Source of the DNA: a bacterium
GTDB taxonomy: Bacteria; Babelota; Babeliae; Babelales; Vermiphilaceae
Length of the DNA stretch: 34,832 bases
Assembly: GCA_021818945.1 (NCBI GenBank)
Contig: JAKASV010000010.1
Coordinates: 1-34,832 of the forward strand
Reading direction: 5' to 3'
A model generated the notes under the pieces. It searched no databases. It saw only the letters and a list, made by a program, of their open reading frames with translations, and was not told the origin of the DNA. Positions 1-34,832 of the stretch are shown piece by piece; the first letter of the stretch is position 1, and the number at the start of each line of letters is the position of its first letter. A program made the translations under genes and the position numbers.

Positions 1-470
1 TATCCCGTTCATTGTATACTATTTGAGTAAACTTTCTCATAATTTGCAACACCTTTCATTGGTAGATTTGTTTCATTTTTTATATTCTACCTGAAACGTG
101 TTGCATTTCATATTAGACTAAGCAAGTCAGTATAACATGATATGGCGCTATCGCAATAGCGAATAATAAGTAAATACATAGTATTAGAAAAAAACAAAAT
201 AGCATAATTAAATTTCTATTACAAGATATTCTTCAAATTACGGAAAGATCTCAGAAAATCGATCAGATCATGCTTTACAAAATATTAATCTGACACAAAC
301 GCGATTAATAGCATCCTGAAAGATTCTTGTCTTACATCGCGCACTATAGAATTTCATACGCAACAATTCTTTTGCATAGATGAATGGCATGCTTGCTGAT
401 TATCAATAGCAGGACTTATTATTATTTCCAATGCATCGGTAATTCAACGCTCATGCCGAGCGCACCAAAT
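1..470. other. Gene-free AT-rich stretch
   Basis: No convincing gene is seen here. A plus-strand frame is open from base 2 to a TGA at 92-94 (about 30 codons) and could be the tail of a gene beginning outside the window, but it matches nothing I recognise. The stretch holds a long imperfect inverted repeat (45-105) and a 6-bp perfect hairpin at 146-161 (CGCTAT, loop CGCA, ATAGCG). Either could belong to the 3' end of an upstream transcript. Confidence 0.6.
45..105. repeat. Imperfect inverted repeat, about 20-bp arms
   Basis: Arm 45-66 (TGCAACACCTTTCATTGGTAGA minus a 2-base bulge) is matched by the reverse complement of 86-105, with one mismatch and a two-base TT bulge; the spacer is 19 bases of A/T-rich sequence. 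It could form a long stem-loop in RNA or be the relic of a small inverted-repeat element. No T-tract directly follows it. Confidence 0.55.
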
Positions 471-498
471 GAAAGAAACCGCCGAAGCGGTTTCTTTC
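471..498 (-). terminator. Rho-independent terminator of the HU gene
   Basis: Perfect 12-bp stem (471-482 with 487-498) closing a four-base loop. Read on the minus strand the loop is C(UUCG)G, an exceptionally stable tetraloop, and the 3' arm ends in TTTCTTTC followed by ATTT. It lies 22 bases beyond the HU stop codon, on the correct side. Confidence 0.85.
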
Positions 499-520
499 TA
501 TGCACTACGTAGAAATAGTC

Positions 521-793
521 TTACTTAACCATTGCTTTAAGTGCTTTTCCCGGTTTGAATTTAGGAACCTTTTTTGCAGGAATTTGCATCTTTTTACCCG
601 TTGCTGGGTTGATACCGACTCTGCTCTTTCTTTTCATCGTTGTAAAGGTTCCAAATCCAGTCAATACTACTGGTTTGCCACCTTTTAATGCTGCGCCAAT
701 AGCTGCGATGAAAGCCTCTAGACATTCCTTACAAGCCGATTTAGGCATTTTTGTTGCCTTCGACATATGTTCAACTAACTTTGCTTTATTCAT
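521..793 (-). CDS. hup: HU-family DNA-binding protein
   Basis: A 90-residue histone-like protein of the HU/IHF family, the usual length for the family. It acts as a dimer that bends and compacts the nucleoid. Visible hallmarks are the GFGTF turn at residues 46-50 and the DNA-binding arm with RxGxNPxTG at 58-66, where Pro63 is the residue expected to intercalate in the minor groove. The C-terminus is lysine-rich. Two cysteines (21 and 24) sit in the second helix, which is not typical of HU. The ATG at 793 is preceded by AGGATAGG. It is a single-gene unit: promoter at 853-880, terminator at 471-498. HU rather than IHF is favoured by the length and by being alone, but the IHF-like branch cannot be excluded by eye. 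Confidence 0.93.
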   Translation of the reverse strand: MNKAKLVEHMSKATKMPKSACKECLEAFIAAIGAALKGGKPVVLTGFGTFTTMKRKSRVGINPATGKKMQIPAKKVPKFKPGKALKAMVK

Positions 794-852
794 GCACCTA
801 TCCTATTTTGAAATGTTCAAGTTAGTTAAGCAAACAAACAGTAACTATTCGT

Positions 853-880
853 ACAATATTTGATTGTGGAAATTTGTCAA
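853..880 (-). promoter_or_regulatory. Putative sigma70-type promoter for the HU gene
   Basis: On the minus strand, TTGACA (complement of 875-880) and TATTGT (complement of 853-858) are separated by 16 bases. The predicted start is about 50 bases upstream of the HU ATG. The -35 box is a perfect consensus match and the -10 box matches 4 of 6. Confidence 0.6.
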
Positions 881-898
881 GTATTTTTTTAAAAATCG

Positions 899-985
899 TG
901 GTGCCGAGAGCCGGACTCGAACCGGCACAGGCGTTAGCCCGAAGGATTTTAAGTCCTTTGCGTCTACCTATTCCGCCATCCCGGC
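899..985 (-). tRNA. tRNA-Leu (anticodon UAA)
   Basis: The minus strand folds as a class II tRNA. The acceptor 5' strand GCCGGGA pairs with TCTCGGC with one G-U pair, the discriminator is A and CCA is encoded at 899-901. The anticodon loop reads CTTAAAA, giving TAA. A long variable arm (CCTTCGGGCTAACGCC region) and a T-arm with GGTTCGAGTCC are present. The length is 87 including CCA, as expected for tRNA-Leu. Confidence 0.95.
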
Positions 986-1019
986 AACCTGGATTTATGA
1001 TAAACATGCATGGTCAGAT

Positions 1020-1093
<74 letters not shown>

Positions 1094-1202
1094 CAATTGA
1101 TAGCACAAATTATTTCAAACACCTGAACTTATAGAAGTCAACAATAATCTACCATAAAATAACTTCTCTGCAAACTAAAAACAGATTTTTGATGCACAGT
1201 TT

Positions 1203-2171
1203 TTATCTAATTACCTGAAAAAAACGACACCATCGAACGCGCGACCAAAACTCTATAGGATGCTTAAACAGATCCCAAATCCAAAGCCATTCACGGCTAT
1301 CGACAGACCAAATCCTAAATAGGATTTTGCCATGAATAAATCGTCCATCAAGAGGTCCCCAGAAGCGTGAATCGCAACTGCCAAGTCTATTGTCGCCCAT
1401 GACCCAATAGTGATGGTCATCAAGTTCAATAGTATATTCATCGGTACCATTCCAGGTGCTATTTCCTTCCCGTTTTTCTTGGGCACGCTCTGCCGGCAAT
1501 GGGGTTCCTGGCATAGTCAATGAAAGTTCATTGTTAGCAGTAAATCTCCATACTTGATTTTCTTTCATTGTATAAAATTCTTGTTTATCAAAAGGCTTGC
1601 TCGGGTCATAAGAAACTCTTAAATGATACTTATCTAAAATAGTTTCAAGTAAATAGGAATATTGCTGAGGATCCATCTGTCGTTTATCTATTTCAGCCAA
1701 CGCTTGCTCCTTGGCCTGACGCAAAACAATTTTTGCATCATTAGTCCATATATCGATAAGCGGATACTTATTAATATATGGCTCATCAAGCTTAACTCCA
1801 TTGACATAGACAACCGGATGGCCATTTTCTACAGTACCATGAATTTTATCTCCTGGTACCCCTATGACGCGCTTGGTCCAATTTGAAGGCCCCCAGAAAT
1901 ACTCTTGAAAAATTCTCATCATAGGATTTGTCGAATATTGATACAAAGGATCATTAAATGAGATAACATTACCATACTTTGGAGCTGAAAATAATGGTGT
2001 TAATTTATCTGCAAAGAATCGTTCACCTACCAACATGGTAGTTTCCATCGATCCTGTTGGTACTTGATATAATCCAAAACCAAAGGTCCGAACTAAGATA
2101 ACAATAGCTAAAAGAATAAACAATTCTCGCGTACTATCAGATGTTATCCAGTTCCATAACTTTTTTACCAT
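1203..2171 (-). CDS. lepB: Signal peptidase I
   Basis: A 322-residue type I signal peptidase (S26A), which cleaves signal peptides from exported proteins at the outer face of the inner membrane. One membrane anchor (about residues 16-34) is followed by the box with catalytic Ser41 (PTGSMETT). The general base is Lys100 in NWTKRVIGVPGD. The late conserved box GDNRLGSCDSRFWGP spans about 259-273. A long insertion lies between the lysine box and the GDNR box. Only one N-terminal membrane segment is evident, as in many non-enterobacterial enzymes. The ATG at 2171 has AAGGGAG four bases upstream. Several predicted exported proteins in this window are potential substrates. The gene is probably transcribed alone. 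Confidence 0.95.
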   Translation of the reverse strand: MVKKLWNWITSDSTRELFILLAIVILVRTFGFGLYQVPTGSMETTMLVGERFFADKLTPLFSAPKYGNVISFNDPLYQYSTNPMMRIFQEYFWGPSNWTKRVIGVPGDKIHGTVENGHPVVYVNGVKLDEPYINKYPLIDIWTNDAKIVLRQAKEQALAEIDKRQMDPQQYSYLLETILDKYHLRVSYDPSKPFDKQEFYTMKENQVWRFTANNELSLTMPGTPLPAERAQEKREGNSTWNGTDEYTIELDDHHYWVMGDNRLGSCDSRFWGPLDGRFIHGKILFRIWSVDSREWLWIWDLFKHPIEFWSRVRWCRFFQVIR

Positions 2172-2271
2172 AAACTCCCTTATGCAACTAAAAAGATAAT
2201 TGAAAAATGCGGTTATACTGTCTAGTTATGTAGTATACCAAAATAACATGAAAAAATATTTAATAATATCT

Positions 2272-2299
2272 ATTCTACCGAAAAATCTATTTTTCACAA
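2272..2299 (-). promoter_or_regulatory. Possible promoter for lepB
   Basis: On the minus strand TTGTGA (complement of 2294-2299) and TAGAAT (complement of 2272-2277) are 16 bases apart, about 100 bases upstream of the lepB start. A competing pair, TTGGTA and TATAAC with an 18-base spacer, lies nearer the gene at about 2208-2240. I cannot decide between them. Confidence 0.35.
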
Positions 2300-2316
2300 A
2301 TCCATTATTAGGCTGC

Positions 2317-3243
2317 CTAACCAAGAAAATGCAGAGGATTAACGGTATGGTTTGCCGTCAATACCTCGAAATGGAGATGGGAGCCATCATGATGGCCACG
2401 AACATAACCTGTAGCCCCTACGCGCCCGATCACTGTCCCTCGTTCAACATGCTGCCCTACAGACACTAAAATCTTATCTAAATGCGCATAGCGCGTCTGG
2501 TACTGGTTACCATGAGTAACCACAATCATCTTACCATAGCCATGAGAATCGTGCCGAGCCTCGGTAATCTCACCTGGAGCGACTGCCTTGACAGGAGTCC
2601 CCTTAAATGCCCCCATATCGAGTCCATGATGAAATTTCCAACCACTCGGATTTTTACGCGGACCATACAAAGAACTTAACCAGAATTTCGAAGGCTCTAT
2701 TGGCCAAGAAAATATTTTTGAACTCTTGTTCGTTAACATACGCGCAGATGCTGACTTTTTAGCTCTCATCGCAAAACGACGCCGTATTCCACGTTTATTT
2801 TTTGCGTGTTGCGCCTTTACTCTCTTTTTTATTGGTTGATTAGCTTGTTCGGCAAGTGCCTGCTCAGTATATTCAAGCCATTCTGTTGCAGCAACTCTGC
2901 TTAAAAGATGCTCCATACGATGCCTTTTGAAAAAAGCTATCGAAGATTCTTTAACATAGTCAGGACTACGATTGACTATGAGCAGACTATTGGCCTCATC
3001 ATTTTTTTTTTCATCAGGTGATGCTAGTTCTTGCCCAGCTTGATCTTTGACAAAGCTGGAACCACGCAATAACTTACGAACGGCTAATACATAATTTTTA
3101 TACTCGGTCTGCAAAGCCGAAATCTTTTCAGCCTGATGTTTGAAATACCGGTATTCAACAATGAGAAAACCAAACATAATCACGATGCTGATACATACTA
3201 TACCGACTACCCCTGTCAGTATGCTTTTTACAGAAAACTTAAT
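2317..3243 (-). CDS. Membrane-anchored LytM/M23-type peptidase
   Basis: A peptidoglycan endopeptidase-like protein of the M23/LytM family, last gene of the Bat run. The C-terminal domain has the zinc set: HHGLD, YAHLD and HLHFE (His205, Asp209, His254, His289 and His291 if translation starts at 3243). All ligands are present, so it should be active rather than a degenerate activator. The middle is basic and probably coiled. The start is unusual. The first ATG/GTG in frame (GTG at 3183) falls inside a hydrophobic helix, and the frame stays open upstream and encodes KFSVKSILTGVVGIVCIS, a good membrane anchor. The best in-frame start is ATT at 3243 with GGAG seven bases before it. An ATG at 3256 with GAGGTG seven bases before it is in another frame and stops after five codons, so a one-base shift there is the alternative. 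The family call is firm; the N-terminus is not. Confidence 0.85.
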   Translation of the reverse strand: MKFSVKSILTGVVGIVCISIVIMFGFLIVEYRYFKHQAEKISALQTEYKNYVLAVRKLLRGSSFVKDQAGQELASPDEKKNDEANSLLIVNRSPDYVKESSIAFFKRHRMEHLLSRVAATEWLEYTEQALAEQANQPIKKRVKAQHAKNKRGIRRRFAMRAKKSASARMLTNKSSKIFSWPIEPSKFWLSSLYGPRKNPSGWKFHHGLDMGAFKGTPVKAVAPGEITEARHDSHGYGKMIVVTHGNQYQTRYAHLDKILVSVGQHVERGTVIGRVGATGYVRGHHDGSHLHFEVLTANHTVNPLHFLG

Positions 3244-3285
3244 ATTGAATCTCCATGTAATTGCACCTCAATAGAACCTTTTCTC

Positions 3286-4017
3286 TTATATCATAGCAAG
3301 ATCAGCCTCTTGAATCCATCCATATCCAGTTTTATCTATAATCACTTTCAACCAGCCATCATGCCTCTGATACACGCGTACCAACTCTAGCATGGTAGCT
3401 TGCGTTACTAAAGCATAATCCTGCCCAGGTCCAGCATACACGGAAATTGAATTTTTAGAAACTAACCCAAGAGGATATTTTTGATCGCGATACTTTACAA
3501 AAAGGCAAAGCCCCATTAACAGCGTCATGATACTTAATAGAACCAAACTAACATAACCAGATGTACGAATTAATCGAGGTAATAACACACATAAAACAAG
3601 CCAACAGACAAGAAAGAGAATCTGCAATAACATTATAGAAAATATAGAATTAATACGGCTCATCCATGTATGTATAGTATCGATAATCGATTTTTTACTC
3701 GATGTCCCTAAAGCCTCGTAGGCACTGGTTATATAAGCCTCTAAAGTTGCCCAGTCGCGCAATGAAGCATCTTTTTGTGCTCGGCGCCACTGCAGAACAG
3801 CTTGGGGATAATCGCCCAAACGGTAATAACAATTACCCATATTATACAGAACTGCATGACCTTTAGGCTCAATAGATTGATACTGTTTTAATGCATCATC
3901 GATGTTACCTGCAATATAGGCTGCATTAGCTTTTAAAAATATTTCTTGAACATTGCCTGCATGTATATCGAGCAGATACACCATTGCAAGAGATATTACA
4001 ATAATCAGTTTTTTCAT
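3286..4017 (-). CDS. batE: BatE-like TPR and SH3-domain protein
   Basis: A 243-residue exported membrane protein. A signal peptide spans residues 1-20. TPR-type helices at about 25-110 include YNMGNCYYRLGDYPQAVLQWRRA. Two membrane segments lie at about 128-150 and 155-173. A bacterial SH3-like domain at about 180-243 carries the typical VYAGPGQDY and DGWLKV turns. The combination TPR, membrane helices, SH3 is the BatE architecture of Bat operons. Its start overlaps the batD stop by four bases, so translation is coupled. The 3' neighbour is the M23 peptidase; together they suggest a function at the cell wall. Family knowledge gives BatE a role in envelope maintenance, but no reaction is established. 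Confidence 0.8.
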   Translation of the reverse strand: MKKLIIVISLAMVYLLDIHAGNVQEIFLKANAAYIAGNIDDALKQYQSIEPKGHAVLYNMGNCYYRLGDYPQAVLQWRRAQKDASLRDWATLEAYITSAYEALGTSSKKSIIDTIHTWMSRINSIFSIMLLQILFLVCWLVLCVLLPRLIRTSGYVSLVLLSIMTLLMGLCLFVKYRDQKYPLGLVSKNSISVYAGPGQDYALVTQATMLELVRVYQRHDGWLKVIIDKTGYGWIQEADLAMI

Positions 4018-5759
4018 AGAACTTTTTCCAATTTTTTAACCCAATCGGCTGCTTCATTAAATAAAGAGTCCTTTTCAGACCTATCTCTCGACAATGCAAA
4101 AAAAGCTTTTTCATGCATACGCATATAAAAATCTTGCCATGAGCGCATTTCAGACTCTGAAAATCCTCTCGTTGACAATGCTTGTTCTATAACTTCTTGA
4201 CTAACTATTGAAGGAGCACATTTTAAACGATCTGCAAATAACTCTATAAAAATTATGTGTACCCGTTGCGATGCCCCTTCACGAGCAGCAAGCTGAATTT
4301 TTTTACGCGCATGTTTGAATGCAAACTGTTGCTTAAAATAATCTGCGCGATGCCTTATAAAAAGACGCATGATATCTAAAGCTATTTTTAACAAGGGCAA
4401 CAATGCAAGAACAAAAAATAACCACCATGGCATGGGTGTACGTTGATGACTAGGCCTTAACGCTCCCCACGTATTGAGTGGCAATACATCATCGGTTTTA
4501 TCAGGTTCCTTGCTCAGGATTGGACTTGTTGTTTGTTCTGAAGATAGTGTCTTTTTTGTCGCAGGGTTTAGTTTGATTTTTACAGGGCAGGCTACTGTTT
4601 TCAACATCGCATATTGACGTGTTGATACATCAAAATAGGTAAATGTTTGAGCAGGTATTTCCCATGAACCCTGCTCAAGACCTTGCACGATATATTCAAA
4701 ACATTTCACCGGTAATCCATGGACACCAAGAGTATCGCGAACATACTGTTTAGAATCATACCATTTTAAAGCTGAAGGCATACCCTGAAGTTGAAGTGTT
4801 TTTATTTGTGTAAGATCACCATCACCTTCTAGTTCAAGCAGGAGCACCATTCCTTCCCCCTGCTGTGCAACTGATGGATTAATTTTTGAATCGAAACTTT
4901 TAAATATGCCAGTAGCATCAACATGAGCTTTAGTTTCTGGCAATGATTCAACTTTTATTGTGGCAGCATTTGAATAGGTACGTTTGCGTTCAGCACGAAA
5001 TTTAAAAAAAGGAGAAAAAAATGATAAACTATCATTCGCTTCTTGTTCTACTTGATAATTTGCACCAGAGGCTGGAATTACTATAGTGCCTGCAGCTTTG
5101 GGAAACAGTTGCCATGTCCACGTTATAGATTCATAGTGCACGCCATTGATTGTACGTGATCCTGTTAAGGGTCCTGTCTTTGCACCCATAGTACATTCAG
5201 GAATTTTCGGTTCTTCTAGAGCCTCCAGTTTGACCGTACCTTTTTTTCCCAAAAAAGTTAATGAACAGGTAAAACGCTCACCAACAAAAACTTGATTTTT
5301 ATCAACTGAAAGTTCAATAAAAGCATCATTGGTACCTGCACGCACTTTTTTTGCATAAGCCTGATCTATGACCTGTTTATTACCTACCATAATGCGGACT
5401 GCTTTCGATTGTGATTGAGTACCGTCAATAGAAAGAACTGCAGGACCAATGACAAAGCTGCCTGGACTATCAACACGAACCTTGTATGTATAGGTTGTCG
5501 AAGCATCGCCATTGATAGAATAGACTCGTATTCCTGCGGTTTGAACCTGAAATTTATCCAGACCCGCTATTTTTGGTTTTTGTGAAGCATCACGCCCACT
5601 AGCCGTCACTTCCACTAAAAAAGGAACCCCAACTCCAGCCATTTGCAGTGGTGCTCCTTCAAGAGATTTTACCTTTAATTCTACCGGCATAGCAGAAATA
5701 CATGCGCCCATGCCAACGACCAATGCTATATATCGGTACTTACCAACAATGCTGACCAT
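4014..5759 (-). CDS. batD: BatD (BAM domain) protein
   Basis: A large exported protein of the BatD/oxygen-tolerance family. A signal peptide (about residues 1-25 from this start) is followed by a long beta-rich periplasmic region, which opens with the VDKNQVFVGERF block typical of BatD. A single membrane helix follows at about 440-460 (WWLFFVLALLPLLKIALDI), and then a cytoplasmic helical tail. I choose ATG 5759 because the signal peptide then begins at the N-terminus and GGTGGGG precedes it. A GTG at 5789 would add 10 residues. The start overlaps the end of batC by 20 bases and the stop overlaps batE by four. It presumably works with the VWA proteins BatA and BatB in one envelope complex. Confidence 0.82.
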   Translation of the reverse strand: MVSIVGKYRYIALVVGMGACISAMPVELKVKSLEGAPLQMAGVGVPFLVEVTASGRDASQKPKIAGLDKFQVQTAGIRVYSINGDASTTYTYKVRVDSPGSFVIGPAVLSIDGTQSQSKAVRIMVGNKQVIDQAYAKKVRAGTNDAFIELSVDKNQVFVGERFTCSLTFLGKKGTVKLEALEEPKIPECTMGAKTGPLTGSRTINGVHYESITWTWQLFPKAAGTIVIPASGANYQVEQEANDSLSFFSPFFKFRAERKRTYSNAATIKVESLPETKAHVDATGIFKSFDSKINPSVAQQGEGMVLLLELEGDGDLTQIKTLQLQGMPSALKWYDSKQYVRDTLGVHGLPVKCFEYIVQGLEQGSWEIPAQTFTYFDVSTRQYAMLKTVACPVKIKLNPATKKTLSSEQTTSPILSKEPDKTDDVLPLNTWGALRPSHQRTPMPWWLFFVLALLPLLKIALDIMRLFIRHRADYFKQQFAFKHARKKIQLAAREGASQRVHIIFIELFADRLKCAPSIVSQEVIEQALSTRGFSESEMRSWQDFYMRMHEKAFFALSRDRSEKDSLFNEAADWVKKLEKVL

Positions 5760-7002
5760 CTTGCCCCACCAATTGTTTGCCAATGACACCCTTAATTAAC
5801 CCTTTGGAACGCTGCGCATCTTTGCGTTCCTGTTCTTCCATAACCCACATCAGACGTTTATCAATCTTTTTACCTTCTGGTTCTTGTTTGCCTATTTGAG
5901 CTTGCTTTTCTCCTTGCTTTAATTGCATTGCTTGCGTTGGCAACTGTGTTTGAGTATCGTCAGGTTGTGGACGTCGATGGCCGGATTTTTTGTCTTGTTG
6001 CATAGGAGATTGATTATGAGCATCGAATGTTTGCTCGCCAGTAGCATCCTGGTGCTGATTACCTTCGGTATCGGCTGGACTTCGCTCAGGCTTTTGTTGT
6101 TGCCCTTGATCACCCTGCCCTTGTTCTTGGCTATCATTACTAGTCTTATCAGTTGGTTTATGATCAGGCTGTTTGCCGCTTGTGTCTTGTTCCTTTTGCT
6201 CTCTTCCATTGCCGCCTGAATTTTTTTGTTGTTGTTTTTCTTTTTTGTCCTGAGCACCGGATTGCTGTTGGTCCTTCGAATCAGTTCCATTGGATCCTTG
6301 CTGTTGTTTATCCTGCTGTTGTTGACCTTGCTGGTTACGTTGATCTTGTCCTTGTGAATCTTTTTGCTTGTCCTGCTTGGAATCTTGCTTTTGTTCGTTC
6401 TTTTGATCTTTATCTTGATTACCCTGATTACCATTCTGCTGTTGTTTTTTATCATCTTGCGTGTCTTTATTTTGCTGACCTTGTTGTTTATTTTGCTCCT
6501 GTTTTTGCTGATCTTGTTTTTCTTGTTCATGCTTCTCATTCTGTTTTTGTTCTTGCTCTTTTTTCTGTTGCTCAAGAAGCATTTTTGCTTTTTGCAAGTT
6601 ATGTTTGACCCGCTCATCAGAAGGCTCTAATTTTAAAGCCTGTTCATAGGCATCCACCGCATCTTTGTACTCTTTAAGTGCAACATGGGCATTACCAAGA
6701 TTAAAGTATGCTTGTTTTTGCAACCCTGATTCAATAATCTTTGATTTGGTTGCACGCTTACAATAATCCTGTGCTTGTTTATAATTGCCAGATTTATAGG
6801 AAACTACACCCGCATCGTACAGTAATGAAGGATCATCAGGATGATCAATTAAGCTCTCATTTAAGCGTCTAAGAGCACTTGCCCAATCTTGGCGTTGTGT
6901 ATCATAGACGGCACGATCATGAGCAAACCATTCCCCATAACAATAAGAACAACCAAAACTAAGTAATAGAAAAACTATACTACGCATAGACCCCCAACTC
7001 AT
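5740..7002 (-). CDS. batC: BatC-like TPR protein with long Gln/Lys-rich tract
   Basis: Exported protein of 420 residues. A signal peptide at the N-terminus is followed by TPR repeats at about 25-140 (LYDAGVVSYKSGNYKQAQDY and YFNLGNAHVALKEYKDAVDA). Residues about 145-370 are low complexity, dominated by Q, K, D, E, G and N, and must be disordered. A short ordered-looking tail follows (LMWVMEEQERKDAQRSKG). The TPR part and its place between batB and batD identify BatC; the tract is far longer than a simple linker. ATG 7002 directly abuts the batB stop (TAAATG). ATG 6987, five codons later, has GGGGG before it and places the signal peptide better, so either may be used. Reading frames opposite this tract are open only because of the biased composition. 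Confidence 0.78.
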   Translation of the reverse strand: MSWGSMRSIVFLLLSFGCSYCYGEWFAHDRAVYDTQRQDWASALRRLNESLIDHPDDPSLLYDAGVVSYKSGNYKQAQDYCKRATKSKIIESGLQKQAYFNLGNAHVALKEYKDAVDAYEQALKLEPSDERVKHNLQKAKMLLEQQKKEQEQKQNEKHEQEKQDQQKQEQNKQQGQQNKDTQDDKKQQQNGNQGNQDKDQKNEQKQDSKQDKQKDSQGQDQRNQQGQQQQDKQQQGSNGTDSKDQQQSGAQDKKEKQQQKNSGGNGREQKEQDTSGKQPDHKPTDKTSNDSQEQGQGDQGQQQKPERSPADTEGNQHQDATGEQTFDAHNQSPMQQDKKSGHRRPQPDDTQTQLPTQAMQLKQGEKQAQIGKQEPEGKKIDKRLMWVMEEQERKDAQRSKGLIKGVIGKQLVGQDGQHCW

Positions 7003-8010
7003 TTATATTATCCATTCAAGCAATAAACATATCAAACTGACGACCAAAAAATAATGATATTGATCTTCAAGCAATGCAATTTTTTTATCTTCAATCTTTT
7101 CTTTCTCAAAAGCGGTAACCGCTCGGACTAATGAACGAAGATCAGAATCATCTTTGGTTAACGATACATAGATACTACCAGAATCTTGCGCAACCGATCT
7201 CAATATCCCCTCATTCAAATGAGTAATCACAACATTTCCTTTGTCGTCAAGCTGATGCCCAATTTGTGTACCATACGGATCATACAAAGGAATCGGAGCT
7301 CCTTCTGCTGTGCCAACTCCAACTGTAAAAATATGCATCCCCTGAGATATTGCCTGTTTTTTGAGCGTTGCAAGATTACTCGAAAAGTCTTCCCCATCAG
7401 TAAAAATAACTAATAATTTGTTTTTTTTATCTTTTATTGCCCCAAAAGCATCCATTGCTTTGGCAATTGCTTGATCAATGGCTGTTGTTCCAGATGACAC
7501 AGTCTGTGCATCAATAGCATCCAAAAACATCATGAATGCCTCATAATCGGTCGTTAAAGGACATTGAATGATGCTTGAGCCAGAAAACAAAATAAGTCCA
7601 ACTCGTTCACACGAAAGCAGAGGCAACAACTTTTTTATTTTGTTTTTTGCACAGATCAATCGATTTGGAGTACAATCTGTTGCCAACATGCTTTTAGAAA
7701 TATCAAGCGCTATGAACAAATCACGCGCCTCTTGTTCGACTGTTTCCTCTTTTTTGTTCCACATAGGTCTTAGTAACGCCAAAAACAACCCTATGCTCGC
7801 AACTAACAATAAGATTATTTTAAAGACTGTTTTAGGGGTATTCACATAACGCAAAAAAGGGCGTGCCTGCTCAGTTCTTGCAAGTTGTTTAACTACCCGA
7901 TACGTACGCATGAATCTATACAGGAGTAATCCCATTAATCCTATAACTAGAGCTAAGGCAATCCAATTATCAGTAGCACCCCAAGTGATGCCTGAAATGT
8001 CAATATTCAT
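7003..8010 (-). CDS. batB: BatB, VWA-domain membrane protein
   Basis: A 335-residue protein with membrane helices at about 16-34, 61-81 and the extreme C-terminus (about 318-335), and a von Willebrand A domain between. The metal-ion-dependent adhesion site is complete: DISKS with Asp103, the SGTT threonine near 175 and FTDGED at 203-208. Metal-dependent protein binding is therefore expected. The VWA domain should face the periplasm, held by flanking helices. The start overlaps the batA stop by four bases and the stop abuts batC. The paired VWA genes followed by TPR and BatD genes match the canonical Bat order. Confidence 0.88.
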   Translation of the reverse strand: MNIDISGITWGATDNWIALALVIGLMGLLLYRFMRTYRVVKQLARTEQARPFLRYVNTPKTVFKIILLLVASIGLFLALLRPMWNKKEETVEQEARDLFIALDISKSMLATDCTPNRLICAKNKIKKLLPLLSCERVGLILFSGSSIIQCPLTTDYEAFMMFLDAIDAQTVSSGTTAIDQAIAKAMDAFGAIKDKKNKLLVIFTDGEDFSSNLATLKKQAISQGMHIFTVGVGTAEGAPIPLYDPYGTQIGHQLDDKGNVVITHLNEGILRSVAQDSGSIYVSLTKDDSDLRSLVRAVTAFEKEKIEDKKIALLEDQYHYFLVVSLICLLLEWII

Positions 8011-8996
8011 ATGCTAAACCAGATAGTAGAAGTGAGCAAAATCTCTAAAATCAACAATCCAAAAAGAATCCAAACAAATGGTATAAAAACATCATAATAC
8101 TTGTTGTAGAGCGGTGTTTCATATTCAGTTTTTTCTAATGTGTCTATGGTATCATAGACTGTACGCATGTCTTGAGCATTGCGAGCCAAAAAGAACTGGC
8201 CACCTGTTTGGTGGGCAATAGTTTCAAGCAGCTTGCTATTTATTTTGGGCAACATCGCTAACCCATAGAGCGGATGCTGAATGAGCCTTTCTTGGTCACT
8301 CCCGATGCCAATCGTGTAGATTTTTATGCCCAGCTGTTTTGCAATTTCGATGGCTATCGAAGGATCAATATCTTCTGGAGAAGGTTCGCCATCGGTTAAC
8401 ACAATCATAACATTGCTTTTTACTTTGCTATTCTTTAAACGGTTGGCAGCACTTATAATAGCACGGGCAAGTACGGTCCCTTCAGGGTTGACAATGCCAA
8501 TCTTGGCCTCTTGAACGATCGCTGTAAGCATTTTTTTATCTGTAGTTAACGGACAGCGCGGCAAAGCATCCTTACCAAAAAGTACTAATCCCATAGCATC
8601 ATTGGTACGCGCTTTAATAAATCTGATAGCTTCGTCTTGTGCAACATCAAACCGAGACCGTTCATCATCAGCATAATCCTGAAATTGCATACTACCTGAA
8701 ACATCAAGCACAATCATAATATTAATACCCTTAACAATTACCTTGCTAGAACTATCAACAAGCTGTGGCTTGCCAATCAAAAGAACAAGCAATGATAACA
8801 TAACAAATCTGAGTATAGATAAAATTTTACGAAAAGGATGGCGACTTGACCAACCTTGAGTTTCTAATACATCTGCAAGCGGATATACATAGATCGGCGT
8901 TTTTGTAATCCATATCCTCAGAGCGAGAGCAATTAACAATGCAAGCAGCCCAAGACCAAGAAACAAGGGTTGAGCAAAGCGCACAAAATAATCCAT
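8007..8996 (-). CDS. batA: BatA, VWA-domain membrane protein
   Basis: A 329-residue protein with N-terminal membrane helices (about 10-30 and 58-76), a VWA domain at about 90-290 and a C-terminal helix at about 305-325. The MIDAS is intact: DVSGS with Asp98, a conserved Thr in EGTVLARA, and LTDGE at 201-205. It is the first VWA gene of the Bat operon and shares its overall plan with BatB. The ATG at 8996 is preceded by GAGAGG, and the TAG stop of the acyltransferase gene overlaps that ribosome site, so the genes are translationally linked. Confidence 0.88.
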   Translation of the reverse strand: MDYFVRFAQPLFLGLGLLALLIALALRIWITKTPIYVYPLADVLETQGWSSRHPFRKILSILRFVMLSLLVLLIGKPQLVDSSSKVIVKGINIMIVLDVSGSMQFQDYADDERSRFDVAQDEAIRFIKARTNDAMGLVLFGKDALPRCPLTTDKKMLTAIVQEAKIGIVNPEGTVLARAIISAANRLKNSKVKSNVMIVLTDGEPSPEDIDPSIAIEIAKQLGIKIYTIGIGSDQERLIQHPLYGLAMLPKINSKLLETIAHQTGGQFFLARNAQDMRTVYDTIDTLEKTEYETPLYNKYYDVFIPFVWILFGLLILEILLTSTIWFSI

Positions 8997-8998
8997 TG

Positions 8999-9721
8999 CT
9001 ACCTCTCAGTTTGTTCTAAAAACCATTGATGTACCCGTGTTTTAAAAGCATGATCAGATTCATCTTCTTTTATATACATAGGTTGACCTACAATAACCGT
9101 AATAGGCTGCCAATAAACAAAGAACGAGTGCGGTGGATATACCTTGTTTACATTAAAAATTCGAACAGGTACCACGGGGCGACCCGTTTTCTTGGCCATT
9201 GTAACAAATCCAGCAAAAAAGTCATGCACCTGACCATCAGTAAAACGAGCACCTTCAGGAAAAATAATGGCATGCAGCTTGTAATCGCTGATGACCGATA
9301 GAACCTTAATTAATGACCTCATTGCGGTCAATGAACTTGTTACATCAATAGGCAGTGCCATGCGCGTGAGCAAAAAATAATGGAATGGAAGTTCAAAAAG
9401 CTCACTCCACGCAAGCCACACATGGGGGCTATATTTAACCAACACTCCGATCAGCGGGATATCAAGACTTGATTGATGATTGACAGCAATAATTGCTGGC
9501 TCGTGCGATATGTTATGAGCACCTTTGAAAGTAATAGGTACTAGTGTACACTTTAATAACAGCCAGTATGTCCAATGCATAAAACCGGCAAAAATCCTAC
9601 TTCTGTAGCGCCAACTTTGTGGCATCAGAAATAAGCAAAGCCCCGGGATCAGCAATAGCAATAGGACCAGTATCAACAAGAAATAAGAAACGAGCGTATG
9701 AATAATAACCGAAATCTTCAC
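8999..9721 (-). CDS. plsC: 1-acyl-sn-glycerol-3-phosphate acyltransferase (PlsC-like)
   Basis: A 240-residue enzyme of the PlsC/LPLAT family, expected to acylate lysophosphatidic acid to phosphatidic acid at the inner membrane. The catalytic NHxxxxD motif is NHQSSLD (His81, Asp86); the substrate-binding box is FPEGAR at 153-158, with Ala where FPEGTR is usual. A hydrophobic helix occupies about 8-32. I take the GTG at 9721 (AGAGG four bases upstream, 13 bases after the preceding stop) as the start. The longer frame to 9814 would overlap the preceding gene by 80 bases and adds no family sequence. Its position in front of batA puts phospholipid synthesis in the same transcript as the Bat proteins. 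Confidence 0.87.
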   Translation of the reverse strand: MKISVIIHTLVSYFLLILVLLLLLIPGLCLFLMPQSWRYRSRIFAGFMHWTYWLLLKCTLVPITFKGAHNISHEPAIIAVNHQSSLDIPLIGVLVKYSPHVWLAWSELFELPFHYFLLTRMALPIDVTSSLTAMRSLIKVLSVISDYKLHAIIFPEGARFTDGQVHDFFAGFVTMAKKTGRPVVPVRIFNVNKVYPPHSFFVYWQPITVIVGQPMYIKEDESDHAFKTRVHQWFLEQTER

Positions 9722-9734
9722 ATAACCTCTACAT

Positions 9735-10415
9735 TTATTTGGGCTGATCAAAATAGATAGTAAACTGTTCGTGATACCATTTAATATACAAGTTTGCCAA
9801 TAGACAAGTCTCAAGCGGCATAAATACAGCTGTAGCCATTATGATCGGCACCGGTATAACGGTATTAATCGCGTGTACCAGGAACATATACAACCACCAA
9901 ACTCCGAACAAAACAACCATAATAATAAGATAGATAGGGAAATTATACATAATCATTTTCGCACCACGTAAGTGCGATTCCATAAAATTTTTCAAACTTG
10001 GTCGTGAGTCTAAGAAGAAAAAAGCCGTAAAGGCGATAAACATGGTCACAATAGCCCACCACCAATACCCTATTTTACTTAACACAAAAAGTATAAGCAT
10101 GAGCCAAGGCAATAAAAATAAACCATGGGCAAAGTAGTGGCTATAATAGAACCAGGTTTTGCGCAAAACCGACGACCTGACGGTCAAAAAGAGAAAAATA
10201 AAGAATACCAAATAAGTTATGTTATTCATTACATGCATAGTATTAAACGATATACATAAACACAACAATTGAACCACAAAAAAAGGTGCAATCAAATATT
10301 CTATAAGCTGCCTGTAGGTAGTTACAACAGCCTTTAACCAAACTAACACAAAGACCGCAAGATTTTTTCGTTCAAAAAGCCCAAAAGACTGTTTCCAAGA
10401 ATCCAATAAACGCAT
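9735..10415 (-). CDS. Multi-pass membrane protein, function unknown
   Basis: A 226-residue protein with about five or six hydrophobic segments (around residues 20-58, 65-80, 95-113, 118-135, 158-180, 185-205). No motif is recognised. ATG 10415 is chosen because AAAGGAG ends six bases upstream; an in-frame TTG two codons earlier is less likely. It is the first gene after the promoter at 10457-10485 and precedes the acyltransferase by 13 bases. That suggests a membrane or lipid-related role, but this is context only. Confidence 0.75.
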   Translation of the reverse strand: MRLLDSWKQSFGLFERKNLAVFVLVWLKAVVTTYRQLIEYLIAPFFVVQLLCLCISFNTMHVMNNITYLVFFIFLFLTVRSSVLRKTWFYYSHYFAHGLFLLPWLMLILFVLSKIGYWWWAIVTMFIAFTAFFFLDSRPSLKNFMESHLRGAKMIMYNFPIYLIIMVVLFGVWWLYMFLVHAINTVIPVPIIMATAVFMPLETCLLANLYIKWYHEQFTIYFDQPK

Positions 10416-10456
10416 GCACAACTCCTTTCACCCTTCTTTGTAGGTCACTGCATTTT

Positions 10457-10485
10457 AGTATATCAGGATGGCTCGTGCAAGCCAA
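10457..10485 (-). promoter_or_regulatory. Promoter of the membrane protein-plsC-bat-M23 run
   Basis: On the minus strand TTGGCT (complement of 10480-10485) and TATACT (complement of 10457-10462) are separated by exactly 17 bases. The ATG at 10415 lies about 35 bases beyond the expected start point. The -35 region is part of an inverted repeat, TGGCT-TGCACG-AGCCA, which could be a repressor site. No other equally good promoter was noticed in the eight genes that follow. Confidence 0.6.
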
Positions 10486-10490
10486 TACAT

Positions 10491-10516
10491 ACAATCTATA
10501 CATAACAATCTATACA
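10491..10516. repeat. 12-bp tandem direct repeat upstream of the operon promoter
   Basis: ACAATCTATACA occurs at 10491-10502 and again at 10505-10516, giving a 14-base period. On the minus strand it lies just upstream of the -35 box of the envelope operon promoter, the usual place for activator binding. Confidence 0.6.
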
Positions 10517-10632
10517 CCTATTTTTCTTAACAAAAGAATAGCATAATACATGCCATAATGCAAATTGTAATTCAAATAGACACAGAGTGCTTTGGTCTAG
10601 AGGTAACTACTCAAAAAGTTGAGGTATAACCC
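10517..10632. other. Decayed spacer with no gene
   Basis: AT-rich sequence between the operon promoter region and the transposase remnant. A 23-codon plus-strand frame from an ATG at 10558 has no ribosome site and no recognisable similarity. It may be the degraded interior of the insertion sequence. Confidence 0.5.
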
Positions 10633-10857
10633 CAAACAACAAAGCTAAAAATCCCCTCCAATATGTCATTATTGTTTTTACCTCCATACTCCCCTGAATT
10701 AAATCCGATTGAACAGTTGTGGAGACAGCTAAAACATGGATGGCTTGCTAATCGATGCTTTGAGAATTATGCAGATATTATAAGTGCAGTGACTCTTGCT
10801 TGGAAAGCATTTACTGGTATTAGCGGTGCAATTGAGAAACTCTGTTCTAGGTCTTAG
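10633..10857 (+). pseudogene. IS630-family transposase C-terminal remnant
   Basis: The frame reads FLPPYSPELNPIEQLWRQLKH, the hallmark of the end of the DDE domain in IS630/Tc1-mariner transposases; the Glu in NPIEQLW is the third catalytic acid position. Only about 75 codons survive. A stop at 10627-10629 closes the frame upstream, and the N-terminal domain with the first two acidic residues is absent. After the stop at 10855-10857 another frame stays open for several codons (GLRQHWKINYVEW), suggesting a frameshift near the old end. It is the only plus-strand coding trace between two minus-strand gene groups. No clear terminal inverted repeats were found. It cannot be functional. Confidence 0.82.
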
Positions 10858-10926
10858 ACAACATTGGAAGATTAATTATGTTGAATGGTATTATTTTTGT
10901 AAAAAAAATGGTCTTGACAAAGGGGT

Positions 10927-11397
10927 TCACTTTAATCTTGTATATGTGGTAATCTCTGATCCTTCTTGACTAATAACTGGAACTTCATGAGTATTGCGTA
11001 TAAATGGGGCTAGACATTCTGGAGCATCAAGCAATTTTGCAGAGAATTTAACAGTCTTAAAACCTTTACGCACAAGTATATCCAGGACCTTTTTAAACAT
11101 ATCAACCATGTCCTGCCTATGAGCTGGATTGTCAGTTAACCCTTCATACTTGTTACAAGAGCAGCTCGCAAAACCAATCATTGGCACCATGGTAGTAATT
11201 TTGGGAACAAAAAATATTATGGAGCTTTGTAGATAGTCATCAATCAACTTTAAAGTAACTACATTTTGATGCTTCCAAGAACTCTCATTTTTTTCATATT
11301 GATAATCAGGTTGTTCCATTGCATAATCTATTAAAGACAATCCCATTAATATCACCAACAAAAGTTTTTGGATTTTCACAAAAGACCCAATTATCAT
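10927..11397 (-). CDS. Small exported protein, function unknown
   Basis: A 156-residue frame just downstream of topA (12 bases). A hydrophobic signal-like stretch at about 8-25 (KIQKLLLVILMGLSLIDYA) precedes a soluble region with MIGFASCSCNKYEGL near residue 75 and an ordinary mixed composition. The ATG at 11397 has no good ribosome site; the in-frame GTG at 11379 (residue 7) gives a better signal peptide but also a weak site. No family is recognised. Transcription may continue from topA. No terminator hairpin is seen after it. Confidence 0.6.
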   Translation of the reverse strand: MIIGSFVKIQKLLLVILMGLSLIDYAMEQPDYQYEKNESSWKHQNVVTLKLIDDYLQSSIIFFVPKITTMVPMIGFASCSCNKYEGLTDNPAHRQDMVDMFKKVLDILVRKGFKTVKFSAKLLDAPECLAPFIRNTHEVPVISQEGSEITTYTRLK

Positions 11398-11409
11398 AAA
11401 AAACAGATT

Positions 11410-13695
11410 TTAATGCTTAATATCATTTCCATTATTATTGGCCTGATGAGATAGTATCTTTTTATAAGAACATCCCTTTTGGCCACAGCTGAGTGTAACA
11501 TTCCCTTCTTTATCAATTTTTTTAATAAGATAGGGAGTTTTACATTCTGGACATGGTATTTCTTCAATATCACCAAATATTGCAAATTGACATGCAGGAT
11601 ATTGATTACAACCCCATAAGGTCCCGCCTTTCCAACGGCGCTTTATTATTTGGCCCTTTTTGCATAAAGGGCAAATAAAACTGGCTGTTTCACGATGAAT
11701 ATATTTACATTCAGGATACCCTGAACAGGCAATAAATGGCCCAAACCTGCCAACCAATCGCCGTAATGGCTTGCCACATTGTGGGCATGTTTGCTCAAGA
11801 ACAACGGGCTCAGGAGCTGCCACCAGCTCTATTTCTCCAGCCTGATTACGCTTAAAGTTGGATGTAAAATTGCATTGAGGGAAATTATTGCAGCCTAAAA
11901 ATTCACCCGCCTTTCCAAAACGTATCACTAATTGACCTTTTTTGCACTGAGGACATTTGATTGACGTTGGTTCGGCAATTTTTTTACCATCATCGCCGGC
12001 AAAAGCTTTTAAATCTTTAGAGAATGTTGAGTAAAATTCACGCAATAATTTGTCTCTCTCTAATTCTCCTTGTGCAATTTTGTCTAGATCTTCCTCTAAA
12101 TGGGCAGTAAATTTGACATTCATAATATCAGGCAGATTTGACACTAGTAATTTATTGACTGTCATGCCAAGCTCGGTAGGAGTAAACCTCTTTTTTGGAT
12201 CAAGTGTTGTATATGATCGTGTTTGAATCGTTTGCAAAATTGTAGCATAGGTACTAGGACGGCCTATGCCCTCTTTTTCCATTTCTTTAACCAATGAAGC
12301 TTCAGTATACTTTGGGGGTGGTTGGGTAAAATGTTGTTTAGGTGTAACAGTTTTTAACCCTAAGGCATCTTTTTCTTTGAGCTCACCTGGTAAAACAATT
12401 TTTTCTTCTTTTTCATCTTCGTCAGCAGCATAGACATGCAAGAACCCATCAAACAACAATGTCGACCCTGTTACTTTAAACACAAATTGTCCACCTTTTA
12501 TGGTAACTTGGCGTTGCGCATATTCGGCAGATTCCATTTGGCATGCGACAAACCTTTTCCAGATAAGTTCATAGAGCCTTGCGGCATCTTTAGAGATATA
12601 CTTGGCAACTTTTTCTGGAGTCATATTAATATCAATAGGGCGTATAGCTTCGTGGGCATCCTGCGCCTTGCCTGATTTTTTCGTATACACATTACCCTTT
12701 GAAGGCAAATACTTTTTATCAAAATTGCTCGAAATGAAGGATCTTACGTGCGAAATTGCACTTTCAGCAATACGTATAGAATCGGTACGCATATAGGTAA
12801 TTAATGCTATAGGAGTATTTTTATCCTCAAGAGGAATACCTTCATACAATTGTTGTGCCAATTGCATCGTCTTTTTTACGGTAAAACCAAGACGATTAAA
12901 TGCCGCTTGTTGTAACGTACTGGTAATAAAGGGTGGCAATGGATTTTTTATACGTTTTTTATCGACGACCGAATCAATAACAAAAGTCTCTTCTTTAATT
13001 TTTGCTACTGTTTCATCTGCTAATTTTTTGTTGCCTATTTCCGCCTTCTTTTTACCTATTTGAGCAAGCTCTGCTTGAATTGAGCCATCCATATGGGCAA
13101 ATAAGCCGGTAATTGACCAGTATTCTTCTGGCTTGAAATTGCGAATCGCTTCTTCACGCTCACAAATAAGTCTTAAGGCTACAGATTGCACGCGGCCAGC
13201 AGAAAGACCTTTTGCTATGCGTTTCCACAAAATAGGAGAAACTTCATACCCAACCCAGCGATCAAGTACTCGACGAGCCTGTTGAGCAGCCACTTTTTTT
13301 ACATCGACCACCGAAGGATGAGCAATAGCATCTAGAATCGCGTCCTTAGTAATTTCATTAAACGAAATACGATGAATAAGAGTCGAATCTTTTACCGTTT
13401 TTTCAATCTCTTGGTCAATATGCCAGGCTATGATCTCCCCTTCACGGTCAGGGTCTGGAGCTAGATAAATTTCTTCTGAATTTGCGGCTGCTTTGCAAAT
13501 TTCAGCAACAGTTTTCTCTTTATTTTCTAAAATCACATACTCGATATCAATAGAATCATCCAAGGTTACCCCGATACGATTTTCGGGTAAATCTTTAACA
13601 TGCCCCATAGTTGACATAATTTTGAAATCTTTGCCTAAAAACTTCCCTATGGTCTTTATTTTTGCCGGAGACTCTACAATTAATAATTTTTTCAT
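11410..13695 (-). CDS. topA: DNA topoisomerase I
   Basis: A type IA topoisomerase of 761 residues that relaxes negative supercoils. The Toprim domain carries Glu8 (VESPAK) and DPDRE with Asp81, Asp83 and Glu85. The catalytic tyrosine is Tyr301 in ITYMRTDS. The region EGIGRPSTYATI at about 475-486 is the conserved domain IV block. The C-terminus has four four-cysteine zinc ribbons, at about 581-607, 636-662, 674-701 and 714-741, which is a usual number for bacterial TopA. The start ATG at 13695 follows a promoter at 13745-13773. All catalytic residues are present. Confidence 0.97.
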   Translation of the reverse strand: MKKLLIVESPAKIKTIGKFLGKDFKIMSTMGHVKDLPENRIGVTLDDSIDIEYVILENKEKTVAEICKAAANSEEIYLAPDPDREGEIIAWHIDQEIEKTVKDSTLIHRISFNEITKDAILDAIAHPSVVDVKKVAAQQARRVLDRWVGYEVSPILWKRIAKGLSAGRVQSVALRLICEREEAIRNFKPEEYWSITGLFAHMDGSIQAELAQIGKKKAEIGNKKLADETVAKIKEETFVIDSVVDKKRIKNPLPPFITSTLQQAAFNRLGFTVKKTMQLAQQLYEGIPLEDKNTPIALITYMRTDSIRIAESAISHVRSFISSNFDKKYLPSKGNVYTKKSGKAQDAHEAIRPIDINMTPEKVAKYISKDAARLYELIWKRFVACQMESAEYAQRQVTIKGGQFVFKVTGSTLLFDGFLHVYAADEDEKEEKIVLPGELKEKDALGLKTVTPKQHFTQPPPKYTEASLVKEMEKEGIGRPSTYATILQTIQTRSYTTLDPKKRFTPTELGMTVNKLLVSNLPDIMNVKFTAHLEEDLDKIAQGELERDKLLREFYSTFSKDLKAFAGDDGKKIAEPTSIKCPQCKKGQLVIRFGKAGEFLGCNNFPQCNFTSNFKRNQAGEIELVAAPEPVVLEQTCPQCGKPLRRLVGRFGPFIACSGYPECKYIHRETASFICPLCKKGQIIKRRWKGGTLWGCNQYPACQFAIFGDIEEIPCPECKTPYLIKKIDKEGNVTLSCGQKGCSYKKILSHQANNNGNDIKH

Positions 13696-14052
13696 GATAC
13701 CATCATCTAAACTTTTACTATTTCAAAAAAACGCTGATACAAGAACCATAAACTTACTCTGTAAAACCGTCAACAATTGTTTTACATGATTCTATTTATA
13801 GCTTACGCGAAATATTTCCTAAAAGTCAAAAACTTAAAAAGATCCCTAAACATTTGCTGAACTTTTATGGTTTTTCAAGAAACAAATTGAGCTAACTTCA
13901 AGCAGGAATACTCAACGGGTCCCAAGATAAACTATAAACTAATCTTCTATGATAAATACTCTCTGCGTTTTCAAGACTTGAATCGGCAGAAAGTCACTAT
14001 GTCTAAAATTTTTTCGCTGAATTTAAGCGTTGCTAACATCTCTATATAAAAG
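13696..14052. other. Intergenic region between metG and topA
   Basis: No gene is seen in these 357 bases. They hold the topA promoter (13745-13773). A second -10-like TATAAA is visible on the minus strand (complement of 13795-13800). A small palindrome, TTCAAGxCTTGAA, lies near 13970-13982. No classical terminator hairpin with a T-tract was found after the metG stop. Confidence 0.6.
13745..13773 (-). promoter_or_regulatory. Putative promoter of topA
   Basis: TTGACG (complement of 13768-13773) and TATGGT (complement of 13745-13750) are separated by 17 bases on the minus strand. The expected start point is about 40 bases before the topA ATG. Confidence 0.5.
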
Positions 14053-15975
14053 CTATTTCAAGCGGGTACCATTTGCAACAGGTTGTTCAGGGGCAATAAA
14101 ATGCCCTCCAGCCGCATCTTCAGCAATCAAAAGCATTCCTTGAGACTCATGCCCCATCATTAAGCGAGGTTTAAGGTTATAGATAAAGACAGCCTGCTTA
14201 CCTATTAAATCTATAGGTAAATACCATTTTCTGATGCCAGCAAGAATAGTGCGCTTACCTTTTGATCCAAAATCCACTAGCAATTTTAATAATTTATCAG
14301 ATTTTTCAACGATATCAGCATGTTCTATGGTACCAATAACAAGTTCAACCTGTGCTACAGTATCGATATTAATAGTAGTGTCCTGTATTGTCTCGGCCTG
14401 TTTTGCCTGAGCTGTTTTTTCTGCATTAGTTGTTGGGATTTCAATTTTTTGAAATAATGTCGGGATCTTAGTCAAGGTGAATGTACTGTTCCACTGTGCC
14501 AAATCTATTCCTGCCCAAGCTCCCTTTGAAAGTTCAAAGCGAACCCCTAAACTTTGAAAAAGCTTTTCCATAGTTTGTGGCATAACCGGCCAAAGCAACA
14601 ATGCAATAGTTCGCAGGCTGTGGGCTGTTGCAGAAAGCACTTCTTTAAACCGTTCTGGTTCTTTTTGGGCCAATTTCCACGGCTCTTGGGCATGAAAATA
14701 GGCATTTGTTTGATTAACAAGCCTCCAAAGTCTGCCTAATGCCATATGGTAATAGTAATCTTTCAGATGCTCTTGATACTCTTTGATGGTTGCAATAGAT
14801 TCTTCATACAGTTCTCGTGACGGCAGTGACCAATTTGCCTGTTTCTCAATAGTCTGAAGCCCATTTTTTTCAGCAAGGGCTACAAGACGATTTAATAAAT
14901 TTCCAAGTCCACCAGCTAGGTCTGAATTTATGTGCTGCTCAAGACCTGCATAACTAAAATCAGCATCTTGGGAAACAGGTAATTGGCGAAGAAGATAAAA
15001 CTTAACAGATTCACTACCATAGGTTTGCACCAATGGAACAGGATCTACAACATTACCTAATGATTTTGACATTTTTTGACCATCAACAGTTATCCAGCCG
15101 TGTACAAGTAACCGTTTAGGCAACGGTAAATCTGCTGACATCAAAAACGCCGGCCAATAGGCCGCATGAAATTTTACTATTTCTTTGGCCATGATATGAA
15201 CATCGGCGGGCCACCAATAGTTAAATTCTTTTTCTTTAGTTGCATCTCCATATCCAACAGCTGTAGCGTAATTCATAAGCGCATCAACCCATACATAGAC
15301 TTTATGGGCCTCGTCACCCGGAAAAGGAATAGCCCAACTGACAGTTGTTCGAGAAATGCTCAAATCTTTAAGCCCAGATTCAACAAAATTTATCACTTCA
15401 TTGAGGCGCTCTTTTGGAGTTATAAAATCTGGATTTTCTTTATAAAACTTAAGTAATTTCTCTTGATACACAGATAATCTGAAAAAATAATTTTCTTCTG
15501 ATACTGGTATAGTTTGACGGCCGCATGACGGACATAAGGGAGCTTTTCCATCGACAGCTTTCTCAGTTACAAATGTCTCATCTGGAACACAGTACCAACC
15601 TTCATAACGAGCTTTATAGATATCCCCTTTTTTTGTAGCTGTTTCAATCCATTTATAAACACCCTTTTTATGCCGCTCATCAGTCGTTCTAATGAAATCT
15701 GTGTACTCTAGATCGTAGAGGTTCCAGACTTTTTTATAAGCTTCACTCACGCTATCTACAAAAGCCTTAGGCTCCATGCCAGCCTGCTGAGCAGCTTGTG
15801 CAACTTTCTGCCCATGTTCATCGGTTCCAGTAAGAAAAAACACGTTATTGCCAAGTAATCGATTATAACGTGCTATAGTATCAGCAATAACAGTCGTATA
15901 AAGCGATCCGATATGGGGTCCGGCAGTCACATAATAAATTGGAGTCGTCACATAAAATTTATCTTTATTCGCCAT
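14053..15975 (-). CDS. metG: Methionyl-tRNA synthetase
   Basis: A 640-residue class I synthetase that charges tRNA-Met. The catalytic domain opens with TTPIYYVTAGPHIGS (HIGH box variant, His21), and the second signature is KMSKS in DGQKMSKSLGN near residue 300. A zinc knuckle lies between the halves (GWYCVPDE and LCPSCGR). The second ligand position, Cys in the usual CVPC, is Asp here. The anticodon-binding helical domain follows. A C-terminal EMAP/Arc1-like tRNA-binding domain, at about 540-640, includes VELVIGTIEHADIVEKSDKL. The start is ATG 15975 with AGGA five bases before it; the frame could extend to a TTG at 15990, but the ribosome site lies inside that extension. Confidence 0.96.
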   Translation of the reverse strand: MANKDKFYVTTPIYYVTAGPHIGSLYTTVIADTIARYNRLLGNNVFFLTGTDEHGQKVAQAAQQAGMEPKAFVDSVSEAYKKVWNLYDLEYTDFIRTTDERHKKGVYKWIETATKKGDIYKARYEGWYCVPDETFVTEKAVDGKAPLCPSCGRQTIPVSEENYFFRLSVYQEKLLKFYKENPDFITPKERLNEVINFVESGLKDLSISRTTVSWAIPFPGDEAHKVYVWVDALMNYATAVGYGDATKEKEFNYWWPADVHIMAKEIVKFHAAYWPAFLMSADLPLPKRLLVHGWITVDGQKMSKSLGNVVDPVPLVQTYGSESVKFYLLRQLPVSQDADFSYAGLEQHINSDLAGGLGNLLNRLVALAEKNGLQTIEKQANWSLPSRELYEESIATIKEYQEHLKDYYYHMALGRLWRLVNQTNAYFHAQEPWKLAQKEPERFKEVLSATAHSLRTIALLLWPVMPQTMEKLFQSLGVRFELSKGAWAGIDLAQWNSTFTLTKIPTLFQKIEIPTTNAEKTAQAKQAETIQDTTINIDTVAQVELVIGTIEHADIVEKSDKLLKLLVDFGSKGKRTILAGIRKWYLPIDLIGKQAVFIYNLKPRLMMGHESQGMLLIAEDAAGGHFIAPEQPVANGTRLK

Positions 15976-16055
15976 GTTAATCCTATTCAAGACTTTCTCA
16001 TTAAAAACAGTCGAATTATATTAATAATACTCCAAAATTATGTTCATGCAAAAAG

Positions 16056-16082
16056 CAAAGCCCCCGACATGCAGGGGCTTTG
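16056..16082 (-). terminator. Terminator of the surface-protein operon
   Basis: The minus strand reads CAAAGCCCC, a nine-base loop and GGGGCTTTG, followed by CTTTTTG. The 9-bp perfect stem plus T-run is a standard intrinsic terminator. It lies 25 bases past the stop of the coiled-coil protein gene. Confidence 0.85.
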
Positions 16083-16107
16083 TGTCAAAATTTTGAGCCG
16101 TAGTTTA

Positions 16108-16875
16108 TTATTGACACTTCAAGAATATTGCTTTGAGCCACTGAATAATTGAAAGATCTGTAGCATTAATTTGGTCACAGGTCATTAAATTATCAATAGA
16201 TGTACAATCAATAGTTTCGTTTGGAGTACCAATGACGGTACAGCAAGCAGAAATATTGGATTCGATAGTATCAATCTTGGAATCAATAATATTGATTTCG
16301 CTGTTCATCAAAAATACCTTGCTCTGAATCGTTTGAGCATGTTCTTCGAGAACGTCTATTTGACTTGAAATATAGCAAAGAGTACCAAGGACATCTGGTG
16401 GCAATAATTCATTCTCACATTCTGGGCAGCCAATACGCTGCAAGATCTCTGTCAATGCTTTTGCAACTACAGCGGCAACTGCAGCATAATCCTGAGGAAT
16501 TTCTGGATGTTTTGCATTCTCACAAGAAATTTCTTCAAGAAGTTTTGCCCATGTTCCTTCATAGTCAACTTCACCTATTACTGCAGTCAGTTTGCACAAA
16601 ATGCATTTGATCTGCTCTAAAAAAGTTCCGTCTACACAAGGGGACACCGATAATGACCCTTCTTCATTACATATTCCATCTGGTCGTGGCGCTCTTGTTT
16701 GAACAAGTTTTTTCAAATCAGACAATGCATTCATAATCTGCTGTTTAGCCATATCAATATTATCTGGTGCAGATAAATCAAACAATCCTCTTTCAGCGGC
16801 TTGTGCAAACCAGCAATTGGTCATCACCAGTGCGCAACAGGAAAAACCTAGAGCTACTTTTATTATTTTTGTCAT
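16108..16875 (-). CDS. Exported coiled-coil, cysteine-pair protein; function unknown
   Basis: A 255-residue protein. A signal peptide (about 1-27, ending near FAQAAERG) leads into a helical protein with several cysteine pairs, including CILC at about residue 88 and CPEC at about 150. A clear heptad region occupies about 170-210 (ISSQIDVLEEHAQTIQSKV then INIIDSKIDTIESN), so trimer or dimer formation is likely. The ATG at 16875 has GAGG eight bases before it; an in-frame ATG at 16890 overlaps that ribosome site and is rejected. It is last in the three-gene operon starting at 23136 and is followed by a terminator. I recognise no family. Cysteine pairs shared with both upstream products suggest a joint disulfide-bonded structure. 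Confidence 0.8.
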   Translation of the reverse strand: MTKIIKVALGFSCCALVMTNCWFAQAAERGLFDLSAPDNIDMAKQQIMNALSDLKKLVQTRAPRPDGICNEEGSLSVSPCVDGTFLEQIKCILCKLTAVIGEVDYEGTWAKLLEEISCENAKHPEIPQDYAAVAAVVAKALTEILQRIGCPECENELLPPDVLGTLCYISSQIDVLEEHAQTIQSKVFLMNSEINIIDSKIDTIESNISACCTVIGTPNETIDCTSIDNLMTCDQINATDLSIIQWLKAIFLKCQ

Positions 16876-16930
16876 AGTATCGATCCTCATTCATTACTTA
16901 TAGGCAACACCATAATTAGCATTCAATTTA

Positions 16931-18784
16931 TTAGAAATAAATAGCCGCACCAACATGGAACTCAGTTTCTTTCAATGCAAAACGTCCTGCAAGAGAATAA
17001 TATGCTCCACCGAAGTATTCACAGCAACCGATGCGGTGGAAGAACTCGCCTCTTATCTTATGTAAACGAGTGTTGGTACCTTCTTCTAAAATTGTATCAT
17101 CAAGCTTATGAGTAAATCCGAGGAAATCTTTGGCAGTTGATTTACAGAAACAGACTTTATCACTTTGTTTGGCGTATAATTCATAGCCAAATACCAATCC
17201 ACATTCATAGCATTTTGGATGGAATAAAGTAACATCAAGGTTGCCCCAGAAATAACCCCATTGAACACGTGCTGGGACTGACCTGCCAACAGGGATATTC
17301 TTTATTGTTGCTCCTGCAAAGGCCGGTGCTCTCATTTCTGTATGATCAAAAACATGAGTAAAGGTTGCCATACCCCGTAATGCAAACCAGCTGCGATGTA
17401 CGCCACCTTCTAGGCCACCACGAAATTCAAAATGTCCATTATTGCCCGTAGGTTGCCAGTAGATACGTTTAGCATCACAAGTCTTTTTGCCTGTAGGCAA
17501 TTTAGAACCGACCAACATATCAAGGTACCAGCAAGGCATATGATAACCTGCATACCATTCGGTATAGAGATCTCCAGCTCCTACTACACAATCAGAGGTA
17601 CAAAAATCTACACCATTTTTTTTGAAGAAACTGAGCGCTGTTGCCTCTGTTAAATTCATGCGATTTAATACATAATCAATTGCATTTTGGACCGCATTGG
17701 CATCCTCAATGAGAATCCCATCGCCAGCTGCACCAGTTGAATTAGGAACCAAGAACAATTGCCTTTGTTGAGTACGATCAAGTGCTAATCCAGATGCATA
17801 ATCTACAGTTTGACTAAATGCAAGACGGTCACCATTAACTCCAATGTTTGTGTTATAGTTAGTCCCCTGTGCATTCAATACCCAAGTAGCGACTTCCACT
17901 GGATCTGCCGGATTTGCAGGGCCTACATTGCGACCTAAGTTATTGCTCTCTAAAACACCCGTAGGCGTACCAATTGTTATTGCATTAGCAATATTGCCAT
18001 TATCTGCACCCAGTACATACATTGGAGCTATAGCTGCCTGAATTGGTGCTTGACCACGTTCAGTAAATAGTGTGATCGGTATACCTGCAACTGTCGTATC
18101 GCTCGTCCCATCACCATAGGCAACCATTGGCGAACCATCGAGAAATTGCAAGGCACTTAAGAAATCTAATCGATATCCGTTGACATTATTCATTTTTTGA
18201 CCGGAGCCATCAGCATTTGAATTCGTAAATTCTTGACGTCGGACAATTACATTGCCGAAATCTTCCTCAATACTTTCACTTTGGCAACTTCGCCGTTGCT
18301 GCACCTCAACACGTGAAATAGGAAGACTTGCACGCCATCCTATAGCCCAACATGAATCACAGATGTCTTTTTGGGCATGCATGCCAATGAACACACCAGA
18401 CTCATTATATTCAAAACTTGGCGTTATCTTTGCAAAGCTCAAAGCTGGGTACCCGCTTGGAACTGTCAACAGGCCATTCGCAAACGCTTCTTCTCCCAAA
18501 AAGCAGGATTTTCCAAAAAACAATTTGCTTAAATCGGTAGTTTTTGTCGTTGGTCCATCCCAGTTACAATCATCACAAATAAATGCCTTGCATGCTGTTC
18601 GACAATAACCTGCTGCCCACGCATCAACCTGCCATGGATTTTCAGGATCACATCCTTCAAGAGGATAATGAATGACTCCTCTCTGTAGGCTCAACTGTGA
18701 TACGAGCCCACCAGTTACCGCCAAGAGTCCTTGACAACCGCACATACTTATCGCGGTCACAAGGATGAGTATTTTTTTGTTCAT
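16931..18784 (-). CDS. Probable outer-membrane beta-barrel protein, cysteine-rich
   Basis: A 617-residue exported protein of unknown family. A signal peptide lies at about 1-22. The N-terminal 120 residues contain paired cysteines (CRTACKAFICDDC and CDSCW). The C-terminal half alternates polar and aromatic residues in short strands and ends in HVGAAIYF; a final Phe is the signature recognised by BamA on outer-membrane barrels, and a bamA gene lies at 28043-30961. More pairs occur near the end (CYEC, CFC, CC). The ATG at 18784 is preceded by AAAGGAG. The gene sits 86 bases after the 1421-residue protein and 55 bases before the coiled-coil protein. A surface porin or an anchor for the upstream protein are both possible. 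Confidence 0.8.
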   Translation of the reverse strand: MNKKILILVTAISMCGCQGLLAVTGGLVSQLSLQRGVIHYPLEGCDPENPWQVDAWAAGYCRTACKAFICDDCNWDGPTTKTTDLSKLFFGKSCFLGEEAFANGLLTVPSGYPALSFAKITPSFEYNESGVFIGMHAQKDICDSCWAIGWRASLPISRVEVQQRRSCQSESIEEDFGNVIVRRQEFTNSNADGSGQKMNNVNGYRLDFLSALQFLDGSPMVAYGDGTSDTTVAGIPITLFTERGQAPIQAAIAPMYVLGADNGNIANAITIGTPTGVLESNNLGRNVGPANPADPVEVATWVLNAQGTNYNTNIGVNGDRLAFSQTVDYASGLALDRTQQRQLFLVPNSTGAAGDGILIEDANAVQNAIDYVLNRMNLTEATALSFFKKNGVDFCTSDCVVGAGDLYTEWYAGYHMPCWYLDMLVGSKLPTGKKTCDAKRIYWQPTGNNGHFEFRGGLEGGVHRSWFALRGMATFTHVFDHTEMRAPAFAGATIKNIPVGRSVPARVQWGYFWGNLDVTLFHPKCYECGLVFGYELYAKQSDKVCFCKSTAKDFLGFTHKLDDTILEEGTNTRLHKIRGEFFHRIGCCEYFGGAYYSLAGRFALKETEFHVGAAIYF

Positions 18785-18832
18785 CTTTCTCCTTTGGTCT
18801 TGGAGTTAAATAGTATTAACCACAGACACTGG

Positions 18833-18862
18833 GAGCAGGAGGCACACTCATGCCCCCCGCTC
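18833..18862 (-). promoter_or_regulatory. Intercistronic stem-loop after the 1421-residue protein gene
   Basis: On the minus strand GAGCGGGGGGCA pairs with TGCCTCCTGCTC across a six-base loop, giving 12 pairs, two of them G-U. It begins eight bases after the stop codon. No T-run follows, so it is more likely a 3'-end stabiliser or partial attenuator that lowers expression of the downstream genes than a full terminator. Confidence 0.6.
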
Positions 18863-18870
18863 ATGATACT

Positions 18871-21800
18871 TTATGCTAAAATGCTCATATTTTGGATAGC
18901 ACGTGGTTGATTAGGATTGGTTGATGGAACAAGCCGTATAGCTGCTGCACCAATATCGATAGAATGAGATTGATCTGTTGTCGTTCCTGCTGAACCAATG
19001 ATTGCGATTTGTACCAATCGTTGGATGAACCCTCGATCAACATACCCAGCCATCATCTCATTACGTATAAATGGACCAACATCACAACGAGAATTATACT
19101 GACTTGCAGAACCTAGGATATCAGCATTTCTCCAATCATTGAATACAACTGAAGCTGAACCGCTCAATTGTCTATCAAGTGGCAACCTAAACAATGGATC
19201 CGAGGAAAGAATACCAACCGTAGATGTATTTAAATTCTGGATATTCATGCCAGTTGGAGTTGTAGTAGATGTTAAGAAAAGGTTTCCGCCACCACGTATA
19301 GCTGAACGCGAAAGGTTGGCAGTACGACCATCTGTATCACCACTAAAGTCAATGGTAAAGGTTGGGGTACTACTACCACCGCCTATTGCCATTGCCGAGC
19401 CTACGAGTGAGAATTGCTCGCTAGATCTATTACCATCCCAAATTATATTATGACTGAATACACCATTAAGAACATTGATCGATATTGATTGAACATTATA
19501 GGTCTGACCTATTAACCATTCATTTGGTACCGAACCATAGAGTTTATAGGCTATTGCAGATCCAAGTCCTACGAATGCTCCTTGACCTATATAAAACTCA
19601 GCGTCATTACCATTGATCTGTAATGAGAAATTTATTGATGCGCCTGTGCCCTGATCTGATGTATTACCAACTTGGAATGCTCCACCAATGAGGCTGCATT
19701 GACCTATTGACCAATGAGCACTGTCTTCTAAGATGAAATTTAGATTCGTATTGATGCTACAGTTTGGCATTGTTTCAACGCCTACAAATGCTCCCTCAGG
19801 GATAATAAAGTATGAACAACCGGTAAATCTAACTATACCTGTAGAACCTATAAATTTGGCACGTAATGCATCAAGTGCAGTTAAATCTGTTGGCTTAGTT
19901 GTAGGCAAAAGAGTTTTCGATACAGGCTCACTGAAAATACCCGCATTTTCGGAGAATTTAAGTTCGACAGTACCAAGAATTATTTTTGCTCCCGGCTCAA
20001 GTACAAGTTTGACGTTACCACCAATTACAACAACCCCATTAACCGTGAATGAAGTTAAGTCAAGAACACCTGAACTCTTTACCAATATTGTTCTGCAGCA
20101 ATCAGATTCAATAAGCAAGCGATTTGAAGATGCCCAGTTTGGACCTTGAACAATATGACATACATTGTTAATGACAATATCTTCATTAAGAAGTACACGG
20201 CTATCACCATTAGCAATAATTGTGATACCATTATTACCCATAACTACCGAGGCTGCAAGCGAGTCAACATTTGTATGAGCAGATCCTAATCCAACTTTGC
20301 CGTCATTTTCAAGAACAATCACAGCCGTAGGGGCAAAGCCTTGTTGGCAAGCATCGGGGAAGATGAGTTCACGTACATTGCCACCATTGCCAACCTTGAT
20401 ATGGGCTGGATCACCAATACGTGAACCTCTAATGAACAATTGATCAACTTCACCTAGAACCGTTGGTAAACCGGTCACATTTGCTACTGCTGCTGCGTTT
20501 GCTGGGCAAGCCGTACAAGTACATATAAATGGCAAGAAGTTAGGATCTTTACAAATGGTATTCCAGTTGAGTACATAATCGGAAAGGACAGACCCCGCAG
20601 GAATAATTACTGGAGTTTTACTCAAATCAAGTTTCCAATCAGCCTCACCTAGTCCATAGCCAAAACGAACAATCGGTCCTGGTAAATCGATTACACCATT
20701 GCCGCTCTTAGTTACCATGACACCCATGTTAACGCCACAGGTATTGATTGCCCTTATGGTTCCATTATTGTCTACGAAGATACCACCTTGTCCGCAGATA
20801 TTGCTTGCTTGTGGATAATTGATTATTCCCCCGCGAGAATTAAATGAAAAATAATTTCCATCGATGGTCAGCGTAGGACAGGAGAAATGCTCAGGAACTT
20901 GTCCTGTAGGCGAACCAACCGAAGTATTACTTGCATGGCCTAAGAAAATTGTATTGATCGAGAATTGACCAGTAATATCGGCAGGCACACCTTCAATGAT
21001 GGTGCTATTATTTGGCGCAACATTAAGAACGAGTTCATGGATATTTGAACATGTGCAACTTTGATCAGCCAGCTGCATAATATCAAGATGAGAATCCTGA
21101 TTGACAACATTGCAACAATCACATGTAGTAGACCCTGGATAGGTGCCTAAAATCATTTGGCGACCAGTCCCATTATCTTTGGCATACCCATTATAGAAAA
21201 ATGTAAATTTACTGAGATTGTCGCATGGTTTAGCATTGACAAGGTCATCATCTGATTTTTCTTTATCAGCTTCTATAGCTTGATGCATATGAGCAAAATG
21301 ATGTGCACGATGACAAGGATATGTATACATCTGTTTGCAATCAATACATTTTGCTTTTTCAGCTGATAGCTCTTGTTCCTCACATGGCAGACAGCATTCA
21401 AGTGCATTAGGAACTAACAAATCAACACCCGTTAAAGCCAAGCTCGTATGAACCATCAACGTTGAATCGGAGAAAATTACTCTAGGACGTGCTTTGCCAG
21501 TCAACTTATTAATTTCTCCACCCACATAGGTTGGTTCTGAACGAAGGTCATCATTATCACAAACTTTATGATTTTGATCGGTGTGTACTAAGAAAGTTTT
21601 GTATAAGATGGCATTGTTATTAAAGAAGAAATAGCCTGAATTGTAGGCTCTATAGGCACCATCATGTTTTGCAAAAGTACGTGCAGGGAAGTTTTTGCTG
21701 CCTGTTCCGTCTATGAGAACCGTAGCTCCTGTTGGTGTACTGAACAGCGATAAAATTTCGAGCTTTGTAGGATGTGCAATTGGATCTGTTCCTGCACCGG

Positions 21801-23136
21801 CTACAGTCAAACAACCTTCGACATCAAGCAACATATTACCGGCACCCGGGGTACGCTTTGATGGGCTCACGGTAAATGGAAATTCAGATGTCAGATCATT
21901 TTCAATTTTACCTTCGCAGTCAACACCCGACAAGAAGACTACTGCTGATTGAGCTGCCAAATCTATGCAGGCTGGTAGAGCCGCCTTATCATTATAGCCA
22001 TCTACAATCAATGCCGATGGATTTCTCTTTTTAAAGATTCTTTCAAAAGGAACATTACTGAGACTTTCATGGCTCAAGCCGGCACAATTTTCGCAAAGAC
22101 ATCCGTCAATGACAGAATCAATGCCACATGGCATATGCTCTGACCCTTTTAGGCATTGATCTAACGAAAGTCCTACATAGGCTAGAAAGGTAAGTGTTCC
22201 AAGCGACAATTTACCATTGCAACCTAATACAAAACCATAGGTCTTGCCCAAATAGGTTTTTGGATGCCAAATTTGATGATGAGCTAACGTTTTATTAGCG
22301 TTCAAAACCAGAAGCCTAGAGGAGGCATCAGGATTACTGTTAATGATTCCAAAAATAGCCTGACATCCAGCTGGACAGGTTTTTTCGATATCAGCATAGA
22401 CAAGGTCATATGATTCTGCTCGATGGTTCTTTATGGTGCGACCGCTAATGAGAACCGAAGCTTTGTTATCAATAGCCAAGGCCATACGACCTTTATCAAG
22501 GTTTGTTGGATTAAATTGGATAATACCAACACCCTCGTCACTCAAGGCCTTGTCTGACGCATATCCTAAGGCAGCACGATAGCCAAGATTTATAAAAATA
22601 TTATCCTCAAGGTGTGCTGAAGCACGATTAAATTCTAGAATCGTGCCATCCATAATGACATAGAGCTTAACACTTCCACCATTAAGACCATTTGGTTCTA
22701 ATGTGATACTTTTTCTACCATTGGTTCTAAAAATAACCTTATGGCCGCCTCGTACGGCAATGAATAATGGATGACCGCCATCTTCAGCACTAGCACCAAC
22801 AAACTTAAGATCTTGAGTTACATGGAAAGTTATATTAGCATTTTTAGGCTCCAAAAACAAGGTATCAACTTGCTTGGATCTACTGATTATTGTAGGATCG
22901 GTCTTTTGAGTTAAATATACATTTATTGGGCGCTTCGATGCAGTAATACTAACATAATGATGATCGTGCATTGAGGTTAAAATTGAATTACTTTGAATTT
23001 CAAGTACTGGATCTGAACCATCAAGGTTTGGCGTATGTGAATCGTGCCAAACTACTTTTGCTTGCACTGCAACACCGCTATACAAAAGTGCAAGTGAGCC
23101 TAAGAGCAGCTTTTTTGTGCTTATATTTTTTCGCAT
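18871..23136 (-). CDS. Giant exported surface protein, probable beta-solenoid; function unknown
   Basis: A 1421-residue protein. The signal peptide ends near residue 26 (LLYSGVAVQA-KVVWHD). The rest is rich in G, N, T, V and I with many short strand-turn units (for example VLLNEDIVINN, GVVVIGGNVKLVLEPG, GGIFVDNNGTIRAIN), the texture of a parallel beta-helix as in adhesins and polymorphic outer-membrane proteins. Cysteine clusters interrupt it: CLCENC at about 340-350, a CxxC/His-rich block at about 580-630 (CIDCKQMYTYPCHRAHHFAHMH), and CTCTACP at about 865-875. There is no C-terminal barrel and no sorting motif; it ends IQNMSILA. It is first in a three-gene operon with its own promoter and leader ORF, and the next gene encodes a likely barrel. 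An attachment or shell role is inferred, not shown. Confidence 0.85.
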   Translation of the reverse strand: MRKNISTKKLLLGSLALLYSGVAVQAKVVWHDSHTPNLDGSDPVLEIQSNSILTSMHDHHYVSITASKRPINVYLTQKTDPTIISRSKQVDTLFLEPKNANITFHVTQDLKFVGASAEDGGHPLFIAVRGGHKVIFRTNGRKSITLEPNGLNGGSVKLYVIMDGTILEFNRASAHLEDNIFINLGYRAALGYASDKALSDEGVGIIQFNPTNLDKGRMALAIDNKASVLISGRTIKNHRAESYDLVYADIEKTCPAGCQAIFGIINSNPDASSRLLVLNANKTLAHHQIWHPKTYLGKTYGFVLGCNGKLSLGTLTFLAYVGLSLDQCLKGSEHMPCGIDSVIDGCLCENCAGLSHESLSNVPFERIFKKRNPSALIVDGYNDKAALPACIDLAAQSAVVFLSGVDCEGKIENDLTSEFPFTVSPSKRTPGAGNMLLDVEGCLTVAGAGTDPIAHPTKLEILSLFSTPTGATVLIDGTGSKNFPARTFAKHDGAYRAYNSGYFFFNNNAILYKTFLVHTDQNHKVCDNDDLRSEPTYVGGEINKLTGKARPRVIFSDSTLMVHTSLALTGVDLLVPNALECCLPCEEQELSAEKAKCIDCKQMYTYPCHRAHHFAHMHQAIEADKEKSDDDLVNAKPCDNLSKFTFFYNGYAKDNGTGRQMILGTYPGSTTCDCCNVVNQDSHLDIMQLADQSCTCSNIHELVLNVAPNNSTIIEGVPADITGQFSINTIFLGHASNTSVGSPTGQVPEHFSCPTLTIDGNYFSFNSRGGIINYPQASNICGQGGIFVDNNGTIRAINTCGVNMGVMVTKSGNGVIDLPGPIVRFGYGLGEADWKLDLSKTPVIIPAGSVLSDYVLNWNTICKDPNFLPFICTCTACPANAAAVANVTGLPTVLGEVDQLFIRGSRIGDPAHIKVGNGGNVRELIFPDACQQGFAPTAVIVLENDGKVGLGSAHTNVDSLAASVVMGNNGITIIANGDSRVLLNEDIVINNVCHIVQGPNWASSNRLLIESDCCRTILVKSSGVLDLTSFTVNGVVVIGGNVKLVLEPGAKIILGTVELKFSENAGIFSEPVSKTLLPTTKPTDLTALDALRAKFIGSTGIVRFTGCSYFIIPEGAFVGVETMPNCSINTNLNFILEDSAHWSIGQCSLIGGAFQVGNTSDQGTGASINFSLQINGNDAEFYIGQGAFVGLGSAIAYKLYGSVPNEWLIGQTYNVQSISINVLNGVFSHNIIWDGNRSSEQFSLVGSAMAIGGGSSTPTFTIDFSGDTDGRTANLSRSAIRGGGNLFLTSTTTPTGMNIQNLNTSTVGILSSDPLFRLPLDRQLSGSASVVFNDWRNADILGSASQYNSRCDVGPFIRNEMMAGYVDRGFIQRLVQIAIIGSAGTTTDQSHSIDIGAAAIRLVPSTNPNQPRAIQNMSILA

Positions 23137-23140
23137 AAGC

Positions 23141-23218
23141 TCATCCTTTTTTTAAAAATTTATCACTATACTCTTTCTTTGCATTTGGACGTAAATACTT
23201 ATGACATATCTCTCTCAT
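23141..23218 (-). CDS. Possible 25-residue leader peptide of the surface operon
   Basis: A short basic frame (MREICHKYLRPN... ending FLKKG) begins at ATG 23218, eight bases after a near-perfect ribosome site, AAAGGAGG (complement of 23227-23234). Its TGA stop (23141-23143) falls inside AAGGATGAG, the ribosome site of the 1421-residue protein, four bases before that ATG. This arrangement is what translational coupling or a regulatory leader would require. The peptide is not recognised. A minimal ATG-TAA at 23218-23223 overlaps the start. Coding is likely from the signals but unproven. Confidence 0.5.
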   Translation of the reverse strand: MREICHKYLRPNAKKEYSDKFLKKG

Positions 23219-23290
23219 TACATACGCCTCCTTTGCGCTTGCCAACCAGTTCAACAATACTCAACGCCCAAAAATTAGGGCCTTGGTTTA

Positions 23291-23319
23291 CTTCTAGTTT
23301 TTTTATGCAAGAATGTCAA
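23291..23319 (-). promoter_or_regulatory. Putative promoter of the surface-protein operon
   Basis: On the minus strand a perfect TTGACA (complement of 23314-23319) is followed after 17 bases by TAGAAG (complement of 23291-23296, 4 of 6 matches). This gives a leader of roughly 150 bases before the 1421-residue protein, containing the small ORF. Confidence 0.5.
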
Positions 23320-23389
23320 CCCTTTTATAACATAAAACTTTGATAAGTATACCTCCTATTGCTGAAATAACTCTCATAAAAACGTGTCA

Positions 23390-24460
23390 TTATTGTGCCA
23401 TAAGCTGAATCCATATTTCATTCAACAATGTCTCTGGGATGGTCGTTTTAAAATATTTCATTTTTGAAAACTGTTCATTATCTGGACAATATAATAGTTC
23501 TTGCTGTGTCTGCAGCTTTTTTATAGGACAGCACATACCAAATTTAGAACGATGATGTACAATAACCTCAGGTCTAAATAAATAATTGATAAATTGATAC
23601 ACAAGGTCTGTCTTAGTACTCTTTGCAGGGATGGCCAATGAATCAACAACTTTGAAGCTTCCCTCTTTTGGTACCACAAAATCAATATTTTCGTTACTGC
23701 GTTTAATTCTCAAAATATCTGGGCCCATAGCAACAACCACCGGACAATTTTTGCTGAGTAGTAAATGCTCAACGTTACTTTCTGTATATGCACCAACCCA
23801 AGCCTTTTGGTCAAGTAAAAGTTTTTTTATAGCCTGAATATGTACCTGAGTCATAGCTATATCAGAACTTCCAAATAAAAAAAATGCCGCCAACAACACT
23901 GCTTCACGGGCTGCATCAAGCATCCCGACAGCAGCAGGAGCCTTCATTTTATCAAAGATGAGAGCCCAGGATGCATCAGGAAGCTTTCCATTGTAATAAG
24001 TTTTATTAATACCTAAGCCATATACAGCCCAAAAATAGGGAACTGTATAGGTATTTCCAGGGTCGCAATAAAGCCCGAGCAATTTAGGATCGAGATCTGG
24101 CCAACAGGTGATTTTACTCTTATCAAGCTTTTGTAAAAGTCCCTCTTTAATCATAAGCTCAACAACATAATCTGAAGGGATAACAAGATCATAGCCAGCA
24201 CCTCTTGTTGTTCGCAACTTGCTAAATAGTTCTTCGTTAGTTTCGTAGTAACTAACATTAATACTGATACCGGTCTCACGCTCAAACTGTTCCAAAAACG
24301 AAACATCCAAAAGCATGGGCCATGAAAAAATATTGATACTCCTATTTGGTCTACATAACTGCATGATGTGTGAAGACCCTAAAAATAGTACCAATATACC
24401 TAACCAAAAAGTCACCATAGATGTCCGCACAGCAAACGTCCACAAGTAATCCGATTGCAT
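23390..24460 (-). CDS. potD: Polyamine-binding protein of the ABC importer
   Basis: A 356-residue extracytoplasmic solute-binding protein of the spermidine/putrescine group. A hydrophobic signal or anchor lies at about 15-33. The mature part begins INIFSWPMLLD and shows FERETGISINVSYYETNEEL and YDLVIPSDYVVELMI, the characteristic early PotD blocks. The C-terminal region (YQFINYLFRPEVIVHH) is also typical. No clear lipobox is visible, so the protein is either secreted to the periplasm or kept by an uncleaved anchor. AGGG precedes the ATG. It is the last gene of potABCD, 18 bases after potC. Spermidine versus putrescine preference cannot be read by eye. Confidence 0.92.
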   Translation of the reverse strand: MQSDYLWTFAVRTSMVTFWLGILVLFLGSSHIMQLCRPNRSINIFSWPMLLDVSFLEQFERETGISINVSYYETNEELFSKLRTTRGAGYDLVIPSDYVVELMIKEGLLQKLDKSKITCWPDLDPKLLGLYCDPGNTYTVPYFWAVYGLGINKTYYNGKLPDASWALIFDKMKAPAAVGMLDAAREAVLLAAFFLFGSSDIAMTQVHIQAIKKLLLDQKAWVGAYTESNVEHLLLSKNCPVVVAMGPDILRIKRSNENIDFVVPKEGSFKVVDSLAIPAKSTKTDLVYQFINYLFRPEVIVHHRSKFGMCCPIKKLQTQQELLYCPDNEQFSKMKYFKTTIPETLLNEIWIQLMAQ

Positions 24461-24478
24461 ATCTATATCCCTACAATT

Positions 24479-25273
24479 TTAGCCGCCAAATGAAATTACC
24501 TTGCGAGCCTGCAATATTGCCATTAATAAAATCAACAGACTCCCAACAAGAAGCATAATTGTCGATAGAGCATTAACCATAGGTGAGCCCCCAGAACGCA
24601 CAACTGAAAAAATATATAAGGGTAAAGTTTGAGTTTCAGCACCTGCACAAAAAAATGCGATCAGGAAATCATCAAGAGAAAGTACAAAAATAAGTAAGGA
24701 GGCAGCTAACAGAGAAGGAATTAACAGTGGCAGTATAACAAGAAAAAAAGTTTGTGTGCGTGTAGCGCCAAGATCGAGTGACGCTTCTGTCAAATGTTTT
24801 TCTAATTCTAAAAAGCGCGCATGAATTATTGGTACAGCATACCCAAGGCCTAATAGTGTATGGCCTACAATCAACGTGATAAAACCAAGCGACACACAAA
24901 ACAGGGAAAAAAAACCTAATAATCCAACTGCCAATACAATTTCCGGTACGACAAGACTTCCATAAAAAGCCACAAAAAGTCTACTAAATGTCCCAGATCC
25001 ATAATACACAAGCATCAAGGCCATTACTATACTTAAAGTAACACTTGAAATAGCGACGATGAGCGAATTAGTTAATGCATACCAAGCTTGCTTACATACA
25101 AACAATTGTTTATACCAATCGGTAGTAAATCCAGACCATTCATATGGCATAGGAGATGAATTAAAAGAAAAAATCACCAAAACAATAATAGGAATATATA
25201 AAAACAGAAAAAAACATGTGACAAAAATAGGCAAAGAAATAGAACGGACTGAAGTTTTCACGAAAATCCTCAC
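24479..25273 (-). CDS. potC: Polyamine ABC transporter permease PotC
   Basis: A 264-residue inner-membrane permease with six predicted helices. The cytoplasmic EAA loop that docks on the ATPase is EASLDLGATRTQTFFLVILP at about residues 160-180. It pairs with PotB; length and order (after potB, before potD) fit PotC. The ATG start overlaps the potB stop by four bases, so the two permease subunits should be made in equal amounts. Confidence 0.93.
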   Translation of the reverse strand: MRIFVKTSVRSISLPIFVTCFFLFLYIPIIVLVIFSFNSSPMPYEWSGFTTDWYKQLFVCKQAWYALTNSLIVAISSVTLSIVMALMLVYYGSGTFSRLFVAFYGSLVVPEIVLAVGLLGFFSLFCVSLGFITLIVGHTLLGLGYAVPIIHARFLELEKHLTEASLDLGATRTQTFFLVILPLLIPSLLAASLLIFVLSLDDFLIAFFCAGAETQTLPLYIFSVVRSGGSPMVNALSTIMLLVGSLLILLMAILQARKVISFGG

Positions 25274-26136
25274 TTGTAAGAGCCTATCTTTTTTAATCGC
25301 CGATACATGAAGAATGCGACCAATAGTACGATTACGCTACTCAATACGGTAAATGCTGACCCCAAGGTCAAATTTCGTGTAGTCAAAAAATAGTAAGATA
25401 TGAGAGAACTCGCATACATTTGTTTTCCTCCACCTAAAAGTGCAGGAATAACAAACTCGCCAAACACAGGAATAAATACAAGAAAAAATCCTGTACTGAT
25501 CCCGGGTAATGATAAAGGGAAGATGACCCGCACAAATGTTTCAATCCAACTAGCTCCAAGGTCAAGTGATGCTTCTATAAAACGGCTATCAATTTTTTCA
25601 AGAACCGCGTAGAGGGGCAAGATCATAAAAGGAAGATAACAGTAGATCATACCAACATACACAGCCCCGGGGGTATTCAAGAATTGCACTGGTTGGCTGA
25701 TAATGCCAAGAAACAGTAATACTTTATTAACAAGGCCAGTTTTTCCTAACATAAAAAACCAGGAATATGCTTGAATGAGGAGATTAACACTAAATGGAAG
25801 CATAATAAAAAACAATAAAACATTTTTGCCATGTTTTACCGTACGTGCAATATAATAAGCTACTGGATAGGCAATCAACAAACAAGCACATGCCGTACCA
25901 AAAGCGAGTAACAAAGAACGTTTAATAATTGCAAAATAGGTCCAATCAACAAATGTTGCATAATTTGACAAACTGATAGTTGGCACTAAAGACAGACTCG
26001 TCTTTATTAAGAAACTTCTGCCGATTACAGTCATCAGAGGCAAATAAAAAAACAGAATAATCCAAAGAAATGATGGAATCGACACGAAAAATTGTGCATT
26101 TTCTACAATCAATGATTTAATAGCTTTTTTTTTCAT
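25270..26136 (-). CDS. potB: Polyamine ABC transporter permease PotB
   Basis: A 288-residue permease with about six membrane helices and the EAA loop EASLDLGASWIETFVRVIFP at about 190-208. Its N-terminal part, with a long loop after the first helix (SNYATFVDWTYF), is typical of PotB. The start is two bases after the potA stop and the stop overlaps potC. It forms the channel with PotC. Confidence 0.93.
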   Translation of the reverse strand: MKKKAIKSLIVENAQFFVSIPSFLWIILFFYLPLMTVIGRSFLIKTSLSLVPTISLSNYATFVDWTYFAIIKRSLLLAFGTACACLLIAYPVAYYIARTVKHGKNVLLFFIMLPFSVNLLIQAYSWFFMLGKTGLVNKVLLFLGIISQPVQFLNTPGAVYVGMIYCYLPFMILPLYAVLEKIDSRFIEASLDLGASWIETFVRVIFPLSLPGISTGFFLVFIPVFGEFVIPALLGGGKQMYASSLISYYFLTTRNLTLGSAFTVLSSVIVLLVAFFMYRRLKKIGSYK

Positions 26137-26138
26137 GA

Positions 26139-27236
26139 TTAGCGCTCAAGTATGACTACGTTTTCTTTCTGCCAATATAAATTAACTTCATCATCATAAT
26201 CTATAACTTCTTGAGGAAAATGCTCTTCATTTTGTTCAAAGACGCGGACTATAGTACCACCAGCAACTTGTACATTATAACGAGTCGAACTTCCATGATA
26301 CATAATCGTCCGAATAGTACCCCTCATGTGGTTAGCAAATCCTGAGAGCATCTGTTTACTAATCTCAATTTTTTCTGGGCGTAAACTCATAAGTACTTCT
26401 GCCCCATCACGTGCCCATGCTTTATCAGCAGGTAAGACAACAGCAAATGCCCCCAGTTCGTCAATGGTTATTACAGCACCTTTGCCATCGATTTCGAGGA
26501 TACCTTTGAACATGTTGGTACTACCTACAAACTTGGCAACAAAAGAGGAAGTTGGAAATTCATAAATTGCTTTTGGTGTACCTACTTGTTCGATTTCACC
26601 ATCATGATTCATAATCGCCATCGAATCTGCAACAGTCAAGGCCTCAATCTGATCGTGTGTGATATAGACAAACGTTGAACCTAATGTATCTTGTAATTCG
26701 ATAAGTTCTACAAGCATACGTTCCCGCAATTTCATATCAAGGGCAGCCAGAGGTTCATCGAGCAATAGTACGTCAGGCTCATTAATAACTGCACGCGCTA
26801 ATGCAATACGTTGTTGTTGCCCGCCAGACAACTGTTGTATAGATCTATAAATCATTTTTTCAAGATGTACCATACGTAGTGTTGCAACAACGCGCTGCTC
26901 AATAACATCTTTAGCAATACATTTGACTCGTAATCCATAGGCTACATTATCAAAAACATTCAAATGAGGGAATAATGCATAGTTTTGAAAAACAGTATTG
27001 ACTCGTCGTTCATTAATTGGCATATAAGTAATTTCTTGATCACCCAAATAAATAGAACCGGCATCAACAGTCTCAAATCCTGCGATAAGACGCAGCAAAG
27101 TCGTTTTTCCGCTGCCACTTGGTCCTAAAATAGCAAAAAATTTACCCCCTGGTATAGTCAAGTTAAGATCTTCAAAGACTATTTCATTTTCAAATCGCAT
27201 TTTGACATGCTCAAGTCTAATGCTTTTTGTATTCAT
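26139..27236 (-). CDS. potA: Polyamine ABC transporter ATPase
   Basis: A 365-residue ATPase that drives the Pot importer. Walker A is GPSGSGKT at 38-45. The signature LSGGQQQR, Walker B VLLLDEP, D-loop ALD and H-loop THDQ follow in the usual spacing. The C-terminal third is a TOBE-type regulatory domain (MSLRPEKIEI). ATG 27236 is used: the protein then begins MNTKSIRLEHV, as in the family, with AAGG about ten bases upstream. The frame extends to 27275 but the extra 13 residues lie over the preceding gene. The start is inside the last seven codons of that gene, in another frame, implying coupling. Confidence 0.96.
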   Translation of the reverse strand: MNTKSIRLEHVKMRFENEIVFEDLNLTIPGGKFFAILGPSGSGKTTLLRLIAGFETVDAGSIYLGDQEITYMPINERRVNTVFQNYALFPHLNVFDNVAYGLRVKCIAKDVIEQRVVATLRMVHLEKMIYRSIQQLSGGQQQRIALARAVINEPDVLLLDEPLAALDMKLRERMLVELIELQDTLGSTFVYITHDQIEALTVADSMAIMNHDGEIEQVGTPKAIYEFPTSSFVAKFVGSTNMFKGILEIDGKGAVITIDELGAFAVVLPADKAWARDGAEVLMSLRPEKIEISKQMLSGFANHMRGTIRTIMYHGSSTRYNVQVAGGTIVRVFEQNEEHFPQEVIDYDDEVNLYWQKENVVILER

Positions 27237-27921
27237 GATTACGTGACCTTGCAAAGAGTATAGGAACCACAACATCCGACAATGAGCAGGGCAGCACTAC
27301 TGCTATAATGAGAAAAACAAAAACAAATCCAATATGATGGTACCAACCAACAAAACCATGTGAAACCAAATAAAATGTAGAGGCTAATGAACTTACTAAT
27401 GTATGAATACTATGAGAAAAAACTGAGTACATGGGCTGCAGTGATGTGCGATGTCTGCTCATCACAAAACCATTTAAAATACCTACACATAAGAAAGGTA
27501 CTACTTTCGAAATATCAGTAACAAAACAAATATGCAATGTCATCGTAACCCCAAGCATACGTGCACCTAGATAAGGCAACAATACGTCAGACATCATGCA
27601 AAAAACAGCCGGACAAATAGTACCTATGATAATCGCCTTAATAAATCCACGTGAAAATCTAAAAAAAGTTATAATAGTCCCAGTCGCTGCAAATACCAAA
27701 TGCATAAAATGGAAACTATGAAATAATATCTTGGCTCCACTCGTCAAAACCTCGCTATTTTCTTGTGTAACCATGAAAAAGCTTATAAAACTTAAAATAA
27801 CTAAAGCAAAGGCCACAGAAAAAATTGCATAGGGCAAATGTGCGACCAGTTCTTTCATAATAAGACTTGAATCACAAACATGCGACCCACAACAATGAGA
27901 ATGCTCGCAATGATCTTCCAT
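27217..27921 (-). CDS. Multi-pass membrane protein with Cys/His-rich N-terminus
   Basis: A 234-residue protein of unknown family. The first 16 residues contain CEHSHCCGSHVC, a dense set of metal-binding side chains. About six hydrophobic segments follow (around 32-50, 66-86, 94-112, 122-150, 170-190 and 198-220) with several His residues in or near the membrane (FHSFHFMH, WYHH). It overlaps the potA start by 20 bases and is the first gene of the pot operon after the promoter at 27995-28023; AGGAG lies 11 bases before its ATG. A metal sensor or carrier is possible, but only the N-terminal cluster supports this. Confidence 0.75.
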   Translation of the reverse strand: MEDHCEHSHCCGSHVCDSSLIMKELVAHLPYAIFSVAFALVILSFISFFMVTQENSEVLTSGAKILFHSFHFMHLVFAATGTIITFFRFSRGFIKAIIIGTICPAVFCMMSDVLLPYLGARMLGVTMTLHICFVTDISKVVPFLCVGILNGFVMSRHRTSLQPMYSVFSHSIHTLVSSLASTFYLVSHGFVGWYHHIGFVFVFLIIAVVLPCSLSDVVVPILFARSRNHEYKKH

Positions 27922-27994
27922 GAGTCACAAAACTCCTACGAATTGAAAATCCCCCTATCCTTTCGCACCAAACGCCAAAGGAACCAACATAGTA

Positions 27995-28023
27995 ACAATA
28001 ACGCTTTTTTATGTATAAATCAA
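27995..28023 (-). promoter_or_regulatory. Putative promoter of the pot operon
   Basis: TTGATT (complement of 28018-28023) and TATTGT (complement of 27995-28000) lie 17 bases apart on the minus strand, about 70 bases before the ATG at 27921. It begins 20 bases beyond the bamA stop, so the pot operon can be expressed independently of bamA. Confidence 0.45.
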
Positions 28024-28042
28024 AAATGAATAGTTGCCACAA

Positions 28043-30961
28043 TCAAAATACCTGCCCAAGAGATAAGAACCAGGAGTAAGATCGATCAAATGGTTCAGGG
28101 CATGACCATTTCCATCCAATGTCAAAGCGCAGGGGCCCCATAGGGGTGTTATATAAAAGACCCACGCCAGTACCAGCCAAAATACCCCGAGTTTTTATCT
28201 CAGAAAATCGGCTATCACTCAATGCTCCAAAATCCTGAAAAACAACTCCTTGTAGTCCCGCATAGAGAAGCATACGTGCCTCAAAACTTGCATTGGCCAT
28301 AGCCTTTCCTCCTTGAGGCACAAAATGTTTACGATCGCAATCATCGACAAAACAACCTAAAGGCGGAGTACCGTCTGTGTAATAACTACGCAATGAATGG
28401 GCGCCACCCAAATAAAATCGCTCATTAAGCATTATTTGTTTAATAGGAGGTCCAAAAATATAGCCTGCGCGTAAACGTATTGCAAAGACAACCGAATAAA
28501 AAGGCACAAATAGGGATTGTTCCAGCAAACACCTTAAAAGATAAGGATTTAAATCTCCGGGTACTTGCAAAGGAATCATCCCCTTACAAGAAAACAGGGT
28601 AAATGAACCGCAGGTAGGATTTAACTTTTGGTCTAGATTATCAAACGTTATAGTCGGTTCAATAAAAAAGTAGGGAATATTTTTATTAAGCAACAGCGGA
28701 TCAATATTATAAGCCCTGCTAATCCGATCAGCAATACAACTATATTCTTTACGGATATTTATTTTCATCCATTCAAGACCGAGGTTAGATACATAATCAA
28801 TTCGCCCGCGTTTACCGGATACATTAGCCAAAAAACCTTGCTGAAAGACCTGGTACCAATTTTCTCTGTCATAAAAAAATCCTTGTTGTTCAAATTTATT
28901 ACTATAGGCATCAAAAGAAGCTCTGACTGGCAAGCCACATATCCAGGGCCGAATATAGCTCGCAACTATATCACGTCTTATACACGTTACATCAACATGA
29001 AGTCTTACTTGATCCCCACAATTGGTTGGGTTTTTTACAATAAAATCGCCTCCCAGCTTATAGGTAAGTCCATCAAGAGCTACTGGCCAACGCATCTGCA
29101 TCAATCCAATACCTCCATGCGTTCGTACCTCAAATCTATCGCTCGGATAAATCTTGAGCATAATTGGCCGTTCATAACCGAGCCCAGAGCTTTGGTCAGG
29201 ATAAATATTGGCAGATTCAAATATATCAAGAGCTTTCACATTAGCTAACGATTCTTTCAATACTTCTTTCTTTAAAGGATCGCCTTGATAGTAGTCTAAC
29301 TCTCTGGCAACAACTGAAAAGGGAACCGTACGTGTTCCAACCAGCACTGTTTTACCGCACTTATCCTGAGAGTTTACTAGATCGATATGCCATACGAGAT
29401 CGATCATGCTGTCTACTGGTATAAGTTCCGCTTTAACTTTGGCTTTTGTACGGCCCTGCAATTTGAGCTGAGTTTCAATCCACAGACGCTGCTTGCTAAT
29501 AAGAGCTTTTGTACAAGGTACACGTTTTTGTCCATCAATATCAGCAACGGCAGGACAATCGCTACGCAATTGTTCGAACGTGTCAAATTTTACAGAGCGC
29601 ACATAACGACGTGACCCCTCTTGGACTGTCAAAACTATCCGATAACAGGTAGCATCATCAAGTTCTATTCTCTCCTGATCAACAATAGCCGCATCAAAAA
29701 AACCCTCATCTTGATAAAATAATACAAGATCTTCGATCGATTTCTGGAGCACTTTGGCATCAAAATATCTGAGCGCAAGGAGAGAGCTCATACATTTGTT
29801 CACGAGCATCTGAGGCGAAAAATTTACAACATTTTTTAACACAATTTCCTTGACCGATACCCGGGCCCCCTCTTTTATAACAAAAAAGATGCGGCCTGGT
29901 TCTTCTTTGGATTCAACCGACACATGCCAAAAGCCATTACTTTGGTAAGCTGCCACGATTTCCTGAGCTAAAATTGAAGGCGGCACCATCCAAGCAGAAC
30001 GCCCAAAAGCCATAACCGTCTCAAACAGTTGACGATTAGAAAAGAAATTGTTACCAAAGAAGATAAACTCTTTTTTTGCATGCAGGTCTAGAGCAAATAG
30101 GACCTTCACATTTTTATTTTCGTAATCAATAGTCTCAGTGAGCGAAATATCGGCATGTAAAAAACCACGTCGTGTTAACATCTGCTTTAAATTTGCCGTT
30201 TCTTTGTTCATAAGAATTTTTGAATAATGTTTATTCATAATTCGCTTGGCAAGCAACGATGAAATCTCAGAACGAACATTATCTTTTTCATTACTATCAA
30301 GGGCTCTATCTGCTTCAACTTTGAGATTAACCGCAGCAATGGTAAACTGTTCACCTTTTTTGATCGTAAGATTTACGCCTACACCTTTGGTTTTATTATC
30401 ATAGATAAGTTGATCATCGATGTGGACATCTAAAAATCCTTCAGATTGGATAATTTCTTTGATTTTGGCGACCGAATCCTTGTGCCTATCGACATCAAAA
30501 GGCTCACCCTGATCTATAGCATATTGTTGCTTATAGGCTTCTTTCCCAAACCAGATACCTTGAACTTTGACATTGTTTAGAGTCCAAAAAGCAGAAAAGC
30601 TAAAATGCAGCTCAACGCCTATTGGGCTTTTTTTTATAGTAAGTATAATAGTATCGAAGACATTTTTTTTAATGAGATAATATAAAGCTTTATTCAGAGC
30701 CGATGCATCGACTATATCCCCTTGCCCAAACCCAATCAGATACTGCATTTCATCAAGTTGAATAAAAACGTCAGCATCTATGGTTAACTTTTCGACATAA
30801 AAAGGCTTAGGGCATTCATGTTCGATAGCTTCCTTATACATGTCCGTCACCGCATTAATAGTAATAGTTGTCACCCCTGGAGATCGATCAATATCGATAG
30901 CCATAGCCGTATAATGACAAAGGAGAAACACAAATAATGGTAATAACCTTCGCAGTTTCAT
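28043..30961 (-). CDS. bamA: Outer-membrane assembly factor BamA (Omp85)
   Basis: A 972-residue Omp85 protein. Signal peptide 1-21 (ending YTAMA). Residues about 24-600 are a chain of POTRA-like units, visible as repeated patterns such as IIQSEGFLDVHIDDQLIYDN, LTRRGFLHADISLTETIDYENKNVKVLF and YQDEGFFDAAIVDQERIELDD. The barrel begins near residue 609 (RFEVRTHGGIGLMQMRW). The conserved loop-6 region is ERFYLGGAHSLRSYYTDG, with LRSY in place of the common VRGF/Y, keeping the Arg. It ends in SLGQVF with a terminal Phe. It inserts barrel proteins into the outer membrane. At about 580 residues the periplasmic part is longer than the 400 of the five-POTRA enterobacterial protein. TamA is the alternative but usually has three POTRA units. 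Confidence 0.9.
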   Translation of the reverse strand: MKLRRLLPLFVFLLCHYTAMAIDIDRSPGVTTITINAVTDMYKEAIEHECPKPFYVEKLTIDADVFIQLDEMQYLIGFGQGDIVDASALNKALYYLIKKNVFDTIILTIKKSPIGVELHFSFSAFWTLNNVKVQGIWFGKEAYKQQYAIDQGEPFDVDRHKDSVAKIKEIIQSEGFLDVHIDDQLIYDNKTKGVGVNLTIKKGEQFTIAAVNLKVEADRALDSNEKDNVRSEISSLLAKRIMNKHYSKILMNKETANLKQMLTRRGFLHADISLTETIDYENKNVKVLFALDLHAKKEFIFFGNNFFSNRQLFETVMAFGRSAWMVPPSILAQEIVAAYQSNGFWHVSVESKEEPGRIFFVIKEGARVSVKEIVLKNVVNFSPQMLVNKCMSSLLALRYFDAKVLQKSIEDLVLFYQDEGFFDAAIVDQERIELDDATCYRIVLTVQEGSRRYVRSVKFDTFEQLRSDCPAVADIDGQKRVPCTKALISKQRLWIETQLKLQGRTKAKVKAELIPVDSMIDLVWHIDLVNSQDKCGKTVLVGTRTVPFSVVARELDYYQGDPLKKEVLKESLANVKALDIFESANIYPDQSSGLGYERPIMLKIYPSDRFEVRTHGGIGLMQMRWPVALDGLTYKLGGDFIVKNPTNCGDQVRLHVDVTCIRRDIVASYIRPWICGLPVRASFDAYSNKFEQQGFFYDRENWYQVFQQGFLANVSGKRGRIDYVSNLGLEWMKINIRKEYSCIADRISRAYNIDPLLLNKNIPYFFIEPTITFDNLDQKLNPTCGSFTLFSCKGMIPLQVPGDLNPYLLRCLLEQSLFVPFYSVVFAIRLRAGYIFGPPIKQIMLNERFYLGGAHSLRSYYTDGTPPLGCFVDDCDRKHFVPQGGKAMANASFEARMLLYAGLQGVVFQDFGALSDSRFSEIKTRGILAGTGVGLLYNTPMGPLRFDIGWKWSCPEPFDRSYSWFLSLGQVF

Positions 30962-31071
30962 ACAATAATGGGAGCCGAAAAATGGAATAATTAGCTTTAA
31001 TAGGCACTACAATCAGGCTAATAGTTTACCAGGCACCAAGTAATACACAAGAGGTTACCGCAAAATGAACA

Positions 31072-31100
31072 TTTACTATTACCTCAATATTTTATATGAT
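31072..31100 (+). promoter_or_regulatory. Promoter of tRNA-Glu
   Basis: TTTACT (31072-31077) and TATGAT (31095-31100) are separated by 17 bases and end 22 bases before the tRNA. The region is divergent from bamA. Confidence 0.55.
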
Positions 31101-31122
31101 AATAATGATCTTTTTTAAACAT

Positions 31123-31197
31123 GGCCCCATAGTCTAAGGGTTAGGACACTGCCCTCTCACGGCAGAGATAGGGGTTCGAATCCCCTTGGGGCTGCCA
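31123..31197 (+). tRNA. tRNA-Glu (anticodon CUC)
   Basis: A 75-base tRNA including CCA (31195-31197). The anticodon stem-loop CTGCC-CTCTCAC-GGCAG gives CTC. The T-arm AGGGG-TTCGAAT-CCCCT is perfect. The acceptor GGCCCCA pairs with TGGGGCT, so the first pair is G1-U72, a wobble where G-C is usual; the discriminator is G, as expected for Glu. The 3' half is shared with the 3' end of the recombinase gene on the opposite strand, marking it as an integration site. Confidence 0.94.
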
Positions 31198-32643
31198 TAG
31201 TTGATCATCAGCACAATTTATGATTAAATCAAAGGGCTTTTGCACGATGTAGACGATCTTTTCGTCATCGATCGATAAGTTCGATAGCACCAGCCTGATT
31301 AATTGCCGTTTTTCCTCAACTTCAGAACCAATAAATAGTTCATATGCCCGGTTAATCAGCTCTAGTACGTATTTTGCAGTAATAAAATAGTTATCTTCAG
31401 CCTCCTCAAGTTGAGCAACTTTACAGTCAAGATCATCTCGCTGGCACCGGAGCGACTGGTAATATTTGTCATATTCGCTCTCTGTAATACACCCGCGCAG
31501 TTTATCCATGTACAAATTGTCCATCATCTTGATGACAGTTTTATGCTGTTTAGTCAGCTCATCAAACTGCTTAGTCTGAAAATCCATCTTGTTCTGATGA
31601 ACCTCACTTAATGTCTCTACAATCTGCTTCAAGATCTCGGGCGGCACCTGCATGCGCTTAAATACTTGGCCGATCTGCTCTGTGATCTCCTCTTCTCGCA
31701 ACCATTTTGCCCCATGCTTGCCGTTATACTGGGTGCAATGGTAATAGACATGCCCCTTATGCTTTTCAGGCGTTATAGCAAGGCCACACTGCGCACAGCG
31801 CAAAAGACCCCTGTAGATGTACGGCTGTCCGGCATACTTAAAGGGCTTTTTGTTAAAACCATCTTTTATCTGTTGAACCTGGTCAAAGAGAAGCTTCGTA
31901 ATGAGTGCAGGATACTGATGCGCATACTCTTTATTCTTCCAAACCATCACTCCATAATAAAATGGGTTCTTGAGTACCTTATCAAGAAAACCCTTTGCCC
32001 AATCCACATGACAGTCTTCTTTGAGCTTGTTACAAAGTAGATCCATAGAGTATGACCCTGTGGCATACAGCTCAAATGCCTTTTGCACTATACAGGCCAA
32101 CCCATCATCAACAACAATATCTGTCTGATTATTAGGTAGGGTGATATTTTTATATCCGTAAGGAGCTTTACCTGGCCATTCTCCTTTGCGTAGTTTCTGC
32201 TCCGTAGCACGTTTGACGTTGTCGCTTATAGCATCTGAATAGTATTTTGCTAATCCAAGACTTATATTAAACTGGAACTTTTCAGCTGCTGATATTCGGC
32301 TATTGATGATCTGCCCATCAGATATAAAATGCAGTTCGACTTCGTCGTTTAGGGCCTTTTCATAAAGCACTGAAATCCGCTTATCAAAGACATTACGTGA
32401 TAGTCGGTCAACTTTATCGCAACAAACAGCGACCTTTTCAGTTTGAGCAAGGACAAAATCGATGATGCGGTCAAATTCACCCCGTTCAGTCGTATAAGCA
32501 CTCTCATCAAAGCTGAACTCTTTGATTATCTCAAGGCCTTTATTACGACAGTATTTTTCAAGTCGATTTAATTGCGCAGGTAGAGAATTACCAGCTTCTT
32601 TTTGCTCTTCGGTGCTTACTCGGGCTATCAAGATTGCTTTCAT
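31141..32643 (-). CDS. Large serine recombinase (element integrase)
   Basis: A 500-residue site-specific recombinase of the resolvase/invertase superfamily, large serine integrase type. The catalytic domain begins MKAILIARVSTEEQ (Ser10), with the DKVDRLSRN block near 90-98. A recombinase domain follows (GKAPYGYKN then the FELYATGSYSMDLLCNKL region), then a zinc ribbon (RCAQCGL and YYHCTQYNGKH) and a coiled-coil at about 340-440. It should integrate or excise the surrounding element. ATG 32643 is used; an upstream ATG adds 17 atypical residues. The last 18 residues (WQPQGDSNPYLCRERAVS) and the stop are the antisense of tRNA-Glu, so the gene's end was created or completed by the integration site. 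It is divergent from the toxin-antitoxin pair. Confidence 0.92.
   Translation of the reverse strand: MKAILIARVSTEEQKEAGNSLPAQLNRLEKYCRNKGLEIIKEFSFDESAYTTERGEFDRIIDFVLAQTEKVAVCCDKVDRLSRNVFDKRISVLYEKALNDEVELHFISDGQIINSRISAAEKFQFNISLGLAKYYSDAISDNVKRATEQKLRKGEWPGKAPYGYKNITLPNNQTDIVVDDGLACIVQKAFELYATGSYSMDLLCNKLKEDCHVDWAKGFLDKVLKNPFYYGVMVWKNKEYAHQYPALITKLLFDQVQQIKDGFNKKPFKYAGQPYIYRGLLRCAQCGLAITPEKHKGHVYYHCTQYNGKHGAKWLREEEITEQIGQVFKRMQVPPEILKQIVETLSEVHQNKMDFQTKQFDELTKQHKTVIKMMDNLYMDKLRGCITESEYDKYYQSLRCQRDDLDCKVAQLEEAEDNYFITAKYVLELINRAYELFIGSEVEEKRQLIRLVLSNLSIDDEKIVYIVQKPFDLIINCADDQLWQPQGDSNPYLCRERAVS
31160..31197. other. Putative left attachment site in the tRNA-Glu 3' half
   Basis: The element to the right begins directly at the 3' end of the tRNA gene, with an intact tRNA kept and the recombinase adjacent, the classic layout of an att site at a tRNA 3' half. 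The crossover cannot be placed exactly because no second copy of this sequence (GGGGTTCGAATCCCC and flanks) is present in the window. Confidence 0.4.
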
Positions 32644-32738
32644 GGTGTTTTTCTCAGTTAAAAATTGAAATGTAGCTATAAAAAATTGTACCAAATATTA
32701 ACAAAGTCAGAAGTATTTTTTTAATGTCCACAAGCTTG

Positions 32739-32767
32739 TTGATATATGATAACAAATTTGTTATCAT
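32739..32767 (+). promoter_or_regulatory. Promoter of the toxin-antitoxin operon
   Basis: TTGATA (32739-32744) and TATCAT (32762-32767), each 5 of 6 to consensus, are separated by exactly 17 bases. The predicted start is near 32774, 36 bases before the toxin ATG. The whole spacer and -10 box are occupied by the palindromic operator. Confidence 0.75.
32746..32767. promoter_or_regulatory. Perfect 22-bp palindrome, likely antitoxin operator
   Basis: ATGATAACAAA is followed immediately by its exact reverse complement TTTGTTATCAT. The two TGATAAC half-sites are about one and a half helical turns apart and the site covers the -10 box. This is the expected target of the XRE-type antitoxin encoded at 33135-33434, giving autorepression. 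Confidence 0.8.
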
Positions 32768-32809
32768 TATTTAGAGCAAATCTAAAAAAAAATGAAAGGT
32801 GAGTTATTA

Positions 32810-33142
32810 ATGAAATGGAAAATTGATTTTTATGATACGAAAATCACAAAAGAAATTCTTGATTGGCCCGAGGGCATAAAAGCTAAGTTTTGGCGGATAG
32901 CCAAGCTTATCGAAGAGTTCGGCCCCCATGAAGTTAAAATGCCCCATATTAAACCAATGGGTCAAGGCTTATTTGAAATTAGAGCCAAAGGACAAGAAGG
33001 AATAGGTCGCGCATTATTTTGCATAGAAAAAAAACAGATAATAATTATCTTAAATAGTTTTATTAAGAAAACACAAAAAACACCACAAAATGAAATTGAA
33101 ATAGCTCGAACCCGCATGGAGGAGGTAAAGAGAAATGGCTAA
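32810..33142 (+). CDS. higB: RelE/HigB-like toxin (Gp49-like family)
   Basis: A 110-residue protein of the phage-derived Gp49-like branch of the RelE/HigB superfamily, expected to be a ribosome-dependent mRNA endonuclease. The diagnostic order is visible: MPHIKPMGQGLFEIRAKG at about 43-60, GRALFCIEKKQIIIILNSFIKKTQKTPQNEIEIAR at about 65-99. The toxin gene comes first, the HigBA order. ATG 32810 has AGGTGAG six bases before it; the ATG at 32792 sits within that region and is rejected. The stop overlaps the antitoxin start by eight bases. Confidence 0.88.
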   Translation: MKWKIDFYDTKITKEILDWPEGIKAKFWRIAKLIEEFGPHEVKMPHIKPMGQGLFEIRAKGQEGIGRALFCIEKKQIIIILNSFIKKTQKTPQNEIEIARTRMEEVKRNG

Positions 33143-33434
33143 AAGAGTTAGTTTTAAAGAATTTGAAAAACAATTAATGAAAGACCCAAAAACAGTTGCT
33201 GCTTACGAAGCCTTGCGCCCTGAATTTGAACTTGCGCGAGATTTTATTAGAGCTCGAATTAAAGCTCGCTATTCCCAAAGAGATCTTGCAAAAAAATTAA
33301 ATTTACAGCAACCAGCAATTGCTCGACTGGAAAGCGGTGGCTATGTAAGAACTTCTGTCGCTAAACTTTCAAAAGTAGCTGATGCTTTAGGCTATAAATT
33401 TAAATTTTATCTGGAACCAAAAAAAGGACGCTAA
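33135..33434 (+). CDS. higA: XRE-family antitoxin (HigA-like)
   Basis: A 99-residue DNA-binding antitoxin. A helix-turn-helix domain at about 38-92 is clear: YSQRDLAKKLNLQQPAIARLESGG, then SVAKLSKVADALGYKFKFYLEP. The N-terminal 35 residues should bind the toxin. GGAGG lies nine bases before the ATG, within the end of the toxin gene, so translation is coupled. It should neutralise the toxin and repress the shared promoter through the palindrome at 32746-32767. Such pairs commonly stabilise mobile elements. Confidence 0.9.
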   Translation: MAKRVSFKEFEKQLMKDPKTVAAYEALRPEFELARDFIRARIKARYSQRDLAKKLNLQQPAIARLESGGYVRTSVAKLSKVADALGYKFKFYLEPKKGR

Positions 33435-33477
33435 ATCAACCTGTACGGAATTCATTACACATTAAATATATTAAACC

Positions 33478-33510
33478 AAGAAGACCATGCAAAGACCGCT
33501 TGGTCTTCTT
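33478..33510 (+). terminator. Terminator-like hairpin after the toxin-antitoxin pair
   Basis: A perfect 10-bp stem (AAGAAGACCA with TGGTCTTCTT) encloses a 13-base loop, 44 bases past the antitoxin stop. The 3' side continues ATATGTTT, a weak T-run. Confidence 0.6.
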
Positions 33511-33794
33511 ATATGTTTAAGCTCACCTTAAAATCAAAGTTTAAATACCTCATAATAGAACAAACTCAACAAATAATAAGAAATTCCGGAATCAGTTAAG
33601 AATGACTCCACAGCCGTCAGGGCTGGCTTCATAAACTACTCTCTACTAACCCATCACATAGAGTAATATTTATTTTGCGATACATCCTTTTCATTAGTAT
33701 AAAAATTCACTTGCAATCACTAAGTACTTTACGTACTCTGACTGTGTTTTAAATTCAAAGTAATTGATTAATCATATAAAAAAGGACCTTTCCT
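33511..33794. other. Gene-free spacer with small hairpins
   Basis: No gene is seen. Two short hairpins are present: CAGCC-GTCAG-GGCTG at 33611-33625 and AGTAC-TTTAC-GTACT near 33721-33735. The AT-rich sequence just before 33795 could hold a promoter for the following ORF. Confidence 0.5.
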
Positions 33795-33995
33795 ATGATC
33801 GAAGCACTTATTAATAGTTCACTTACAACTACTTCATTTTCAACCAGTCGGGACAAGAATGGGATTCATACGGTTATGAGTCTTATGTTCCCTGAAATAA
33901 TAGTCAATGGAAAATCCTTAGATGAAGCTGTAACAGCCATGATAGAACAACTTAGAAACAATGAACAATATCGCATGAAAGTATTGTGTTCATAG
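33795..33995 (+). CDS. Small protein of 66 residues, function unknown
   Basis: A short acidic-basic balanced frame. AAGGA lies about eight bases before the ATG. The second half (FPEIIVNGKSLDEAVTAMIEQLRNNEQYRM) looks like a strand plus an amphipathic helix, reminiscent of small HicB- or antitoxin-type folds, but I recognise no family. A minus-strand frame overlaps it and looks less coding. It lies inside the integrated element, isolated by spacers on both sides. Confidence 0.5.
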   Translation: MIEALINSSLTTTSFSTSRDKNGIHTVMSLMFPEIIVNGKSLDEAVTAMIEQLRNNEQYRMKVLCS

Positions 33996-34202
33996 ACTAC
34001 GGAACTTAGAATAAGTGTTATAATGCTTCCATGCAACAGCGAAAGCATTATACATCTCTCTCTTCTAGCCCTTTTCCTAAAGCCATATTCTGGCAATATG
34101 CATCTACGCATATAAAAATAAATATTTTTCTTGCATTCAGCGATAAATTGAATATAATAACAATTTATTATTTGAAGCATTCGTTCCAAAAGGGGCAATA
34201 CA
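33996..34202. other. Gene-free spacer
   Basis: AT-rich sequence with no convincing gene; the frames open on either strand here have no ribosome site and odd composition. AGGGG at 34191-34195 is the ribosome site of the small ORF that follows. Confidence 0.5.
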
Positions 34203-34328
34203 ATGGTCATAGTTCCACACATAAGGGTTAACCAGTACCTGATTCGTTTATCAGATTGCTGGCACATACTCTGCCTCAAAGCAGGACATCCGCTTTCCTG
34301 TAAGAAGTCAGATCTACTCAGTAGATAA
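34203..34328 (+). CDS. Possible 41-residue protein
   Basis: A frame (MVIVPHIRVNQYLIRLSDCW... ending SDLLSR) starts seven bases after AGGGG. It contains three cysteines. It is not recognised. Its 3' part lies within a chain of hairpins (34271-34412) and the stop codon is inside a stem, so this may be structured RNA instead of a gene. Confidence 0.3.
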   Translation: MVIVPHIRVNQYLIRLSDCWHILCLKAGHPLSCKKSDLLSR

Positions 34329-34412
34329 GCTGCTTACAATTAATAACCCAATAATACTTTAATGTACGCATCAAACTGGTAGTAACCAGTTCAGTACTGT
34401 GTTTGCAGTACT
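34271..34412 (+). ncRNA. Chain of stem-loops, possible structured RNA or 5' leader
   Basis: Five potential hairpins follow each other. CTGC/GCAG is at 34271-34284 and CAGGA/TCCTG at 34282-34300; these two are partly exclusive. A long interrupted stem spans 34300-34337 (GTAAG, CAG, ATCTAC paired with GTAGAT, CTG, CTTAC). AACTGGT/ACCAGTT is at 34374-34391 and AGTACTG/CAGTACT at 34393-34412. The last two are perfect 7-bp stems one base apart, 20 bases before the ATG at 34433. No known RNA class is recognised. Confidence 0.35.
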
Positions 34413-34432
34413 TTATGCATGAGTGAGGTTCT

Positions 34433-34711
34433 ATGACTCGCAATAAAGGTCGAACTATGGCTGTTGTTTCAGCTCTCGATGAGCGTCAACGATTTGCCGC
34501 GTTCGTTATGCTGCTCCTTACAGTTGACAAACAAGCCGCTCCAAATAAGAGCCGCAGCAAAAAATATAAAATAAAAAACGAAGATCCGTCTTCGTCAAGA
34601 CTACGCCGGACAAGTATCGCCCGCCCAAAAAGCGGGCCTTGTTTTTATTGGCGCCTGATTTATCCTATGTTAATCGATTGTGATTTCAGCAAAGAGATAA
34701 CCATGATATAG
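34433..34711 (+). CDS. Possible small basic protein
   Basis: A 92-codon frame with GAGG four bases before the ATG. The first 45 residues (MTRNKGRTMAVVSALDERQR, then FAAFVMLLLTV and a lysine/serine-rich stretch) look plausible as coding; the remainder does not. A terminator-like stem at 34619-34646 lies inside the frame, so either the frame is not translated to its end or the hairpin does not terminate. No family is recognised. Confidence 0.3.
   Translation: MTRNKGRTMAVVSALDERQRFAAFVMLLLTVDKQAAPNKSRSKKYKIKNEDPSSSRLRRTSIARPKSGPCFYWRLIYPMLIDCDFSKEITMI
34578..34595 (+). other. Perfect 7-bp hairpin with TCCG loop
   Basis: ACGAAGA-TCCG-TCTTCGT, 24 bases before the terminator-like stem. The two together resemble the 3' end of a structured transcript. 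Confidence 0.5.
34619..34646 (+). terminator. Intrinsic terminator on the plus strand
   Basis: GCCCGC (34619-34624) pairs with GCGGGC (34632-34637) over a seven-base loop and is followed by CTTGTTTTT. The G/C-rich stem plus T-run is strong in this AT-rich context and marks the end of a plus-strand transcript. Confidence 0.75.
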
Positions 34712-34832
34712 TGCGAATATTCCAAACGTCCACTTAAAATCACAAAAATTTGTATGCATAATTTGATTGATTTAAATATTCAACAAACTGATCTGTTGTA
34801 TGATCAATTTTATCAATAAACACATTATGAGT
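34712..34832. other. AT-rich window end
   Basis: No gene is seen. A 21-codon plus frame from ATG 34755 (MHNLIDLNIQQ...) has no ribosome site. An ATG at 34827 is too near the window edge to judge. Confidence 0.4.

Follow-up and report, generated by a model that had tools for sequence, protein, structure and literature searches.

What do three consecutive exported proteins of no recognised family do together in a member of the Dependentiae? Members of this phylum live inside protists, are widespread and have seldom been cultured, and very little is known of their surface. The proteins are encoded in a window of 34,832 nucleotides (the whole stretch of DNA that was analysed) from a 1.25-Mb draft genome, 95% complete. 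The original prediction was an undescribed cysteine-paired surface system, in which a beta-helix, an outer-membrane barrel and a coiled coil would form a shell or a host-attachment apparatus. The phylum sample comprised 101 genomes, all from one order, and 86 genomes were compared as relatives.

Organization of the locus

On the minus strand, genes 1, 2 and 3 (ORFs of 1421, 617 and 255 amino acids) follow one another in the same orientation, separated by 86 and about 55 nt. The features of the locus are as follows.

18871..23136, minus strand: gene 1, a 1421-aa exported protein predicted to be a beta-solenoid (the "passenger"), from the ORF, AF2, Foldseek and homologues in 45 of 86 relatives
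23059-23136, minus strand: gene 1 signal peptide, about residues 1-26, judged by eye
16931..18784, minus strand: gene 2, a 617-aa predicted outer-membrane beta-barrel with C-terminal GAAIYF, from AF2, Foldseek and homologues in 45 of 86 relatives
16108..16875, minus strand: gene 3, a 255-aa exported Cys-rich coiled-coil protein (260 aa from an upstream ATG), from the ORF and its motifs
16056..16082, minus strand: terminator-like hairpin (intrinsic), 11-bp stem with a T tail

The N-termini of all three products resemble Sec signal peptides when judged by eye, which together with the ORFs confirms that three consecutive exported proteins are encoded. No Pfam or NCBIfam family scored above its cut-off for genes 1, 2 or 3, in agreement with the first reading of them as unrecognised. 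PDB profile searches, also those started from alignments and from barrel paralogues, gave no reliable homology match. The common terminator claimed for the operon was recovered as the hairpin at 16082-16056, and the interval first marked, 16056-23319, begins at this terminator and ends just upstream of gene 1. The claimed shared promoter was not borne out: a scan for sigma-70-like sites listed none on the minus strand upstream of gene 1, and the site totals equalled those of shuffled sequence. A promoter common to the three genes is assumed here from the layout.

A Pot-type ABC transporter is encoded upstream of the three genes, and MetG and TopA downstream. Upstream of the pot genes lies the second Omp85 gene of the genome (28043-30961; 972 aa, POTRA domains and barrel), adjoined by a large serine recombinase with a zinc-ribbon domain (31141-32694) that possibly belongs to a mobile element. 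At 4014-8996 there is an aerotolerance-type (Bat) cluster encoding BatD, a TPR protein and two VWA proteins, which adjoins genes for an M23 peptidase, an SH3/TPR protein and a signal peptidase.

Genes 1 and 2 are kept together across the order

Homologues of gene 1 and of gene 2 were each found in 45 of the 86 relatives, and the two genes were adjacent, in a fixed order, in nearly all mapped loci. Most mapped pairs were located between the pot genes and MetG, a gap that in pair-less relatives was empty or held other exported proteins. A search with the C-terminal module of gene 1 (A6, delimited below) matched 43 of 86 genomes, and 43 of these 43 carried a strong gene-2-type barrel; the module was present in 0 of 41 barrel-less genomes (Fisher p=3e-22). 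Fifty-three of 54 module copies lay no more than 2.4 kb from a barrel, with a median gap of 143 nt. Four barrels were without a module, three of them at contig ends. Solenoid and barrel also co-diverge, their distances being correlated after MetG and PotD distances were removed (partial r=0.58, permutation p=0.0005, 18 loci). When 84,980 species' genomes were scanned for relatives of gene 2, only records labelled Dependentiae, Babeliales, TM6 or bacterial MAG were returned, which bears out the assignment to Dependentiae in the first reading.

Judged from gene content and gene order, genes 1 and 2 are a true pair whose linkage is conserved across the order. Conserved linkage in relatives had been set in advance as a check, and the pair came through it; an undescribed exported solenoid and an outer-membrane barrel in one operon are supported. 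The pair is missing from 41 of 86 genomes and is thus not essential to the lifestyle.

The Omp85-pot neighbourhood was seen again in many Dependentiae, whether the pair was present or absent. We considered the Omp85 gene as a pair-linked component and rejected it, since Omp85 occurs in 86/86 genomes and, in many that lack the pair, still stands beside the pot genes. Two other loci are of note. Genome G013 (L127:6227-8911) has kept the barrel without a solenoid, and the adjoining ORFs, made up of NVTGATNLTG-type repeats, may encode a passenger in its place. In the pair-less genome G007 (L155:1592-8699), the pot-proximal region encodes three tandem Cys-rich proteins of about 750 aa with 34-41 Cys, together with a related 403-aa ORF; the one tandem protein that was read resembles a NosD-type beta-helix.

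Predicted structure of the gene 1 product

AF2 modelled residues 27-1226 of gene 1 with short strands nearly throughout (pLDDT 77, pTM 0.71). The top Foldseek matches of this model were weak (best E 0.03) and were mostly beta-helical autotransporter passengers and other beta-helices. Model and matches agree with the first reading of the product as a beta-helix, and we describe it as a predicted beta-solenoid. Four parts of the protein are referred to below.

22039..22146, minus strand: insertion 1, residues 331-366, with four Cys and low confidence (pLDDT<50)
21217..21396, minus strand: insertion 2, residues 581-640, Cys/His-rich, low confidence (pLDDT<50 over most of it)
19918..20226, minus strand: piece before the module, about residues 971-1073, a separate protein of about 150 aa in several esterase-type operons
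18874..19881, minus strand: C-terminal barrel-associated module, about residues 1086-1421, from the A6 alignment and search and from esterase fusions

Insertion 1 is kept by few relatives (mean identity 0.14). Insertion 2 reads CCxxC...CxxC...CHRAHH and has an occupancy of 19% among homologues; its CxxC/His pattern makes it a possible metal site. In distant families the only part of gene 1 retained is residues ~895-1300, an indication that the C-terminal third is the essential part.

Predicted structure of the gene 2 product

The AF2 model of gene 2 (pLDDT 80, pTM 0.74) resembled FapF (E=7e-9, TMt 0.66) and a COG4313 channel (TMt 0.76-0.78; 0.78 for 4rl8) in Foldseek, and EspP-like autotransporter barrels were also among the nearest. 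The protein had been said to end like an outer-membrane barrel, and the model bears this out. Gene 2 is accordingly predicted to be a barrel nearest to those of FapF, COG4313 and autotransporters, with an exact fold left uncertain by the 12-14 strands assigned by DSSP. Two regions of the barrel stand out.

17594..18169, minus strand: large barrel insertion, residues 206-397 (about 190 aa), from DSSP and conservation
17279..17329, minus strand: predicted loop L5, residues 486-502, motif AxFxGATVKNIGP, from conservation and motif counts

The insertion is the least conserved part of the barrel. Strand parity in the model would place it on the extracellular side, together with loops L4 and L5, which are conserved. 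L5 is the most conserved region of the protein (conservation 0.63 vs 0.42-0.52 in the strand blocks), and its motif was present in 30 of 44 pair barrels vs 0 of 22 other ORFs, mostly barrel paralogues without the module. Top conservation and absence from the barrel paralogues examined make L5 a candidate docking site.

Six more distant relatives of the barrel are encoded in the same genome (L208-L213; 419-701 aa, 9-32 Cys each). They form part of a large Dependentiae OMP superfamily for which there is no Pfam model.

A sister operon carries an esterase

Ten genomes carry a paralogous operon that usually encodes a protein of about 150 residues, a gene-2-type barrel and then an esterase fused to the module. 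The fusion proteins are 650-872 residues long and consist of a PF00756 domain followed by the same C-terminal module as in gene 1. PF00756 was detected in all 10 esterase-type operons (E 5e-17 to 2e-28), with GxSxG intact. In five of the 10 (L129_11, L130_8, L218_1, L219_0, L222_3) the small protein matches the gene 1 stretch just before the module, at HMM ~923-1025, which adjoins the module at HMM ~1032-1354 in the esterase fusions. The barrel gene and the esterase therefore seem to have divided what was one unit.

Trees built separately for barrel and module both set 34 solenoid-type pairs apart from 10 esterase-type pairs (support 0.997 and 0.998). The cargo has been swapped while module and barrel were kept together in two cognate clades, so that it is the module, not the cargo, that goes with the barrel. 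The esterase-type operons and the two-clade trees are the strongest evidence that the module may interact with the barrel.

We weighed these data against an ordinary porin and an unrelated secreted protein that are co-transcribed by chance. Such a reading could draw on the large OMP superfamily to which the barrel belongs, since several of the paralogues in these genomes fall outside the pair type. Against it stand the almost complete co-occurrence of the two genes, their co-divergence and the matching clades of barrel and module in two different gene orders, and only one unpaired copy, that of G013, was found; we regard chance as most improbable. A general C-terminal sorting-domain system of type IX kind was also rejected, as there are 1-3 module copies per genome and 53/54 stand beside a barrel.

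Gene 3 is a separable coiled-coil protein

The family of gene 3 has a C-terminal VIxWLKxI signature and often an RAPR motif (RAPRP in gene 3) around coiled-coil repeats, which agrees with the coiled coil read at first. The number of repeats varies and CC pairs are frequent, up to 27 in a homologue. Of the 86 genomes, 20 have a member of this family, and almost all of these belong to the source family. At least five of the 20 lack the pair, and in genomes of other families that do carry the pair no member is present. The linkage proposed for the trio thus held for genes 1 and 2 and not for gene 3. We rejected gene 3 as a core third member, and its distribution suggests a lineage-specific, separable accessory. 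In one genome the NCCVTLNSKID repeats of a 777-aa homologue (L093:9433-11763), which hold its 27 CC pairs, are almost identical; this suggests fast change of repeat number.

Cysteines of the three proteins

By position, the mature products contain 39 (gene 1), 19 (gene 2) and 13 (gene 3) cysteines. All three had been said to carry many CxxC or clustered cysteines. CxxC motifs exceeded shuffled sequence in gene 1 (5 vs 1.0, p=0.002) and gene 2 (3 vs 0.66, p=0.02), and no CxxC enrichment over shuffles was found in gene 3 (p=0.24). Nor are such numbers rare among exported proteins, as had been supposed: the six distant paralogues of the barrel that this genome encodes are Cys-rich too, which makes this a trait of the lineage rather than of the operon.

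A cysteine-linked protein shell, as in the chlamydial outer-membrane complex (MOMP, OmcB, Pmps), would account for the high counts, for the CC pairs of the gene 3 family and for the Cys content of the solenoids, which averages 1.9% within the source family vs 0.85% elsewhere. The two cases are alike in that Cys-rich surface proteins, some of them beta-helical, occur in an intracellular bacterium. They differ in that the cysteines are not conserved here, an outcome that had been named in advance as refuting the prediction. Most of the 39 in gene 1 were found in only 1-5 of 35 homologues, i.e. they are private to single lineages; the commoner ones were C993 (25/35), C877 (18/35) and C672, C675 and C328 (12-14 of 35). 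Eleven of the 39 lie in the two flexible, mostly lineage-specific insertions, about a third if a short loop is added. The number of Cys in solenoid homologues varies between 4 and more than 60, a content of about 0.3 to 3.2%, and solenoid and barrel contents were not correlated (Spearman 0.10, p=0.58, 34 pairs), nor were they within the source family. Pfam gave no match of the pair to the chlamydial MOMP, Pmp or Omc families. Profile searches of the source genome, a 95% complete draft, for DsbA and VKOR were empty; a divergent enzyme could escape such searches, and as chlamydial DsbA shares only 15% identity with its E. coli counterpart (PMC6752827), the empty result is modest evidence. The predicted cysteine-paired shell was abandoned on column conservation, the uncorrelated contents and the DsbA and VKOR searches, and we consider it very doubtful.

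Comparison with known secretion systems

Pfam, NCBIfam and PDB profile searches matched the pair by sequence to none of the known secretion barrels or passengers. Type Va autotransporters (EspP, Ag43, EstA) resemble the pair in the predicted beta-helical fold of the passenger, to which the structural matches are weak, in a 12-strand-like barrel, for which 12-14 strands are predicted here, and in a conserved shared part of the passenger at its barrel-side end. In contrast to them, passenger and barrel are separate ORFs here in all mapped loci, the barrel has no PF03797 (Autotransporter) match and the passenger has its own C-terminal module.

In two-partner secretion (type Vb, FHA/FhaC) a large beta-rich passenger and its cognate barrel are likewise encoded by two adjacent genes, but the shared module is C-terminal here, not N-terminal. 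Gene 2 and 21 homologues gave no match to Omp85, ShlB or POTRA, while the two Omp85 proteins of the genome were found elsewhere, and gene 1 and 14 homologues gave no match to an N-terminal TPS domain. With no TPS domain and a barrel that is not Omp85, membership of type Vb was rejected.

The Fap exporter (FapF/FapC) and the COG4313 channels, which are marked by a 12-stranded plugged barrel, are the closest solved barrels by fold (TMt 0.66-0.78), and in them too the barrel is separate from a polypeptide cargo. They differ from gene 2 in giving no sequence match, in the insertion of about 190 aa in the gene 2 barrel and in its lack of a coiled coil on the barrel polypeptide. The cargo here is a solenoid or an esterase, unlike the amyloid of Fap, and the Fap operon partners (C39 peptidase, amyloid repeats) were not found at the locus, where the neighbours are the Pot ABC transporter, MetG and TopA. 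The pair falls outside type Va, type Vb and the Fap system as tested, yet by analogy would work most like them.

In the same phylum, Babela massiliensis has seven secreted proteins with a Cys-rich N-terminus and a beta-barrel in a single polypeptide (PMC4378268). This family and the barrel paralogues seen here possibly belong to one OMP superfamily. A literature search found no paper that links Dependentiae with autotransporters.

Proposed mechanism

On balance we think it probable that genes 1 and 2 are a dedicated, Dependentiae-specific "barrel plus passenger" pair that resembles a split autotransporter. We infer its export and translocation, surface location and role towards the host as follows. 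Gene 1 would pass the inner membrane via Sec, and its C-terminal beta-helical module would dock to the gene 2 barrel. The barrel would then take gene 1 across the outer membrane, retain it at the surface, or both. About 1000 solenoid residues would point outward and would probably serve in attachment to the host or as a shield. In the sister operon the same module-barrel unit would work with an esterase as cargo, and gene 3 would be a lineage-specific coiled-coil accessory outside the core.

A module beside a barrel in 53 of 54 copies does not tell movement of the cargo by the barrel from binding of it. The barrel may be a surface anchor or receptor only, and the solenoid or esterase may be exported otherwise, e.g. 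by type II secretion, and then bound through its C-terminal module. The pairing evidence fits this equally, type II secretion is the sole secretion system reported for B. massiliensis (PMC4378268), and a binding site is suggested by loops L4 and L5, which are conserved and predicted to be extracellular. The closest likeness of the gene 2 barrel is nevertheless to barrels that export polypeptides; FapF has been described as an autotransporter-like barrel whose exported cargo is another polypeptide, and its authors stress its likeness to type Va barrels (PMC5557850). Pure anchoring fits nearly as well as a split autotransporter, and we hold it to be rather unlikely. The pair may represent a phylum-specific secretion subtype, in which a non-Omp85 autotransporter-like barrel exports a separate passenger via a C-terminal beta-helical module, in two cognate lineages, one with a giant adhesin-like solenoid and the other with an esterase at the cell surface; this broader proposal is tentative, quite possible and short of probable.

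LPS biosynthesis genes were reported absent from the isolate C. destructans (PMC6561590). The pair offers a concrete, testable surface system in Dependentiae, and the sister operon, with its swappable cargo, narrows which part would contact the barrel. Were the barrel to export its partner, the pair would be a split autotransporter beyond the present type V classes.
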